Shown here piece after piece: positions 1-64,000 of a DNA stretch of 64,000 bases (position 1 is its first letter; every line of letters starts with the position of its first letter). Below the pieces are notes generated by a model. It saw only the letters and a program-made list of their open reading frames with translations, was not told where the DNA came from and searched no databases. The DNA comes from Fabrea salina (lineage: Eukaryota; Ciliophora; Heterotrichea; Heterotrichida; Fabreidae): the NCBI GenBank assembly GCA_022984795.1, contig JALIHJ010000048.1, positions 1-64,000 of the forward strand, written 5' to 3'. A program made the position numbers and the translations under genes.

Positions 1-1084
1 AACACCCTAACACCCTAACACCCCTAACACCCTAACACCCTAACACCCCTAACACCCTAACACCCTAACACCCTAACACCCTAACACCCTAACACCCTAA
101 CACCCTAACACCCTAACACCCTAACACCCTAACACCCACCACCCTAACACCCTAACACCCCAACACCCTAACACCCTAACACCCTAACACCCTAACACCC
201 TAACACCCTAACACCCTAACACCCTAACACCCTAACACCCTAACACCCTAACACCCTAACACCCTAACACCCTAACACCCTAACACCCTAACACCCTAAC
301 ACCCTAACACCCTAACACCCTAACACCCTAACACCCTAACACCCTAACACCCTAAATCACCCTAACACCCTAACACCCTAACACCCTAACACCCCTAACA
401 CCCTAACACCCCAACAACACCCTAACACCCTAACACCCTAACACCCTAACACCCTAACACCCTAACACCCTAACACCCTAACACCCTAACACCCTAACAC
501 CCTAACACCCTAACACCCTAACACCCTAACACCCTAACACCCTAACACCCTAACACCCTAACACCCTAACACCCTAACACCCTAACACCCTAACACCCTA
601 ACACCCTAACACCCTAACACCCTAACACCCTAACACCCTAACACCCTAACACCCTAGCACCCTAACACCCTAACACCCTAACTCCCTAACACCCTAACAC
701 CCTAACACCCTAACACCCTAACACCCCTAACACCCTAACACCCTAACACCCTAACACCCTAACACCCTAACACCCTAACACCCTAACACCCCAACACTCC
801 TAACACCCTAACACCCTAACACCCAAACACCCTAACACCCTAACACCCTAACACCCTAACACCCTAACACCCTAACACCCTAACACCCTAACACCCTAAC
901 ACCCTAACACCCTAACACCCTAACACCCTAACACCCTAACACCCTAACACCCTAACACCCTAACACCCTAACACCCTAACACCCTAACACCCTAACACCC
1001 TAACACCCTAACACCCTAACACCCTAACACCCTAACACCCTAACACCCTAACACCCTAACACCCTAACACCCTAACACCCTAAC
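1..1084. repeat. Telomere, CCCTAACA repeat
   Basis: About 1.08 kb of an 8-nt repeat reading CCCTAACA on the plus strand (G strand TGTTAGGG), oriented as expected for a left chromosome end. This unit is the one known from heterotrich ciliates such as Stentor and Blepharisma. Most units are perfect, but variants occur up to about position 840: an extra C, CCCCAACA, CCCTAGCA, AACTCCC, CCCAAACA and a CACCACC interruption. From about 840 to 1084 the array is perfect. The outer end may continue beyond the window. Confidence 0.97.
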
Positions 1085-1101
1085 TTTAAAGACTCCATTC
1101 A
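1085..1101. other. Telomere-gene junction
   Basis: Only 17 bp separate the last telomere unit from the stop codon of the first gene. There are no subtelomeric repeats. This fits a macronuclear chromosome made by breakage and de novo telomere addition right beside a gene. Confidence 0.8.
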
Positions 1102-1461
1102 TTAGTTAAAGGCTTCAGGAAGTATTGCAAAGGCTGCAAAAACACCAAACAAGGTGGCATTTCTGAGCCTCCCAAAAACTCCTCCGGACAAAAGAAAAGT
1201 CAGCCCAGTTCCCATAACTACTGTATGCTTTCTGTAGTCGTAAGTGTTCTTCCTTATGAACTTGTCGCGCTTTATTCTAATGTCACTGACTAAGTTGGAT
1301 TCTTGGAACTTCTGTTCTGCCTTGTCTTGGAACTCTTTGATTCTGGGCTTCAAGTCTTTTTCGAAGGTTTTTGAAGCTTCTTGCTTAGTGAACTCCAGCT
1401 TATTGAGTGAGTATTCCTTAGCCTTTTGGAACTTTTCATTCAAGTCATCTGGAAATTTCAT
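1102..1461 (-). CDS. Small membrane protein, possibly ApoO/MIC26-27-like
   Basis: 119 aa, ATG at 1461, TAA at 1102. The first ~75 residues are charged and helical with many Lys and Glu. Residues ~80-119 hold two hydrophobic stretches split by a basic turn (GRLRN), ending near LPEAFN. A charged helix followed by a hydrophobic hairpin with an Arg-rich turn resembles apolipoprotein O/MICOS subunits MIC26/27, which act at the inner mitochondrial membrane, but the match is weak and from memory. The stop lies 17 bp from the telomere, and the start is 18 bp from the divergent start at 1480. Confidence 0.6.
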   Translation of the reverse strand: MKFPDDLNEKFQKAKEYSLNKLEFTKQEASKTFEKDLKPRIKEFQDKAEQKFQESNLVSDIRIKRDKFIRKNTYDYRKHTVVMGTGLTFLLSGGVFGRLRNATLFGVFAAFAILPEAFN

Positions 1462-1479
1462 TTTAGATCATAAAGATTA

Positions 1480-3276
1480 ATGGAACAAGAAACCACTGAG
1501 AACACAGAGATTCCAGAAAGTCAAGGAAACCAAGAAACCTCTGAGAAAGAAACTAGTCTGCAGCTACTTACTTACTCCATTGACGAACTAAAACTCAACT
1601 TTGAAAAAACACAAGAAGAAATCAAGGAAGTTAAAGAAACTCTTAAGTCAGTTGTTCCTATTGTAAAAGACTTCACTGGACTGCTCCAGGACAAACCTCT
1701 TTTCGAGAGAAGTAGGTTTTTGTACCTACACCCTTTAGCAGTTAACATCAAGAATGAAATCATCAGACAAATAATGAGTAGACTCATCGAACCTAACGAA
1801 AACATCAAAAGCTTGCAAGAAGAACTAAGCAACTACAAAGAAGAAACTGGCAAGCAAATTTATAACATCCACCAAGAAATAGAACAAGCCAAAGAACTCC
1901 AACAAAAGTCCACTGAAGCAAACCAAGAAACCCAAACCCAAGTAGACAGTGCATTCAGAACGATCGAAGACATCAAAGAAGACATGATGACTAAAGCCAC
2001 CCAAAAAGAACTCAACAAAGTCATTGACAAACTCAACTTGAAAACCCCCCTTGAAGTGTTTAACGACTTAGAAGAAAGGTTCAAAGAATGCCCCACCAGG
2101 GACCAAATAGACAGAATCAACCAACAAATCGAAGAACTCAACGAGAAAATGGTCATTTACGCCACTAAAGAAACACTTAAAGACCAAGACTACAAACTAA
2201 GGGACGACTTTAAAAAACAACTAGAAAGCTACTTACTAGTGGAAGACTTCCACACAGACTTAGACTCTCTAGTTAAAAAAGACGAAGAACTCCATTCAGC
2301 CCTCAGGAACTTAAACAGCCGAGTTGAAAACATGAAAGCTGAGTTCAAAAAAAACATCAACGAACTCTTCAAAACCTTCCAGAAGAAGCCTTGGATGGAC
2401 GACATCTACAAAGTCATGGAGCAAGTCAAGTCCAAACTAAGCAAAAAAGACTTTGAAGACTACAAAGAAGAAATAGAACCCCGCATAGAGCACTTCCAAA
2501 AAAGAATCTTAGAGTTCAGAAGCAAAATAGAGAACTTTGCTTTAGTCATCGAAAGGTACGACGAAATCTTACTTGACAAAGCTTCTAAAGACGACTACAA
2601 AAAGATCCAAGACGAACTAGGAACCTTCTTGAAAATAGACAACTTCGACGCAAACATTGCTTCAGTTGAAAAAAAAGTTTCTAACTTAGAAGAACTTACA
2701 GAAACCCAAGCTAACTCTATACAAAACAACGACAAGCAGTTCAACAAGTTCTTCAAAGCTTACAGCACGTTTAAAAAGAACCTTAACGACTTCTACACGA
2801 TGTACAATAGTTTGTCAGACATCAAAGAGTCCATTGAAGGCAAAGCTGAAAAAGCCGAAATCTACGCAATCATTGACAGCACTAGTAAACGAGAAGAAGT
2901 CAACAGCATCAAAGAAAGTTTAGACAGACTCCACAAACAACTAGAAACCCACGTTCTTCTAAGCTCAGCCAGCATGCGGTCTTTCATCCAGTCGTTCGAA
3001 ATGCAAAGCAACATCAAAAGACAACAAAAAGAACTTTACAAAAACCTAGCTTCCCTATTGCACTGGGTTTCTGGGTCTGTTCCTCCCGAAACTGATGCTT
3101 TGATGCACAGTGCCCGAGTAGTTCTGTCTCCTGCAGCTAAACTCACTGAGGACTGGAAATCCGACAGTTTGGACATTCCTTTGCCACTGTTAAAAGCCAC
3201 TCACAATAGAAACAAAACCTTCGCACAAACTCCTCAGCACGACAGAAACCAAAGTTTTGACCTGCCACCTTTATAA
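1480..3276 (+). CDS. Coiled-coil protein, unknown function
   Basis: 598 aa. After an acidic Glu/Thr-rich N-terminus (~1-30) nearly all of residues 30-520 is predicted long alpha-helix with heptad-like spacing and Lys/Glu/Asp richness. The last ~60 residues are Pro/Ser-rich and probably disordered, ending DLPPL. No enzymatic motif is seen. Long coiled coils of this kind are common in ciliate basal-body, axonemal and cortical proteins, but nothing here proves such a role. It starts 18 bp from the divergent first gene and ends 13 bp from the convergent next gene. Confidence 0.9.
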   Translation: MEQETTENTEIPESQGNQETSEKETSLQLLTYSIDELKLNFEKTQEEIKEVKETLKSVVPIVKDFTGLLQDKPLFERSRFLYLHPLAVNIKNEIIRQIMSRLIEPNENIKSLQEELSNYKEETGKQIYNIHQEIEQAKELQQKSTEANQETQTQVDSAFRTIEDIKEDMMTKATQKELNKVIDKLNLKTPLEVFNDLEERFKECPTRDQIDRINQQIEELNEKMVIYATKETLKDQDYKLRDDFKKQLESYLLVEDFHTDLDSLVKKDEELHSALRNLNSRVENMKAEFKKNINELFKTFQKKPWMDDIYKVMEQVKSKLSKKDFEDYKEEIEPRIEHFQKRILEFRSKIENFALVIERYDEILLDKASKDDYKKIQDELGTFLKIDNFDANIASVEKKVSNLEELTETQANSIQNNDKQFNKFFKAYSTFKKNLNDFYTMYNSLSDIKESIEGKAEKAEIYAIIDSTSKREEVNSIKESLDRLHKQLETHVLLSSASMRSFIQSFEMQSNIKRQQKELYKNLASLLHWVSGSVPPETDALMHSARVVLSPAAKLTEDWKSDSLDIPLPLLKATHNRNKTFAQTPQHDRNQSFDLPPL

Positions 3277-3289
3277 GTAAGTATTAATA

Positions 3290-3478
3290 TTACTGCACAG
3301 AGTTGCTTTCTTGGGGTTTAGGAATGCAAAACCCTTTGCGTCTGCCTGAAGAGTCTGGAGTTTGAGTGTAGTTTAAAAGAGTACTGATTTGTGAGATCTG
3401 AGGAGTTACTTGAGAATCTTCGTCAGAACTGTGACTTTCGCTGTCTGAAGTGGAACTTTGACTAGTTGATTCTTCCAT
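3290..3478 (-). CDS. Small Ser-rich acidic protein
   Basis: 62 aa, ATG at 3478, TAA at 3290. The N-terminal half is Ser/Asp/Glu-rich (several SDSES-like runs, likely phosphorylation targets). The C-terminal half has a QISTLLNYTQTP stretch and a short basic patch GRRKGF. Not recognised. The start has the context TATAAATG. The spacer to the divergent Cdc26 start at 3489 is 10 bp, so any promoter must be shared or lie inside a coding region. Being short, the call rests on position and start context. Confidence 0.55.
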   Translation of the reverse strand: MEESTSQSSTSDSESHSSDEDSQVTPQISQISTLLNYTQTPDSSGRRKGFCIPKPQESNSVQ

Positions 3479-3488
3479 TTATATTCAA

Positions 3489-3674
3489 ATGCTAAGAAAA
3501 CCAACACGCATTGAGTTACGCGTTGAAGACGAAATGCAAGAACTAGAACAGTGCATTAAGAACAGACAACCCCACAACAAAAAAGCCCTGAGTGCCATAG
3601 TGAACCCTGCTAACCAGTTCCTGCGACTCCAAGCCCAGAGTTCTATATCGCCAGAAAAGGCTTCTCGGTTTTAA
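3489..3674 (+). CDS. CDC26: Anaphase-promoting complex subunit Cdc26
   Basis: 61 aa. The N-terminus MLRKPTRIELRVEDEMQELE closely follows the Cdc26 signature (MLRRKPTRLELKLDDI in human). That segment binds the TPR groove of APC6/Cdc16 with its N-terminal Met and stabilises it within the APC/C ubiquitin ligase. The rest is low complexity and not conserved, as usual for this family. The protein is a little shorter than human Cdc26 (85 aa). It lies 10 bp from the divergent gene at 3478. Confidence 0.85.
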   Translation: MLRKPTRIELRVEDEMQELEQCIKNRQPHNKKALSAIVNPANQFLRLQAQSSISPEKASRF

Positions 3675-3737
3675 TATTAATAATTGAATTCTCGCAGAGA
3701 ATCCATTTTCTACTTAGAAGTGAACTTACTAACATAA

Positions 3738-4976
3738 CTAGAAATTAGCTTTAGAAAAAGCGATTTTCAAATACCTCCCTGAAATATTTTCGTTGTGGTG
3801 AACAGCAAGGACCATGACTGCGTCAGCAACGCTCTTGAACTTAGCCAAAGCCATTCGTTTGCCCTCCCCGATATACTTGAAACCCACCATGTCAGCTTGG
3901 TCCGCAAACAAACGTTTAAAATAACTCTCGTCCATATTATCCGATAAGTTGGACAGATGCAGAATGTGGGAGGGAGGAAACATATTCTGACAATTCTTAG
4001 AACCCGCAATCTTGTAGCGGTGGAAAGGAGAGGTCGAATAGTCTTTGCACAGAGAAGCTTTTTTTTCACTAGAAGGCATGTTAATGAAGCTATTTCGAGA
4101 AATACTGACAAGTAGCGTCTGACCAGCAAAAGGAATGTTATGCAGGTTATTCTTAGCCGTAACTGCTTGGTAGTGGTCTTCGTACTGCACCAGTCCCATG
4201 TCGCGTCTTTTGAAGAAGATCTTAATTCTAAGCACGTTTCCGTACAGAGAGAACAAGTTAAAAATCATGTCAGGCGTTGTGGTTTCACTCATGTTGTGTA
4301 AAAACACCACGTTTGAGTAATCTTCTTCGTTGACTTCACTTTTGGATTTCTCTTGCACTAGCAAAGGCATTGGTGAGTACTCAGCCTTTATCAGGTTCGA
4401 CCCTGCGTAAATGTGCTGTCCGTCAAGTCCTGTGCGAGCTGCCACTGCAGTTTCTAAACTGTCCATTTCAACTATGCACTGGTATCCGTAATTCCGCGGG
4501 AAAATCCGAGACTTAACGATTTTGCCGTAAGGAAGGAAGATCTTGGTAAGCACATCTACTGTGACGGGGTACCTCACCACGGTAATAGACAAAACTAGTT
4601 CCAGCGAAGGTTTAGGACTCTCGTGGGGCTTCCTAGTGATTTGGTGTCTTCCAGAGTAAGAAAAAAGTAACTTGTTTCCGCCAATGAAGGCTGGATTCCT
4701 AGAAAAGTGAAGTAAACAAAAATCTGCTGCTTCCAAAGAGTCGAATTCTACAAAAGCTTGTCCTTTGTTGCGCAGCAAAAAAACCTGGTCGACTACTCCG
4801 ACCTGCGAGCAAATATCCACTAGTTCTTTTTCTTTAACTGAAGGACTGAGGCCTCGCACGAACAGCACGCGAGTTGGTTCGTATTCAGTGTTGGATTTGG
4901 GGTCTACGCGGGCGCGCTTGAGCAGTTTGTCTTCTTCGTTTGGTTCGGGCACGCGCTTGTAAGGTAGAGGATCCAT
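3738..4976 (-). CDS. RRM protein of PTB/hnRNP-L type
   Basis: 412 aa with about four RNA-recognition motifs. RRM1 (~38-110) opens with TRVLFVRGLSPSVKEKELV and has RNP1-like GQAFVEFDS. RRM2 (~125-200) has GKIVKSRIF and GYQCIVEMDS. RRM3 (~222-295) has NVVFLHNM and MGLVQYED. RRM4 (~335-410) has ILHLSNLS and RMALAKFKS. The weak RNP aromatics and the spacing match polypyrimidine-tract-binding protein and hnRNP L, which act in splicing and mRNA stability. The N-terminus carries a short basic KRAR stretch that may be a nuclear localisation signal. It ends 63 bp from Cdc26. Confidence 0.85.
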   Translation of the reverse strand: MDPLPYKRVPEPNEEDKLLKRARVDPKSNTEYEPTRVLFVRGLSPSVKEKELVDICSQVGVVDQVFLLRNKGQAFVEFDSLEAADFCLLHFSRNPAFIGGNKLLFSYSGRHQITRKPHESPKPSLELVLSITVVRYPVTVDVLTKIFLPYGKIVKSRIFPRNYGYQCIVEMDSLETAVAARTGLDGQHIYAGSNLIKAEYSPMPLLVQEKSKSEVNEEDYSNVVFLHNMSETTTPDMIFNLFSLYGNVLRIKIFFKRRDMGLVQYEDHYQAVTAKNNLHNIPFAGQTLLVSISRNSFINMPSSEKKASLCKDYSTSPFHRYKIAGSKNCQNMFPPSHILHLSNLSDNMDESYFKRLFADQADMVGFKYIGEGKRMALAKFKSVADAVMVLAVHHNENISGRYLKIAFSKANF

Positions 4977-4990
4977 ATTTTATAACTTTA

Positions 4991-6265
4991 TTATGCGTAA
5001 GAAATCGGACAAGTAAGCGTGTGGAAGTCTGTTTTGGAGCAGTTTGCAAAGAACTTGGCACAGGTTTGGAGACTAGTGTCTGGGATTGAGGAAAAGTCAA
5101 TTGTAGCTACTAAAAAGTCTGAAAAGGAAATGTAGGTGTTCTTTGGAGGTGAAAGGCCTTTGGAGAGTGAGTCTGTGCTAATCATCCCAAAGTGACTAGT
5201 GTCCAGACTGTAAAACTTTTCAATATAAAATTTGAGAGTTTTGTGGGGAAGGAACTTGTTCACGAGTTTTAAAAACCTTTTTTCTTTGATGTTTTGGCTG
5301 GTTAAAGCTCTGAGTGTCTGTACAAAGTTTTCACTGGGCTTTTCGTGGTAGATACTTTCAAACCACTCGTGGTTCAAAGCTTCACTGGCAGAAATCCTTT
5401 CCAAAGGATCTGCACAAAGCATTTTCTTAATCAAATCTTTGGCCTCCCAACTTAGTTGTTGGAAACCTGGACTCGAAAAGTCCAGTCTTCCAGTTTTAAG
5501 GACTTCTTTAATTTCGCCTTCGTCTAGGTCTTCTGGGTAAGGGGATTTCCCAGTTAGCATTAAGTACATAACCATTCCGCAACTCCACATGTCGCACTCC
5601 ACTCCGTAGTCTCCTTGAAGAGTTTCAGGCGCCAAAAACTCTAGTGTGCCTTTTGAAGACTGTCTGCGTTCGTTCCTGAAAAGTTGTTTTGAAAGTCCGA
5701 AGTCTATTAACTTTACTATGGAGCCACTTAGAAGTATGTTTGCAAGTTTTACGTCGCGGTGGCATATTTCATTGGTGTGTAGGTAACTCAAGGCTTTAAG
5801 TAACTGGTAGAGGATTGAAGTTGCTTCTTGTTCATTGAACTTTTGCTTCCGCTTAAGTCTTTCAAGTAAGTTACCTCCTTGGCAGTGTTCCATAAGTATG
5901 TAAAAGTGCTCCTCACTTTCAAAAGCTGAAATGAACCTGATAACATTGGGGTGGTCCACAGTCATTAGAGTTTTTAGTTCGTTTAAAAATAACTCGAGTT
6001 TCCCAACTAATTCCGATTTAGGAAAAACCTTAGCCACCAGTGGAAACTCTACAGAAGTGTCTATGAAGTCTAAGAGATTTACACTCCAAGTTCTACAGCT
6101 GATTACTTCTTTGGACTGCAAAAACTCCCATATACTCCCCCAGTTTATTTTTTTGCGTAACATTTGTAGTTCTTGTTTGAGTTCTCTGTCTTCTGAGTAA
6201 GAAAACTCTTTAGTTTTTTTTTGGGTCTCAGAATTTGATGGCTTTTTAGAAATACAACTTCCCAT
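4991..6265 (-). CDS. CDPK-like protein kinase with degenerate EF-hands
   Basis: 424 aa. The start MGSCISKK is a typical N-myristoylation and palmitoylation signal, so membrane attachment is likely. The kinase domain (~45-320) has CHRDVKLANILL, DFGLSK and FLAPE, so it keeps the catalytic Asp and Mg-binding DFG. The region after the kinase (~335-424) resembles a CDPK regulatory segment with one or two degraded EF-hands, and it stops early compared with the four EF-hands of plant and apicomplexan CDPKs. The calcium response may therefore be weak. It is followed 14 bp away by another acylated kinase gene on the same strand. Confidence 0.85.
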   Translation of the reverse strand: MGSCISKKPSNSETQKKTKEFSYSEDRELKQELQMLRKKINWGSIWEFLQSKEVISCRTWSVNLLDFIDTSVEFPLVAKVFPKSELVGKLELFLNELKTLMTVDHPNVIRFISAFESEEHFYILMEHCQGGNLLERLKRKQKFNEQEATSILYQLLKALSYLHTNEICHRDVKLANILLSGSIVKLIDFGLSKQLFRNERRQSSKGTLEFLAPETLQGDYGVECDMWSCGMVMYLMLTGKSPYPEDLDEGEIKEVLKTGRLDFSSPGFQQLSWEAKDLIKKMLCADPLERISASEALNHEWFESIYHEKPSENFVQTLRALTSQNIKEKRFLKLVNKFLPHKTLKFYIEKFYSLDTSHFGMISTDSLSKGLSPPKNTYISFSDFLVATIDFSSIPDTSLQTCAKFFANCSKTDFHTLTCPISYA

Positions 6266-6279
6266 AATTCTAATTATAA

Positions 6280-8223
6280 TTAAGTTTCTATAAACGTCTG
6301 CTCATGATGTCTTTTTATAGTTCCTGAGAACTTCCTTGGCTTCGGGTCAGTTTTAAATCCAAGCTTCGACTCAAGAATCCACCTGTGTTGCAAAGCTTGG
6401 TCTGCAGACATTCTTTGCTGAACGTCTCTGTTAAGCAATCCATTTAAAAAGTCTTTGCAGTCATTTGAGAGTTCGTCTAAATTGGGGTCTTCAAAGCTAA
6501 GTTCAGCGTGGAGAGTTAAGTTTATAAGTTCTTCTTTTTCGTCGTGGTCAAAAGGCAGTTTGCCTCTTAGTCTAAATAACACTTACAGTAGGTAAGAAAT
6601 CACTCCTAAACTCCACAAGTCAGCTTTCTGGTTATAGCCAGTGCCTTGAAGCACCTCAGGAGCTACGTAAGCCAAAGTGCCGCAAGCTAGTTTGAGTGAG
6701 TCGTTGGGACTTACTAGTTTAGACAACCCAAAGTCAGCAACTTTAATCATTGGGGTGCCTGAAGATGTGTTGACAAGGATGTTTTCAGGCTTAAGGTCCC
6801 TGTGGACAATCCCTATTTCATGCAAGTACTTCACAGTTTCAAGTAGTTGCTTGATGATTCCAAAAGCTTCAGCTTCTGAAAAAACTCTGTGTTTGCAAAC
6901 TAGTTCGTAAAGTTCTCCGTCTTCAGCAAGTTCCATAACAATGAATATTTGGTTTTTAGTTTCAAACACTTCTTTAAGGCGTATTACGCCTGGGTGCTTC
7001 AAAACCCTCATAATAGCTATTTCACTGCGAATAAGTTCTTTTTCTTCAGTTCTCAAGTTGGTTTTGCTGATTGACTTGACAGCCCAAGTTGACTTGGTAG
7101 TTCTTTCTTTGGCTTTGAATACATCTGAAAACTTCCCATGTCCAATGTTGCTTTTGAGTTTGTAGTGGTCTCTGAACTTCTTGATCCTAGCAGCAGCTTC
7201 GACCTTCTTAACCCAAATGGCTCTTTCTGTCTCTGAGTCACACCATAACTTAAAATTCTTATAGTTTTCATAGTTATGAGAAAGAAGCAGGGCGTATTTT
7301 CCAGCAGAGTTCTCTGTATCTACGTAGCACCCCTCCAAAAACACTATGCTTTCAGGAAAGGCATCTTGGGGGCTGTGCAGTAACATCAGTACTCTTTCTT
7401 GCAGTACTGCGAACTTTTTGTGCATCTTAGAAGAACCTTCAAAACTTCTGTAAAGGTACCCTTTGTGTTCGGGGTTCTGTATTATTGGCGAAAGGTCAAT
7501 AGTGTCTGCTCCACAAATCATTTTGGACTTTTTGGGCGAACACTCCCCGAAAGACCACATTTTTTCGTTGAAAGCACTGTCGAAGAGTTCCATCATCTGA
7601 GGGTAGTCCTCCAAGAAAAGTTTGAACTCTTCAAAGCCTAGTTGTCCTCCGTAGTTCTGCAAAACGGTTTCAGCAAACCCTTCAACTTCTTCAATGAAAG
7701 AAGTGCTTTGACTGCTCAAGTCTTTTTGAGGAGTTTTGAGGTCGATATCCAAAGGTCTTTTTTTAGGCGAGGAAACTATTGCTTTGGTCTGGTCCAGGCA
7801 GTTGTGGATCATGGCAACGAGTTCTGACTTGTCAATGAATCCGTCACTTTTAAGGTCGTATAAGTAAAAAAGTAACTTGCACTTTCCGTCTGCTTCAGCC
7901 CTGCAGCTTTTTTCTAGACCTTCCACAAACTCTTCAAAGTCTATGAGGCCTGTGTTTTTGGTGTCAAACAGTTCAAAAAGTCTTTCGCCTAGTAAGCCCT
8001 GTGTAAGTGTTACCGGTAAATTGAAGAACTGGAGGAAAGTAATTCTGTCAATCGTGGCTCCTTCTGAACGGTTTGCTAAGTCATTAAATAGCTCTGACAA
8101 AACACTGATTTCTTGGGAAGAAACTGTCTAAAAGTTACATTTGGATAAGATCCTTTTGATTTTCATGCGGGACAGCCCTAATACTTTTTTTTTAGGTTTA
8201 GTTTTTGACGAGCAGCATCCCAT
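6280..8223 (-). CDS. EF-hand/PH/CAMK kinase, CDPK7-like
   Basis: About 637 aa after removing two 15-nt introns (8124-8138 and 6572-6586). The true start at 8223 gives MGCCSSKTKPKKK, a myristoylation plus double-Cys palmitoylation signal. Without the first intron the frame would lack a proper ATG. Order: EF-hand pair (~75-150, FDTKNTGLIDFEEF and YDLKSDGFIDKSE), PH domain (~255-350, from KGYLYRSFEG to RAIWVKKVEAA), kinase (~360-615, with VHRDLKPENIL, DFGLSK, APEVLQG). The second intron joins ISYLL to LRGKLPF. EF-hands placed before PH and kinase match apicomplexan CDPK7. It lies 5 bp downstream of the next gene's stop. Confidence 0.88.
6572..6586 (-). other. 15-nt intron (kinase gene)
   Basis: Minus strand GTAAGTGTTATTTAG, A at position 10. 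Removal restores the kinase frame across subdomain X (SYLLLRGKLPF). Retention gives an immediate TAA. Confidence 0.93.
8124..8138 (-). other. 15-nt intron (kinase gene, 5' end)
   Basis: Minus strand GTAACTTTTAGACAG, A at position 10. It ends CAG, unlike the TAG of the others, and carries an in-frame TAG at its middle. Removal joins the MGCC start exon in frame to the EF-hand region. Confidence 0.8.
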
Positions 8224-8228
8224 CTTTA

Positions 8229-8828
8229 TTAGTTTATAAACTGTAATTCACTTGTCAAACCGTATTCTTTACCAAACTTTTCCAGAAATAAGTCTATTTT
8301 TGGCTGAGGAAGACGAAAACTTTCCATAATGTGGGCGTAAGCTGCGATCTGCGAGACCATTATAGTCCTAACTCTCATGTTAAGCTCGTCCACACAGTCC
8401 CAGTCTTCAAAACAAAACTCTGCAAAAAGGTTTATTTCCTCTGCAAGTGCCAGACGCAGCATCCTTTCCCAGGTAAATAAGTCTCCCCAGATAGAGTTGT
8501 CCTCAATGAGGCTTTGCAGGTACACCCTTTCTCCATTGTGGAAGGTTTGGGAGTAGATAATGCACTTCCTAGCTATTTGAAAGTCTTTAACGGAGTAAAT
8601 TATATCCAGTAAGTAATTCATTAGTTCGCCCAGAGTAGGAAATGTTGTGTCGGGGACCTCGAAAGAACAAGATATCCGCTTTTGGTTCAAGAGTGAAATC
8701 CACGCTTTGCGCGTGTCTGGACACTCTATGTATTTTTGGAAACTCAGAATGTCTTCTGGATCTGGAGGGGTTCCTTGCCAGCAGTCGTTAATTATTTTTG
8801 ATAAGGTGATTTCACAGAATTCTTGCAT
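8229..8828 (-). CDS. Helical protein, SBF2/KIAA0513-like
   Basis: 199 aa, all-helical in appearance. Residues ~75-145 (DFQIARKCIIYSQTF, RVYLQSLIEDNSIWGDLFTW) resemble the pattern found in KIAA0513 and in the SBF2 region of myotubularin-related MTMR5/13, where an 'ARxLxxxSQTFY ... YL ... IW ... FWE' series recurs. I remember that pattern only loosely, so the family call is tentative, and the role in the cell is unknown. The stop codon lies 5 bp upstream of the start of the next kinase gene on the same strand. Confidence 0.75.
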   Translation of the reverse strand: MQEFCEITLSKIINDCWQGTPPDPEDILSFQKYIECPDTRKAWISLLNQKRISCSFEVPDTTFPTLGELMNYLLDIIYSVKDFQIARKCIIYSQTFHNGERVYLQSLIEDNSIWGDLFTWERMLRLALAEEINLFAEFCFEDWDCVDELNMRVRTIMVSQIAAYAHIMESFRLPQPKIDLFLEKFGKEYGLTSELQFIN

Positions 8829-8863
8829 TTCAGATTTTTATTAAGTGTATTATTGTTAACAAA

Positions 8864-9301
8864 TTACAAATGCTGTCTGGTGCTTTTCCTGAACTTCATT
8901 AATACTTGATTGACGTTACTTTTTAAGTCGTCGATTTGACTCAAAACTTCTTCGAAAGAAATCTGTTTAGTTGGTGAGTCAATTTTTTGGGGACTAGAGT
9001 TCAAGCTTTTTATAGTGGACTTTTTGGAAGCTAGCGTACTCATAGTGGAGTTCCTAACTGGAGTTCTGCACTTGTAGAGTTTTAAGGTCGTTTCTGGGCT
9101 TTCAAACACTTCGCTGCGAGAAGAACTTATGTAAGATGGAGGTGAAGACCTAAGTAAGTAGTAGTTTGAGAGTTTTGTTGGAGGAGACTCAGTGCGCAGT
9201 GTTTCTTTGAATGACTTCGGAGTAGTTGGGTAGCTGTCTCGTACACCTGAGTTCTGCCGTCTTAGGTTCACTAAAGAGTTCATAACCAGTTCTTCTTCCA
9301 T
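8864..9301 (-). CDS. Ser/Thr-rich protein, unknown
   Basis: 145 aa, rich in Ser, Thr, Lys and Arg and largely disordered. It has several SP/TP sites (TTPKS, ESPPTK, SSPPS, ESPET, SSPQK, DSPTK), so proline-directed phosphorylation is plausible. The last ~35 residues (SFEEVLSQIDDLKSNVNQVL) could form a short coiled coil. Not recognised. Start context is GATAAATG. The start is 24 bp from the divergent poly-RING gene at 9326. Confidence 0.7.
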   Translation of the reverse strand: MEEELVMNSLVNLRRQNSGVRDSYPTTPKSFKETLRTESPPTKLSNYYLLRSSPPSYISSSRSEVFESPETTLKLYKCRTPVRNSTMSTLASKKSTIKSLNSSPQKIDSPTKQISFEEVLSQIDDLKSNVNQVLMKFRKSTRQHL

Positions 9302-9325
9302 TTATCTATTCTTTTAACGAACTTA

Positions 9326-11041
9326 ATGGCATATAATATGGATTGTTTAAGGAAGAAGTGTGAGAATGTTGCTTACAAGTGTGAATGTGGGTCTGTGCAC
9401 TTGTGCAAGGACCATATTGCAGATCACTTGTCAACTGTTGGCTCTCATAAAGTAGGCAATATTGATGCAGAAGGACTAATTAGCAGCTTTGAAGAGGTTT
9501 GCAGACTAGTGTCTTCTCAGCAAGCAGAAGTAATGAACCAAGCTGGTATAATTGTGGATTATGTTTTAAAAATCTCTTTAGAAGTGGTTAGGGAACTTGA
9601 AGAGTCCAAGAAAAAGTACTTGGTGCTTATTGAAGAGGTAAAAGAAAGTGGGTTCATGGAAGAACACTTGCAGAGCCTCCGAATTGGTTATGATAAGTCA
9701 AAAGAGCCTCCTTCCCTAAGGAAATATTTTGAATATGGTCAAATAGGTTGTTTATTTGAAGACCTTGAGATTGAGAAATATGATAAGTATGAACACTGTG
9801 GAAGTCGTTCTGTGGCAATAGAAAGTGACCAAGATGACCAAGGCAACTGTAAAACTTGCAGACCACTGCAGACTAGGCAGTGTTATCATTGCAGAGGCCA
9901 GAAGTACTCTTTTATCGAACTCGACTGTGATCACATTGTGTGTTTTGAATGTTATGAAAAGAATCAGGACCTATTTGAGCAAAAGCTTTGTCTAGACTGC
10001 AGAGTTAAGTGTGAACACTGTGAGAGTCCTTTTGTAAACTTACAACTCAAATGCAGTCATTCTCTGTGTGAAAATTGTGCTAAGGACCAAGACTTTTTGA
10101 TGGCTTCAGAAGGCAACTGCAAAACTTGCAGACCACTGGAGACTAGGCAGTGTTTGTGTTGTAAAGAACAGAAATACCATATCCGGCAGCTGAACTGCGG
10201 TCATACTGTATGCTACCAGTGCTTCGAGAATGATCGGACTAAGTTTGGAGATGGCTACTGCATAGACTGCAAGGTGGTGTGCAGGGATTGTAAGAGACTT
10301 TCTGCGCCAGCGAAACTGGACTGTGATCATTCTGTATGTAGTTTGTGCTACCAAAATAAGAATGGCTGTTCGGGGTGCCGCGCAGTAATATGCAAGAACT
10401 GTGGAGGTCATGCTGTGGTAATAGAAATTGACCAAGGTTACTTATGTATCGACTGCTCTCCAAAAGACCAATTAAGGGGTTTTACTTCTACTGCACCTGG
10501 AAAACTATGTAGCTTTTGTCATCTACAAGACTCTTCCAACCAAACCCTCAAGTGCGGCCATTTCGTTTGCCAGAAATGTTACCCTGTTCAAGAAAGATAC
10601 TTGAATCAAACTAAGAACTTGTGTGTGTTTTGCCATGAAATATCCAAAGCAGAGCACAAACTGGTGGCTAGATTCATTAGTGTGAACTCATGCAAGGAGT
10701 GTGGGCATAACTCAATGAGAGTTGAAGGAGAAAAGGCATTTTGCAGTCAATGCTCAAAAAAGCATTGTAGGTATTGTGGAGACACTATTATGTGGAAAAT
10801 TTCTTTGCACCGAAGTGTTTGCCAGGCTCTCGAAGGAAACATCATATCTCTGCATAAATTCAATGGCTGGCAAAAGGAATTGAAACACTGCGAAGGAGCT
10901 TACTGTCCTAACTGTAGAAAAATGCAAGCACATAGAGCAGGAGCCAAAGTAATCAGGTGCATTTACGACGGAACAGTGTTTTGCAAGGAGTGCTTAGAAA
11001 TGCTCCCAAGCATACACACTCCTCATAACCATAATCTATAA
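9326..11041 (+). CDS. Poly-RING/IBR-like protein A1
   Basis: 571 aa, extremely Cys-rich. Residues ~5-45 form a B-box-like finger (Cys/His with LCKDHIADH), followed by a short coiled coil (~55-115). From ~165 there are about five RING-like units of the form C-x2-C-x(9-13)-C-x-H-x2-C-x2-C, for example CEHCESPFVNLQLKCSHSLC. The C-terminus (~455-571) has an IBR-like zinc module (CSQCSKKHCRYCGD). Multi-RING plus IBR suggests an E3 ubiquitin-ligase or scaffold role, by inference only. The TAA stop (11039-11041) directly precedes the next ATG. Residues from ~173 on are nearly identical to A2. Confidence 0.9.
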   Translation: MAYNMDCLRKKCENVAYKCECGSVHLCKDHIADHLSTVGSHKVGNIDAEGLISSFEEVCRLVSSQQAEVMNQAGIIVDYVLKISLEVVRELEESKKKYLVLIEEVKESGFMEEHLQSLRIGYDKSKEPPSLRKYFEYGQIGCLFEDLEIEKYDKYEHCGSRSVAIESDQDDQGNCKTCRPLQTRQCYHCRGQKYSFIELDCDHIVCFECYEKNQDLFEQKLCLDCRVKCEHCESPFVNLQLKCSHSLCENCAKDQDFLMASEGNCKTCRPLETRQCLCCKEQKYHIRQLNCGHTVCYQCFENDRTKFGDGYCIDCKVVCRDCKRLSAPAKLDCDHSVCSLCYQNKNGCSGCRAVICKNCGGHAVVIEIDQGYLCIDCSPKDQLRGFTSTAPGKLCSFCHLQDSSNQTLKCGHFVCQKCYPVQERYLNQTKNLCVFCHEISKAEHKLVARFISVNSCKECGHNSMRVEGEKAFCSQCSKKHCRYCGDTIMWKISLHRSVCQALEGNIISLHKFNGWQKELKHCEGAYCPNCRKMQAHRAGAKVIRCIYDGTVFCKECLEMLPSIHTPHNHNL

Positions 11042-11047
11042 ATGGAT
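9841..11047 (+). repeat. Direct repeat copy 1 (poly-RING)
   Basis: Near-identical to 12257-13589. The offset is 2416 bp up to the 126-bp indel at about 10560, and 2542 bp after it. Identity runs through the stop codon and the first six bases of the following gene (ATGGAT). Confidence 0.9.
11037..11044 (+). promoter_or_regulatory. TATAAATG start context overlapping a stop
   Basis: The motif TATAAATG contains both the TAA stop of A1 and the ATG of B1. The same eight bases precede and include the start codons of many other genes here. Whether it works as a core promoter or a translation-start context cannot be told from sequence. Confidence 0.5.
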
Positions 11048-11887
11048 AATCTAGAGTGCGCCCAATACTGCCTTCTCTGTGTCAATAAGCCCGTAGAATT
11101 CCACGTGAACTTTTGCGAAATCCACGGAGTATGTGGTTCTCACTCTAAACTAAACCCTACTCTACACTGCAGGCTTTGCAAGTCAAAAGTAAAAGTCACA
11201 AAACATCCTCAGCAACCTCAGCAAGACCCTAACACAAAGGAAGAAGCCAGCGTTCCCAGAATTTTTTCCAAAGACACTTGTTTTGTGTGCAACTCAAACC
11301 CAGTAACAGGAACTTGCAGTTTCTGTGGAAAAAACCACTGTCAAGAATGCTGGGAAGAGTCAACTTCCTTGTGCACGTTTTGCAAAAGTAATTTAAATTC
11401 TCTTAACGGGTGTCTTTTAGAGAGTTCTGAGACTACACAGGATGCTTCAAGAGAACTTAAGTGCTGTGTCTGTCTGAAGATTTCAACTAAAGGGCTAGAC
11501 TGTGGTCACTTTTTTTGCGAGCAGTGCTTTAAAACACAGTGCTGTTTGTGCAAAGAAAAATCACCGTTAGATGGAAAGATAATTGCTGAGCCCTTTAAGT
11601 TTACTATTTGTCCTAAGTGCTCAGGCAGTAGTATGAACCCAGAGCCCCAAGTTATGATTTGTAAGGATTGCTCTGAAATGTTTTGTAGGTACTGCTGTGA
11701 AAAGGTTTTGTCGAGTTTTACACATTCCTATGTATGCAATGTTCTTAAACAATGTGTAGTTGACTTCGAACAGAAAAAAAAACTTATTAAGTTCCATCGG
11801 GTAAAAGTTTGCCCTGAGTGCAGAGTTGTTAGACTCTTTGATGCTAACTCTCAAGACAACTTTCTGGATTGTAATTGCCAATTATAG
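11042..11887 (+). CDS. RING/IBR-like protein B1
   Basis: 281 aa, Cys-rich. The N-terminal module (~5-55, CLLCVNKPVEFHVNFCEIHGVC) recurs at the start of A2 and B2. A Cys pair cluster follows (~80-120), then one clear RING-like unit (CCVCLKISTKGLDCGHFFC, ~140-160). The C-terminal IBR-like part (~185-281) has CKDCSEMFCRYCC and CPECRVVRL. It is shorter than its paralogs because it has one RING-like unit, not many. Its ATG follows the A1 stop with no spacer and in the same frame. Its TAG lies 4 bp from the A2 start. Confidence 0.88.
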   Translation: MDNLECAQYCLLCVNKPVEFHVNFCEIHGVCGSHSKLNPTLHCRLCKSKVKVTKHPQQPQQDPNTKEEASVPRIFSKDTCFVCNSNPVTGTCSFCGKNHCQECWEESTSLCTFCKSNLNSLNGCLLESSETTQDASRELKCCVCLKISTKGLDCGHFFCEQCFKTQCCLCKEKSPLDGKIIAEPFKFTICPKCSGSSMNPEPQVMICKDCSEMFCRYCCEKVLSSFTHSYVCNVLKQCVVDFEQKKKLIKFHRVKVCPECRVVRLFDANSQDNFLDCNCQL

Positions 11888-11891
11888 ATAA

Positions 11892-13583
11892 ATGGATTGC
11901 GGAGTTTTTTGCATGTGGTGTGGTAAACTAGCAGATTACAAGGTTAATCACGCAAGGATTCATGGTTTGTGTGGTGAGCATAAGCAATACGGAAAAGTGT
12001 CTTGCAAAAGGTGCAATTGCAGTGTTGATATTCTGTTTCATTCTTGGATTGAGAGGTGCCAACTCTGCAAAGAGAACCCTTTCTCAAATAAGTGCACTAA
12101 CTCTCACCTGGTTTGCATATACTGCTTTAATGAAAACTCCTGTCGCTTATGTGTATGCGAGCACTGTGGAAGCACTTCTATAGCTGAGAAACTGAGTTGT
12201 GATCATTCTCTGTGTGAAAATTGTGTTAAGGACCAAGACTTTTTGATGGCTTCAGAAAACAACTGCAAAACTTGCAGACCACTGCAGACTAGGCAGTGTT
12301 GTCATTGCAGAAGCCATAAGTATTATTTAATCGAACTCGACTGTGATCACATTGTGTGTTTTGAATGTTATGAAAAGAACCAGGACCTATTTGAGCAAAA
12401 GCTTTGTCTAGACTGCAGAGTTAAGTGTGAACACTGTAGAAGCCCTTTTGTTAACTTACAACTCAAATGCAGTCATTCTCTGTGTGAAAATTGTGCTAAG
12501 GACCAAGACTTTTTGATGGCTTCAGAAGGCAACTGCAAAACTTGCAGACCACTGGAGACTAGGCAGTGTTTGTGTTGTAAAGAACAGAAATACCATATCC
12601 GGCAGCTGAACTGCGGTCATACTGTATGCTACCAGTGCTTCGAGAATGATCGGACTAAGTTTGGAGATGGCTACTGCATAGACTGCAAGGTGGTGTGCAG
12701 GGATTGTAAGAGACTTTCTGCGCCAGCGAAACTGGACTGTGATCATTCTGTATGTAGTTTGTGCTACCAAAATAAGAATGGCTGTTCGGGGTGCCGCGCA
12801 GTAATATGCAAGAACTGTGGAGGTCATGCTGTGGTAATAGAAATTGACCAAGGTTACTTATGTATCGACTGCTCTCCAAAAGACCAATTAAGGGGTTTTA
12901 CTTCTACTGCACCTGGAAAACTATGTAGCTTTTGTCATCTACAAGACTCTTCCAACCAAACCCTCAAGTGCGGCCATGTGACTTGCAATAACTGCTATAC
13001 ACAGAACTATACTCAATTCCAAGGTGATTACTGTCTAGAGTGTCTTCCAATTTGTTACTGGTGTGGCAATAGTCAGATTTACTATCAACTAGAGTGCAAC
13101 CATTTCGTTTGTCAGAAGTGTTACCCTGTTCAAGAAAGATACTTGAATCAAATTAAGAACTTGTGTGTGTTTTGTCATGAAACATCCAAAGCAGAGCACA
13201 AACTGGTGGCTAGATTCATCAGTGTGGACTCATGCAAGGAGTGTGGACATAACTCAATGAGAGTTGAAGGAGAAAAGGCATTTTGCAGTCAATGCTCAAA
13301 AAAGCATTGTAGGTATTGTGGAGACACTATTATGTGGAAAATTTCTTTGCACCGAAGTGTTTGCCAGGCTCTCGAAGGAAACATCATATCTCTGCATAAA
13401 TTCAATGGCTGGCAAAAGGAATTGAAACACTGCGAAGGAGCTTACTGTCCTAACTGTAGAAAAATGCAAGCACATAGAGCAGGAGCCAAAGTAATCAGGT
13501 GCATTTACGACGGAACAGTGTTTTGCAAGGAGTGCTTAGAAATGCTCCCAAGCATACACACTCCTCATAACCATAATCTATAA
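11892..13583 (+). CDS. Poly-RING/IBR-like protein A2
   Basis: 563 aa. The N-terminal module (MDCGVFCMWCGKLADYKVNH, then RIHGLCGEH) is like those of B1 and B2, unlike the B-box start of A1. Seven RING-like units follow, each C-x2-C-x(9-13)-C-x-H-x2-C-x2-C and about 42 residues apart, from CEHCGSTSIAEKLSCDHSLC to CYWCGNSQIYYQLECNHFVC. The C-terminal IBR-like module is almost the same as in A1. It has one extra 42-residue unit that A1 lacks. The start lies 4 bp after B1 (context GATAAATG); its TAA is followed at once by the B2 ATG. Confidence 0.9.
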   Translation: MDCGVFCMWCGKLADYKVNHARIHGLCGEHKQYGKVSCKRCNCSVDILFHSWIERCQLCKENPFSNKCTNSHLVCIYCFNENSCRLCVCEHCGSTSIAEKLSCDHSLCENCVKDQDFLMASENNCKTCRPLQTRQCCHCRSHKYYLIELDCDHIVCFECYEKNQDLFEQKLCLDCRVKCEHCRSPFVNLQLKCSHSLCENCAKDQDFLMASEGNCKTCRPLETRQCLCCKEQKYHIRQLNCGHTVCYQCFENDRTKFGDGYCIDCKVVCRDCKRLSAPAKLDCDHSVCSLCYQNKNGCSGCRAVICKNCGGHAVVIEIDQGYLCIDCSPKDQLRGFTSTAPGKLCSFCHLQDSSNQTLKCGHVTCNNCYTQNYTQFQGDYCLECLPICYWCGNSQIYYQLECNHFVCQKCYPVQERYLNQIKNLCVFCHETSKAEHKLVARFISVDSCKECGHNSMRVEGEKAFCSQCSKKHCRYCGDTIMWKISLHRSVCQALEGNIISLHKFNGWQKELKHCEGAYCPNCRKMQAHRAGAKVIRCIYDGTVFCKECLEMLPSIHTPHNHNL

Positions 13584-13589
13584 ATGGAT
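12257..13589 (+). repeat. Direct repeat copy 2 (poly-RING)
   Basis: Partner of 9841-11047. It holds 126 bp (42 codons, one RING-like unit) at about 12977-13102 that copy 1 lacks. The indel edges fall between two similar C-x-H motifs, as expected for unequal recombination. Confidence 0.9.
13579..13586 (+). promoter_or_regulatory. TATAAATG start context overlapping a stop
   Basis: Same arrangement as at 11037-11044: the TAA of A2 and the ATG of B2 both fall inside TATAAATG. The flanks are identical because this end was duplicated with the upstream gene. Confidence 0.5.
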
Positions 13590-14543
13590 TGTAACCTGCT
13601 TTGTTTATTCTGCCGGGAAAAAGCAAGCTACTTTGTTAACTACTCCAGAGTCCATGCAGTCTGTGACCAACACACCCTAACTCCAATCCAAAGAAACACA
13701 TGCAGTATTTGTGGGTGCTCAGTCACTATAATTTTTTACTCTAAAATCCAAGAACAATGCAGCAGCTGCCCAAAAGCAGCAGTAACTAACCTAGACATCA
13801 ACTGTACCCACAAGTACTGCTATAGTTGTTACTTAGAAATCAAAGAATACTTAACACTTACACAAGGCTACTGCCACAAGTGCGTTCCTCCTGGCAAAGT
13901 ATGTAACCACTGCAAAGTGCAGCACACACAAACTCACGATCTAGACTGCAAGCATGTTTACTGTGGAGACTGTTTGGCAAAGTGGAATAATGAATGCCCT
14001 TTGTGTTCTCCTAAAGGTTTTTGCTTTGTGTGTAGTCAGCCTGTGGAAGAAAAACTGTCTAAGTGCACACACTTTGTTTGTGAAGCGTGTTATAAAAGCT
14101 CTAGCCACTTATCTAAAAGGAAAAACTGCTTATGCTGCATGGAAAGCAAAGAGGTTCCTACCAAGAAAATCAAACTCATCGACCAGACTGAAATGTGCAA
14201 GAACTGCTCTAGAAAGAGTTTAGTACCTAATGATAGTAGTTTGACTTGCTTTGAATGCAAAAAAATTTTTTGTGGTTATTGCTTATTAACAAACCCTGCG
14301 ATTAACCACTCAAAAAGATGTAGCAGAATAAAAAGCGATGAGTGGAGCTTAGAAAGATTCCAAGAGTGGAAGGATAAATTAAGGTTTCACAACGGAATTT
14401 ACTGTCCTTCATGCTTGGGCATTCAAGTGTTCGAGAAGACCAAAAGAGGTTCTGTAAGGTGCAAAGCAGACTGCAAAAAAATCTTTTGTCTAGAATGCCA
14501 TTCTTTACTAAGCCCTGAAAGAGCCAAGCTTCATAAATGCTAG
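13584..14543 (+). CDS. RING/IBR-like protein B2
   Basis: 319 aa, Cys-rich. The N-terminal module (CLFCREKASYFVNYSRVHAVC) matches B1 and A2. Three RING-like units follow (CSSCPKAAVTNLDINCTHKYC, CNHCKVQHTQTHDLDCKHVYC, CFVCSQPVEEKLSKCTHFVC). The C-terminal IBR-like module (~210-319) has CFECKKIFCGYC and CPSCLGIQVF and ends LHKC. It differs clearly from B1, so this pair is older than the A1/A2 duplication. Its ATG follows the A2 stop with zero spacer and in frame. It ends 28 bp before the kelch gene. Confidence 0.9.
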   Translation: MDCNLLCLFCREKASYFVNYSRVHAVCDQHTLTPIQRNTCSICGCSVTIIFYSKIQEQCSSCPKAAVTNLDINCTHKYCYSCYLEIKEYLTLTQGYCHKCVPPGKVCNHCKVQHTQTHDLDCKHVYCGDCLAKWNNECPLCSPKGFCFVCSQPVEEKLSKCTHFVCEACYKSSSHLSKRKNCLCCMESKEVPTKKIKLIDQTEMCKNCSRKSLVPNDSSLTCFECKKIFCGYCLLTNPAINHSKRCSRIKSDEWSLERFQEWKDKLRFHNGIYCPSCLGIQVFEKTKRGSVRCKADCKKIFCLECHSLLSPERAKLHKC

Positions 14544-14571
14544 TTTCGCAGTATTATCATATTTAATAATT

Positions 14572-17500
14572 ATGACAGGGTTTAAAATGCATTGGTTTCT
14601 GGTGTTAGTGACAACTGTAAGCTGTATGGAAATAGTTTCTATTCCCAGAGCAAACCCTCCACCTCCAAAAAGGCAGTCGAGTTCTATGACTTACTTAGAA
14701 ACTAAAGATGCCCTTTATTTGTTTGGAGGCTATGACCAAAAGTCTTCTTCGTTCCAAGACACTTGGGCTTACCGCCTGAACAAGAGTTCTTGGGAAGAAC
14801 TGACCCCTTATATGTACACTTTTCCCGGGAAAAGGTCTAGTAGTGGAAGCTTTGTTTACTCAGATGAAATCATTTGCTTTTTCGGTGGGTTAGGTGAAAA
14901 CGGTCCTCTTAGAGACACTTGGTGTTACGATGTTTCAGCTTTGGAGGTACTTGTTATTTAGTGGTTTCAATTACCTACTCAAGGAGACAAGCCAAGTCCT
15001 CGCTTGAGGTTTGGGTCATCATCTGGCAAGTTCAAATCTGCTAACTACTTTTTTGTGTTTGGAGGGTTCACTGAGTATGGACTTGAAAATGACTTGCACG
15101 GGTAAGAGTTACTTAGACTGAACCTGGAAACTCTGACTTGGGAGAAGTTAGAGTCTGGAGGACAACTGCCTCTTCCTAAAATGGGCTCTAGACTTGACTT
15201 CCGCGGAAACTACCTCTACCTCACTGGCGGAGAAACTTATGGACAACCCAACAACTACAAACCTGAACTTTTCAGGTACGACTTAACTAACCAAGTTTGG
15301 GAGGACCTTACTTCTTCCAGCATGTACACTAATGTTTACTTGCACGGCACTTGTGTCTACAACAACTACCTGTACATTTTTTATGGCTGGTCTAACGAGC
15401 TTTCGCAAGACGTAGACCAAGTTGCAAGAGTGAGTCTGGAAAGTGGCAGCTGGAACTGGGAAACACTGCAAGTTCAGAAGGGCCCTAACTACCACCTAGT
15501 GAAAAGGGACTCCTTTGGGTTTGCCAAGGTGGGAAGCCACTTCTACATGTTTGGGGGCTACAGTGAGTCTGGAATCAGGAATTCCTTGGTGCAGATAGAC
15601 CTGGACTCGCTTCAGTACTCAGTTGTAAGTGAAGACTTTGAAGGACCCTCTGAAAGAGCAGAGCACTCACTCATGCCTATTCTGGGCAAGTTCTACTTGT
15701 TTGGAGGCAAAAACGAAGGACAAAAGCTAGGGGACTTCTGGGTGTTTGACCCCTTAAAAGAGGAGTGGTCTGAACTTAAGTCAAAGGGCAACTTGCCTTC
15801 ACCAAGGTCGTCTTACGCACCTGGAACCTTTGCAGACAACTTAGTGGTTTGGGGAGGCGAAACTGAAGAAGGACTTGCCAACGACGCCCACATCTACAAT
15901 GCTTACTCCAACAACTGGAAACTACTGGAAGTCAGGTCAAGCAGTGCACCTAGTCCTAGAAAAGGAGCCTGTTTGGGAGTAGCACAAACCATCATTTACG
16001 TGTTTGGAGGAGAAGACAAGTCAGGCCCACTAGCAGACTTGTGGAAGTTTGACACTGGAGCAGGGACCTACGAACTACTTAGTGAAGGAAGCTTTGAAGG
16101 CCCAGGCAAAGTAGCTTATGCTGAGTGCAGCTTAGAAGGAGAAAAGCTCTACGTAATGTACGGAAGTAGCGAGTCAGAAACGCCTTTGGGAATGGTTTAC
16201 TACTTCGACCTTTCAACTAAAAGGTGGAAAAAGGTGTTTGATAACGGGTATAGCAGAGAAAGAAACAGAATTCAAGCTACTGTAAAAAAAATCGGAAACA
16301 AGGTATTTGTGGCAGGTGGCCAGATTTGGGGGATTCATCCTTCAAGCTCATTTTACTTACTTGACTTGGAAACTAACAACTACACAGACTACCCTGAACT
16401 ACCTGACTACAGCTTCAGTGCAGCTTCTACGTACTTCAAGTCCGACCTGTACATCCACGGAGGGTCTGCTACTTCTGGAGCAATTATTCGCAGGAAAATA
16501 ACCACCAATAAGTTTTACAAAATAAACCTGAACTCCCTTGAAGGCATATCTGGAATACCTTGCAGTCCAGGAACCTACCAAAGTGGTGAAGACTGCATAC
16601 TCTGCCCAAAAGGAAGTTACTCTTCTGAGTTTGGACAAACTTCTTGTAAGCAGTGCCGTCAGGGTACTTACAACTTTGAATACGGAGCCACGTCTATTCA
16701 GCAGTGTTACCCATGCCCAGACGGCACTTACGGGTCTCCAGAGTACAAGTCTTCTTGCATTCAGTGTCCTATAAACTTTGAGTGCCCTGTTGGAACAATT
16801 GAACCTATTGAGAAAAGACTGGAGCCCCAGTACTACTCCACACAACCAAAGTTCTACTCCTCGCCTACAGAGAAAGCCAAAGAATTAGTAACCAACTTAC
16901 GAACAGCTATAATCATCATTGGTGTAGTGGTACTAGCACTAATACTTGCTTTTAAGAAATGCAGACAGTTCTTAGTGAACTTTGATTTGTTTGAAGAGGG
17001 CCACAACCACGTTATTGACCAGCCAATGTACATTCGCAAAACCTTTTTCGGAGGACTTTTTTCAATCATCTTTATACTGATTGCACTAGTTCTGATGGCA
17101 GAAACAACAGTGTACTTCTTCATGGACAACTTGGAAGAAGCCAAAGCACTGGTTCCTTTTGTAGTGCTTGAAAACGAAAAAGACCACATAACTGGAGACA
17201 TCCAAGTAGAGCTTAAGTTCATTTACTACGGAGGCAACTGTGAAGAGGACGGCCGATGCAACCCTAGTATCCAAACAGAGTACACTAACTTCAACGGAGA
17301 GATGACTAAAACTTGCACTAAAGACCAAAGAAACCAGTGCAGAATGTTTTTTGAGTGTAAAAACTGTGAAATCCTTACTGGCTGCAGAATAAGTGTAAGC
17401 ATGGAAGAAGTGTTTTCTTACGCTTCTGGAATTGAACTGAACATGACTTCTACTTCTTCAATACCTGATGAGCCGAGCACAGTAGTGCAGTTTCTAAAAC

Positions 17501-18054
17501 CTTCAACTAATAAAATATTTAGGGGCCAGCAGCCAACGGTGTTTTCTATAATTTCAATTCCTTCAGTAAGACTTACTTAGCTATACAAAGACCAGGACCT
17601 AGAAGACACTGGGTACCACTTGTCAGGACTGGACTCTCCTAGCAGAGGCTCTGAATACAGCGTGAACGAGTAACTTAAAAGTAGGCTGTCTTTTACTTCA
17701 AGTTTAAAAGTAGAAATTCAAATACAAACTAGTGAAACTGGACTGTTAACAACTCGGAGTTTAAAGCAGACTTGGCTTTTGGTAGGCAGTGCCTTGCTGG
17801 GGTCTGTTTTTGGATTGATGGAAACCTTTGAGTTCTTTATGTCCTTCACAGAGGACAAGTACTTGTTTTTCGTTCACAAAAGAAAGCACAACAAGAAACT
17901 AGAAGACTGTCAAAGAAAAATTAAAACTATTGAGTCTTGTTTCGAAAAACAAGCATTAGTTCTGGAAACTGACGACTTCGTCAACGAAACTAAAATCCAA
18001 CAAGACCCTTCTGAGTTAGCTTCAACTGGTAATAAAGTGGTTCCTATGTATTAA
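14572..18054 (+). CDS. Kelch-repeat, GCC2/GCC3-like transmembrane protein
   Basis: About 1140 aa after removing four 15-nt introns (14947-14961, 15102-15116, 17566-17580, 17670-17684). The N-terminus has a signal peptide (HWFLVLVTTVSC). Residues ~40-640 hold a kelch beta-propeller series with recurring LYLFGG/FYMFGG/VFGGE strands. Residues ~645-745 are Cys-rich (CPKGSYSSEFGQTSC, CPDGTYG), like ephrin-receptor GCC2/GCC3 modules. Membrane helices lie near 767, 820-840 and 1045, followed by a charged tail. A surface or secretory-pathway receptor-like protein is likely; the ligand is unknown. It ends 2 bp from convergent CLPTM1. Confidence 0.88.
14947..14961 (+). other. 15-nt intron (kelch gene)
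   Basis: GTACTTGTTATTTAG, A at position 10, phase 0. The only one here starting GTAC instead of GTAA. Retention ends the frame at TAG. Confidence 0.92.
15102..15116 (+). other. 15-nt intron (kelch gene)
   Basis: GTAAGAGTTACTTAG, A at position 10, phase 2. Removal joins LHG to LNLETLTWEKL, a kelch strand. Confidence 0.93.
17566..17580 (+). other. 15-nt intron (kelch gene)
   Basis: GTAAGACTTACTTAG, A at position 10, phase 0. Downstream frame continues LYKDQDLEDTG. Confidence 0.92.
17670..17684 (+). other. 15-nt intron (kelch gene)
   Basis: GTAACTTAAAAGTAG, A at position 10, phase 2. Removal joins SVNE to LSFTSSLKVEIQ and leads into the last membrane helix. Confidence 0.88.
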
Positions 18055-18056
18055 CC

Positions 18057-19646
18057 TTAATTAGTTTTTTCTTTAGGCTCTACATCTTGTTCCAGGTAGT
18101 GTCTGTTAGGGTCTACTCTGTACTTCCACCTTTGGTACAAGTAAACCACAAATATAATGTCGTCTCTGAAACAAGCTAGTCTGTGCATTGTAGGCATTGC
18201 TATGATAAAAGCAAACATGTCGTCTATAAACGTGTTAAGAGCTCTGTAAGTAAGCACTTTCCAAGGCATGTGTGCTACTGACTGCAGTTTGTAGTTGATG
18301 TAGAGTTGAGGAGTCATCATAATGAACCCAGCTGTGTAAATAAACCTTGCAAGAGACCCTATCATCCAGGAGTACCAAGACCTGTACTCGTCGTAAAACA
18401 GTGAGTAAATGCTGTAGCAGGCTATGCAGGGCATCAGCATAAAGAACAAAAACTTAGTAGCTTTGTTGTCCAAGCTCTCAGTTCCGCCTGCTTTGTGGGA
18501 CTCTTTGCCTTTGACACTTATGAAAGGGAACTCAGGCTTGAGACTGATGTCAAAGCCTTTGTTGAGTTTCCAAAAGTCAATTGCTATTCCTATGCCCATA
18601 GGAAGCCAAATAGCCCAGGAAGTTTCTTCTGTGTCCATCAAGTACAGAAACACCACAATACTTGCTATGAAGTTGTAAGCCAGCATGTTTGTAGACAGTC
18701 CTCTAAGGTCTTCCCTTCCCTTCCAAAACTCGATTTCGCTTTTAAAGGCCAAAAACTCAAACAGCATGTGCACCATAGACACTACCATTGTAAGTCCCAG
18801 AAAGTAAGGGTTGGTTTCTAAAAACATCCTTTTCATCAAGTCGTACTCGTGTTTGGAACTGACTCCGTACACGTCGCCCATGGTTTGTGACTCTTGGAAC
18901 TGCTTAATCATAAGGTACTTGTAGACCCAAGCCGTAGAAACACTTATGGTAAGAGGCACTTCTGAGATGCTTTCGTTAAGAGGGATCATGTGTTCTTTAA
19001 GCACCCAGAAGTCCGAAGGGTCCACAATAGGCATGTAGTAGTTTTCATAGGTTTGGATGGAAGAAACTAGTTGGGGTGGAAAAGAAGGGTACACGTTTGA
19101 GTCAACTACTACGTAAATGTCCACTGAGGGTTTCCAGTGCATAGCTTTTTCTTTTGAACTTTTGGTTTGAGGAGTGGGTTCCCCAGCTATAAGGTTCACA
19201 GTTTCTTCCACAAGAATTGAGTCGTAAGTAGTAAGCTCCCGACTACTAGTGAGGGCAAAAGTTTTGTTGAGTTTTGTGGAAAAGGTTTTGAAATTGGTTT
19301 CCAAAAACACTGTTCCGTTGTTCTGCATGTAAGGAGTAAGGGTGATGTTGATGGACTTTGACTCGGAGTTTAAGGGCGAGTAGTCGTAGCTTTTGGACTC
19401 CAAACTCCAAATAGGCAACTTGCTTGTTTTGTTTTCTGAGACAAGAAAAACATCTAGTTCCCAAAAGTCACCTTCGTTGAGCAAGTTCTGAAACGAGTTT
19501 GTATTGGCAGGTTCTGATTGGGTTTTTTGGCCCGTGAAGACCTTTATCACAGAAGAAACCAAAAAGTAAACTAGCATCATCCTTAGAAGTCCCCACACAA
19601 AACTCTGTCCTTGCTGGGGTTCTTGTTGGTTGTTTGCTTCTGCCAT
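18057..19646 (-). CDS. CLPTM1: CLPTM1 family multi-pass membrane protein
   Basis: 529 aa. A short cytosolic N-terminus is followed by a membrane helix (WGLLRMMLVYFLVSSVIKV, ~19-37), a large lumenal domain (~45-280), then several C-terminal membrane helices (~285-500). The HMLFEFLAFKSEIEFW and FIDDMFAFIIAMP segments are typical of the CLPTM1 family (cleft lip and palate transmembrane protein 1, CLPTM1L). Animal members reside in the ER, with reported roles in receptor trafficking and lipid scrambling. Length is close to CLPTM1L. The start codon lies 21 bp from the divergent coiled-coil gene. Confidence 0.9.
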   Translation of the reverse strand: MAEANNQQEPQQGQSFVWGLLRMMLVYFLVSSVIKVFTGQKTQSEPANTNSFQNLLNEGDFWELDVFLVSENKTSKLPIWSLESKSYDYSPLNSESKSINITLTPYMQNNGTVFLETNFKTFSTKLNKTFALTSSRELTTYDSILVEETVNLIAGEPTPQTKSSKEKAMHWKPSVDIYVVVDSNVYPSFPPQLVSSIQTYENYYMPIVDPSDFWVLKEHMIPLNESISEVPLTISVSTAWVYKYLMIKQFQESQTMGDVYGVSSKHEYDLMKRMFLETNPYFLGLTMVVSMVHMLFEFLAFKSEIEFWKGREDLRGLSTNMLAYNFIASIVVFLYLMDTEETSWAIWLPMGIGIAIDFWKLNKGFDISLKPEFPFISVKGKESHKAGGTESLDNKATKFLFFMLMPCIACYSIYSLFYDEYRSWYSWMIGSLARFIYTAGFIMMTPQLYINYKLQSVAHMPWKVLTYRALNTFIDDMFAFIIAMPTMHRLACFRDDIIFVVYLYQRWKYRVDPNRHYLEQDVEPKEKTN

Positions 19647-19667
19647 AAATGTTTATTGTATTATTTA

Positions 19668-21596
19668 ATGGAAACCTTAAGTATAGAAGAACTAGACCCC
19701 AACACTGAAACTGTGCCAAAACTCTCCCCTAAGTCACAAGAAGCCTGTTTGCGTCTTGGAATAGAACCACAAGAACTAGTGTATCAACCCTTCCAAAGTT
19801 TTATAAAGATCACAAAAGACCAAGAAACTGCCCAGATCCGCTACACTTTTTTCGAACAAAAAAGACAAGAAAAGCTCACTTGGATTGCTGAGGAAAAAAA
19901 AAAGCTTTTAACTGAACACCCCCCAAAAACTGAGTTCGACCCACTCAGATCGAGTTTAGTTGAGAAAGAAAAAAAGGAACTCGAGAAACTAGAAAGACGC
20001 CAAGCACAAGAACTCAAACTACTCGTGGACCAAGAAATCAAGTTTGAAGAAATGAGAATCCACAACGAACAAAAGTTACGCAAAGTAGAAGAAGTAGACC
20101 AAGCTAAACGTGCTGAAAAAGAAAGACTCCAACAAGAAATCCAAGCTAAAAGGAAGCAACAAGAAGAAACCCAAAGACAAATCCTAGAAAAAGAAGAAGA
20201 ACAAAGACGCTTAAAGAACCGTGAAGAGTACCTAAAACTCCAACAAAAGGCCAAAGAACAACAGGAACAAGAAAGAATCCACAAAGAAAAACTACTTCAA
20301 AACCAAAAACTCAAGCAACTCAAAGACAAAGAATTCCAAGAAAAAACCCAAAAAATCCTAGAAGAACAACAACAGAAAATAGAAGCAAAACGCAAAAAAC
20401 TAGAAGAAAAAGAATCCAAAAAAAGAAAAATCTTAACCGAAGCCTACCAAAAACAAGCCTTAAGAAACCAAGAAACCAAACTCCAAAGAGAACACAGAAT
20501 AGCTACTGCCAAACAACAAGCTGACGAAATCCTAGAAAAGAAAAAAGAGTCTTTTGAAAGGAAACAAAAAGAAATCGAAGCCAAAACCAAACAACTCCAA
20601 GAACAAAAACAAACCGAACAAGAACTAAGCAGACAAAAAGCCCACCAAAAATCCCAAGAAATAAGACAAATACTTGAACTCAGCAAACAACTCGAAGAAC
20701 AAAGACGCGACGAAGTCCAGAAAAAAACTGAACTCACCCAAAATAAACTTGCCAAAAAACAACTACAAAAAGAACAAGAACTACTCAGCAAAAAAGAAGA
20801 ACAAAGAGCTAGTCAAGAAAAAGCCCAACTAGTGTTTCAAAAAAATCATGAACTCCAAAGAGAAAAACTCAATAAAATCATTGAAAAACAAAGAAAAAAA
20901 GAAGAGTCTACTCAGAAAACCATACAACAGAAACAACACCAACTCAAAATCAACAAAGAAATCAAAAACGCCAAAAGACTAGACCGCTTTGAAAACGTAA
21001 AACGCATAGAAAGACAAAGAAACTACTACAACCAAAAGATCCTTGAAAAGATTGAGTACGACAAAAAACGCATGAACCAAATGATCCAAGCTAAAGAACA
21101 AATCATTGAAGAAAGAAGGAAACGCAAAGTTAAAGCTGACACTGAGAAAAAAAGAATTCTGGACATGTTTGACAAAACCAAAAACAGATCCACTGAAATC
21201 GTTGACTACTCCCAAAAAGTCTCTAAGATGCTGTCTACAAGTTCCCTTTCTCCCACTGCTTCTAGTAGAAACGGGTCACATGCTAACTACTCCAACCTCT
21301 CTTCACCAGGTCCTAAGTCAAAAAGGAGTTTAAGGTCTTCAAACAGCAAAAAACTAGAAAAACTCAAAGAAGAACACAACAATGCCCTTAAAAAACTACT
21401 TGACGAAGAAGAACTTAAAGAGTACCAAAGAGAACAACTACTTAAGCAAGCACCTAAAGACCAACTCCAAGAACTTGAAAAACAGTTTGGAATTGAAAGA
21501 GCACTTGCAAGTGAAAAGATCATTAACATGTCCAGAAAGCACGCTAAAATCCAAAAACAGTTTGCTAAGGACAATTTAATTAATTACAAAAAGTAG
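19668..21596 (+). CDS. Trichohyalin-like coiled-coil protein
   Basis: 642 aa from ATG 19668. An upstream in-frame TTG at 19611 overlaps the divergent gene and is not a credible start. Residues ~80-500 are an almost unbroken charged helix made of Lys, Glu, Gln and Arg (for example [20 protein letters not shown]). A Ser-rich break at ~525-560 ([14 protein letters not shown]) is followed by another short helical stretch. Such single-helix proteins are usual in ciliate cytoskeletons, but no specific family is recognised. The codons are strongly A-rich. Its TAG overlaps the 3' end of the PP2A gene by 13 bp. Confidence 0.9.
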
Positions 21597-22492
21597 TCAG
21601 GCGTTCTTCTAGTAACGTATGGATTGGACTGACGCGGAGCAGCATCGTATTGCACAAAGGTGTACTTCATGTTTTCCTCAATAATCATCAAGGCGCCGAG
21701 GTTGCCACATCTGTAGCAGTAGTTAGGTGCTGAAAACACTGTTACTACGTTGTAATCATGACACCAATTGTACCCTTCCATCACTAACTGGTGCGCTCTT
21801 GCTACTAGAGTTAAGTTGTTTACGTGGTTGAAGTTAACGGAGATCTCAGGACCGAAGGTGTAGCCAAGACCTCTGGGGTTAACGTTCCACCCTGGTCGAT
21901 CGTCTGGGTCTGACCACATCAAGTCGCAAATAGCCCCTTCGTGCTCTTCTGTTACAAATCTGTCGAGTTGTCTTACGTCGTCTACTCTGCTTATGCTTGG
22001 AGAGAGTCCTCCGTGCATGCAAAATACTTTGTTGTCTACTAAGGCTGCAATGGGCAGGTATTCGAAGAGCCCAGTAATCATTTTCCAGACCTCAGGCGAA
22101 CCAAACTTCCTCAAACACTCATCATAAAGTCCGTAAGTTATAGAAATCTGAGCAGACTCGTGGTTGCCCCTCACAACACTCACACGTGTGGGGTACCTAA
22201 GTTTAAAGCACAAAACAAGACAGAAACTCTCCACAGAATCGTGGCCTCTATCTACGTAGTCTCCTAGGAAAAGGTAGTTAGTGTCAGGAGGCACTCCTCC
22301 TACCTTAAATATTTCTAATAAATCAGAAAATTGTCCGTGAATGTCTCCGCAAATAGTTACGGGCAGGTTGACGTTTAAAACATTAGGTTCCTTAGAAAAG
22401 ACTTCCTTAGAGCTTTCAATGAGTTGTTTGATCTGTCCCTGCTTGATGGACTTATAAGAAAGTAAGTTCTGGATTAAGCTATCTAAATCCAT
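21584..22492 (-). CDS. Protein phosphatase 2A catalytic subunit
   Basis: 302 aa from ATG 22492. An upstream TTG at 22504 is a chance extension. All PPP-family metal motifs are present: GDIHGQ (~50), GDYVDRG (~78) and RGNHES (~110), plus [11 protein letters not shown] near 255. The C-terminal TRRTPDYFL is the PP2A tail, the target of carboxyl-methylation and Tyr phosphorylation, which separates it from PP4 and PP6. It removes phosphate from Ser and Thr in complex with A and B subunits. It starts 12 bp after the stop of the gene upstream on the same strand and overlaps the convergent neighbour by 13 bp. Confidence 0.97.
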
Positions 22493-22504
22493 TATTAGGC
22501 ACAA

Positions 22505-22897
22505 TTAAAGTGTTTTGGTTTCTCTGTTAGTTAACTTAGTAAGCTTAATGGCTAGCCAGATCTTAAAGGGTAAAGCTATAGGCCCTATCAAGGTTTTTAC
22601 AGCAATCATTTCAGCAAAAGAAATGCTAAAACGTCCCCTTTTCTCTTGGGGGAGTCTGCGAAGCATGTTGAGGTTCTCAGCTTTTGTGTTGGCTCTCTCA
22701 AAAAAATTCTTGACTTTTGGGTAAGGGAGTTTTTTTATAATGTTTTGTGTAGGCCGCACTATGTAACACAAACCCCAAAGCGATGTTACATACAGTGTGC
22801 TGATTCCAACGAAAAACAAAGTGGTCTTTGCTATGTTTTTTGGTTGAACTCCGCTTTCCTTAAATTTTTCTTTGTAGTCGTCTAAAGTCCCTGCCAT
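22505..22897 (-). CDS. FAM210/DUF1279-like small membrane protein
   Basis: 130 aa. The N-terminus YKEKFKESGVQPKNIAKTTL followed by a hydrophobic helix (FFVGISTLYVTSLWGLCYIV, ~28-47) resembles the DUF1279 domain of FAM210A/B. A second hydrophobic stretch is at ~100-120 (LIGPIALPFKIWLAIKL). FAM210 proteins lie in the mitochondrial inner membrane. The match is partial and from memory. The start context is TATAAATG. The start is 26 bp from the divergent Pus7 gene, and the stop is 12 bp from the PP2A start. Confidence 0.7.
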   Translation of the reverse strand: MAGTLDDYKEKFKESGVQPKNIAKTTLFFVGISTLYVTSLWGLCYIVRPTQNIIKKLPYPKVKNFFERANTKAENLNMLRRLPQEKRGRFSISFAEMIAVKTLIGPIALPFKIWLAIKLTKLTNRETKTL

Positions 22898-22923
22898 TTA
22901 TAAGCAAAAAAGACTCAAATAAA

Positions 22924-24561
22924 ATGGAAGAACAAGTAGGAATCACTGAGTACCTAACTCAGGGCGAAGGCATTGGAGGAGAACTTAAGCTACTTACAAG
23001 TGACTTTGTAGTTCAAGAAATCACAGACGAAGGCGAAGTAGTGGAACTAAAAGAAACCTTCCAAGACCCTGAAGAGTTTAAAGAGCCCACTCAAGTGTAC
23101 TTGCAAGAAGGTGCCCAAGAAGGACTTGAAGCCCAACTAGGAAAAGAACTAGCTTCAGAAGTGGTTTCTTTAGTTGAAAGGATAAACGCAGGAGAAGCCC
23201 AAGCTAGCACAGACTTGGAGTGTCCCAGCGACAAACAAGACAGAAGAAACATCCACCTAGCCGTGAAAAACTTTGCAGTAGGAATCAGCAGTAGCACAGA
23301 CCTAACCACCAACAAAATTACTCTGTTCTCTTCACAAACCACCAACAAAAAACGCAAGGTCATGGGAGTTGACCCAAGACAAGGACACAAACCTCCTGGA
23401 AAGCACATCCACTTTGTGTTGTGGAAAGAAAACCTTGAAACCATGATAGCTGTCAAACAAATAGCTAAGTACGTGGGCACTAAAGACAAGTGGTTTGGCG
23501 TAGCTGGAAACAAAGACAAAAAAGCCATCACTACCCAGAAAGTAAGTGTTTTTTCAAACTTGTACGGAAAACTCAAGAACTTAAACCTTCCTAGCAACAT
23601 TAAAATAGGCAACTTTTCTTACTCAGACAAACAAATCAAACTGGGCGACTTAAAAGGAAACTGCTTCACAATCATACTGCGCAATATCAAGGACTTGCCC
23701 CAAGAAAGCATAGACTCGCGTTTGGAAACTCTTTCAAGCAAAGGGTTCATTAACTACTTTGGGTTGCAAAGGTTCGGAACCTCCAAAGACAACCCTACCC
23801 ACCTTATAGGTTTAGCTATTATCAAAGGCGACTACCAAAAAGCAGTTGACCTAATCATGGGGCCTAGGCCTTGCAAACACCCTTCAGAAGCCCAAGCACG
23901 GGAAAATTGGATCCAAAACAAAAATGTTGAGGAGGCCCTTAAGTTGTTTCCCAAGCACTGCGTAAGACCTAATTAGCACATAGAAAGAAACGTTTTAGAA
24001 GGAATGCGTAAAGCTGGAGGACAAACCACCTACTTAAACGGAATAATGAGTCTGCCCAGGAACTGCAGGATGCTTTACGGGCACGCTTATCAAAGTTACG
24101 TTTGGAACAAAGTGGTTTCTAAAAGACTTTTGTTATCTCAGGAAACTATAGAAGGCGATCTGGACTTAGAAGGAAACCCAGTGCCTAACCTTCAGGTGCC
24201 TTTAAATGAAGTTGCTTTGCCTTTGCCTGGGTCCAAAATAGAGTAATAGAGACTTAGACTGCCCAAAAACCAAATTGCACAAGTTTACCAAGAAACCCTC
24301 CAAGAAGACGGACTGGACTTAGATAGTTTTTCGAACCTTCAAAAGTAAAGTTCACTTAGAGAACTTGCCCTTACAGGCACCTACAGAAGAATCCTTGAAA
24401 AGCCACAGCAGCTAGAGTGGAGTTACTTTACCTACGCTGAACTGGACTCTGCAGAGCCAGGGCCTGGCAACATAAAAGCTCTGAAACTTAAGTTTTCTCT
24501 GAACTCTTCTACCTACGCAACTATGTTTCTGCGGGAACTGATTAGAACTACCTTGGTTTAA
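22924..24561 (+). CDS. PUS7: tRNA/mRNA pseudouridine synthase Pus7 (TruD family)
   Basis: About 530 aa after removing three 15-nt introns (23962-23976, 24243-24257, 24345-24359). The catalytic motif GNKDKKAITTQKVS near residue 195 keeps the family Asp. NYFGLQRFG (~278) and the C-terminal ATMFLRELIR also fit TruD/Pus7. Pus7 makes pseudouridine at U13 of tRNAs, U35 of U2 snRNA and many mRNA sites. The introns are needed: without them the C-terminal TRUD half is cut into separate frames. It ends 9 bp from the convergent Myb gene. Confidence 0.93.
23962..23976 (+). other. 15-nt intron (PUS7)
   Basis: GTAAGACCTAATTAG, A at position 10, phase 0. Removal joins FPKHC to HIERNVLEGMRKAG. Confidence 0.93.
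24243..24257 (+). other. 15-nt intron (PUS7)
   Basis: GTAATAGAGACTTAG, A at position 10, phase 2. Retention gives an immediate TAA. Confidence 0.93.
24345..24359 (+). other. 15-nt intron (PUS7)
   Basis: GTAAAGTTCACTTAG, A at position 10, phase 2. Removal joins FSNLQ to KELALTGTYRR. Confidence 0.93.
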
Positions 24562-24570
24562 GTATATTCA

Positions 24571-25473
24571 TTATTTATTCTTGGGACTGAAGTAGTTAAG
24601 GTTGCCTTTGGGAGAAAAGGAAGGGAAAGTAAAAGCACTGGCGGGCGAAGGAAGCCCCAGTCCTTCCATTCCAAAAGAGTCAGACCTTCTAAAGCTCATA
24701 GGAGAAAACATTGCTTCTGGACTGTGGTTTTTGGGGTTGGCAGTTAACTCGTCAGGAAACTTAAAGACTCTGAAGCTGCCAGGAGTTTTCAGAGCATTGG
24801 ACTGCAAAGGAGATAGAAAGGCAGAAGGAGTGAAAAGGTCCCCTATTACTGAGTCTTCTTTTTGTGTGTTGTATTTAGTAGGTGAAGGGCAAACAATAGG
24901 TGCAGGTTTTTCTTTGGTGTTCTCACTCAGTTCTTCATCTTTGGTTTGGAGTCTTATGGAACGTCTTTTTTCTAAGTAGGTGTTACCATCTTTTTTTCTG
25001 GTGTTTTTTCTAGGACCTTCGCATGGCTTGAGTAAACAACTAGCTACTTCTGGGTCCTTAAGGATCTCTGTAAGATCACCTGTGACCTTGGACCCTTCTG
25101 GGCGGGTTTTGTTAACTAGGCGTAAGTTCCTGCGTATCGTGCTGTAGAAGTGGTTCTTGATAGAGTTGTCGCTTCTTCCAGGAAGGTGCCTGGCAATGCA
25201 AGACCACTTGTTTCCATACTCAGAGTGGTACTTGAAAAGAACTTTTTCTTCTTCAAGTGACCACATTTCTTTGTTCACTCGGGGACAAAGGTGATTGTGC
25301 CACCTTTCTCTGCACTGTTTTCCTGACCTGCCCTTTATCTGGAATCTTTCTTTTAAGGCTTGGGAAATCAAAGCCCAGTTTTTATTTCCAAGTTCGTTTA
25401 CGAGTTCTGCAATGCAGCTGTCTTCCTACTTAGAAGTTACCTCAGAGCTCCACGGCTTTCTGTTTTTTACCAT
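24571..25473 (-). CDS. R2R3-type Myb transcription factor
   Basis: About 295 aa. A 15-nt intron (25426-25440) splits the first repeat, and the ATG at 25473 gives MVKNRKPWSSEED. R2 (~6-58) has W..EED, NWALISQALKERF and QCRERWHNHL. R3 (~62-110) has MWSLEEEKVLFKYH, NKWSCIARHLPGR and IKNHFYSTIRR. These tryptophans and helix-turn-helix spacing match c-Myb-type DNA-binding repeats, so sequence-specific binding of the Myb consensus is expected. The C-terminal ~180 residues are Pro/Ser-rich and disordered, a likely regulatory region. Target genes are unknown. Confidence 0.93.
25426..25440 (-). other. 15-nt intron (Myb gene)
   Basis: Minus strand GTAACTTCTAAGTAG, A at position 10, phase 0. Removal joins KPWSSE to EDSCIAELV within the first Myb repeat. 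Confidence 0.93.
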
Positions 25474-25565
25474 TAAATAAATGATTATATTGCTAGACAG
25501 TTAAAAATTGCAGCTTCTAAATTTTAAGTTTTAAGATTCGGTGTTTTTAAGTTAAAGGGTAAGAA

Positions 25566-26729
25566 TTAGTTACTTGTGACCTGTTCAATTAAAGAAATAA
25601 CGTCGTTGAACCAGTCCATATTTTTAGCCCACATAAAAGAGCCGTGACCCAATGGGTAATCGTTTTTATAGTGCAAAACTTCTGCGTTTACTAACTGGGA
25701 ACGTAACCAAGCTACGTCAGTCATGTCAGCAAGTCTATCGAACTTTCCTCCAAAGAGTCCAAGCTTAGCAGAGATCCGCGAAAAGTCGTAGGTTGGGGGT
25801 TCTTTTTGGCCGTAGTGAGCCGTATTGGCTTCTGGACTGCCGTAGTCAAACTTAGGCAAGCCTTCCTTTTGCATCAAACTCATTTGAGTCCAGTGCTGCA
25901 TATTCCTATAACTGGTTCCACTGGGGTAGTGGCCCATGATAACCTGCATTCTGTCTACGTTGTCCACAGTGGTGTTTGCATCTGCCATTAAGTATAAACC
26001 GTCGACACACAAAGAGTCAAACCACTCACAAACAAAAGACAAGAGGTAGTTGGCTTTGTTTTCAAAGAGTTCGTGGATTCCTAAAGTCTGGACCAACCCA
26101 AGAAGTTCTGAGTGAGAAAATATTGTTACTATTTCTGAAGTTTGGTGTTTTATGGAAGCTACTGGTGCTAGCAAAGCTGCAACATACAGTTTTTGTGCAA
26201 ACTCTGGGTGCTCTGAAAGGTGGGCCATCATAATAGTAGTTCCTTGGGAGTGCCCGATGTATGCCAATTTAGGGTACCCAGTGTAGTCTAGCACATAGTT
26301 AATTTCAGTTGGAATGTCGAATTCGGACATGTTCTGCCAGGAGTAGTTCCAAAACTCTGGGTCTTTAGGAGTTAAGTGGGTGTTGTTTCTGGAGTGTCTG
26401 TTGCCGCGAGTGTTTCCTAGCCAAACGTCATAGCCTTTGTTGGCTAAAATAAACCCTGGGGCTAGGCTTTCGTCGTTCACTATCCAATTGTCAGAGGAGT
26501 CAATTAAACCATGCTGCATAAACACAGGCACCGAATTAGAGAATTCATTAGAGTTTTTAGAAGCAATTCGGTACAAATGAAGAATATATCCGTCAGGTGT
26601 AGTAACATAATGACTGGAAACTGGATAGTTAAGATGCTGGCAAAGTTCAGTGAATGTCATTGTAGTTTCTGGTTTCAGTCCAGGAAATCCCAACACAATA
26701 GGAAGAACTAGTAGAACTTTCCAAATCAT
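25566..26729 (-). CDS. Acid lipase (LIPA/gastric lipase family), secreted or lysosomal
   Basis: 387 aa. The N-terminus MIWKVLLVLPIVLGFPG is a signal peptide. The alpha/beta-hydrolase core shows the oxyanion HG (MQHGLIDSSDNWI), the nucleophile elbow GHSQGT (~160), the acid Asp in GGKFDRLAD (~330) and the His in LGHGSFMWA (~365). TPDGYILHLYRI and VWLGNTRGNRHS are diagnostic for the LIPA/LIPF group. It hydrolyses triacylglycerols or sterol esters, probably in food vacuoles or lysosomes. The start context is TATAAATG, only 8 bp from the divergent DDX52 start. It is followed by a 92-bp AT-rich spacer. Confidence 0.95.
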   Translation of the reverse strand: MIWKVLLVLPIVLGFPGLKPETTMTFTELCQHLNYPVSSHYVTTPDGYILHLYRIASKNSNEFSNSVPVFMQHGLIDSSDNWIVNDESLAPGFILANKGYDVWLGNTRGNRHSRNNTHLTPKDPEFWNYSWQNMSEFDIPTEINYVLDYTGYPKLAYIGHSQGTTIMMAHLSEHPEFAQKLYVAALLAPVASIKHQTSEIVTIFSHSELLGLVQTLGIHELFENKANYLLSFVCEWFDSLCVDGLYLMADANTTVDNVDRMQVIMGHYPSGTSYRNMQHWTQMSLMQKEGLPKFDYGSPEANTAHYGQKEPPTYDFSRISAKLGLFGGKFDRLADMTDVAWLRSQLVNAEVLHYKNDYPLGHGSFMWAKNMDWFNDVISLIEQVTSN

Positions 26730-26740
26730 TTATATTAATG
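26727..26740. promoter_or_regulatory. 8-bp divergent intergenic region
   Basis: The ATGs of the lipase (minus, 26729) and DDX52 (plus, 26738) are separated by 8 bp, TTATATTA. This AT-only spacer forms TATAAATG on the minus strand and ATTAATG on the plus strand. Core promoters of both genes must overlap it or lie within coding sequence. Confidence 0.5.
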
Positions 26741-28183
26741 GACGCTTTTGCTGTTTTGAAGGACGGAACTTCTTTTGACCGGAAAAGGTTTGCAAAAGAC
26801 ATTTCGCTTTTCAAAGAGTCACTTCCACATAAAAAGCTCAAAACCAACATTCCAGCTCCTCAAACTGAAAACATCCGCAAAGAATTCCACATCAACTGCT
26901 CAGGGGAAGAAGTGCCTTCTCCAGTAAGTAGTTTTTCTGAACTGTTTTCTAGGTATTCTGTTCCCTTGTCTGTGCAGTCAACACTTAACTCTTTGTACAC
27001 AAACTTAACTCCAGTGCAGATGCAAGCAATGTCTGTGCTGTTTGAAAAAAGGGACCTTATGGGAATAGCTGCTACAGGGTCGGGCAAGACCCTTAGCTTT
27101 GCTGTGCCCCTCATAAGTCTGCTCAAAAAGCCCAGGTGGTTGCGTGCTTTGGTGGTAGCCCCCACTAAAGAACTTGCAAGTCAACTCCACAGGGAGTTTT
27201 TAGTGCTGAGTGAAGGCACTGGGCTGAGACTGCACCTTTTGAAGAAAAACAGTCCAGAACACACTGAGTGGAAAAGCAACTTCGACATTATGTTCACTAC
27301 TCCGTTGTTATTTATACACAAACTAGGCGCTCAAAGACTTAAAACCATTAAGTACATTGTGTTGGATGAAAGTGACCAGTTGTTTGACATGGGGTACTTA
27401 GACCAAATCGACAGCATTCTTAGACAGTGCAGCAGGAAAAAGCAACTCAAAGCACTTTTTTCAGCAACAATGCTGCCTGGTATTGAAATCATGGCAAAGT
27501 CTATGCTAGTGAACCCCATTAAAATAGTAGTGGGCACTAAAAATGCAACAGTAGACACACTTAAACAAGAACTTAAGTTTTGCTCCAACGAACAGGGCAA
27601 ACTCCTTGCAATTAAACAAATGATTGAGTTGGGGGAGTTTACTCCACCTATGCTTATTTTTGTGCAGTCAAAAGAAAGGGCAAAAGAACTCTACCACGAA
27701 CTCAAGTCTGAAAAAGTCAAAATGGGACTTATGCACTCTGGACTTAATGACCACGAGCGCGGAGTAGTTATGAAGAACTTCAGACTAGGCCAGACCTGGG
27801 GACTGATCTGCACAGACTTAATGTCCAGAGGAATAGACTTCCAAGGAGTTAACTTAGTGGTTAACTACGACTTTCCACAAAGCGTAGTGTCCTACATACA
27901 CAGAATAGGAAGGGCTGGAAGGGCAGGAAGGGAGTCAAAAGCAGTTACTTTGTACACCTTCGACGACGCACCTTACTTGAAAATGGTAGTCAACGTGATG
28001 AAGAGAAGTGGAATTGAAATGCCGGAGTGGATGAAGAACTTAAAAACTCCTTCTAGAAAACACAAAAAGAACCTTGAGAAGAAACCTATTAAAAGAGAAA
28101 GCATTTCAAGGAAACCAAAACTTTCAAGGGCCCTCAGGAAGAACCTCAAAAAGCAAAAAGATAAAGTTAATAAAAATGAATAG
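26738..28183 (+). CDS. DDX52: DEAD-box RNA helicase DDX52/Rok1
   Basis: 481 aa. The N-terminal TSFDRKRFAKD is typical of DDX52/Rok1. Motifs: Q motif LTPVQMQ (~90), Walker A AATGSGKT (101-108), APTKELA (~131), DESD in place of DEAD (200-203, as in Rok1), SAT (232-234), RGIDF and HRIGRAGRAGR in the second RecA domain. The basic tail has KKPIKRESIS, matching the family's KKPLERESIS. It acts in 18S rRNA maturation in the nucleolus. Its last eight bases overlap the next gene's start. It is shorter than human DDX52 (599 aa) in the N-terminal region. Confidence 0.96.
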   Translation: MDAFAVLKDGTSFDRKRFAKDISLFKESLPHKKLKTNIPAPQTENIRKEFHINCSGEEVPSPVSSFSELFSRYSVPLSVQSTLNSLYTNLTPVQMQAMSVLFEKRDLMGIAATGSGKTLSFAVPLISLLKKPRWLRALVVAPTKELASQLHREFLVLSEGTGLRLHLLKKNSPEHTEWKSNFDIMFTTPLLFIHKLGAQRLKTIKYIVLDESDQLFDMGYLDQIDSILRQCSRKKQLKALFSATMLPGIEIMAKSMLVNPIKIVVGTKNATVDTLKQELKFCSNEQGKLLAIKQMIELGEFTPPMLIFVQSKERAKELYHELKSEKVKMGLMHSGLNDHERGVVMKNFRLGQTWGLICTDLMSRGIDFQGVNLVVNYDFPQSVVSYIHRIGRAGRAGRESKAVTLYTFDDAPYLKMVVNVMKRSGIEMPEWMKNLKTPSRKHKKNLEKKPIKRESISRKPKLSRALRKNLKKQKDKVNKNE

Positions 28184-28442
28184 GTCTTTTTTGCACATTT
28201 ACAGAGACTGGATGAAAGCCTGCTCCCACATGGGAATGGACGTAAGTTTTACTTAGCCTGTGAGGACACAAAGCATTCGGAGCTTAGTGCGCCAGGAGTG
28301 GAAAAAGCATAAGCACGAAACAGACGAAACTAAACTAGCTGAGTTCAAAGAAGGCCAAATCAGGGGACTCAGCAACTACCTTATCTTCAAAGTAAAAAGC
28401 GAACTTATTGACCCTTCGAGTAATCAAAATAAGTTAACTTAA
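28176..28442 (+). CDS. Small LYR-motif-like protein
   Basis: 83 aa after removing one 15-nt intron (28242-28256). The sequence starts MNRSFLHIYRDWMKAC and continues with a basic helix (VRQEWKKHKHE) and LAEFKEGQIRGL. An (L/I)YR near the N-terminus followed by arginine helices and a distant aromatic resembles the complex I LYR family of mitochondrial assembly factors, but identity is uncertain. The ATG lies inside the last codons of DDX52 (8-bp overlap). The 3' end overlaps the convergent phosphatase gene by 38 bp. Confidence rests on the clean intron and helical pattern. Confidence 0.7.
28242..28256 (+). other. 15-nt intron (LYR-like gene)
   Basis: GTAAGTTTTACTTAG, A at position 10, phase 0. 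Identical in sequence to the intron at 53231-53245. Confidence 0.9.
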
Positions 28443-29424
28443 GGGTTTGCATAAGCTTGATGTCTTCTAAAGGAGTTGTGCTTGCAGGCACTTCTAACGA
28501 AAAAGCTTCGTAAAGACTTCCTAAGTCCACTACTCGGTAGTGGAGCAAGTCAATTACTTCTGGAAAGCACTTGTACAGGAGTTCCCTTTCAACATGCGAG
28601 TAAAGTCCAGCTATTTTGCAGGCCTTTCGGGGACTTGAAGAAAGCACATACTCGCACAAGTAGTCTCTGAGTTCTGTGAGCGAAACTACTTTTTCAGGGT
28701 GGAATTCTAGAGTTCTGAGTTGTTCCCAGTTTAGGTTTACAGAGGGTTTAGCACAGCACAGGTCTAGGCCTAGCACTAGTTTTTGGAGTTTAGAGTCAGT
28801 CATGCACCAAGTAAGCTTCATTAAGTCTTGGCTAAGCGAAACCTTTACCCAGAGTAAAGGCAAGTCTGACTGACTTAAGTACTCTACTTCTTTCATGCCT
28901 AAGTCTTGGTCCTCCATATTTTCTAGATACTTGTTTTCTAAGATTAGTTTTGCAATGCTTTCTGCTATGTCAAAACGGTGCTTCCCGCACTTTTCAAACG
29001 TTTCTTTTCTGAGTTCTTTAATGGTTTCGAAAGTCACTTGGGGTGGCACATTGCAAATTCGCAGTAAACAATAAGCAAATATCCCTGTTCTGTGTATCCC
29101 TGCTGCACAGTGTATTAAAAGGTGCTCTCCGTTGAGCAAGCGCTCCTTAGCTTCACCTAAGCCTTTCCGAATAACACTGTGAGCATACGGTGAAGCTAAA
29201 AGTCTGTTGTTGGCTCCGCGAAGGTCTACCCAGAGCCAGTTAAGTCCTAGTTTTGAGCACTCGTTTTGAATTTGATGTGCACTTTCACTGGATGAAAGTA
29301 ATGAAACTATAGTAGTGCACTGGGTATTAGTTGCAAGTGTTGATAAAAACTTAAGTTTGGGTCTGCTGCTCAGAGCTATGCTTCCATTTAGTAAGGTGTA
29401 AAACTTAGTTTTCTTAGCCTGCAT
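28405..29424 (-). CDS. Dual-specificity phosphatase fused to oligoribonuclease-like domain
   Basis: 339 aa. Residues ~1-165 form a cysteine phosphatase with the signature HCAAGIHRT (Cys106, Arg112) and a likely general acid in WVDLRG (Asp67). Residues ~187-335 line up with Orn/REXO2 oligoribonucleases: LLWVKV for LVWVDLE, MTDSKLQKL for ITDSDLNIL, LLHYRVVDL for LHYRIIDV and TPLEDI for HRALDDI. The DEDDh acids of the first motif and the final His are replaced, so the nuclease half is probably inactive. I know no such fusion. Role unknown; an RNA-related phosphatase is one guess. Convergent 38-bp overlap at the 3' end. Confidence 0.85.
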   Translation of the reverse strand: MQAKKTKFYTLLNGSIALSSRPKLKFLSTLATNTQCTTIVSLLSSSESAHQIQNECSKLGLNWLWVDLRGANNRLLASPYAHSVIRKGLGEAKERLLNGEHLLIHCAAGIHRTGIFAYCLLRICNVPPQVTFETIKELRKETFEKCGKHRFDIAESIAKLILENKYLENMEDQDLGMKEVEYLSQSDLPLLWVKVSLSQDLMKLTWCMTDSKLQKLVLGLDLCCAKPSVNLNWEQLRTLEFHPEKVVSLTELRDYLCEYVLSSSPRKACKIAGLYSHVERELLYKCFPEVIDLLHYRVVDLGSLYEAFSLEVPASTTPLEDIKLMQTLKLTYFDYSKGQ

Positions 29425-29445
29425 TTACCAGAAAGTTATAATTTA

Positions 29446-30096
29446 ATGCAGAAAAGTCAAAAGGAGCTATCTACACTGGATATCAATTCTTTCGATGAAA
29501 TGGACCCCAGCCTTTCAGAAGGCCACCGTCTTTTGTTTGACAAAGAAATTCCCTTTGAGTTAAGGATTCCTCAGTCCACAAACAACTCAGCAGACCTAGG
29601 CACTATTGAAAACATACGCGTAAAAGTACTACTTTTGGGCGAAGAAGACTCCCCCCAAGAATTCAAAATCCAACTTACAAGTGACACTGACTTGTTTTTC
29701 AACTACATGCATATAACCGATGAACACCACTACCGCGAACTCCAAGAAGAACAGAAATTCACAGTCAACTACTCTGAGTTTGGAGCTATGATCATGAGAA
29801 TGATGAACTCTGCAGTCAAGCAGCCAAACGTGTTTTTGTGTGTGTTGATGCTCCAGAAAGACGGAACTGCTAGGCTAGACTTGCTACAAAACATCGACTA
29901 CAAGTTCATAGAACTCCTTAGTTTAGACTTTTATGCTTCTGGAGAAGACAGTGTTAGGCAACAAATCACTTACAGGTACAACCTAACCCGTGCCCTTTAC
30001 AACCAAACCCAAGCAAAGCTCAAGCAGCTCAGTAATTCTTTGAAGGCCAAAAACCCTTCACTGTTGATGCAAATCCAGAAAAGCATTCATAAATAA
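29446..30096 (+). CDS. SAS-6 head-domain protein (SAS6-like)
   Basis: 216 aa. Residues ~55-175 match the SAS-6 N-terminal head: FKIQLTSDTDLFFNYMHIT, YSEFGAMIMRMM, and IDYKFIELLSLDFYASGEDSVRQ recall the beta-barrel and the LTHLSLKLLPGND segment. SAS-6 builds the nine-fold centriole cartwheel through head-head contacts and a long coiled coil. Here only ~40 residues follow the head, so the coiled coil is missing. That fits SAS6L, a head-only paralog known from kinetoplastids and apicomplexans, better than true SAS-6. A role at basal bodies is likely but inferred. Start 21 bp from the divergent phosphatase gene. Confidence 0.85.
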   Translation: MQKSQKELSTLDINSFDEMDPSLSEGHRLLFDKEIPFELRIPQSTNNSADLGTIENIRVKVLLLGEEDSPQEFKIQLTSDTDLFFNYMHITDEHHYRELQEEQKFTVNYSEFGAMIMRMMNSAVKQPNVFLCVLMLQKDGTARLDLLQNIDYKFIELLSLDFYASGEDSVRQQITYRYNLTRALYNQTQAKLKQLSNSLKAKNPSLLMQIQKSIHK

Positions 30097-30109
30097 TCAA
30101 TACTTATAA

Positions 30110-30385
30110 ATGTCAGATGAAAACTCCGAGAACCTAAAAAGAAAGTCTCCAGAGGAGTCCAAGGGACCTGCTCCCAAAATACAAAAAGAGCCTTCTAACC
30201 AAGAAAGTTCTTCTGGGGAAGAAAGTGACGACGAAGAGTACACTCCCCACGAAGAAGAAGAAGAAGGACCTGAAATTCTAAGTGACGACGAACCCTTTCC
30301 TGACGATGTTTCTGATAACTTTGACTTAGACGACTACCAAAGGTTTAAACAGGAACTTGAAAAGGAAGAAGCTTCTGATAATTAA
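30110..30385 (+). CDS. Small acidic protein
   Basis: 91 aa, about 40% Asp plus Glu. It has a basic KRK patch near residue 10, then long acidic runs (SSGEESDDEEYTPHEEEEE) and FDLDDYQRFKQELEKEE at the end. The composition is like that of nuclear histone-binding or ribosome-assembly acidic proteins, but no family is recognised. The start context is TATAAATG, 13 bp after the SAS6-like gene. The TAA shares a TTAA palindrome with the stop of the convergent kinase gene. Confidence 0.75.
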   Translation: MSDENSENLKRKSPEESKGPAPKIQKEPSNQESSSGEESDDEEYTPHEEEEEGPEILSDDEPFPDDVSDNFDLDDYQRFKQELEKEEASDN

Positions 30386-32046
30386 CTAGGCTTAGAAGTC
30401 AGTTTTCTAGTGGAGGGTTGTGAAAGCTGTCCTTTGATTTGGCTAAGTTTGGGTCTTTGGTTGTAGTCAGGGTTCAGCATCTGAAGCAGGATTGGCCTAG
30501 TCCACTCAGGTTGCGCGTTATTGATATTGGACTGGACCGCACCCCACTTTTCCTTTGAATTCAACGTATTGATGCTTCTGCTCATGGTGCACAACTGTAG
30601 CAAAGTCATTCCTAGAGAATAAGTGTCTGCTTTGTCAGGTCTGAACTTTACTTTCAAACTTTGTAGATCTTGGCTTCGGTTATTGTCATAAGCTTCTTGA
30701 ATTTCTGGAGCCATGTAGCCTTCGGTCCCTATTCCGCCGTAGTTCACAGTCCTAGTGGTTTGGCCTCCTACCAAAGAAACGTCAAAGTCAGCTATTTTCA
30801 GTTCTAGGTTTTCTTTCAAAAAAATGTTATGGGGTTTGATGTCTAGGTGGTAGATTTTTTTCTTGTGCAGAGTCAAGTAGCCTTCAATCAACTGCGAGAA
30901 AACGTAGCTTATTGCACTGTCTTCGTACCTTTGTTTTGCTTCGATTTTTTCTTTTAAGTCTCTTTCAAGGGTAGTTTTACACCTTTCCATAACTAACCCA
31001 CAAACGTACCACTTTTCCCCGGAGTGTGTTTCTTCGTCTAGGTAACTGCCGTAGTAGTCCAAGAAGTAAGGATTGCTTCCTATTTTTTGGGATGTTTCAA
31101 TTTCGTTTCGAATGTTAACTAGTTTTTGTTCCTCCTTGGTTTTGTTGATCTTCACAGCTACTTTAGTGCCTGTCCTTTTAATAGTTGCTCCTTTTATGTA
31201 TATCCATACTCCACTATCAGACAAAGCTGGAGGAATAATGTCCTCTTCTAAGGTTATTTCAGCTGAACTAGTTACTTGATTAGGCACTGCTGAACTTTTG
31301 GACTCTTCAAAGAACTCAAAGTTCCCGTGCTCAGAGATTAGACTTTGGAGTCTTTTTTCAAAGTCCTGGTCAAGACCCTTGAAGTTTTTGAGTTTTCCCA
31401 GAATGAACTTAATGTCTTCTTCGGAGGTTATCGACTTATCTTGGATGAAGTCACAAGCAATGTCAGCTACCTGGTCTTTTAAGTCAGGAATAGTAATTCC
31501 TTTAGACTCTAAAGTTAGAATATTCTGAGTTAGTTCCTTCATGAGTGCCTTATTTTCAAAAGCTTCAGTTAGTTTCCTTCTCACCACCTGAGCAATGCAT
31601 TTTTTAGTGAACTCAGTTTCTGTGGAATCGTTATACCCTAGAACTTCAGCTGTTTGAAGCAGTTCCCAAAGTCTAATGCTTTGGTCAATAGTGGCTAAAC
31701 CAGGCGCTAGGTCGCATAAGTCAGAGCCCAAGGCTGAAGCCACAGAGGCAGAATCTAGGTTAGACCTTAGTCTTCCCAGGAACTCCAGGGACTTCTGGGC
31801 TTGCTCTAGATCCAAAATTTCGGCCTTTAGTGTGGCTTCTATGTAACGAGCTGCAGCTGTACACCACACAAGGTCCGAAAGATTCCTATCTTGGACATTT
31901 CGGGATTTTTGGGTAATTTCTTCAAGTTTTTGGCAGTTAAGGGATCCTTCTGTGGTAACTTCACGAAGATTCGAGGGTAGGTCTGAATTTCGACTTTGCA
32001 GTTCGCTGAGCTTAGTTCTGACATATCCAGCAATTGTAGTTGACAT
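30382..32046 (-). CDS. Atypical Ser/Thr protein kinase
   Basis: 554 aa. The first ~265 residues are helical and unrecognised. The kinase domain (~275-535) keeps the ATP Lys (VAVKINK) and the catalytic loop as HLDIKPHN instead of HRDLKPEN, and has DFD in place of DFG. The glycine loop is poor (GATIKRTGTK). EGYMAPE supplies a normal activation-segment end. The catalytic Asp and Asn remain, so activity is possible. HLD loops occur in some eukaryotic kinases, and similar proteins are abundant in ciliates. It overlaps the convergent acidic-protein gene by 4 bp; Mcm10 lies 27 bp upstream on the same strand. Confidence 0.85.
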   Translation of the reverse strand: MSTTIAGYVRTKLSELQSRNSDLPSNLREVTTEGSLNCQKLEEITQKSRNVQDRNLSDLVWCTAAARYIEATLKAEILDLEQAQKSLEFLGRLRSNLDSASVASALGSDLCDLAPGLATIDQSIRLWELLQTAEVLGYNDSTETEFTKKCIAQVVRRKLTEAFENKALMKELTQNILTLESKGITIPDLKDQVADIACDFIQDKSITSEEDIKFILGKLKNFKGLDQDFEKRLQSLISEHGNFEFFEESKSSAVPNQVTSSAEITLEEDIIPPALSDSGVWIYIKGATIKRTGTKVAVKINKTKEEQKLVNIRNEIETSQKIGSNPYFLDYYGSYLDEETHSGEKWYVCGLVMERCKTTLERDLKEKIEAKQRYEDSAISYVFSQLIEGYLTLHKKKIYHLDIKPHNIFLKENLELKIADFDVSLVGGQTTRTVNYGGIGTEGYMAPEIQEAYDNNRSQDLQSLKVKFRPDKADTYSLGMTLLQLCTMSRSINTLNSKEKWGAVQSNINNAQPEWTRPILLQMLNPDYNQRPKLSQIKGQLSQPSTRKLTSKPS

Positions 32047-32073
32047 ATTATAGATTGCTTTCCAACCATTTAA

Positions 32074-32967
32074 CTAGTTTATTGAGTCGGTTTTTGGCTT
32101 TTTTGTAGGGAGAGAAACTTCTGTTTGTTTCCTTTTAAGAGAGTCCACTTCAATTTCTACCAAGGGAGTTAGTTCTTTGCTTTTCTTGTTCCTCAAAGCA
32201 AGGTATCTGTCTAGGTTGTTGAATTCTTGAGGTTTGGCTTTCATAGGAGGTTTAGAAACCTGTTGCTTTTTGAACTGTGTCTTTATGAAGGGGTTCTTAG
32301 GAGCAAACTCAAGTTTTCTGAGCTCAGGACGTAAGTTTTTCACTTTGGGTTTTGAGTGCTTGCCGCAGACTCTGGAGTACTTAAGGTTCACGTAGCCGCT
32401 GCATTTTTTGTTATCTAAAATGCCTGAGCAAGCTGCGAAGTAAGCAGCTTGTCCGAGTTTAAGTAGTTTCCCAGCTTTTTCTATTTTGTAACTTTGGGGC
32501 TGGTTTTCAAGCACTGGGAGTGGAGTTGAGTTCAAAACACCTAGCAAACACCCCTGGATTTCTTGCCACCAGCTTTCGTAAGCTTCTCCAAATAAAAGGA
32601 ACTTAACTTCTTCTCCTTCTAAGTCGCCTAAAGTAAACTGTATGTAGTTGTTGCCGTTCTTAGCTTTTTTAACTGGGGACTTCTGGACTAGCACTCCTAT
32701 GGTCACCCAGTCTTCTTGGAGTTCTAGTGATGACTTTATGGTTTCTTTTACTTGATTCAGCTTAACGAACTTTCGGTCACACAAAGCTTCACTAAGAGTG
32801 TCTTTGGGGACTTCGCGGGGCAGCTTGATTTGTATGCCTGAAAAGGTTTCTTTTTCGTGGTTGCAACTTTGGAGTTCTTTATTTTTGGCCTTTTGTTGTG
32901 TGAGGTTATCAACTGCAGACTTAATTTGGTTGCGGAGTTCTTGGACTTTCTTTTGCCTTTCTTCCAT
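32074..32967 (-). CDS. MCM10: Replication initiation factor Mcm10
   Basis: 297 aa. A coiled N-terminal helix (~1-40) is followed by the conserved OB-fold (~60-190; WVTIGVLVQKS, YIQFTLGDLEGEEVKFLLFG). The CCCH zinc finger follows (~192-220; C-x7-C-x11-C-x2-H, ending CGKH), then a basic tail with KKP stretches. Mcm10 binds ssDNA and CMG helicase and is needed for origin firing. The protein matches the internal domain of animal and yeast Mcm10 but lacks the vertebrate C-terminal zinc region. It sits between importin alpha and a kinase gene, all on the minus strand with 27-bp gaps. Confidence 0.9.
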   Translation of the reverse strand: MEERQKKVQELRNQIKSAVDNLTQQKAKNKELQSCNHEKETFSGIQIKLPREVPKDTLSEALCDRKFVKLNQVKETIKSSLELQEDWVTIGVLVQKSPVKKAKNGNNYIQFTLGDLEGEEVKFLLFGEAYESWWQEIQGCLLGVLNSTPLPVLENQPQSYKIEKAGKLLKLGQAAYFAACSGILDNKKCSGYVNLKYSRVCGKHSKPKVKNLRPELRKLEFAPKNPFIKTQFKKQQVSKPPMKAKPQEFNNLDRYLALRNKKSKELTPLVEIEVDSLKRKQTEVSLPTKKPKTDSIN

Positions 32968-32994
32968 TTCCCGCTTTACTATTTAGTACATTAA

Positions 32995-34524
32995 TTAAGA
33001 AAAGTCAAATACTTCAAGAGTTTCTTGCACTTCTTCATCAGTATCACTCACAAGTTCGTAGTAAGTTTTGCATAATTCTTTGCTGAAACTACTTATTGCA
33101 GCGTTTCTGTGAGCATTTAAACTTTCAACACTGTTAATGCATTCAGTTTCAGCCAGAAGTGAAGTTATCAGTTCGGTGTTTTCTAAGTCGCAACTATCTA
33201 ACACAGCTTTTATAAAACCTAAAATGTTCAGTACGAGTTTAGGGTCTAAGTCGTGCAGAGCTTTTTCTATGGACTCAAACAGTTCTGAAGAACAGAGTTT
33301 CAGGATCTCGTCCTGAGAACACAGAAACCCTAGGTTACTAAAGACGTAACTAACTTCTTTCCTCACACTGTAAGAAGTATCATTGAGTCCTTGGACTGCC
33401 TGGTCAAGTATGGAGTGCTCTAAGAACTGAATTCTCTGGGAAAAGTTGCCTGCTGCAATGTTGCTTAGCACCCAGTAGGCACTTCTGCGCACTTTAGACT
33501 TTTTAGATTGAGTTTTTTCCAAAAGGTAGTTCAGAAGTCCCTGGTGAAGAATGTAGTCAGTCTGCTTTTCTTCTCCTGAAGAAATGTGGCCCATGATCTT
33601 CAGTATAGGAAATTCAAGTTTGGGGTGGGTGAAACCTAGCATTTTAGGAACCAGTTGATAGTTTATAAGTGACTGGCAGCGTTTGTGGTCCTCAGATATA
33701 AGGTGACTTATGCCTGTTAAGGAGTCATAAAGAATTTGGGTGTCTGTGTAAGTTAAAAGTTGTTTAAAAGCGTACATAAAAGACTCAAACACGGAGTACT
33801 GGAGTTTATAAGAGCCTTTTGACAAGTTGGAAAGTGCAAAAGCTATGACTTTGACAATAGGCAGTGTGTGTTTGACTTTTTGCAAAAAAGAAACCAAAAA
33901 GTCGTGGAGTTTAAATTCACGCAAAGCAACTTCTCTGGTGCTTTCGTCGTCAGCTATAAGATTGGCTAGAGTCCAAATAGCGTTTTCAGAACTTAGGGGT
34001 CTGGACTCACTGATTGAATTTAGACATAACTCAAGCATCCCCATGTTTGCTAGGCAAGTAGATAAATCGTCACCTGCTGAAATGTTGCAAATAATCCACA
34101 GAGCTTCAGAAGTTACTTGGTCACTAAACCTTAGATCGGTGTAGTTAAGAATTAGGTTTATGATCCCTTTGTTAAGCATAATCCTAATAGAGTAAAGGTC
34201 CATAGAGTTATTGATGCTTCTTAAAGCTTGCAGAGCTGGCAACACAAGGTGAGGTGGTCCTTCAAGCAGAAGATTGCCTAAGTAATCCAGCTGTTCAAGG
34301 ACTCCGAGTTGTTCAAAGTGAGGGTTCAAAAACAGAATTTCTGATGGGAAAGAAAGCATCTGCACACGAGAACGTCTTACAGAGTAGTTTTCTTGTCGTT
34401 TGGACTTGCGAAGCTGCACCAGGAACTTTTCTCTTTTCTGTTGGTGGTTTTCCATGTCAAAAGACACCATAAAGGACTTTTGTCTTTCTTCAAGCCGAAT
34501 TGGTTTGGTTTGGGCAAACTGCAT
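32995..34524 (-). CDS. Importin subunit alpha (karyopherin alpha)
   Basis: 509 aa. The N-terminal basic segment (REKFLVQLRKSKRQENYSVR) is the importin-beta-binding (IBB) domain. Armadillo repeats run from ~85 to ~470, with the typical EALWIICNISAGD, NAIWTLANLIADDE and RRSAYWVLSNIAAG stretches holding the Trp/Asn ladder that grips nuclear localisation signals. Length is close to the usual 520-540 aa. It carries NLS cargo into the nuclei; in ciliates different importin alphas serve macro- and micronucleus, and which one this is cannot be told. Divergent start 36 bp from the coiled-coil gene. Confidence 0.95.
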   Translation of the reverse strand: MQFAQTKPIRLEERQKSFMVSFDMENHQQKREKFLVQLRKSKRQENYSVRRSRVQMLSFPSEILFLNPHFEQLGVLEQLDYLGNLLLEGPPHLVLPALQALRSINNSMDLYSIRIMLNKGIINLILNYTDLRFSDQVTSEALWIICNISAGDDLSTCLANMGMLELCLNSISESRPLSSENAIWTLANLIADDESTREVALREFKLHDFLVSFLQKVKHTLPIVKVIAFALSNLSKGSYKLQYSVFESFMYAFKQLLTYTDTQILYDSLTGISHLISEDHKRCQSLINYQLVPKMLGFTHPKLEFPILKIMGHISSGEEKQTDYILHQGLLNYLLEKTQSKKSKVRRSAYWVLSNIAAGNFSQRIQFLEHSILDQAVQGLNDTSYSVRKEVSYVFSNLGFLCSQDEILKLCSSELFESIEKALHDLDPKLVLNILGFIKAVLDSCDLENTELITSLLAETECINSVESLNAHRNAAISSFSKELCKTYYELVSDTDEEVQETLEVFDFS

Positions 34525-34560
34525 ATTACCTAGAGTTCTAATTGATTGTTAAAATTTAAA

Positions 34561-36195
34561 ATGGCAGAGATAAGAGAGCGTTCTCCTTCAGAACTGAGAA
34601 CTGAAAGAAAACTAGTAGATCCTCTTTACGCAGAGTACTCACCTGAGGCACGCAACCAGCCACTTTACAGTTTTTTCCGAGAAAAGGCCAAAGACATGAT
34701 TTCTTACCACCTCGACAAAAAGAAAACCAACTATGTTCCTCAAAAAGAAAACTCCAAACCTGCAAACTCCACTCCGCCTAAGTCTTCCAAAAAACAAAAA
34801 CGCTCTAAAAAACCCAAACTCCAACAACCAGAGTTCCACGAAGCCCCTAGTGAAATCCTTAGAGTTAAAGACTTACTTTCAAAAAGATCTTACATTCTTG
34901 AAAGTGCTGCTAGCCAAATGAAGCACCTCAAAAAGTCCTTAAACACTCTGAAACTCACCACTAGCCGAGACCACTTACTGCAAGAAGCAGGAGAAATGGA
35001 CGAAAGCATAGACCAACTCCAAAGGGACTTAGAGTCTTCTTTACTAAGTCTCCACGATACAATGAGGCAAGTTGAAAAGTTAGGCCAAGTCACTGCTTTT
35101 GAAAAAACAGAGATTAGAAAAGAGTTCCAAGAAGAACTCCAAAGTGCACTTGAAACCCAAAAACAAAAGTACGAAAACAGGCTTGTTGCTTTGCAAGAAC
35201 AAAACCAAAAACTCTCAAAACAACTAAAAACTAGAGTTTCTGAAAGCGAGTTGCAAGACAAAGTAAGTACTGTTGAGCAAAAGCATGCCAAAGCTCTAGA
35301 AGAAGCCAAGAAAAAAGAAGAAACCATTACTTCGCTTAGAAAAGAATCCCAAGCACTAAACAGCAGTCTTTCTGGCAAACAACAAGAGATTGAAAAACTC
35401 TACAGGGAAATTGATAACTTAAACACCTTCATTAAAAACCAAGAAGAGGACTACGAAGACTCTTTGCAGAACTTAAACGGCGAAATAAAAAACTTATCCC
35501 AAAAAATCCAGGAACAAAACCACGAGCTGAGCTTTTTAAGACAAGCTGAGTACCAAAACACTCAGGACTTTTCAAAAGACAACGAAATCAAAAGACTCAG
35601 GTCCGAAGTGAATCAGTTAGAAGAAGCCATTGAAGGCCAAAGACGCAAAGCACGATTGAACGAAGAAGCTAGGCAAAGAGAGATCTTCGAATTGAGGGAA
35701 GAACTAGACAGACTCCGCTACCAAAAAGAATCCCAGAGCTCCCAAGACCAAGTGTTCAGTTTAAGGAAAGCTTTAGAAGAAAAAGAAAGACAAATAGAAC
35801 TCCAAAAAGAACGCTTTGAAGCCGAACTGGAGTCCAAAGAAAAACACAGAATCAAACAAAAGAACGAATGGGCTGAAATCTACACTAACCTTAAACACGA
35901 AATCAAAGAACTCAAGAAAAAAGTAAGTGAAATGACTGAAGAAAACGAAAGAATACTGAACCACGCTGAAAGGAACTACAGGGACAGCATGGACGGAAAG
36001 ATTTCTCTAAAGAGCCAAAATGACAACTTGAAGCAGAAAGTAAAAGAAAAGGACCAGGAAATCAAACTTCTTTGGGAAGTGCTCAGCGAACTCCAAAGGA
36101 CTTACCAAAACAAAGGCAAGATTGACTTTAACGACGTCAGGACTCTTTTAGTCATTAAAAACTTAGAAGACAAAGCAAGAGCTAAACTTAAGTAA
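34561..36195 (+). CDS. Coiled-coil protein, unknown
   Basis: 544 aa from ATG 34561 (an in-frame TTG upstream at 34546 is not credible). A compact N-terminal part (~1-60; VDPLYAEYSPEARNQPLYSF) is followed by a Lys/Pro-rich linker (~65-90, KKQKRSKKPK) that could be a nuclear signal. Residues ~105-540 are a continuous coiled coil rich in Glu, Gln and Lys. It resembles centrosomal or basal-body coiled-coil proteins in general layout, with no specific family match. The convergent LITAF-like gene lies 41 bp downstream. Confidence 0.88.
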   Translation: MAEIRERSPSELRTERKLVDPLYAEYSPEARNQPLYSFFREKAKDMISYHLDKKKTNYVPQKENSKPANSTPPKSSKKQKRSKKPKLQQPEFHEAPSEILRVKDLLSKRSYILESAASQMKHLKKSLNTLKLTTSRDHLLQEAGEMDESIDQLQRDLESSLLSLHDTMRQVEKLGQVTAFEKTEIRKEFQEELQSALETQKQKYENRLVALQEQNQKLSKQLKTRVSESELQDKVSTVEQKHAKALEEAKKKEETITSLRKESQALNSSLSGKQQEIEKLYREIDNLNTFIKNQEEDYEDSLQNLNGEIKNLSQKIQEQNHELSFLRQAEYQNTQDFSKDNEIKRLRSEVNQLEEAIEGQRRKARLNEEARQREIFELREELDRLRYQKESQSSQDQVFSLRKALEEKERQIELQKERFEAELESKEKHRIKQKNEWAEIYTNLKHEIKELKKKVSEMTEENERILNHAERNYRDSMDGKISLKSQNDNLKQKVKEKDQEIKLLWEVLSELQRTYQNKGKIDFNDVRTLLVIKNLEDKARAKLK

Positions 36196-36236
36196 TGTTA
36201 TAATCTCCTACGAGTAACAGTAATTTAATTTAGTTG

Positions 36237-36872
36237 TTAATTCAAGTATATAGACAAAGACCCCGAAATCTCGTTTCCGCAGTTTTTACAAACATGAAAA
36301 GCTTTTTGGTAACTGTTAAGAGCAGGGTTTCCGCAACACCTCATGGCTTGGAAAAAGAACCTTACGGAGTTCCAAAAGGACATAGACCTAAGCTTGAACC
36401 CTACTCTTGTAGGAGTGTAGGCCTGGCAGTTTCTGCAGAAAGGACGATTCCAGTCCTTGCCTATTTCAAACCTAGGGGACTTGGGTTCTGAAACACAGCA
36501 CTCCTCAGTGGTAATTTTGAACTTCTCACTTGAGGACTGAGAGTATTGAAGTTTGCAGGACTCTGAAGTTTGGTTAGACTCAAAAGGTTCGTCATTAGGA
36601 GTCCAGTAAGGGTAAGTTGTTTTGGAGTTCGAAATAGAGGACCTAAAGGAAAGGTCACTTAGTGTTTCGAAGTAGTTACTAGCGTGGATGGGGTCTTTGT
36701 AGCCTTGAAGCATTCCTTCGTAGTCTTGGTTCACGCTTTTAATTACCATGCTGGGCTGGTTTTTCTTTTTGGTTTGTATATTCTGGGGAAGGTTTTCCTT
36801 TAGAACGCCCCCTGTGTTTTCTGAAGAGCAGTACTCCTGAGGAGCATCTTCGTTTTGAAGTTCATTCAACAT
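36237..36872 (-). CDS. LITAF-like zinc-domain protein
   Basis: 211 aa. The N-terminal ~130 residues are disordered. The C-terminus has a CRNCQAY Cys pair, then a hydrophobic amphipathic stretch (MSFWNSVRFFFQAMRCCG), and a closing Cys pair HVCKNCGNEISG. This split zinc ribbon with a membrane-inserting helix is the LITAF/SIMPLE layout, which anchors peripheral proteins on late endosomes and lysosomes. The extra Cys-Cys after the hydrophobic part fits too. The assignment is by pattern, not full alignment. A 98-bp spacer separates it from the divergent P4-ATPase gene. Confidence 0.75.
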   Translation of the reverse strand: MLNELQNEDAPQEYCSSENTGGVLKENLPQNIQTKKKNQPSMVIKSVNQDYEGMLQGYKDPIHASNYFETLSDLSFRSSISNSKTTYPYWTPNDEPFESNQTSESCKLQYSQSSSEKFKITTEECCVSEPKSPRFEIGKDWNRPFCRNCQAYTPTRVGFKLRSMSFWNSVRFFFQAMRCCGNPALNSYQKAFHVCKNCGNEISGSLSIYLN

Positions 36873-36970
36873 AACGATTTTTATTTACATTTAATCCAAA
36901 GAGTTCTAACGGCTTTTTAGAGTACGTCAGAATTAGTAGTTATCTTCTAGAAAACTTTGTATGTTTCATA

Positions 36971-39900
36971 ATGAATTCAATGTACTGTGTATATTTTGAC
37001 GACCGGGAAAAGAACAAGGATTTCAACTACCCATCTAACTATATTGAAACCAGCAAGTACAACGTGGCTACTTTTGTGCCTCGGTGTGTCTTTTACCAGT
37101 TTTCTCGACTAGCCAATATATTTTTCTTAGTCACAGCTATAGTCCAGTGCATTCCATCAGTTTCTCCCCTGCACCCCATCACAGCCATAGGTCCACTTTT
37201 ACTGGTCCTTTCAATCTCTATGGTCAAAGAAGCCATTGAAGACTGGGTAAATCCTATTTAGAAAAGGCACTCCAACGACAAGCGTGTAAACGGAGCAACA
37301 ACTCAAAAATGGCAAGAAGGAACCTGGACTAATACTGAGTGGCAGCACTTGGAAGCAGGTGATGTTTTAAAGGTCACAGACGGGGAGCAGTTTCCGTGCG
37401 ACTTGTTAGTCCTTACCACTTCAGAGCCCTTGGCTGACTGCAAAATCCAAACTGCGAACTTGGACGGCGAAAGGAACCTAAAAACTAGGCAGGCCTTAAC
37501 AGCTACGGTAGGAATGTTTGAAAGGGATAAACTCCTAACAAAGCCAGGAGAAGTTAAGTTAGAGGCAAATTGTCCCGACTATAAGCTGGCGTACTTTAAA
37601 GGAAACTTAAGTATTGCTGGTGAGAAGTACTGGGTAGACAGCAAACAACTGCTTCTTAGGGGCTCTAACTTAAGAAACACTGAGTACATAGTAGGGATGG
37701 TTGTTTATCCAGGCCCTTTCACTAAAATAATGATGAACCAAAAACACGCACCTTACAAAATCAGCCGCTACGAAAAAATCCTCAACCAAATAGTGGTGTT
37801 TGAATTAGTTTTGCAAACTGCAATTTGCATATACTTGAGTGTGTCAGCAGCAATGTTTGTTGAAGACAACAAAGAAGTTAGCTACTTAGCTCAGGGAGAA
37901 AACAGGAACAGTGTAGAAGTAGGTTTGATGGCTTACGCTACTTTTTTCATACTTTTAAACACCATGATTCCGATTTCCCTAATTATTTCTTTGGAAACAG
38001 TTAAGTTTTTGCAGGCCCTAACAATACAATACGACTTAGACATGTACTGCGAAGAAAAAGACCTTAGAATGTCTGTGCAAAGCATTAACATTCTTGAAGA
38101 ACTAGGCAAAATAGACTACATGTTTTGCGATAAAACTGGAACTCTTACTTCAAACGTTATGGAGTTCAAAGGCTGCAGTGTAGCTGGAAAGGTTTACGGG
38201 AACTTCGAAACACAAGAAATTGACTGTACCTCGCAAATAATATACAACCCTGAAGTTGAAAAAAGCATTGAGTTTGAGTCTAAACAAATAAGTTACTCCC
38301 AAACTCCTCTAGGACAACTTTCAGCAAACGTTAAGAAGCCAGATGAGTTTCCAGTTTTGTGGAACTTTGATGAAACCGAGATTTACAACGAACTAGCTAA
38401 GGGCTCAACTTCTGCTTTGAAACTAGAGTTGCCCACCAAAACTTTTGAGTTCCAAGCAGAGTACTTGAGGGAGTTCTTAATAGCTGTAGCTTTGTGTAAC
38501 GACGTAGTTGCAACTGAGTCTGGTGCAGGGTCTTTGCAGTACCTAGGATCTTCTCCTGACGAAGTTACTTTAGTCGACGCAGCTAAGCAACTAGGGTTTG
38601 TGTTTTTAGAAAGGAAACCTGAATCAATTACTTTAAGTTGCTTTGGAGTGGTTCACGAGTTCCCAATTCTAGCCATGAATGAGTTTTCATCTGACAGAAA
38701 AAGAATGTCTGTTGTGGTTAGGAATCCATATGACAATTCAGTTAGGGTTTACATGAAAGGTGCTGATAACGTTATGTTTCAAAGACTAGATAAAAGCTTT
38801 GAAGAAGTTCCTTTCATCAAAGAAACAAAGAACTCCACTGACTTTTTTTCAAGAAAAGGCCTTAGAACGCTTGTTGTAGCTTTTAAAGTGTTGGATGAAC
38901 AAGATGCCCAAGCTTGGGTTGCTAGGTACAACCAAGAAAAGTGCAACTTTGAAGAAAGTCAAACTGAAAACCTTAAGTCACTAGCTGAAGAACTAGAAAG
39001 CGGAATGATACTGCTAGGTGCAACTGCTGTAGAAGACAAACTCCAAGAGTCAGTTCCCGAAGCCATTGAACAGTTTTCAGAAGCTGGGCTTAAAATATGG
39101 ATGCTTACAGGAGACAAACTAGAAACAGCTGAAAACATTGCGCTTTCGTGCAACTTGGTAAAAGCCGACTGGATTACTGTCCAGATAGAAAGTACTGAAG
39201 AGTCTGAAGTAGTTCTAGGACTCAAAAGAGCAATAGCTTCAGCAGAAGAACTAAACAGGTACTGCCCTAGAAACATATCCTTGATCATAGATGGAGATGC
39301 TTTGAGTTTTGCTTTGAGCCACAGCGACCTGTTCTACAGTCTGTGCAAATTCTGCAACAGCATAGTAGTGAGCAGAGCAAGTCCTCGTCAAAAAGCAGAA
39401 GTAGTTAGCTTCATTAAGCAAAAAGAACCTAAGTGTGTAACTTTGGCAGTTGGAGACGGAGGCAATGACATACCTATGATCCAAGCTGCTAATGTAGGAG
39501 TGGGTATTTTCGGCAACGAAGGCAACCAAGCTGCTGACAGCAGTGACTTTGCTATAGGGAAGTTTAAGTTTTTAGTGCCTTTGCTTTTCCAGCACGGAAG
39601 GTGGACTTCCAACAGAACTGCTTTTTTCATCCAGTACTACTTTTTCAAGAACTTTTTGTTTACACTACCACAGGTGTACTTTGCCTTTATTTCTGGGTTT
39701 AGTGGCCAAACTCTCTATGATGACTGGTACTTGTTGCTGTTCAACTCAGCAATAACAGCTTGTGGAGTGGTGATGTATGCTTTGTTTGACCAGGACTTAA
39801 ACTACAAAACTGAGCCGCACGTTAAAAAGCATTTGCCTGCTCTTTACTTAGAAAACAGAACTAACGAACCTTTGACTATTAGGAGGTTCCTGAACTGGAT

Positions 39901-40375
39901 GTTTGGGGCCTTTTTGATTTCAATGGTGGTTTTTTTGGTTCCAGCTTACATGTACAACAGGTCTGTGTCAACTGAAAGTGGGATGGTTGAAGGTTTGTGG
40001 GGCATGAGCGTATGCATTTACACCTCTGTTATCTTTATTGTGAATTTTATTTTGATTATACAAATCCACAACTGGACTTGGATTCAGCATGTTACAATCT
40101 GGGGACTTAGTTTCGGTTTGTACTTGCTTTTTGTGGTGGTTTACAACTACGTGCCTGTAGCTTACATGTACGGGTTCACCTTTGAAATCATTTCTAACTC
40201 CCTGCATTGGGCTACAGTAACTCTGTGCGTGGCTTGTGTAACCATTCCTTACTACGCTTTAACTGTTTACAAAAAGGTTTTTTACCCAACTTTAGCAGAA
40301 AGACTACTGCTTCCAGAGACCTCTGCTGTTTCTCCCACCAAAGTTTACAACAAATTCTTAAGCAGTTACGAGTAA
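36971..40375 (+). CDS. P4-type ATPase, phospholipid flippase
   Basis: About 1129 aa after removing the 15-nt intron 37247-37261, which joins EAIEDW to KRHSNDKRVN (the family's 'DxKRxxxDxxxN' segment). Other marks: NLDGERNLKTRQA (the P4 actuator DGET-like site, here DGER), DKTGTLTSN with phosphorylated Asp382, MKGADNVMFQRL, MLTGDKLETAENIA and VGDGGNDIPMIQAA. About ten membrane helices are visible. P4-ATPases with a Cdc50 partner move phospholipids to the cytosolic leaflet. The usual actuator Glu of DGET(N) appears as Arg, which is odd and deserves checking. Its 3' end overlaps the PHD gene by 10 bp. Confidence 0.95.
37247..37261 (+). other. 15-nt intron (P4-ATPase)
   Basis: GTAAATCCTATTTAG, A at position 10, phase 0. 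Removal restores the conserved segment after membrane helix 2. Confidence 0.94.
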
Positions 40376-41910
40376 TTAACTTTTTTAGTTCTTTTGCAGT
40401 TCTGACACGTCCACTTCTTGGAAAACCTTTTCAAACCAGCGCACTCAACGTGTGCAGAAACAGTGCACTCATTGCACTCTAAAAGTCTTCCTTTTGCTCC
40501 GCAGTAAAAACACAGGTCGTCATGAACTAAGTTTATGGGTTGATGCAAAGGTCTTTGAGGAGCACTGATGAAGTTGACAGAGTCTAGAAGTTGGCTAGTT
40601 AGTGCTTCGTAAATGAAAAATACTAAAGCTAAATGCTCTTCGGACTTTAAGCATTCAACCAAGCTGCTGAAAACTACTTGGTAGCCTTCAAAGTAGCTCC
40701 ACAAACTCAAACTTACTTTTTGGGTTTTAAAAGGATCTTCAAAGTTGGGAGTTTTTTGAATGGCATTTTGTGCTGTGAAGTTGTTAGCTTTTTCCAAAAG
40801 GAGTTTTGCTACTCCACTTGGAGTTTTTTCGTCCTTAACTGTTTGTTTCCAGTTGTCTTCTTGTTGGAGATCTAGTTTTGAGTTAACTCTTTTTTGGTAA
40901 CTGCAAATTTGGCCTTTGATTGCTTTGAAGCTTAGCTCTACACTTATGAAATCAGACAGTAAGTTTGCGTAGCGCAGTGTTTGGGGCTGAGGTGACTTTT
41001 TTATGATTTGGGTAAATGCTTGTATAAGTTTTTTGTGCTCAGGCCTCTTTGGAGAGTACCTTTGAATATAATCTTGGACTTCTTTAAAGTTGTACCACCT
41101 AAAGCCTTTTTGCATGCCTGAGGGTGTTTGCTTTTTGGTTTTAGCAAGGACTTGGTCAGGCTGGAAGTCAAAATAGTAGTACTTGATTCCAAAGTCGTCT
41201 ACTCCTAAACGAAAAGACTGCGAACCATCCATTATTTTTTCAAGTTCTTCTTTCCTTGCTTTGAGCTTTTTAATTCTGCTGATGCAGTCAAAGTACTTGT
41301 TTGTGTTTCTTTCAGACTCTTGCATGTTTGAAAGCCAGTCTTTAAGCTTTTCTAGGGACCTCAGCTTTTCAGCGTACTCTGAACTGAGTTCTTTTTTGTT
41401 GATTGGAACGTTTTGGAACTCTTGGAAGCTTTTCAGCTTAAGAATCAGAGCTTTTATGATTTGAAGCTTCTGAGTTTTATTTGCTCTTAGGTAAAACGCA
41501 TCAAGGGTGTTAAACTTGAGCTTGCCAAATACAGAGCTGTCTACTTCTTGGCAGTGGTCTCTTAGTGTGTCGCTAAGAATTAACTCACCCAGTAAAGTTT
41601 TCCAGCAAAAAGGCAAGTAAGTGTTTATGTCAAGTATTTTGTTCAGCAAGTGCACTGAACATAAAAACTTCAATTCGTAGTTCCTAAGTATAAAGCTAGG
41701 GTCCTCAAAGACCCCCATGCACACTGGCTTGAGCAAAGCCATGTGGAGTTCTGATAAAAGGTTGTTGTTTGAGTCAAGACTGCCGTAGAGTTGCTCAGCA
41801 CTAAACCAAGTCAGGTTCAGTTTGCCCGAAAAGGTGTAAACAAACTTGCAGATGTAAACTAGGGGCGAAACTATCTCGTTTGGAATCTCATTAAGCTTAA
41901 CTGCTTCCAT
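40366..41910 (-). CDS. DDT/WHIM-like and PHD-finger chromatin protein
   Basis: 514 aa. The N-terminal ~15-80 resembles a DDT domain (LTWFSAEQLYGSL, LLSELHMALLKP). At ~225-245 the GVDDFGIKYYYFDF stretch recalls the WHIM2/WSD motif of ISWI-partner proteins (BAZ/ACF1 type). The C-terminal PHD finger (~463-505) reads CFYCGAKGRLLECNECTVSAH, with the C4-H-C3 order closed by WTCQNC. Such proteins guide chromatin remodellers. The PHD finger has no clear aromatic cage visible, so the histone mark it reads is unknown. Its stop overlaps the end of the P4-ATPase gene. Confidence 0.85.
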   Translation of the reverse strand: MEAVKLNEIPNEIVSPLVYICKFVYTFSGKLNLTWFSAEQLYGSLDSNNNLLSELHMALLKPVCMGVFEDPSFILRNYELKFLCSVHLLNKILDINTYLPFCWKTLLGELILSDTLRDHCQEVDSSVFGKLKFNTLDAFYLRANKTQKLQIIKALILKLKSFQEFQNVPINKKELSSEYAEKLRSLEKLKDWLSNMQESERNTNKYFDCISRIKKLKARKEELEKIMDGSQSFRLGVDDFGIKYYYFDFQPDQVLAKTKKQTPSGMQKGFRWYNFKEVQDYIQRYSPKRPEHKKLIQAFTQIIKKSPQPQTLRYANLLSDFISVELSFKAIKGQICSYQKRVNSKLDLQQEDNWKQTVKDEKTPSGVAKLLLEKANNFTAQNAIQKTPNFEDPFKTQKVSLSLWSYFEGYQVVFSSLVECLKSEEHLALVFFIYEALTSQLLDSVNFISAPQRPLHQPINLVHDDLCFYCGAKGRLLECNECTVSAHVECAGLKRFSKKWTCQNCKRTKKVNYS

Positions 41911-41933
41911 ATTAAACTTTATTTTACTTTAAA

Positions 41934-42236
41934 CTACTTTCTGCGTCTTCTATTTAACAATGGATTGGTTTCCAAAGCAAGCGAAACTAATTTATCTTCA
42001 GACTTAGGCTTAGAAAGACTAATCTCTGGACCTTCTTGGAAGATTCCAGAGGTTCTTGGTCTATTTTCTTGGAGTTGTCCAGAAATAGGCTGTTTCTCGT
42101 CACTAACAACTTGCCAAGGACTAGGCGTTTTGATTTCGGCAAGAATTTTAACTAACTGGGGATGTAAAAACTTCTTGGTGTAGGGGTTGCTACTTCCACA
42201 ATTTTGAGAATATTCAAAGTTGTCTTCTGATCTCAT
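41934..42236 (-). CDS. Small protein, unknown
   Basis: 100 aa, hydrophilic, mostly disordered, with a short amphipathic stretch near 25-35 (HPQLVKILAEIKTP) and a very basic end (NRRRRK). Not recognised. The start context TATAAAATG and the normal 23-bp spacing to the PHD gene support it as real. A 63-bp spacer separates it from Prp3. Confidence 0.6.
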   Translation of the reverse strand: MRSEDNFEYSQNCGSSNPYTKKFLHPQLVKILAEIKTPSPWQVVSDEKQPISGQLQENRPRTSGIFQEGPEISLSKPKSEDKLVSLALETNPLLNRRRRK

Positions 42237-42299
42237 TTTATAAATAAAGATGATATTTAATATTTAAGCCGAATTTCCAGTTATTTCAGTAAACATATA

Positions 42300-43496
42300 T
42301 TAGTTACCAGACTTCAGTAGATTGAGGAAGCTTTCCACAGAGTGTTCAGAAAGGATTTTTCTAGCGTGGTGTTCAGTTTCACAGTCAATTAACTTGAAGT
42401 TCTTGAAGGAAGAGTCTTTGATCTCAGTTTCCCAAAGTAGAGAACAGGGTCCTTTTTCAAGAGTCCAGTCTATTCTGTGGAGGCAAAGTCTTTTGTAAAA
42501 CTTAATAGCTCTTTTTCCGCCTTCTACCACCACCAAACTAGGCCCCTCTGGTAGAACCAGTCCTACTCCTACCAAAGCCAGTTGCTCTGCGTTTTTTTGG
42601 AGTTTAAACTTAGTTTTTCCGTTGCTAATTGACTCCATTTTGAACACAGCTGTTCTGGTTTCACGAGCACTGTCTCTTCTGAGTTTCCTCAAACTTCTTT
42701 CTTGCCTTTGTGCTTTTGTGAGCTTTTTTTCTTCGTTTCTTTGGAAGTGTTGTTGGATTCTTTGGTTGTACTTTTCCATAATGTCTTGTTCTGTTTTAGA
42801 GGGGTCAAGTGCGATCTCTTTAGCCATTACTTTCATCACAGTGCTGAGTTTTACTTTTTCAGGAGGGGGTTCTACCAAGCCGAGTTTTATTTTCTCCCTT
42901 AACTCGTTCAGTGACTTTTGTCTTTTGAGTCTTCTGAGTTTTTTCCTTTCTTTAGGAGTCAAGTGCATCATCTGTGAGTGAGAGGCTTTTGAAAGGGTCT
43001 GGCCTTCGCCAAGACTTGGTTCTTGGACTTCTGCAGTTATTTCTTCTTTGTTGTAGTGGACTTCTGGAAGCAGGTCTTCTAGTAAGCACTTTGCTTTGAA
43101 GCAAGCTTCTGTATAAGGAAGGTTCTGCACCTGAGAAGTTATTTGTTCTCGGTTGTCTTCTGTGAGAAAGCAAGACTGGGTTACTAAGGGTTTGTCCCAC
43201 CACTCTACATCAGGATTAGTGTCTGCGCGGAGCTTCACAGAGTCATTGAACAAAAAAGACTTTGTGAGTTTTCTTTTCTTTTTAGGAAGGTTTTCGTCGA
43301 AAAAGGTTCCTCTTGACTTGACTTCTGACTGGCTCTGTTGCAGGTATCGGTTAGCTTTAAAGTTCTTTTTGGAGTATTTTTGCACATTTACGTCAAAAGT
43401 GTATTTTTGAGAAGAGTCCAGTTTTATTTCTCTGCCCTTCTCGTCAAGTAACCTTCCTTTTTCGTCCATCACGATCTTAGCTGGTTTCCCTTCCAT
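42300..43496 (-). CDS. PRPF3: U4/U6 snRNP protein Prp3
   Basis: 398 aa. Marks of the PRP3 domain: YFDENLP-like FFDENLPKKKRK (~75), DVEWWDKPLV (~95), HLTPKERKKLRRLKR (~178), and LVEPPPEKVKLSTVMKVM (~212). The C-terminal DUF1115 half (~320-398) has GKRAIKFYKRLCLHRIDW. Prp3 binds the U6 snRNA 3' end and U4/U6 stem II in the tri-snRNP. The protein is short beside human PRPF3 (683 aa), lacking the N-terminal PWI region, as in yeast-like lineages. That it is kept in a genome with 15-nt introns fits an active major spliceosome. Confidence 0.95.
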   Translation of the reverse strand: MEGKPAKIVMDEKGRLLDEKGREIKLDSSQKYTFDVNVQKYSKKNFKANRYLQQSQSEVKSRGTFFDENLPKKKRKLTKSFLFNDSVKLRADTNPDVEWWDKPLVTQSCFLTEDNREQITSQVQNLPYTEACFKAKCLLEDLLPEVHYNKEEITAEVQEPSLGEGQTLSKASHSQMMHLTPKERKKLRRLKRQKSLNELREKIKLGLVEPPPEKVKLSTVMKVMAKEIALDPSKTEQDIMEKYNQRIQQHFQRNEEKKLTKAQRQERSLRKLRRDSARETRTAVFKMESISNGKTKFKLQKNAEQLALVGVGLVLPEGPSLVVVEGGKRAIKFYKRLCLHRIDWTLEKGPCSLLWETEIKDSSFKNFKLIDCETEHHARKILSEHSVESFLNLLKSGN

Positions 43497-43510
43497 AGTG
43501 TTAATTTAAA

Positions 43511-46126
43511 TTAGTAAAAAGCTTTAATGTATTTTTCATTTGGCTTCTTCCTACAAAACGGACAAAACTTCAAGTTACTCGCATTGAGCACCTTACAGCA
43601 GTTAGAGCATATTGGCTTGCGGCTAGAAATCGTCACTGCGCTTCTGGTTGGTCTCTTTGACGCAGATGCAGGGCGTTGTAGTGGCTTGGGGTTTTCGCAT
43701 TCATAGCATCTTTTAGCTAAGGGAAAGTTTGTGGTTTTGCAGTTGCTGCACTTCCAAAACTTACTTACGCACTTTTCACAGCATAACTTGTCATAGAGTG
43801 TTTTTTTGCAGGTTCTACACTTATAAGAACTAACTTGAGTTTTGCAGAAGTAACAAAAAGACTTTTCTAAACCTTCTTTGCACACACAACACTGGTCAGA
43901 GCACTTACTGCAATAGGTTTCATTGAAGTTAACAGTATTCTTCTGGCACTTTTGGCACCTTTTTGCGTATCTGTACTCTTTACAGTTTCTACAAAAGTCC
44001 TCTGAAAGGTTGTAGTGCTTACAAAACTTGCACCTCCAAGAGTTTTCTCTGATTATTCTTTGCCTGTCCAAACAGTCTTCGCAAACTTTAAGAGACCCAG
44101 TTACTTCCTTGTCACAGTCTTCACACCTTTTAACTTTAACAGGAGTAGGTACTGTCCCCTTTACTCTTTTGCACTGTTTGCAACGAAAAGTGGTTTCTTC
44201 GTTTTTAAATGTGCAAACTTTGCAACTCCAGCCCTTTTCGTCAAACTTTAGTTCAGAACAGTCTGCACACACAAGGTTTTCTTGGTTGTTTAGTTTGCCA
44301 CAACTGCACTTCCAGTCCTTGTTTAGGGGAGACTCAAGTTTGCGTGTTATTTCTTTTCTGAGTTTTTCGCTAGTTTCGTAGTAAAGCTTTCCGTCTAAGT
44401 TCCTAGGGTAACTGGGCTTAGGAGGAGAGGTTGGATTTGGACGCTCCTTAGGCTTTGAAGGACTTCTTCCGTTAATTACTATCATTTCTTCTTTAGCTGG
44501 AGTTTCGAGTTCTTGACTACGTTTGGTGTTGTAGCATCCTCTGCATATGGTGTAGTGCTGCTCATTTTTGTAAGTGCAGTGCTTGCACACCCAACCATCT
44601 TCGCCTGGTTTAAGTTTGTTGCAAGAAGAACACACAGAGTACTTTTGGGAGTTGGGCACTCCGCAGTCGCACATCCAGACTCCGTATGAGTGCATGGACA
44701 TTTCTTCTTCTATGTTTATAACACTCTTTGCAGTTTCTTGGTTTTTGGGTTCCTCTTCAGTTTCTTCAAAATCAAAAGTAGGAACTTTGGGACTTTCAGG
44801 CAACTTCTTTTGGAAGCCTAAAGAAGACTTTGACCTAGTTTTGCTAGTTCTGTCGTCTGCTTTCCTCCCTCTGTTCCAGTTTTCATTGCTAACAGTCATA
44901 GCAACTTTTTCCTCCACTTCCTTTTTTTGCTTTTCTAACTCGTACCCAGCAACGTACCTTTCTAGGTCCAGCCACTCCGCTAGAGTCATGTCTACACTGA
45001 CTGTTTGGGTTTCTTGATAGAAAAATAACCCAACAGGGTAGAACCTCTTAGTAATAATGTCCTTGATCATTTGGGACCACTTTCCACTACTTACCATTCT
45101 GCAGAAGTCATCGTCTAGCTTGTACCAGTCGTTAGTTTCAGTGCTTCTCAAACAGTAAACGTAGTGCCCAAAGCCATAAAGGATCATACCTCTGAGGTTG
45201 TGAACTGTAGAAGGGGCTCCTAGGTAGACTTTGTCTAAGCTCAAAGTAAAGGGCAAACTTGCAATTACCTGGAGTATTTCTAGTTCTTTTGGAGTGGGGT
45301 TTTTCCAAATCATGTTTACAATAAAAACCTTAGGAACTGAGCCTAAGTAAAGCTTTTTGCGGCTTTTAGAAACCTCACACTCAGAGTCAGAGCATGCAAC
45401 CAGTTGAGTATCTTCCCACTGCTTCATCATGTGCTCTGCCAACTTGCCTTCGTTAGGCAGCACACTAGAGTTTTCTATATAGTCAAACAACTCCTGCTTG
45501 TTTCTGGCGTCAAGTAGTTTTTTGTATTCATAAGAAGAAGAAGCCTCTATGATAGAATTTACGTAGAAAGGGTGTGCAAAACAGGAGTAGTCCCACTCTA
45601 TTTTTTTGGACTCTCCACACTCGCAGGATATAAACTCTGTCACGCTTAGTTCAGCCACTTGGTGGGAAGGACACTTTTCCTTGCACTTTTGGTTTTCAGA
45701 AGCAGAAGTATTATGTACAGCGTTGAACAGTGCCAACAAAGCTTCCATAGCGTCAGCAGAACAAAAAAGCTGGAACTCCCCCAAGTGAGAATAGTCCTCA
45801 GCTAGTTTTTCTCGAAGAGCTGAAATCGAGACAGCTCCTCCGGTCTGGTTTTTTTTCTTGAAAAGGTATTCTTTGAGTACTTCTTGCAAACAGCACACAA
45901 GGCAGTTGGGGACCTTGCAGTCTTTACTTAGAAGCGAGTTTAAAAACCCGGGCATGTGGCATAAGGCTTGGAGTGCACTGTTCAAAAAGCAGTTCTGCTC
46001 GCCTATGTAGTTCTTGAATCCCACTGCTACTTGGGTTGAGTATTTTTGGGGGAAGTTACCCGGACAATAGTTTTTATGTATTTCTGGGAACTTAACTTCT
46101 CTGCGGCAAAGTGCACAAGTTATCAT
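43511..46126 (-). CDS. Ubiquitin-specific protease with RanBP2-type zinc fingers
   Basis: 871 aa. The N-terminus has a small Cys/His finger (CALCRREVKFPEIHKNYC). The USP catalytic domain (~35-360) has NYIGEQNCFLNSALQAL with the Cys, GFGHYVYCLR with the His, and WYKLDDDF with the Asp; the Cys box resembles USP53/54. Zn-binding CPSH and CECG lie in the fingers subdomain. From ~480 on there are at least six W-x-C-x(2-4)-C-x3-N-x6-C-x2-C RanBP2/NZF-type fingers plus CxxC ribbons. NZF fingers bind ubiquitin or RNA, so a chain-selective deubiquitinase is likely. It starts 53 bp from the next gene's stop. Confidence 0.92.
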   Translation of the reverse strand: MITCALCRREVKFPEIHKNYCPGNFPQKYSTQVAVGFKNYIGEQNCFLNSALQALCHMPGFLNSLLSKDCKVPNCLVCCLQEVLKEYLFKKKNQTGGAVSISALREKLAEDYSHLGEFQLFCSADAMEALLALFNAVHNTSASENQKCKEKCPSHQVAELSVTEFISCECGESKKIEWDYSCFAHPFYVNSIIEASSSYEYKKLLDARNKQELFDYIENSSVLPNEGKLAEHMMKQWEDTQLVACSDSECEVSKSRKKLYLGSVPKVFIVNMIWKNPTPKELEILQVIASLPFTLSLDKVYLGAPSTVHNLRGMILYGFGHYVYCLRSTETNDWYKLDDDFCRMVSSGKWSQMIKDIITKRFYPVGLFFYQETQTVSVDMTLAEWLDLERYVAGYELEKQKKEVEEKVAMTVSNENWNRGRKADDRTSKTRSKSSLGFQKKLPESPKVPTFDFEETEEEPKNQETAKSVINIEEEMSMHSYGVWMCDCGVPNSQKYSVCSSCNKLKPGEDGWVCKHCTYKNEQHYTICRGCYNTKRSQELETPAKEEMIVINGRSPSKPKERPNPTSPPKPSYPRNLDGKLYYETSEKLRKEITRKLESPLNKDWKCSCGKLNNQENLVCADCSELKFDEKGWSCKVCTFKNEETTFRCKQCKRVKGTVPTPVKVKRCEDCDKEVTGSLKVCEDCLDRQRIIRENSWRCKFCKHYNLSEDFCRNCKEYRYAKRCQKCQKNTVNFNETYCSKCSDQCCVCKEGLEKSFCYFCKTQVSSYKCRTCKKTLYDKLCCEKCVSKFWKCSNCKTTNFPLAKRCYECENPKPLQRPASASKRPTRSAVTISSRKPICSNCCKVLNASNLKFCPFCRKKPNEKYIKAFY

Positions 46127-46179
46127 ACTTTTTATTATAAGAATTACTTATTTCCAAATCACTTCTACAAAAGACTTGG

Positions 46180-46779
46180 TTACCTAAAGCACTTGTCCAG
46201 AGTCCTGACTAGGGAAATCAAGCTTTGATCCTCTCTAAGTAAGGGTTACTTTTTGTTCAAGGGAGAAACTGGAGTGCTTTGGACACATTTAGAACTATTG
46301 AAAGAAATGGGAGAAAGCCTTAAACTTTCTAAGTCCTGAACTTTGGACTTCTTAGCTGGTAATAGCTTGGACTTTTTAGTTTTGATTTTGAGACAAGCTT
46401 TTTTCTCGAAAAACTTAGCTATTTCTGAGGGGTTGTTGCTTGCCTCCTGGAACTTCACTTGGGGTTCGCACAAACCTTTTAGTTTGTCGTAGGTAAACAA
46501 AAACTTGTTTGAGCTCCAGTTTGTTTGAGGAGTTCTAGAACTAGTTCTGGAGTTAGGGTTTTTAAAGCTTTCTGGTGAGAAGTGTTTATTTTTCAGCTGG
46601 GGTTTCTTTTTTGGGTTCAAGTTGGCATCAGAACCTACTCTTCTGTGCAAAGGAATTACTCTTTTAGTTTTAAGTTGTTTTTCCCTGGTCCTTTGTGTTT
46701 CTATTTCAGGTATTTTATAGGGAAACTGTTTTAGGTTGAGTCTACTTACTTTCGGGGACTTCTTTTTATTGGAAAACAT
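46180..46779 (-). CDS. Basic protein, unknown, with C-terminal intron
   Basis: 194 aa once a 15-nt intron (46235-46249) is removed. Unspliced, the frame would stop at 46246 after NKK. The spliced end reads NKKEDQSLISLVRTLDKCFR with TAA at 46180. The body is rich in Lys, Ser, Pro and Asn (KKPQLKNKHFSPESF) and mostly disordered, with possible Ser-Pro phosphorylation sites near the C-terminus. Not recognised. The 193 bp beyond its start hold only a doubtful ORF. Confidence 0.75.
46235..46249 (-). other. 15-nt intron near a gene end
   Basis: Minus strand GTAACCCTTACTTAG, A at position 10, phase 2. The apparent stop TAA of the unspliced frame is its own second to fourth bases. Confidence 0.85.
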
Positions 46780-46824
46780 TTAATTACGTTATATGGCTTC
46801 ACTTAAAAGGGTCGTAATTTATAA

Positions 46825-46974
46825 CTAGTCAAAAATTTGTTTAGGGGAAATGGATGCGTCATAAATGTCCACGAACCAAAATCCACAACAAAGTTCTATA
46901 ATTCTTTCGTTCGCACACTCACTAGACCATATTCGCTCTGACTTAAACTTCTTGTCTAACCTTTTGGGATCCAT
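46825..46974 (-). CDS. Doubtful 49-codon ORF
   Basis: 49 aa, from MDPKRLDKKFKSERIW to SPKQIFD, TAG at 46825. The composition looks protein-like (CCGFWFVDIYDA), but no family is seen. Its ATG (46974-46972) overlaps the plus-strand ATG at 46973 through the palindrome CATG. Both being true starts would leave no 5' leader at all. It may be chance within a 193-bp spacer. Confidence 0.25.
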   Translation of the reverse strand: MDPKRLDKKFKSERIWSSECANERIIELCCGFWFVDIYDASISPKQIFD

Positions 46975-47419
46975 GATGTTATGTGGACTTTCCCTGCTAG
47001 TAATCCTTACCTAGATCATATTTTCTTCTGCTGTGCTGGCCAAACACCAAATAACCTGCGATTTCCCATTGAGAGAGTGGTTGGAATGCTTCATAGCGCT
47101 TTCAGTGATGCTAGTTGTAGCTGAAACTCTTCAAATGATTTCCGAAGCCTACGGTATGCCTAAGTTGGGAAGATTCATGAACTGGGTGCTGAATTTGTTG
47201 CTTTTGGGGTTTGCAGTAGAAGCTATTTCTGGCACAGCTCTGCTCAGTTCAGGAACTTGCAGTCACGACTACGCAGAAGCCATGGAACTGGGAATCATTG
47301 TTATAGTGCTCCTTTATGTATATGTTACTTTTTCATTTTGTGTAGAGTCTGCCTTTTACTTAGCTAAACGTGCAGAAACTAAATACACTCCAATAGAAGA
47401 AAGGCTCATAGAAGCTTAA
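46973..47419 (+). CDS. Small three-helix membrane protein with signal peptide
   Basis: About 143 aa after removing the 15-nt intron 47000-47014. The spliced N-terminus MMLCGLSLLIIFSSAVLA is a signal peptide, then a short Cys-containing loop and three membrane helices: ~30-50 (CFIALSVMLVVAETLQM), ~62-80 (WVLNLLLLGFAVEAI), and ~100-122 (LGIIVIVLLYVYVTFSF). The cytosolic tail reads KYTPIEERLIEA. Two lumenal Cys may form a disulfide. Not recognised. The end is 16 bp from the convergent LRR gene. Confidence 0.8.
47000..47014 (+). other. 15-nt intron (small membrane protein)
   Basis: GTAATCCTTACCTAG, A at position 10, phase 0. Removal joins the signal-peptide halves MMLCGLSLL and IIFSSAVLA. Confidence 0.9.
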
Positions 47420-47435
47420 CTTTATTGTAACTAAC

Positions 47436-48557
47436 TCACTTTTTCTTTTTCTTGGACTTTTTCTTCTTTTTGCCTGACTCAGCTCTTTTTTTGGCGTTGT
47501 TCATAAGTTTTTCCATGTCGCGTTTCATCTCGTACTCAGCTTTGAGTTTTTCTTCTTCCAAACGGGCTTCTTTGTCCTTTTTAGCTGCTTCTTGTCTGTT
47601 TAGGATGTTCATTTTTTTAAGGTGTTCTTGTTGCAGAGTGATGTCGATCATTTCCATGTACTCGTCTTCCTTTTTCATTTGTTTGCGTTCTTTCCACTCC
47701 TCCATTCTTTCTTCGTTGAACTTTTGTTTGTTCCTTTCTAGTGAAGCTGTTATTTCCTGCATTACTTCCAAAGGCAGGTCGTTTCCTCTTACGTCCAACT
47801 GAATCAAAGTTTGATTTTCTTTAAGTGCGGCTGCTAAGGTCCTTCCGCAGGTTTCGTCCAGGTTGCAGTAACTTAGGTTAAGTACTAGTAGTCTAGAGTT
47901 AACTTTGATTCCTTCGGCTATTTGATTAATGCCTGAAGAGTCTTTGGCTTCGTCTACAAGCCCGTTGCCTTCTAAGTCTAGGTACTTCAGAGTTTGGTTC
48001 TTTTTTAGGTAGTCACCTATTTCTACAGCAGTCTGCACACCAAGTCGGTTTCCTTCTAGTTCCAGTTTGTTAATAGTGGTATTGGGTTTCAAGCTTTTTA
48101 TGATTTCCACTCCGTCTTCGTCTTCGATTTCTTTGCGACTCATGTGTAAGTCACGCAAAGAACTGTTTTTCTCCAGTGCGTCTGCTAGGATTCTCCAGCG
48201 CACTGAGCCCATTTCAATTCCTGATACAGAAAACTCTATTCCAGTAGAGTTAGCTGCTAAGTCGTTTATCAACTTGGCAAGTCTGCCTTCTAAAGTGCCT
48301 CTTTGTTCTTCTTCTTCTTTGCGCTTCTGTTCTTCTAAAAGGCGTTTGCGTTCCATTTCTTGTTTGTGCTTTTCCTTTTCCCATTCCTCTGCACGCAACC
48401 GTTGTTGTTGTTCTTCGCTGAGTTGTTTTTGAAGGCGCATTCTTTCTTCCCTTTCTTTTTCTTCAGCTTCTCTCCTTGCTTGTTCTTCTAAGTTCCTTTT
48501 TGTCCTGGGCAGTTCTTTTACTATTTTGAAACCCACTGATTCTTCTAGGGAGTCCAT
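47436..48557 (-). CDS. Leucine-rich-repeat protein with flanking coiled coils
   Basis: 373 aa. Residues ~18-85 are a charged coiled coil (QEMERKRLLEEQKRKEEEE). Residues ~115-275 are ribonuclease-inhibitor-type LRRs, with repeated NxTLxxLxLxGNxL-like lines (NTTINKLELEGNRL, NQTLKYLDLEGNGL, NQTLIQLDVRGNDL). A second coiled coil (~275-355) and a Lys-rich tail (KKKKKSKKKKK-like) follow. Such RI-like LRR proteins are common in ciliates and often cytoskeletal or axonemal. It ends in TGA, one of two genes here to do so. Start context TATAAATG. Confidence 0.9.
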   Translation of the reverse strand: MDSLEESVGFKIVKELPRTKRNLEEQARREAEEKEREERMRLQKQLSEEQQQRLRAEEWEKEKHKQEMERKRLLEEQKRKEEEEQRGTLEGRLAKLINDLAANSTGIEFSVSGIEMGSVRWRILADALEKNSSLRDLHMSRKEIEDEDGVEIIKSLKPNTTINKLELEGNRLGVQTAVEIGDYLKKNQTLKYLDLEGNGLVDEAKDSSGINQIAEGIKVNSRLLVLNLSYCNLDETCGRTLAAALKENQTLIQLDVRGNDLPLEVMQEITASLERNKQKFNEERMEEWKERKQMKKEDEYMEMIDITLQQEHLKKMNILNRQEAAKKDKEARLEEEKLKAEYEMKRDMEKLMNNAKKRAESGKKKKKSKKKKK

Positions 48558-48573
48558 TTATATTCAAACTGAG

Positions 48574-48813
48574 TTAATTATCCTCGTAGAGTTTAGGAAA
48601 GTATTTATACCTAATGAAGTTAGGGTATGGAGAAGGGTGTGCTTCAACCTTGCATACAGGTTTTTGTTGAAGCAAAGCTTTGTAAGGGCTCATTTTTTCA
48701 GTGATCCCAGTACTGCCAAAAGGGCTGGCATCGAAATAAATTGCTTTGACTCTTTTAAGTTTGTTGTCTTCGGAATTCCATTTGTAACTTTCTTCCATAT
48801 ATATTTTTAGCAT
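48574..48813 (-). CDS. Small paralog 1, RYKY motif
   Basis: 79 aa from ATG 48813 (a second Met at 48798 is also possible). Not recognised. The C-terminus PSPYPNFIRYKYFPKLYEDN shares the pattern P-x-P-[GN]-[FY]-x-R-Y-K-Y with the next two genes, all in tandem on the minus strand. The N-terminal part is not conserved among them. It lies 16 bp upstream of the LRR gene. Confidence 0.65.
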   Translation of the reverse strand: MLKIYMEESYKWNSEDNKLKRVKAIYFDASPFGSTGITEKMSPYKALLQQKPVCKVEAHPSPYPNFIRYKYFPKLYEDN

Positions 48814-48890
48814 ATTTAACGCATTTTAACTGGACAATTAACATAGCAAAATTTGATTATTTCTCCTAGAATTAAGTTTATGTATTTTGG

Positions 48891-49145
48891 TTAATTCTTC
48901 TTTAGATTCATTCCTGGGAAGTATTTATAGCGAGTAAATCCAGGACAAGGACAGTCAAGTTTTATTGGTTTAGGATCCTTTAAGTGGTCTGGAATAGGCT
49001 TCCCAGAACTTCCTGAGTTTAGAGATTTATTTTCAAAACTTTCTTCCTTTACTTTTGGGTTCTGAAGTTCCTTGTCGGAGTCTTCGCTTTCTTGGGAAGA
49101 GTCCTCAGTCTCTCTTCGGAAACTAGTTTCTATATTCTTTTCCAT
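48891..49145 (-). CDS. Small paralog 2, RYKY motif
   Basis: 84 aa. The N-terminal ~50 residues are Glu/Ser-rich and disordered (TEDSSQESEDSDKE). The C-terminus DCPCPGFTRYKYFPGM carries the shared motif. Preceded by PKPIKL, similar to KPVCKV and LKPSVL in the other two copies. Not recognised. Confidence 0.65.
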   Translation of the reverse strand: MEKNIETSFRRETEDSSQESEDSDKELQNPKVKEESFENKSLNSGSSGKPIPDHLKDPKPIKLDCPCPGFTRYKYFPGMNLKKN

Positions 49146-49205
49146 TATTTGCAGTAATGGAATTATCAGAATAACTTGTTTAATGCTTTAATAATATGGC
49201 TTTAA

Positions 49206-49433
49206 TTAACTTAACTTGATTCTTCTTTTAGGCTTGTACTTATAACGTTTATACCCCGGAAAAGGACTTTCAAGCACACTAGGTTTAAGATCTTTTACTT
49301 TGTCAGTCAAATTTTGGATTTTGCCTTCTAAAAAGCTTTCTGGGTTGTCCAAGTCTACTGCTGAACTCCTAAGAACCTTTTTCTTGCCAGATTTTTTGAT
49401 GAAGCAGCTCATAAAATCTCTTTGGTCCATCAT
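49206..49433 (-). CDS. Small paralog 3, RYKY motif
   Basis: 75 aa. A basic N-terminal part (SGKKKVLRSS) and a helix (KIQNLTDKVKD) precede ESPFPGYKRYKYKPKRR, the motif copy with a basic tail. Start context TATAAATG. Not recognised. Confidence 0.65.
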   Translation of the reverse strand: MMDQRDFMSCFIKKSGKKKVLRSSAVDLDNPESFLEGKIQNLTDKVKDLKPSVLESPFPGYKRYKYKPKRRIKLS

Positions 49434-49531
49434 TTATAAAAGATTTATAAAAGAGCTAAATCTTCAATTGTTACAATCTCAGAATATCCTCTGGTTAAGG
49501 TATCCAAGTAATTCTTTTGATTGTTTAAATA

Positions 49532-50008
49532 ATGAAAAAAGCTAGGAAAACTAAGTCCTTGAACGCAAGCCAAAAAAAGCTTCCTGAAAAAAAGAACGAC
49601 CTCTACGCAGAAGCTAGAGCGCGTTTCAAAGTCCAAAAACTAGTGTCTTCGAAACTTCAAGAAATCAATGAAATCATGAACACTTTTGAAAGTCAAAACA
49701 ACCTGCCTAAAACAGAAGACCTGGAAGTCCCTCCTACTCCTCCTAACTTTTCGTTAAACTTTTCGACTTACACTCCTAAGCAAACACTCTATTATTCAAA
49801 ACTACCTAAGGACCCTCAAGCTAACGAAAAAGAAAACCCCAAAACCCCCCTGAAAAGCACCATCCCTACCACCCCCTTTTGCATTAAGACTGCAGAACTT
49901 ATACACAGATGCAAAGAACTCGAGTACTCTGTAAATACTCCCAGTCTCAAACGCAAACTTTCTCAAGCTGAGTTCAGCAGCGTAAAGCGTCCTAAACATA
50001 ACGATTAA
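49532..50008 (+). CDS. Basic Pro/Ser-rich protein, unknown
   Basis: 158 aa. A basic N-terminus (MKKARKTKSLNASQKKLPEK) leads to a short helix (~28-55, ARFKVQKLVSSKLQEI). Then come Pro-rich stretches with several TP sites (VPPTPPNF, KTPLKS, IPTTPF) and a basic end (VKRPKHND). Possible CDK targets; a nuclear or cell-cycle role is only a guess. It is 98 bp from the divergent paralog triplet and 81 bp before the P5-ATPase. Confidence 0.75.
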   Translation: MKKARKTKSLNASQKKLPEKKNDLYAEARARFKVQKLVSSKLQEINEIMNTFESQNNLPKTEDLEVPPTPPNFSLNFSTYTPKQTLYYSKLPKDPQANEKENPKTPLKSTIPTTPFCIKTAELIHRCKELEYSVNTPSLKRKLSQAEFSSVKRPKHND

Positions 50009-50089
50009 CTACTGTAATTATATAAGCTTGTTTAAAGGCTTTTAAAACTCATATTTTAAGAGTAAAGCTCTTTGTAATTATAGGCAAGT

Positions 50090-53000
50090 ATGGTGTCTCA
50101 ATCGAGTGTTGAAAAAGAGCAGCATTTGAATTCTCCTTTGCTTTCAAAATCAGGCAACATAGCCCAGGCTAAAACGCACCGTGACGCAGAAGAAGAGTCT
50201 CAGATACTCAAAATAGAGGCCTTCAGCTACAGTCGGTCAAAAGCATTCCTTTTCTGGATTTTAGTGGTGATGACGGGCGGATTTCTTTACTTGTTTGACT
50301 TTTGGTTTATGCGTCTCCACCTATTTTTAAGGTACTCAAGAGCCCACCCTGGAAAAGCCACGCACTTACTTATAAAAACTCCTCACTACACTGACTTGGT
50401 GGAAACTAAGGAAAAAGAAACTTTACAAATGGGCAAAGTTTTGACTTTTGAGCATCATTACTTGCCTTACTACTACGACGGGTTGATGTTCCAGCCTCTT
50501 TTCTTCGAAACAGCGTTGCCTTACTCCAGTGTTATTGAGAAGCACTCTTCAGGAATCAACAACCAAGAAGAACTGCAGGAAAAAAAGGAACTCTTTGGAA
50601 AGTGCCAACTCGAAATACCTGAAAGAGGCTTTATGAAATTGTTTTTTGACGAACTACTGCACCCCTTTTACATCTTCCAGATATACAGCTGTGCTTTGTG
50701 GTACTGGGACGACTACAGGTACTATGCTAGTGCTATAGTTATTATTACTACAATCTCCCTAACTACTTCTTTAGTCCAAACCAAAAAGAACCTCAGAAAC
50801 CTAAGAAACATAGCTTTTTACTGCTGCAAAGTTGAAACTCTACGAAACAACCAGTGGGAATCCCTTGAAAGCAGCGAACTAGTACCAGGTGACATCATAC
50901 AAGTTCCTCAAGGTTCCAAAATGCCTTGTGACGCAGTGGTGTTGTCAGGTTCGTCCGTTATGGAAGAAGGAATGCTAACTGGAGAGTCAGTACCTGTTTT
51001 AAAAGACCACTTGCCAAACTTAAGTGAGTCTATTTACAACATTGAACTTGACAAAAGGTACAGTCTTTACGAAGGCACTTACGCTGTGCAAGTCATTAGC
51101 AAAAAGAACCAAAAAGTAACAGCACTGGTGACCCGCACTGGATTCATGACTATGAAGGGCAAACTGGTTAGGTCAATACTGTACCCCAAACCCAACAAGT
51201 TTAAGTTTTACGAGGACTCTATGAAGTTCATTGCGGTCTTAGCGGTCATCGCTATCTGTGGTTTCTGCGTTTGTTTGCCTTACCAGTTGCACATGGGAGT
51301 CCCAGTTAAAACTATGATAGACAGGTCTCTTGATTTGTTTACCGTCACTGTGCCTCCAGCACTTCCTGCTGTAATGACAGTCGGTACTGCTTTTGCCATT
51401 AACCGCCTGCGCAAAAAGGGAATATTCTGCATTTCCCCTCCTCGAGTAAACGTCTCTGGCAAAATAGGCGTGTTTTGCTTCGATAAAACAGGAACACTAA
51501 CAGAAGATGGCATGGAACTCATGGGGGTCGAGGCAGTTTACCAAAAAAGTTTGCTGCAACTCAACTCAGAACCAAGTTCCCTCGAAAGCTCTTGTGGGAA
51601 ACTCATAGAGTGCATGGGAACGTGCCACTCACTTACTAAAGTAAACGGAGAAGTGATAGGAGATACCCAGGACCTCCAAATATTCAATGCTACAGGCTAC
51701 CGTTTTGAAGAACCAGACGAAGAAACCCACGAAACAGTAAAGGCACACATCAAAACCAAAAGCAAAACTCTTGACCTAATGCACATCTTCCACTTCAACT
51801 CCAAACTTAAAAGAATGGGAGTTTTAGTGAAGGATAGCCAACTAGAGTTTTTTGAAAAAGGAGCCCCTGAAGCTGTTATTCAAAGGTGCAGCAAAGAAAC
51901 CATCCCTTCAAACCTAAACGAGTCTTTGCGCAACTACACTCAGTCTGGATTCCGTGTTTTAGCCTGTGCACACAAAACACTTAACGAGCCTGTGGGAGAC
52001 TTGCGGTCTGTTAAACTTGAAGAGCTAGAAACCAACTTGGAGTTTTTAGGACTTGTTGTTCTTCAAAACAAAGTGAAGCCAGCCTCAGAAAAAACAATTG
52101 CTGAACTAGAAGAAGCAGGAATCAGCAGCATCATGGCTACAGGGGATGCAGTTTTAACAGGGATTTCCGTTGCAAGGGAGTGCAAGATTCTGAAACCTGA
52201 CCCTCCTTTGTTCTTGGGGGAGCTCGAAGGGGACTCTGTTCACTGGACTAAGTTCGAAATTGACTCAGAAATAGAAGAAAGGGTAGACGCGCACGAAATC
52301 CCTGACCCTCCGTGGAAAGTTCTCGGAACAGAGGGCCACTATGCTTTGGCTCTTACTGGTCCTGCCTTTCTCCACATTTCGAAAAACGCAGAGCTGGGGG
52401 AAACTGAACACATAGTGGCCCTTAAGATGTGCATTGAAAAGTGCAAAGTGTATGCAAGGATGTCGCCTGAGCATAAAACTTTGCTAGTAGAACACTTACA
52501 AGAAAACGACCACTTAGTTGGCATGTGTGGAGACGGGGCCAATGACTGTGGAGCTTTGAAAACGGCAGACATTGGAATTTCTCTTTCGGAGGCTGAAACT
52601 TCCATTGCTGCGCCTTTTACAAGTTCAATCCCTGATATATCCTGCGTAATACAGGTCTTGCAGGAGGGGCGTTGTGCTTTGTCCACTTCACTAGAGTCCT
52701 TTAAGTTCATGGCTCTCTACTCGATGATTCAGTTCACTACTGTAACTACACTATACATGATAGGCTCCAACTTAAAGGACATCCAGTTCTTAACAATTGA
52801 CTTGTTCACTATACTGCCTTTGGCTTTGTTCATGAGTTACACTGGGCCTTACCACAAGCTAAGTCAAAAACAACCTACGGCTTCTTTAATATCAGTTCCT
52901 ATTTTGACCTCAGTAATTGGGCAGTCGGTTTTAAGTGCAATAGTTCAGCTCTCAGGGTACTGGATTATGAGCCAAATGAGCTTTTTCACTCCTATTGACT

Positions 53001-53425
53001 TTGACCCTAATGAGGACGTTAAAAAGTACTACTTTTCTTGGGAAAACTCTTTCTTGTTTTTGTTGAGTTGGTTTGAGTACCAAGCTATCTGCCTTGTTTT
53101 TTCAATGGGAAAGCCTTTTAAGAAACCCTTTTACAGCAACATCTGGCTTACTTCAACAAGCATTTTACTTATGGCATGGACTATTGTCAGCATTTTCTAC
53201 CCAGGCCACTTCTTCAGAGAAATAGTTCAGGTAAGTTTTACTTAGATCAAAGACTTCCCTTTTTACTTCAGGTGCATTATGCTGGGCATGTGCCTGAGCT
53301 ACACGATGCTGGCTTACTTGATTGACAAGCTACTCATTCCCTACTTAGAAGCAGCGAACACCCGCAGGGTTAAACGTCTGAAGTCAGAGAAAAGAGTGAA
53401 GGAACTAAGTAGTTGTTCAGCTTAG
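50090..53425 (+). CDS. P5B-type ATPase (ATP13A2/3-like)
   Basis: About 1106 aa after removing the 15-nt intron 53231-53245. Its C-terminal exon encodes the last membrane helices and a Lys/Arg-rich tail. Marks: the P5B signature VPPALPAVM in membrane helix 4 (~420; P5A would read PPELP), DKTGTLTEDG with phosphorylated Asp465, LTGESVPV in the actuator domain, and MCGDGANDCGALK in the hinge. An N-terminal membrane hairpin is typical of P5B. Animal P5B proteins export polyamines from late endosomes and lysosomes. The stop is 8 bp before the ABCA gene on the same strand. Confidence 0.95.
53231..53245 (+). other. 15-nt intron (P5B-ATPase)
   Basis: GTAAGTTTTACTTAG, A at position 10, phase 0. Removal joins FFREIVQ to IKDFPFYFRCIMLG, adding the final helices. 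Confidence 0.93.
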
Positions 53426-53433
53426 TAATTAAA

Positions 53434-56049
53434 ATGGAAGGAGAAGTACGCAAGTCTTACCAGATCAGAGCCCTTTTCAGGAAGTCAGCAGCACTCCAGT
53501 TAAGACAAAAAGCAACCAACTGCTGCCAAATACTAACGCCCATTCTGTGCTTATTGCTGGTTTACTTAATTAAATCCATAGCAGAAAGTCAAATAGAAAA
53601 AAACGAAACTAGGCCTGTTGTGATGGAAACCATTCCTAGAATACTGAATCCTCCCTTAGTTCCCAACTACATTCTCTACAACTTAGTAGGCTTAAGTGTT
53701 ACAACCTGCGAGCAGTGGTACTACTACTCAGTAGAGTCCCAAGACCCCTACACTCAAGAATTTGTAGGGTCCCTCACCGGCGAGCACTTCAACCCTGACA
53801 ACAAAACGGAACGTGCTGGTTTGCTGGGAAAGATTCCTAATTTTTTCTGCAAGTCCAACGCCAAAAACAACCCTTACTTTGCCAAGCCCCAAAGCAGCAT
53901 CAACCAAGACATTTACAACACCCTCAAAGTAATGAACAACAACCCTTTGTACCACCACCAGTCTATGTACATCTCAATGCTGCCCGACGGAGCAGTGACC
54001 TTTTACAATGCTTCTAGAAATTCGATTAAGTACAAAGCCCAAATTAACGACCAAAGGTTTTTTTCTTATCATAGACAAAACGGAGTAACTAAACTTGCAT
54101 TGGCAAACAACGACGGAAGTGACGGAACCCACTTACTTACTATCACTGACGGAATGCTTACCCTGATAGACATGCTGCATCAAGCTTTGTTCAGACAACT
54201 ATTTGACGACACCGAAATCATGACGTTGGTCCAGTACATGCCTATAACAGTGCATGAGTCGGCAGAACTCAACAGACTCCTAAATGTAATGGGTGCTAGT
54301 TTGTACCCGATTGCTCTTTCTTTGTTATTGCCAGTTTTCATGTACAGTGTAGTTCTGGAAAAAGAAGAACGACTGCAGGACTTTATGAAAATGAACGGAA
54401 TGAGGATAATCAACTACTGGGTAGTGAACTTTTCGTTCAACTACATAATTTACTCAGTTACTATTTTGGTGTTTTTGCTGTTTGGTAGCTTTGTAGTAAA
54501 GCTTCAGTTCTTCACGCAAACCAACACTTTTCTGATGTGCTTACTTTTTGGAGGTTGGGGAATCTCTCAAATAGCTTTGGCGTTCTTCATACAAGTGTTC
54601 ATTAGCAAAGCACGCACTGCAACTATCTGGGGGTACTTACTTTCGATTTGGACAGTTTTGTGGGGAATAACTTTGAACTTAGCTGTGTTTCCTTACCCAC
54701 AAGAAATGCCTTGGTACATTTTGCTTTACCCTCACTTTGCCTTGACAAGGGCAATTTACAACCTTAGTTACAACTGTGGTTACTACAAGTGCGTTGAGTC
54801 CTTTTCAGAAGTCAGCAGTGAACTTAGTGGGTGCTTGGCTTCTTTGTACCTGGTTGGAATTACCATTTTATTGGCTTCCATTTACTTGAATGAAGTAGTT
54901 CCAAAGGAGTACGGAGTTCCAAAGCACCCCTTGTTTTGCCTTAGAAGGAAACAAAACCCAGAAAATGAAAGCTATGAAGAACTTTTAGACGAAGAAGAAA
55001 ACCAAGACGAAGACAGAACTGTCAAGGACGAAAACAGAAACATCAGGGAAATCAGGGGTGGGTTTGGAGACTTTCCCTTGATAGTTAAAGACCTTAGAAA
55101 AGTTTACAAGTCTAAAACCTCTGAAAAGATTGCAGTTCGAAAACTCTGCTTAAGAGTAAACGAAGGAGAAATGCTTGGCTTGCTAGGGCCAAACGGTGCT
55201 GGAAAAACCACACTGATTAGCATGCTAACTGGGCTTTACAGACCTGACTCAGGAAATGCTTGGGTAGGAGGGTTTGACATCATACAAAGCATTGACCAAG
55301 TGCAGTTGCGCATGGGAGTATGTCCCCAATTCGACATTCTTTGGCCTGAGTTAACTGTTTACGAACACTTGCTTTTCTACGCAAGACTCAAAGGAATTCC
55401 TCCTTCTGAAGAGGAGTCAAGAGTTGCTTCGGCACTCCAAGACGTTTACCTAGACAACTTCAGGCACTTGAAAACCAGAGAACTCTCAGGAGGCATGCGA
55501 AGAAGACTTTCAGTTGCTATCTCTTTGGTAGGAGACCCCAAAATAGTCTTTTTGGACGAACCAACTACAGGACTCGACCCAGAAAACAGAAGACAGTTAT
55601 GGGAAATACTTGCAATTTGCAGAAAAGGAAGAGCTATGGTGCTTACCACACACTCTATGGAAGAAGCTGACGTGCTTTCGTCAAGAGTAGCTATTATGCA
55701 CTTGGGAGTCCTAAGATGCATCGGTCCCCAGGTGGTGCTTAAGTCAGTGTACGGAGGAGGATTCCATCTTTACATAAACTGCCACAAGCCTGGAAGGATC
55801 AGTTTCCACTCCCAAGAAGAAGTTTTGCAGCAAGTAGAAACCTTTGTAGCTTATGTGCTTCCTGAGGCTAAGCTTGTAAGTGAGTTCAACGGAAACATAG
55901 TGTACCAGGTGCCTCAAGAACATTGCAGAGTCAGTAAGGTTTTCAAGGAGTTTGAAGAAAACAAAGACAGAGTTGGAATAGCTGACTGGGGTATTTCTCA
56001 GTCTTCTTTGGAAGACGTTTTTCTGAGAGTTATAGAAAATTACCAATAA
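53434..56049 (+). CDS. ABCA-type half transporter
   Basis: 871 aa from ATG 53434; an upstream TTG at 53413 lies inside the previous gene. One TMD (~1-500: an N-terminal helix, a large extracytosolic loop to ~280, then six helices) and one NBD (~550-800). NBD marks: Walker A GPNGAGKTT, Q-loop PQFDILW, signature LSGGMRRRL, Walker B VFLDEPTTGLDP, H-loop THSMEEAD. Full ABCA proteins have two such halves, so this one probably dimerises or is one of the ciliate ABCA half-size forms. Substrate likely lipid. A Glu/Asp-rich linker (~513-540) precedes the NBD. Confidence 0.95.
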   Translation: MEGEVRKSYQIRALFRKSAALQLRQKATNCCQILTPILCLLLVYLIKSIAESQIEKNETRPVVMETIPRILNPPLVPNYILYNLVGLSVTTCEQWYYYSVESQDPYTQEFVGSLTGEHFNPDNKTERAGLLGKIPNFFCKSNAKNNPYFAKPQSSINQDIYNTLKVMNNNPLYHHQSMYISMLPDGAVTFYNASRNSIKYKAQINDQRFFSYHRQNGVTKLALANNDGSDGTHLLTITDGMLTLIDMLHQALFRQLFDDTEIMTLVQYMPITVHESAELNRLLNVMGASLYPIALSLLLPVFMYSVVLEKEERLQDFMKMNGMRIINYWVVNFSFNYIIYSVTILVFLLFGSFVVKLQFFTQTNTFLMCLLFGGWGISQIALAFFIQVFISKARTATIWGYLLSIWTVLWGITLNLAVFPYPQEMPWYILLYPHFALTRAIYNLSYNCGYYKCVESFSEVSSELSGCLASLYLVGITILLASIYLNEVVPKEYGVPKHPLFCLRRKQNPENESYEELLDEEENQDEDRTVKDENRNIREIRGGFGDFPLIVKDLRKVYKSKTSEKIAVRKLCLRVNEGEMLGLLGPNGAGKTTLISMLTGLYRPDSGNAWVGGFDIIQSIDQVQLRMGVCPQFDILWPELTVYEHLLFYARLKGIPPSEEESRVASALQDVYLDNFRHLKTRELSGGMRRRLSVAISLVGDPKIVFLDEPTTGLDPENRRQLWEILAICRKGRAMVLTTHSMEEADVLSSRVAIMHLGVLRCIGPQVVLKSVYGGGFHLYINCHKPGRISFHSQEEVLQQVETFVAYVLPEAKLVSEFNGNIVYQVPQEHCRVSKVFKEFEENKDRVGIADWGISQSSLEDVFLRVIENYQ

Positions 56050-56068
56050 CTTAAATAGTTAGTTTGAG

Positions 56069-56881
56069 CTAAGGAAACATTTTAATGATTTCAGAGGGTT
56101 TGACAACTACTGGTTCACTAGGTTTGAACAAGCCTGAGTCTCCTTCCATAAAGAATGACTGAGTCCTGGAAAAGTTTCTTTTTCCCTTGGAATCAAACGA
56201 CTGGTACCTGAGCCTAGTAAGTCTGGAGTTTTCTTCGTTTTTGGTTTTAGACTCGTTTAACTCTTTGCATTTGCTGAGCATAGAGTAGTCTGAAGGGTTC
56301 CTTCTAGTGATTTTGTCGAACAAGCGCTGGTTGGTGTATAAAGGAGGTTTTAAAACTCCAGAGTTCTGGAGTTTGCCAGAGTCCTTTCTAGGAGTAATTT
56401 CTCTGCTTTCAACTGGTTTTTCAGGAGAGGGTCTTTGTGAAATGTTTATGATTTGTTCTTCTGTGCCCTTCAAGCCAGTAAAGTCCAGTTCGATCTTTTT
56501 AGGCTTTGGTTCTGACTTTTTGATTAACCGATTAGGTTGGTAGTCACGAATTTTTCCGTTTTTAGGTGAAGTATTTGCATGTTTGGTAGTTTTAGGCTTT
56601 AGGTCTGTAAAGTTGGTCTTTTCCCTGGAGTTTTGACGAGACTTAGGGGTTTTGCTTGAGGACTTTAGGTGTCTGTAGATCTTTTTCAACTTTTCATCAA
56701 TTTGAATTGTCATGGAAGCTAGTGCTGTTAGTGAAGTTTCTCTTTTTTGAGTAGGATGTCTCTTCCCTGAAGAATTATGGGGACTTTTTCTTGCAAGGGG
56801 GTTCTTTGGGGAATACTTAGACATAACATTGAATAAATGAGACCTAGTCTTTTTGTTTGCTTTGGATTCCTTTGGCTTCAT
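56069..56881 (-). CDS. Basic disordered protein, unknown
   Basis: 270 aa, rich in Lys, Ser, Arg and Pro, with many SP sites (YSPKNP, RPSPEKP, TSPKNG). Only a short hydrophobic patch near 55-70 (SLTALASMTIQIDEKLKKIY) could fold as a helix. Not recognised. It is convergent to the ABCA gene (19 bp) and 33 bp from the eL21 stop. Confidence 0.75.
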   Translation of the reverse strand: MKPKESKANKKTRSHLFNVMSKYSPKNPLARKSPHNSSGKRHPTQKRETSLTALASMTIQIDEKLKKIYRHLKSSSKTPKSRQNSREKTNFTDLKPKTTKHANTSPKNGKIRDYQPNRLIKKSEPKPKKIELDFTGLKGTEEQIINISQRPSPEKPVESREITPRKDSGKLQNSGVLKPPLYTNQRLFDKITRRNPSDYSMLSKCKELNESKTKNEENSRLTRLRYQSFDSKGKRNFSRTQSFFMEGDSGLFKPSEPVVVKPSEIIKMFP

Positions 56882-56914
56882 TTTACTATAAGAATTTTTA
56901 AAAGAACCTTTTAA

Positions 56915-57385
56915 CTAAATATCGAATTTGTAAATAGGAGGCATCTGGTCAACGACTTCAGTAAGTTTAGATTCAATGAAGTGTGCTTCCCTAGGTCCTT
57001 TGGGTTGTCGCTTTAACTCTTGCCTGGATCCTTGGTTCTTTTTGGCTTCGTTTTCGTGGACACGGTTGAGGAAGTCCTCACGGCTTCTGCTCTTTTGGAT
57101 GTGCTCAGGTCTCACATGGACTTTCTTCTGGATGATGCGTTGCTTAACTTGCTTGTTGATTATAACACCAACTGCGTGGGGGGCGATGTTGAACACGCGA
57201 CCTGTTTTTCCATGGTAGAATTTGTGAGCCATTCCTTTTTGCACGGCCCCGTCAATTTTGATGTCGACAAGGTCACCGCGTCTGTAAGCTACCATCAACT
57301 TGGATAGAGGAATAGTGCCGTGCTTTCTGTAAGGCTTTGCAAACAGGTCCCTAGTTTTGCTTCTGTATCCGTGGTGGTGTGGCAT
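56915..57385 (-). CDS. RPL21: 60S ribosomal protein eL21
   Basis: 156 aa, the usual length. The start MPHHHGYRSKTRDLFAK corresponds to the family's N-terminus (normally G-x-R-x-T-R-x-x-F). YRRGDLVDIKIDGAVQKGMA, YHGKTGRVFNI and GVIINKQV are hallmark eL21 stretches, and VHVRPEHIQKSRSREDF follows the family exactly. It binds 5S/28S rRNA in the large subunit. It has the longest upstream spacer in the window (239 bp), in keeping with a strongly expressed gene. Confidence 0.98.
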   Translation of the reverse strand: MPHHHGYRSKTRDLFAKPYRKHGTIPLSKLMVAYRRGDLVDIKIDGAVQKGMAHKFYHGKTGRVFNIAPHAVGVIINKQVKQRIIQKKVHVRPEHIQKSRSREDFLNRVHENEAKKNQGSRQELKRQPKGPREAHFIESKLTEVVDQMPPIYKFDI

Positions 57386-57624
57386 ATTAGTGGCTAAAAA
57401 TGATTATTAAGCACTTTAACTTAGAGTATTTCCTCTCTAGTGTCCTAGAGGAATGTTTATTCAGTACAGGTGTCCACAAAAGTCAGTTTAGAGCTTTAGG
57501 GGTTTCTGTCTAACATTTATTTTAAGTCTTTGAACTTACAGTTTGGTTTAAGTTAAAACTTGTATGGTGTAGCTACTAAACAAAACAACCAGCAAACTTA
57601 ACGAGCGCAAACCACTTCTTAAAA
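57386..57624. other. Longest intergenic spacer, divergent
   Basis: 239 bp between the starts of eL21 (minus) and a hypothetical gene (plus). No ORF of note and no tRNA fold seen. AT-rich with several TTTAAG/CTTAAG-like words. It probably holds the eL21 promoter. Confidence 0.4.
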
Positions 57625-58518
57625 ATGTCAGAGATTCGCGGATCTTGCACTCTATGCAGTAATTGTGGTCAAAAAATCCAAAAGTCAACCATTGGTGTCC
57701 AAACTGAACCTGCAAGCAACCAAGAAACCCCCACTAAGATATCAAAGCCAGGAGTGGCTTTTAGCAGGAATTTTGAAGAAAGTAAACTCGAAATGATAAA
57801 ACCAACTGCCCACGAAGGAGACCTTACTGGTCAAATTTTGCCTGAAGAAAGTCTTTTACTTAACGAAGAAGCTGAACCCGAACTTACTTTGTCTTTTGAA
57901 AACGCTTTAAGCCAAGTTCTGGAAAAAGCCACTGAGCCAATTCCTTCTAAAAGCCCCGGCCAAACCATCCACACCAAACCTAACTTTGTTAAAACCAGAG
58001 ACAAAGTTAGGTCGTGTGTCGACATGATAACTAACTACGACTCCAAAGAAAACTACAAAACCAACCAACACAGCCTAGCTTACCTTTCGAAATACCAAAA
58101 ATCCAAAACTCTCATTCCTAACAGATACCCAACTTCAGCTTTCAGGTCAATAAAACCCCAAAAGGTAATTGAAGCTAAAAGGCTCTTTACACCTCCTACA
58201 AGGATAAGTCCGAAGCCCTTCTCATTGCAAGACTTAGTAGACGAAAACACCTGCACTAGCACAGGCAAAGAAACTGAAGACTTCGAAGAGTCCACTAGCC
58301 AACTCTCTGCTACTTACGACCACCTCATTAAAAACATCGGGTCTTTGAAAAGCAGCTTTAAAGAACTTGTTAAACTTGAAAGCCTAGGCTTAAAACAGCA
58401 GTTTATTCCTAGAACTTCTACCAAGAAAACGCCTACTAAGCCTACTTCTCCCCCTCAAGAAGAAGACAGTTTGTCTCTGAGTGAGATATGCAGTGAAGAA
58501 ACTTCTTTAAAAACGTAA
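57625..58518 (+). CDS. Ser/Thr/Lys-rich protein, unknown
   Basis: 297 aa. The N-terminus has a small zinc-like pattern (CTLCSNCGQK). The rest is mostly disordered with clusters such as PEESLLLNEEAEPEL and TSTKKTPTKPTSPP. A short helix near 240-255 (HLIKNIGSLKSSFKELVKLE) may be a coiled coil. Not recognised. Its TAA is directly adjacent (0 bp) to the stop of the convergent WDR75 gene. Confidence 0.8.
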   Translation: MSEIRGSCTLCSNCGQKIQKSTIGVQTEPASNQETPTKISKPGVAFSRNFEESKLEMIKPTAHEGDLTGQILPEESLLLNEEAEPELTLSFENALSQVLEKATEPIPSKSPGQTIHTKPNFVKTRDKVRSCVDMITNYDSKENYKTNQHSLAYLSKYQKSKTLIPNRYPTSAFRSIKPQKVIEAKRLFTPPTRISPKPFSLQDLVDENTCTSTGKETEDFEESTSQLSATYDHLIKNIGSLKSSFKELVKLESLGLKQQFIPRTSTKKTPTKPTSPPQEEDSLSLSEICSEETSLKT

Positions 58519-60456
58519 TTACTTTATTGATAAAGCTGATAGTTCTTTACATACTATTTCTTGGAAGAGTGTGTGCATGCTTGGAAGTTCAAAACTTTTT
58601 TGGTGTTCAATTGAAGAAAGAGCTTTGGTGCTGAGGTACCTAGGAGGGTTTATTTGAGTTTCTTTGGTTTCTTCAATATCCATTTGGTCTTTTTGTACCT
58701 CAGGCAAGCTTTCGTGGGCTTTCTCTACTGAAGAGTCTAGGTTTGCGAAGTTAAAGTCTTTGTCAAATACTACAGTTTGTCCGTCAAACAAAGCATAGGC
58801 TTTGGGTTCGGCTACTTTGTAAATCTTTAGGGGCTTGGGGCTTTCTGTTTGGAACTTTAAAATAATGTTAGTGGCTTGTTTGCGTTTTTCTTTAGGAGTG
58901 TACTTACTGGCGTTCAACCCGAGCAAAAAGTACTTGTTTTCTGAGTAGATGCTGTGCAAGTAGCCTAGTTCCAAGCTCCATAGAATCACTCCTTTTTTGA
59001 AAACGTGCAAGCTGTGTTTGCTTCTAGCAATTAAGTTGCTTTGGCACTCTTTAAGCTCTTGAAAGCACCTTGAGTCAGGCTCGTACATCTTTCTAACTAC
59101 TTCTAAGTTTGAGTTGTAGTGCACTATTATGTGTTCGTAAGCCACTGCCACTCCTTCTTCGTGCAAACTGATGTCTGCAGTTTTTAGTTTGTGGTGTTCT
59201 TTTTCAGCTTCACAAACCCAACTCTTACCTGAGTTTTTCCAGCACCTCATTGAGTTTTCGCCCAAACTAAAAATACTGCTGACTCCAGACAAGAGTTTGT
59301 GTGCTGTGTCGTAGTGGGGGTGCAGAACTAGAGTGTGGATGCTGCCTTCTTTCCAAAACTTAAGGTAACTAAGAGGCAAGTGTGGTGTGTCTGAGACCTC
59401 CAAAGTTGCAGTGAACTCTTCTAAGAAAGCCACTTGCACCACTTGCAAAGGATTAGGGTAAAGAACCTCTGACCTAGAAACAGGGTTCCGGTTAGAACAG
59501 TCAATTCTTGTAACTTCAAAGGTGTAAGGGTTAAAAGCTTGCAGGTAACCAGGAGCTCCGTTCATGTAAAGTTGGTTTTGGTTTCTAACTAGTCCTGTAA
59601 AAACTCTGCTCCCTGGAATTATTTTTGAAGGGTCTGTGAGTCCTGTGTAACTGCAAACAACTCTAAAGTCAGAAGCCTGAATTACCTTGACTGAGTTGTC
59701 TAGCAACTTCACTGCGTACAAAGAAGAGTCTTCTTTTATAGCTGCACTTAAAATTGGACTGCCAAGTCTAGGAAGAAAGTTCTTTTTTTTAGTTGCTTCA
59801 TACCACAACACAAGCACGCCTTCTTCTCCACCACTTGCCATGTGACTTCCATCACTAGCAAACTCCAAAGTGCTTACTTTGTGTGAATGCCAGTGGTCTT
59901 TTTCTTTGGTTTGTCCGTGGATCTTAAATATTTGGCCACCCACGTCTCCTATTGCGAAGTACTTAAGTTGAGGGTGGATAGCAAAAGCGCTTAGTCTTAC
60001 AGAGTGAGGAATGCTTCTTGTAGAGTGTGTTGTAAGGTTAAATAAAAGCAGCTCGCGGGGATTCAGTACCCCTAGTTGGGACTCATCTGGAAAAGTCTTT
60101 AAGTCAATAGCCTCCGCAACTAGGCCTTTTAAGATAGTTTCTGGAGTGACTTTTAGGTTGGAGCGGTCCACTACTCCCAAAGAGTCTGAGTTAGTTTTTT
60201 GAAAGTATATGCTTTTTGAAGTTACAGCTAAAAGGCTTACTCCTGAACAGCAGTCTACCTGTGAGAACGTGGGTGGCTCCCATACAGTGACTTTTCCGTC
60301 CAGAGAAGCTGTGAAGAGCTGTTCGTTGTGTTTTCGCAAAGCAGTAATGGTGTCTGTGTGAACTGAGTGCACTCTGCGCTCCTTTGTGGAGTAGTTCAGA
60401 GAGACCAAGCATGGGCCTTGAACAAAGAACACCAAGTTTCCAAGGAACTCTGCCAT
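58519..60456 (-). CDS. WD-repeat protein WDR75/Utp17
   Basis: 645 aa. WD-type beta strands fill ~1-560. The stretch HSHKVSTLEFASDGSHMASG, followed by GVLVLWYEATKKKNFLPRLG, matches the WDR75/Utp17 pattern 'W-H/L-F-S-GG-x-VLVxW-FLPRLG'. Utp17 is a t-UTP component of the small-subunit processome, needed for rDNA transcription and 18S pre-rRNA processing in the nucleolus. The acidic C-terminus (~610-630, EVQKDQMDIEETKE) fits. Start context TATAAATG, 35 bp from the divergent kinase. Confidence 0.85.
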   Translation of the reverse strand: MAEFLGNLVFFVQGPCLVSLNYSTKERRVHSVHTDTITALRKHNEQLFTASLDGKVTVWEPPTFSQVDCCSGVSLLAVTSKSIYFQKTNSDSLGVVDRSNLKVTPETILKGLVAEAIDLKTFPDESQLGVLNPRELLLFNLTTHSTRSIPHSVRLSAFAIHPQLKYFAIGDVGGQIFKIHGQTKEKDHWHSHKVSTLEFASDGSHMASGGEEGVLVLWYEATKKKNFLPRLGSPILSAAIKEDSSLYAVKLLDNSVKVIQASDFRVVCSYTGLTDPSKIIPGSRVFTGLVRNQNQLYMNGAPGYLQAFNPYTFEVTRIDCSNRNPVSRSEVLYPNPLQVVQVAFLEEFTATLEVSDTPHLPLSYLKFWKEGSIHTLVLHPHYDTAHKLLSGVSSIFSLGENSMRCWKNSGKSWVCEAEKEHHKLKTADISLHEEGVAVAYEHIIVHYNSNLEVVRKMYEPDSRCFQELKECQSNLIARSKHSLHVFKKGVILWSLELGYLHSIYSENKYFLLGLNASKYTPKEKRKQATNIILKFQTESPKPLKIYKVAEPKAYALFDGQTVVFDKDFNFANLDSSVEKAHESLPEVQKDQMDIEETKETQINPPRYLSTKALSSIEHQKSFELPSMHTLFQEIVCKELSALSIK

Positions 60457-60491
60457 TTATATTAGCTTATATTGAAACTACCATAATTATA

Positions 60492-61676
60492 ATGAACTCA
60501 ATTTTTTCAGATGTAAACAGAAGGACCAACGAAACAGAAGGGTTCTGGCACACTGCTGAAGAGTTAAGATCCAGAGGCCTACTCACTACTGTGCTGTACA
60601 ACGGAACACTTTACTATCAAAAGCCAAATGGAACTTTAAAAAGCAGTGAATTCACCCTGACAAGTTCGCACTTGTTCAAACACAACAACAACTTAATGAA
60701 AGGAATGAACATTAACTGGATGGTGTTCAAGTCTGTGCCTGATCCCAAGAACCAACTGAAAAAAACAGGTTTCAACTTAAGCGGACTGCACAAAGAAAAG
60801 AATTACACTGCAGCCTCTGACCAAGAATCACTTCAATGGGTGAAGAAGCTAAGAAAAGTAGCAATAGCCAGCAACGTTGAAGAAGACTACCACTTCATAA
60901 AGCAAATAGGCGAAGGAGCTTACTGCACTATTTACTTAGCTCAGAGTTTGCACAGCCGCGAAAAGCACGCAGTTAAGCAAATATCGAAGTCTAACTTTTC
61001 TGGAGGCCAAACCAAAAAGGACTCCTTGGTCAGCGAAATAAAATTGATGCGCAAATTGTGCCACCCCAACATAGTGAATTTACACTCTGTTTACGAAAAC
61101 GAAAACTACGTTTACTTAGTGCTGGACTACATGGAAGGAGGGGACCTCCTAGCAAGGATCCTCAAAAAAGGCCAGTTCCCTGAAAAAGTAGCTGCTAAGT
61201 TTATGCAAATTATGCTGGACGTACTAGAGCACATCCACTCCCAAAACATAATCCACCGGGACATCAAACTTGAAAACATCCTTGTGAACGAACACGAGTG
61301 GGAATTCAAACTTGGGGACTTTGGCCTAGCAGTCCAGTCTAGTGGGCCTTGTCAAGTCAAGTGCGGTTCCCCTGGCTACATTGCCCCTGAGATTTTCACA
61401 AAGGACTCTTATGACTCGAAAGTTGATATCTTTAGCGTAGGAATAATTCTTTACATTCTGCTGAGTGGCAAGTTCCCTTTTCCAGGAAGCAGTCAAGAAG
61501 AAGTTTTGGAAGCCAATAGAGTTTGCAGTGTTACTTACCCAGAGAAGTACTGGAAAATGATTTCCAAAGAAGGAATTCAGTTTGTGGGGAGGATGCTCAA
61601 CACTAACCCCAGGTTCAGGGTTTCGGCTTCTCAGGCCAAACTACTTCCTTGGCTTTCGAAATATCTGAGTGCTTGA
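60492..61676 (+). CDS. CAMK-type kinase with N-terminal PH-like domain
   Basis: 394 aa from ATG 60492 (in-frame ATGs upstream lie inside the divergent gene). Residues ~15-115 look like a PH domain (GLLTTVLYNGTLYYQKPNGT, ending ESLQWVKKLRKVA). The kinase domain (~130-390) has GEGAYCTIYLAQ, AVKQISK, IHRDIKLENILV, DFGLAV and APEIF; all catalytic residues are present. PH plus CAMK kinase without EF-hands recalls the gene at 6280-8223. The gene ends in TGA. 43 bp separate it from CNOT3. Confidence 0.88.
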   Translation: MNSIFSDVNRRTNETEGFWHTAEELRSRGLLTTVLYNGTLYYQKPNGTLKSSEFTLTSSHLFKHNNNLMKGMNINWMVFKSVPDPKNQLKKTGFNLSGLHKEKNYTAASDQESLQWVKKLRKVAIASNVEEDYHFIKQIGEGAYCTIYLAQSLHSREKHAVKQISKSNFSGGQTKKDSLVSEIKLMRKLCHPNIVNLHSVYENENYVYLVLDYMEGGDLLARILKKGQFPEKVAAKFMQIMLDVLEHIHSQNIIHRDIKLENILVNEHEWEFKLGDFGLAVQSSGPCQVKCGSPGYIAPEIFTKDSYDSKVDIFSVGIILYILLSGKFPFPGSSQEEVLEANRVCSVTYPEKYWKMISKEGIQFVGRMLNTNPRFRVSASQAKLLPWLSKYLSA

Positions 61677-61719
61677 GTAGATTTAGTAAATAAAGTCTAT
61701 TTATGTTTAGCTGAATAAA

Positions 61720-63084
61720 ATGGCAAAGCAAAGGCATCTGCAACAAGAAGTAGAAAAGAAACTAAAACAAGTCGAAGAGGGCTGCGAAACGTTCAACATA
61801 ACTCTTAAAAAAATCCACTCCACAGTCAACCAAACTCAAAAAGAAAGACTAGAAGGCGAATTGAAAAAAGAAATCAAAAAGTTGCAGCGTCTAAGGGAAC
61901 ATCTCCGAAACTTCCAAACAAATCCTGACATCAGGGATAAAAACCTTATCCAAGAAGCTAGGAAAAAGATCGAAGACCTGATGGCTACTTTCAAAAGCTG
62001 TGAAAGAGAAAACAAACTAAAGGCCTTTTCCAAAGAGGGCTTAGCTATCGGGACCAGAACAGACCCCTACGAAGAAGAAAAAGACACTGCAAGAGACTGG
62101 ATCAGAAGTGCCCAACAGCAACTCCAAGACGCAGTAAACTCCCACGAAGTTGAAATTGAAAAAATTTCTAAAGCCAAAAAACCCGATCCCGCCAGAGTCA
62201 ATGAGCTCAACAGACAAGTAGTTCGTTTCAAATTCCACTACGACCAACTCGACCTTGTGCTGCGTTCACTTGAAAACGAAGTAATTAGCGTTGAAAACAT
62301 TTGGGAACTCAAAGACACTTTTGACTTGTTTATAGAAAAAACAGATGACCAGTTTCTTGAAGGAGACCTAGAACGCATTTACGAAGAACTTGAAATAGGA
62401 ATTAAACACTCTGATGCCTACTCTGAAGAAGAAAACAAGAAAAACCCCAAAAAACCAGAACCTCCCAAAGTAATTTCGCCTGCCCCCAAGTCCACGAGTC
62501 CTCCTCCTCTAGGAAAGTCTCAGCCTCCCAGGTCTGCTTGGGACAGCAAAGATGCTTTGGTAAAGATTGCAGGTGAAAAGTTCGCACAAGAAATTAAAGC
62601 TGAAGAGTCTGAAGAACACGAAACAGTAAGACCCACAAAGGAAACCTGGGAGTATGAAGACCTTGAAGTTGCAAGGCAAAGAATAGAAGCAGGGTTCCAA
62701 GAAAAAACTAGGTCTGAAGACAGAATTAAGTCCCGGTTGCAAATAGTTAAGTCAAGGTACCAGTCTCACTCCTCCTTTCCTACTAAACCCTTGACAGTGA
62801 AGCCTGCGCATATTTCCAAACTTGAACTAGACACTTTGTTCTTTATATTCTACCACCAACCTGGAACTTACCAGCAACTCTTAGCTGCAAAAGAACTTAA
62901 AAGGAAAGACTGGATGTACAACAAACGGTTCCAAACCTGGTTCCAAAGACAGTCCGAACCTGTGTTAAAAACAGCTGAAAAAGAAAAAGGCACATACATG
63001 TACTTTGATTATGAGAAAAATTGGTCTCAAAGAGGAAAAGCAGATTTTGAGTTTGAGTATTCTTACTTAGAAAATGAACTTTAG
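61720..63084 (+). CDS. CNOT3: CCR4-NOT complex subunit CNOT3/Not5
   Basis: 454 aa. The N-terminal Not3 domain (~1-235; LQQEVEKKLKQVEEGCETFN, then EKIS and RFKFHYDQLDLVLRSLEN) is the CNOT3/Not3/Not5 coiled coil. A Pro/Ser linker (~245-280) leads to the C-terminal NOT box (~360-454; TLFFIFYHQPGTYQQLLAA, KRFQTWFQRQSEP, GTYMYFDYEKNW). The complex removes poly(A) tails and senses codon optimality through the ribosomal E site. It is shorter than animal CNOT3 (753 aa), mainly in the linker. Confidence 0.95.
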   Translation: MAKQRHLQQEVEKKLKQVEEGCETFNITLKKIHSTVNQTQKERLEGELKKEIKKLQRLREHLRNFQTNPDIRDKNLIQEARKKIEDLMATFKSCERENKLKAFSKEGLAIGTRTDPYEEEKDTARDWIRSAQQQLQDAVNSHEVEIEKISKAKKPDPARVNELNRQVVRFKFHYDQLDLVLRSLENEVISVENIWELKDTFDLFIEKTDDQFLEGDLERIYEELEIGIKHSDAYSEEENKKNPKKPEPPKVISPAPKSTSPPPLGKSQPPRSAWDSKDALVKIAGEKFAQEIKAEESEEHETVRPTKETWEYEDLEVARQRIEAGFQEKTRSEDRIKSRLQIVKSRYQSHSSFPTKPLTVKPAHISKLELDTLFFIFYHQPGTYQQLLAAKELKRKDWMYNKRFQTWFQRQSEPVLKTAEKEKGTYMYFDYEKNWSQRGKADFEFEYSYLENEL

Positions 63085-63113
63085 ATAATAGATATAATCA
63101 ATATTCTTAGTAA

Positions 63114-63920
63114 TTAAGTTTCAGAGTCACAGGGGTTTTTGCACGTGGGACAAAGTCGTGAGTGAGGAAGCCACTGGTCTATGCATTCCTTGTGGAACAA
63201 GTGGAAGCAGGGCAAAACCTTCACCTCGTTTCCAATGCCGAACTCGTTCATGCAAACTAAACAGCTTTTTTGTTCGTCGTTGCTGGGCAACTTTTCAAGT
63301 TGGAAGCAAGGAAGTTGTTGGATTAGGTTCTGGGACAGTTCGGAAGATATCACTCTCATTGTGTGCATGATTTGCGTGAGTTGACTCAAAAGAGCCCTGT
63401 TGTGCACTATTATTGAGTCAGAACGTCTTCTGCGCAGGAGTTTGCCGTCGTAAACTACTCTAGTTTCAGGACTTACTACTCCGTAGCCAGGTCGGGAGGC
63501 ATCTACTCTGAAGTCTATTCCCTGGATGCTAACTACTTTTCCTTGGTATAAAACTCGATTCCACCCTTTCAGGTAAGGCATTACAAAACAGTCTACTACA
63601 CTAGGAATAAGATCTTCTCTGTCCATAGTTCGGAATTCCAAAGGCACACTGTCTGCAAAAGGAATTAAAGAAACTCTTTGGAGCGGGTCTGCAGGGTGTT
63701 CCACGTACTCAAGAAGGGTTTCCTGGGTAAATATTCCGTTGGAAGGGACGCATCTAGCCACCACGCACTCCAAGCCCCTGATGTTAAGGTGCTGTTCTTC
63801 GTGTAGGTGTTTAGGCTGCTCTTGCAAGTAGGGAAATATAACATCTTGAAAGATGTCTGTTGTTATTGAATGGGGCGCTAGTGGAACTATTTTAACTCTT
63901 TCTAAGCTAGAGTCACTCAT
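63114..63920 (-). CDS. RING-H2 protein with Cdc48-N-like region
   Basis: 268 aa. The C-terminal RING-H2 (~223-265) reads CLVCMNEFGIGNEVKVLPCF, then HLFHKECIDQWL and CPTCKNP, the C3H2C3 order of E3 ubiquitin ligases. The N-terminal ~15-165 holds beta-rich segments (GLECVVARCVPSNG, VVSIQGIDFRVDA) that resemble the substrate-binding fold of Cdc48/p97-N or Ufd1. That likeness is tentative. Role unknown. Confidence 0.85.
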   Translation of the reverse strand: MSDSSLERVKIVPLAPHSITTDIFQDVIFPYLQEQPKHLHEEQHLNIRGLECVVARCVPSNGIFTQETLLEYVEHPADPLQRVSLIPFADSVPLEFRTMDREDLIPSVVDCFVMPYLKGWNRVLYQGKVVSIQGIDFRVDASRPGYGVVSPETRVVYDGKLLRRRRSDSIIVHNRALLSQLTQIMHTMRVISSELSQNLIQQLPCFQLEKLPSNDEQKSCLVCMNEFGIGNEVKVLPCFHLFHKECIDQWLPHSRLCPTCKNPCDSET

Positions 63921-64000
63921 TTCAGAGTAGCAGTGAATTCTAGTGTTCTTAGTTACGAAGCCCTGGGAAGGATGTGCAGCCAGTACCTTGAAACTGCAGT

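Follow-up and report, generated by a model that had tools for sequence, protein, structure and literature searches.

RING domains normally occur singly or in pairs within a protein. RBR ligases require a catalytic Cys in the Rcat domain, as stated in an extract of one report (PMC3940038), and their RING1 domains are described in part of another as engaging E2~ubiquitin otherwise than canonical RINGs (PMC5758712). For some members of the TRIM family, the RING pseudo-ligases, an excerpt of a further report gives ligase activity as reportedly undetectable (PMC11992055). Here we analysed a window of 64,000 nucleotides from the heterotrich ciliate Fabrea salina, which harbors four co-oriented open reading frames on the + strand (9326-14543, standard code), all of them open in the ORF listing. 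Judged from sequence, the four genes may well constitute a tandemly duplicated poly-RING protein family, of which the modules are known and the arrangement looks unusual; the literature matches listed, available in part, include none with a poly-RING architecture and an IBR-like end, which is weak evidence.

Overall organization of the gene cluster

Gene 1 (9326..11041, 571 residues) encodes five RING units followed by an IBR-like end. Its N-terminal part (about residues 1-155) is its own and by eye comprises a Cys/His-rich start and a probably helical stretch; the start matches no Pfam family at E 0.01. Lying upstream of the RINGs, it is unlike the TRIM order of RING, B-box and coiled coil, which was not seen by eye in the four proteins. 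Gene 2 (11042..11887, 281 residues) has a RING-like Cys-rich module (residues 80-114), one RING unit, an IBR-like module and a truncated second end module. Gene 3 (11892..13583, 563 residues) possesses eight RING units, one 4-Cys module and an IBR-like end, and gene 4 (13584..14543, 319 residues) has three RING units and two complete IBR-like ligand sets.

Genes 1 and 2 are joined such that the TAA of the former is directly followed by the ATG of the latter, in frame, and the same holds for genes 3 and 4; genes 2 and 3 are separated by 4 nt. Stop-codon readthrough at the two touching joints could give fused forms of ~850 and ~880 residues. However, an operon or readthrough as the main claim was set aside, in view of the shared duplicated joint and of the short gaps common in the window, where 10 of 21 co-oriented gaps are of 27 nt or less, including the 0 between genes 3 and 4 (gene models without gene 2). 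Reading TAA and TAG as sense throughout was ruled out, because ORFs of up to 1051 residues are free of both. The ORF set holds 42 of 47 frames, five that overlap a larger opposite-strand ORF being left out.

The repeated units are RINGs by sequence

The sequence-only reading had described a six-ligand unit, C-x2-C-x(9-13)-C-x-H-x2-C-x2-C, in 5, 1, 7 and 3 copies, and our pattern count gave the same numbers (in gene 3, one unit matches twice, which raises its raw count to 8), compared to means of 0.002, 0.0025, 0.0135 and 0.005 for genes 1-4 in 2000 composition shuffles. A further C-x2-C closes each unit, resulting in an eight-ligand C3HC4 RING-HC (tested as C-x2-C-x(n)-C-x-H-x2-C-x2-C-x(n)-C-x2-C) with a strict count of again 5, 1, 7 and 3, against 0.0003 to 0.0023 per protein in 3000 shuffles. 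The seven copies of gene 3 thus stand as strict units, but an eighth with C-x3-H (residues 56-87) had been missed. In total, there are 17 RING units, 16 strict and one with C-x3-H, distributed as 5, 1, 8 and 3 over the genes.

The places of these units, all on the + strand, were derived from residue numbers. Those of gene 1 span 9881..10633 (9881-10000, 10010-10129, 10151-10270, 10280-10378 and 10508-10633), and the single unit of gene 2 is at 11462..11551. The eight units of gene 3 span 12057..13175, with units 1-4 at 12057-12152 (C-x3-H), 12156-12275, 12297-12416 and 12426-12545, and units 5-8 at 12567-12686, 12696-12794, 12924-13043 and 13053-13175. The three units of gene 4 span 13758..14138 (13758-13883, 13902-14006 and 14022-14138). 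Short linkers join the units. A uniform spacing of about 42 residues, as proposed earlier for the larger genes, does not describe the arrays: within runs the spacing alternates between 43 and 47 residues, with 40, 48 and 76 also occurring, and the period of two RINGs is 90 residues or 270 nt.

A profile built from 14 of the 17 units (omitting gene 1 units 3 and 4 and residues 56-87 of gene 3), in whose alignment the ligands are invariant by construction because units were chosen with the ligand pattern, was searched against the PDB using hmmsearch. The best matches are known E3 RINGs rather than a non-RING zinc family, in agreement with the RING assignment made before. The named matches (RNF4, TRIM5 and RNF8) span E-values of 1.4e-7 to 4e-5, with TRIM5 at 1.3e-6; the first-ranked value, 1.4e-7 for RNF4, comes from a chain that contains two RINGs, whose separate stretches give 0.00046 each, and many other E3 RINGs also match. 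Because the profile retrieves TRIM5, RNF4 and RNF8, the units are RINGs by sequence. When whole proteins were scanned, none of the four exceeded any Pfam family cutoff; among ten stretches scanned singly, two passed the zf-C3HC4 cutoff, both of them gene 4 units. The second of gene 4 (13902-14006), which has CPLC and Trp, scored best (23.5 bits against a cutoff of 21). Weak matches to PS_Dcarbxylase, Zn_ribbon_IS1595 and SecB were taken as chance. The Cys-rich module of gene 2 is outside the RING pattern, yet provides the best Pfam match of this protein (Prok-RING_2, residues 80-114, 20.9 bits, below the cutoff of 22.4), and its residues 80-107 match ANCHR-like_BBOX at 18.1 bits, below the cutoff of 27.

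Most units lack canonical E2-contact residues

The hydrophobic core residue ahead of the fifth ligand is kept in 16 of the 17 units. For the E2 contacts, we take our N-loop, C-loop and polar positions to be those of the published survey of solved RINGs cited below. The C-loop Pro is present in one unit and an N-loop I/V/L/M in three, and none of the 17 has both the C-loop Pro and the N-loop hydrophobic residue, which are combined in all five PDB RINGs with inspected alignments. In the part of the survey available to us, the C-loop Pro occurs in 50 of 57 solved RINGs (PMC3166285); the difference from our 17 units gives a Fisher p of 5e-10 with related units treated as independent, and p 2e-7 for the 12 units that remain after dropping the five of gene 1, kinship being again ignored. 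By comparison, Arg or Lys follows the eighth ligand in 10 units, and Arg alone in 7 of 17, no different from the 24 of 57 published RINGs given in the same extract (PMC3166285). The N-loop residue of gene 4 unit 2 is His, though this unit is closest to canonical. In genes 2 and 4, the N-loop hydrophobic residue is kept in the unit directly before the IBR-like module; for the last unit of an array, the canonical contacts may mislead, because RBR RING1 engages E2~ubiquitin differently.

The earlier proposal of a ubiquitin-ligase or structural zinc array is thereby divided. The zinc array fits better, whereas for most units a ligase is unsupported, with the E2-contact residues mostly missing and the expected catalytic place of the C-terminal end lacking a Cys.

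The C-terminal end consists of two modules

All four proteins have an IBR/BRcat-like C6HC module, defined by its ligand pattern (10691..10822 in gene 1, 11609..11737 in gene 2, 13233..13364 in gene 3 and 14196..14321 in gene 4, + strand). The single IBR-like end described previously was therefore found in every gene, but the end in fact has two modules. The second, Rcat/IBR-like and bearing CP-x-C, is complete in gene 4 (14403..14540, + strand), one Cys short in genes 1 (10904-11038) and 3 (13446-13580), and truncated in gene 2 (11810-11884), the counterparts being likewise on the + strand. The expected catalytic place is a presumed one, set by the spacing in Parkin; in all four genes, the Cys that follows the CP-x-C pair lies 14 to 16 residues beyond it, with none in the interval.

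Beside the ligand pattern, Pfam and Foldseek support an IBR-like end weakly. The best Pfam IBR match reaches 20.4 bits (cutoff 24.3) and falls on the second end module, and B-box-like and zinc-ribbon models match the end modules at similarly weak levels. An end-module profile retrieved four PDB matches up to E 10, none of them an RBR (best E 0.017). The AlphaFold models of the gene 3 and gene 4 proteins, from four-row family alignments, are poor (mean pLDDT 37 and 42). Foldseek found no match with E below 0.001 for either; the top match of both is the HOIP RBR (E 0.021 and 0.044, probability 0.14 and 0.60, query TM about 0.1), with HOIL-1 and Parkin lower down. GATA and ribosomal zinc proteins are also among the weak matches, and a Cys-rich model may match zinc proteins of any kind. 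With Pfam IBR below cutoff and a poor model behind the HOIP match (E 0.02), the RBR likeness is suggestive only; the end resembles a known ubiquitin-transfer domain that has seemingly been disabled.

Relatives were also sought in contig collections: pattern matches numbered 2, 77 and 1 in three scans of viral contigs and 80 in each of two scans of prokaryotic genome contigs, none being confirmed. These scans say little about ciliates, because the collections hold viruses and prokaryotes.

Genes 1 and 3 share a duplicated block

The segment 9844..11047, which covers most of gene 1, is 98% identical to 12260-13589 on the same + strand, with aligned blocks 719 and 497 nt long, so that the two genes cannot be counted as independent. 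The second copy is longer by exactly 126 nt, equal to one RING unit, which gene 1 lacks. The duplicated block ends 6 nt past the stop and includes both touching joints, which therefore probably stem from one event. Within gene 3, a 98-nt segment (12203..12300, + strand) is 96% identical to 12473-12570, located 270 nt, or two RINGs, downstream. The best reading is that the family changes length by whole units. The two genes were compared over 397 codons, starting at codon 175 of gene 1, from which point they align firmly. Of the differences, 11 are synonymous (227 sites) and 10 non-synonymous (964 sites; binomial p 0.0006 for the synonymous excess), which indicates that the part common to genes 1 and 3 is under purifying selection.

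A putative scaffold and its alternatives

The explanation we favor, though with about as much reserve as confidence, is a tandem family of poly-RING scaffolds or pseudo-ligases that changes length by whole units. The units would fold as RINGs and bind zinc, most having probably lost the E2-activating surface; with that surface lost, the array would therefore work as a zinc-stabilised, multivalent protein-binding scaffold, as a pseudo-ligase or adaptor, and its RBR-like end would be non-catalytic as well. Gene 4, with the most canonical RING as its second unit, may still recruit E2 and could partner the longer scaffolds, so perhaps one live RING is present. A more specific form, in which heterotrichs possess catalytically silent poly-RING rods with length steps of 126/270 nt, a dead RBR-like cap and readthrough fusions of ~850/~880 residues, appears doubtful.

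Alternatively, and distinctly less probably than the scaffold, the proteins might be active multivalent E3s, several units binding E2~ubiquitin and either raising local E2 or forming intrachain RING-RING pairs. The Arg/Lys after the eighth ligand in 10/17 units, the Pfam score, CPLC and Trp of gene 4 unit 2, and the N-loop hydrophobic residue just before the IBR-like module in genes 2 and 4 are consistent with it, as is an extract reporting that TRIM5alpha is stimulated by proximity of three RINGs (PMC9675739); however, the C-loop Pro (1/17), the N-loop hydrophobic residue (3/17) and their combination (0/17) argue against it. It is rather improbable that the modules bind nucleic acid or merely hold zinc, with only an ancestral link to ubiquitin: GATA, ribosomal zinc proteins and Pfam zinc ribbons are among the weak matches, but the best profile matches of the units are E3 RINGs and the counted units have C3HC4 spacing.

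Decay of a duplicated cluster, as pseudogenes or an unstable functionless array, is unlikely. The codon-preference scores of genes 1-3 (-0.030, 0.001 and -0.029) are below those of all 18 other scored ORFs (0.042 to 0.172), that of gene 4 (0.059) is near their low end, gene 2 and the initial part of gene 3 escaped a simple gene finder, and three genes have an incomplete second end module; yet the codon scores exceed a random-synonym null by 4.3 to 6.7 sd, and the four open frames and the synonymous excess (p 0.0006) speak against decay. Least probable of all is a genuine RBR (RING1-BRcat-Rcat) ligase that carries additional RINGs and uses a thioester Cys. The order of RING, IBR-like and Rcat-like modules and the HOIP RBR at the top of Foldseek for both models, above HOIL-1 and Parkin, resemble such an enzyme, whereas the catalytic Cys expected from the presumed Parkin spacing is absent in 4/4 genes, Pfam IBR stays below its cutoff and no RBR is among the four PDB matches of the end-module profile.

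Comparison with known RING and RBR proteins

If the scaffold reading is true, the RING fold has been reused as a repeat scaffold, with eight RINGs in which the core is kept and the E2-binding face mostly lost. The family would then allow RING residues needed for folding to be told apart, by a natural experiment, from those needed for E2 activation. The single unit by which genes 1 and 3 differ is a recent trace in which the length change of such arrays can be read.

The units share eight ligands, their spacing and the hydrophobic core with the RING-HC domains of RNF4, TRIM5 and RNF8, but number up to eight per chain and mostly lack the E2-contact Pro and N-loop hydrophobic residue. In an order resembling that of HOIP, HOIL-1 and Parkin, they are followed C-terminally by two sets of IBR-like ligands; compared to these RBR ligases, the proteins have a poly-RING N-terminal part, a second module incomplete in three of four genes, sub-cutoff Pfam IBR scores and a presumed catalytic place, set by the Parkin spacing, that is devoid of Cys. 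With the TRIM-family pseudo-ligases they have in common the presence of a RING, which here is arrayed, no homology being implied.

The tandem genes encode arrays of RING units

Four plus-strand ORFs adjoin over 9326-14543 (gene 1, 9326-11041; gene 2, 11042-11887; gene 3, 11892-13583; gene 4, 13584-14543), and 11 to 15% of the residues in their proteins are cysteines. The sequence-only reading had counted 5, 1, 7 and 3 six-ligand units in genes 1-4, respectively; these counts were reproduced, and each unit extends to a final C-x2-C that makes it a full C3HC4 RING. Gene 3 carries an eighth unit, with C-x3-H. In the regular runs, the units are separated by linkers of 3 or 7 residues, with a unit spacing that alternates between 43 and 47. 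Across all six frames of the window, the strict unit pattern is confined to these genes. An additional Cys-rich module in gene 2 (residues 80-114; 11279-11383, plus strand), with the pattern C-x2-C-x8-C-x2-C-x4-C-x2-C-x7-C-x2-C, falls outside the counted pattern; it scored 20.9 bits against Pfam Prok-RING_2, just under the cutoff of 22.4, and is perhaps a diverged RING.

Alignment of 14 units revealed exactly eight invariant columns, the ligands, an invariance that arises by construction because the units were chosen with the ligand pattern; the informative point is how few other residues are fixed. The resulting profile matched 143 distinct PDB sequences up to an E-value of 1, and the best 60 of these include RNF4 (1.4e-7 for a two-RING chain, 0.00046 per RING), TRIM5 (1.3e-6), TRIM34, TRIM30, RNF8 and TRIM56. 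None of the four whole proteins passed a Pfam cutoff; among ten stretches scanned alone, the first two units of gene 4 exceeded that of zf-C3HC4 (22.0 and 23.5 vs 21 bits).

The C-terminal ends appear RBR-like

The ends of all four proteins share the pattern C-x2-C-x13-C-x2-C-x4-C-x2-C-x(8-10)-H-x3-C, which we take to be the spacing of an IBR/BRcat module. A second module opens with CP-x-C, followed in gene 4 by four Cys (+19, +23, +28, +31), a His (+43) and another Cys (+45); the +23 Cys is missing from genes 1 and 3, and gene 2 stops early. Its spacing is presumably similar to that of the Parkin Rcat, where we assume the catalytic Cys431 to lie between the second and third ligands; none of the four genes has a cysteine at the place expected from this spacing. 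The Parkin triad is given as Cys431/His433/Glu444 in a passage of a review (PMC3940038). Pfam IBR scored the second module of gene 4 at 20.4 bits, under the cutoff of 24.3. Foldseek searches with the predicted structures of the gene 3 and gene 4 proteins, both poor models, ranked the HOIP RBR first (E 0.021 and 0.044) and the HOIL-1 IBR-RING2 4th and 8th; the other matches include GATA and ribosomal zinc proteins. The ligand pattern in all four genes backs the earlier claim of an IBR-like close, and the Pfam score and structural matches do so weakly; we grade the end as RBR-like, not RBR.

E2-contact residues are mostly missing

A hydrophobic residue stands ahead of the fifth ligand in 16 of the 17 units and behind the sixth in all 17 (Ala counted), which fits a retained RING core. 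The C-loop Pro occurs in only 1/17 units and an N-loop I/V/L/M in only 3/17, and no unit has both. Passages of a Drosophila/PDB survey report this Pro in 50/57 solved RINGs and include N-loop and C-loop hydrophobics among the direct E2 contacts (PMC3166285), unit positions being equated with survey positions by our own matching. The five PDB RINGs whose alignments to the profile were inspected have C-x-I-C and this Pro. Counting against a reading of the units as silent, Arg behind the last ligand (7/17 units) is as common as in the cited part of the survey (24/57; PMC3166285). The closest to canonical is unit 2 of gene 4 (13902-14006), which has CPLC and Trp but His as its N-loop residue.

Duplication and length change in the array

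From 9844 onward, gene 1 matches gene 3 (12260 onward) at 98% identity, the gene 3 copy being longer by exactly 126 nt, or one RING. Only 19 of 397 aligned codons differ, and the differences are patchy, since gene 1 codons 238-414 and 461-571 match gene 3 fully; such a pattern resembles the outcome of gene conversion. The 11 synonymous changes over 227 sites against 10 non-synonymous over 964 (p 0.0006) indicate that the protein sequence has been kept, and no zinc ligand differs in the aligned part. Within gene 3, a 98-nt stretch recurs at 96% identity 270 nt downstream, a two-RING length. Gene 1 appears to combine an N-terminus of its own with a gene 3 copy, because a search of the rest of the window with its first ~155 residues gave no hit at E 1. 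Genes 2, 3 and 4 are alignable from their first residues and share, by eye, the start MD..C..C....H..C..H. The TAA stop and ATG start touch in frame at the joints 11039-11044 and 13581-13586, which sit in copies of one duplicated block; at the gene 2/3 joint (11885-11894), the two genes are 4 nt apart.

Synonymous codon preference in genes 1-3 lies under all 18 other ORFs scored, and that of gene 4 near their low end; all four nevertheless clear a random-synonym null by a wide margin (z 4.3 to 6.7). This weak preference, which low expression would account for, made the gene finder overlook gene 2 and the beginning of gene 3.

Genomic setting and comparison with known systems

An EF-hand, a PH and a protein kinase domain share one ORF (6583-8100, minus strand), a combination that is uncommon to our knowledge. 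The gene at 14626-18054 (plus strand), for which four introns (15 or 16 nt) are predicted, encodes a large protein with Kelch repeats and Cys-rich repeats of the ephrin-receptor-like kind. Another ubiquitin-pathway, zinc-rich gene of the window encodes a ubiquitin carboxyl-terminal hydrolase (43511-46126, minus strand; UCH, E 2e-18), whose Cys-rich tail shows RanBP-like zinc motifs by eye, with one stretch scored by Pfam RanBP (24.6 vs a cutoff of 27 bits). An ordinary single RING-H2 gene lies at 63114-63920 (minus strand; zf-RING_2, E 1.7e-13).

A telomere tract of about 1.08 kb, built of the CCCTAACA-type repeat that a passage of PMC9942806 reports in Blepharisma, begins the window (1-1084); it is not uniform and contains scattered variants, e.g. 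CCCCTAACA and CCCCAACA. Among 47 ORFs of at least 130 aa, 42 were retained, ending in TAA (28), TAG (12) or TGA (2); for five of the 42, the end lies within or at a putative 15-nt intron. GTA..TAG stretches are commonest at 15 nt, with 39 examples; every other length between 12 and 23 has 18 to 32. A simple gene model restricted to introns of 15 or 16 nt placed 14 across 48 genes. In the cited passages, UGA encodes tryptophan in Blepharisma (PMC9942806), whereas Stentor is reported to combine the standard code with introns of 15-16 nt (PMC9505925). Given the telomere repeat, stop usage and 15-nt introns in comparison with these two ciliates, the contig is most likely a macronuclear chromosome end of a Stentor-like heterotrich.

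A term search of the main text of a Stentor regeneration study (PMC9371601) returned no "ubiquitin", and no poly-RING protein of this kind is among the matches listed by literature searches of openly licensed articles. Altogether, genes 1-4 combine known modules in an unusual architecture, and their sequences suggest that the proteins probably serve as a scaffold or pseudo-ligase.
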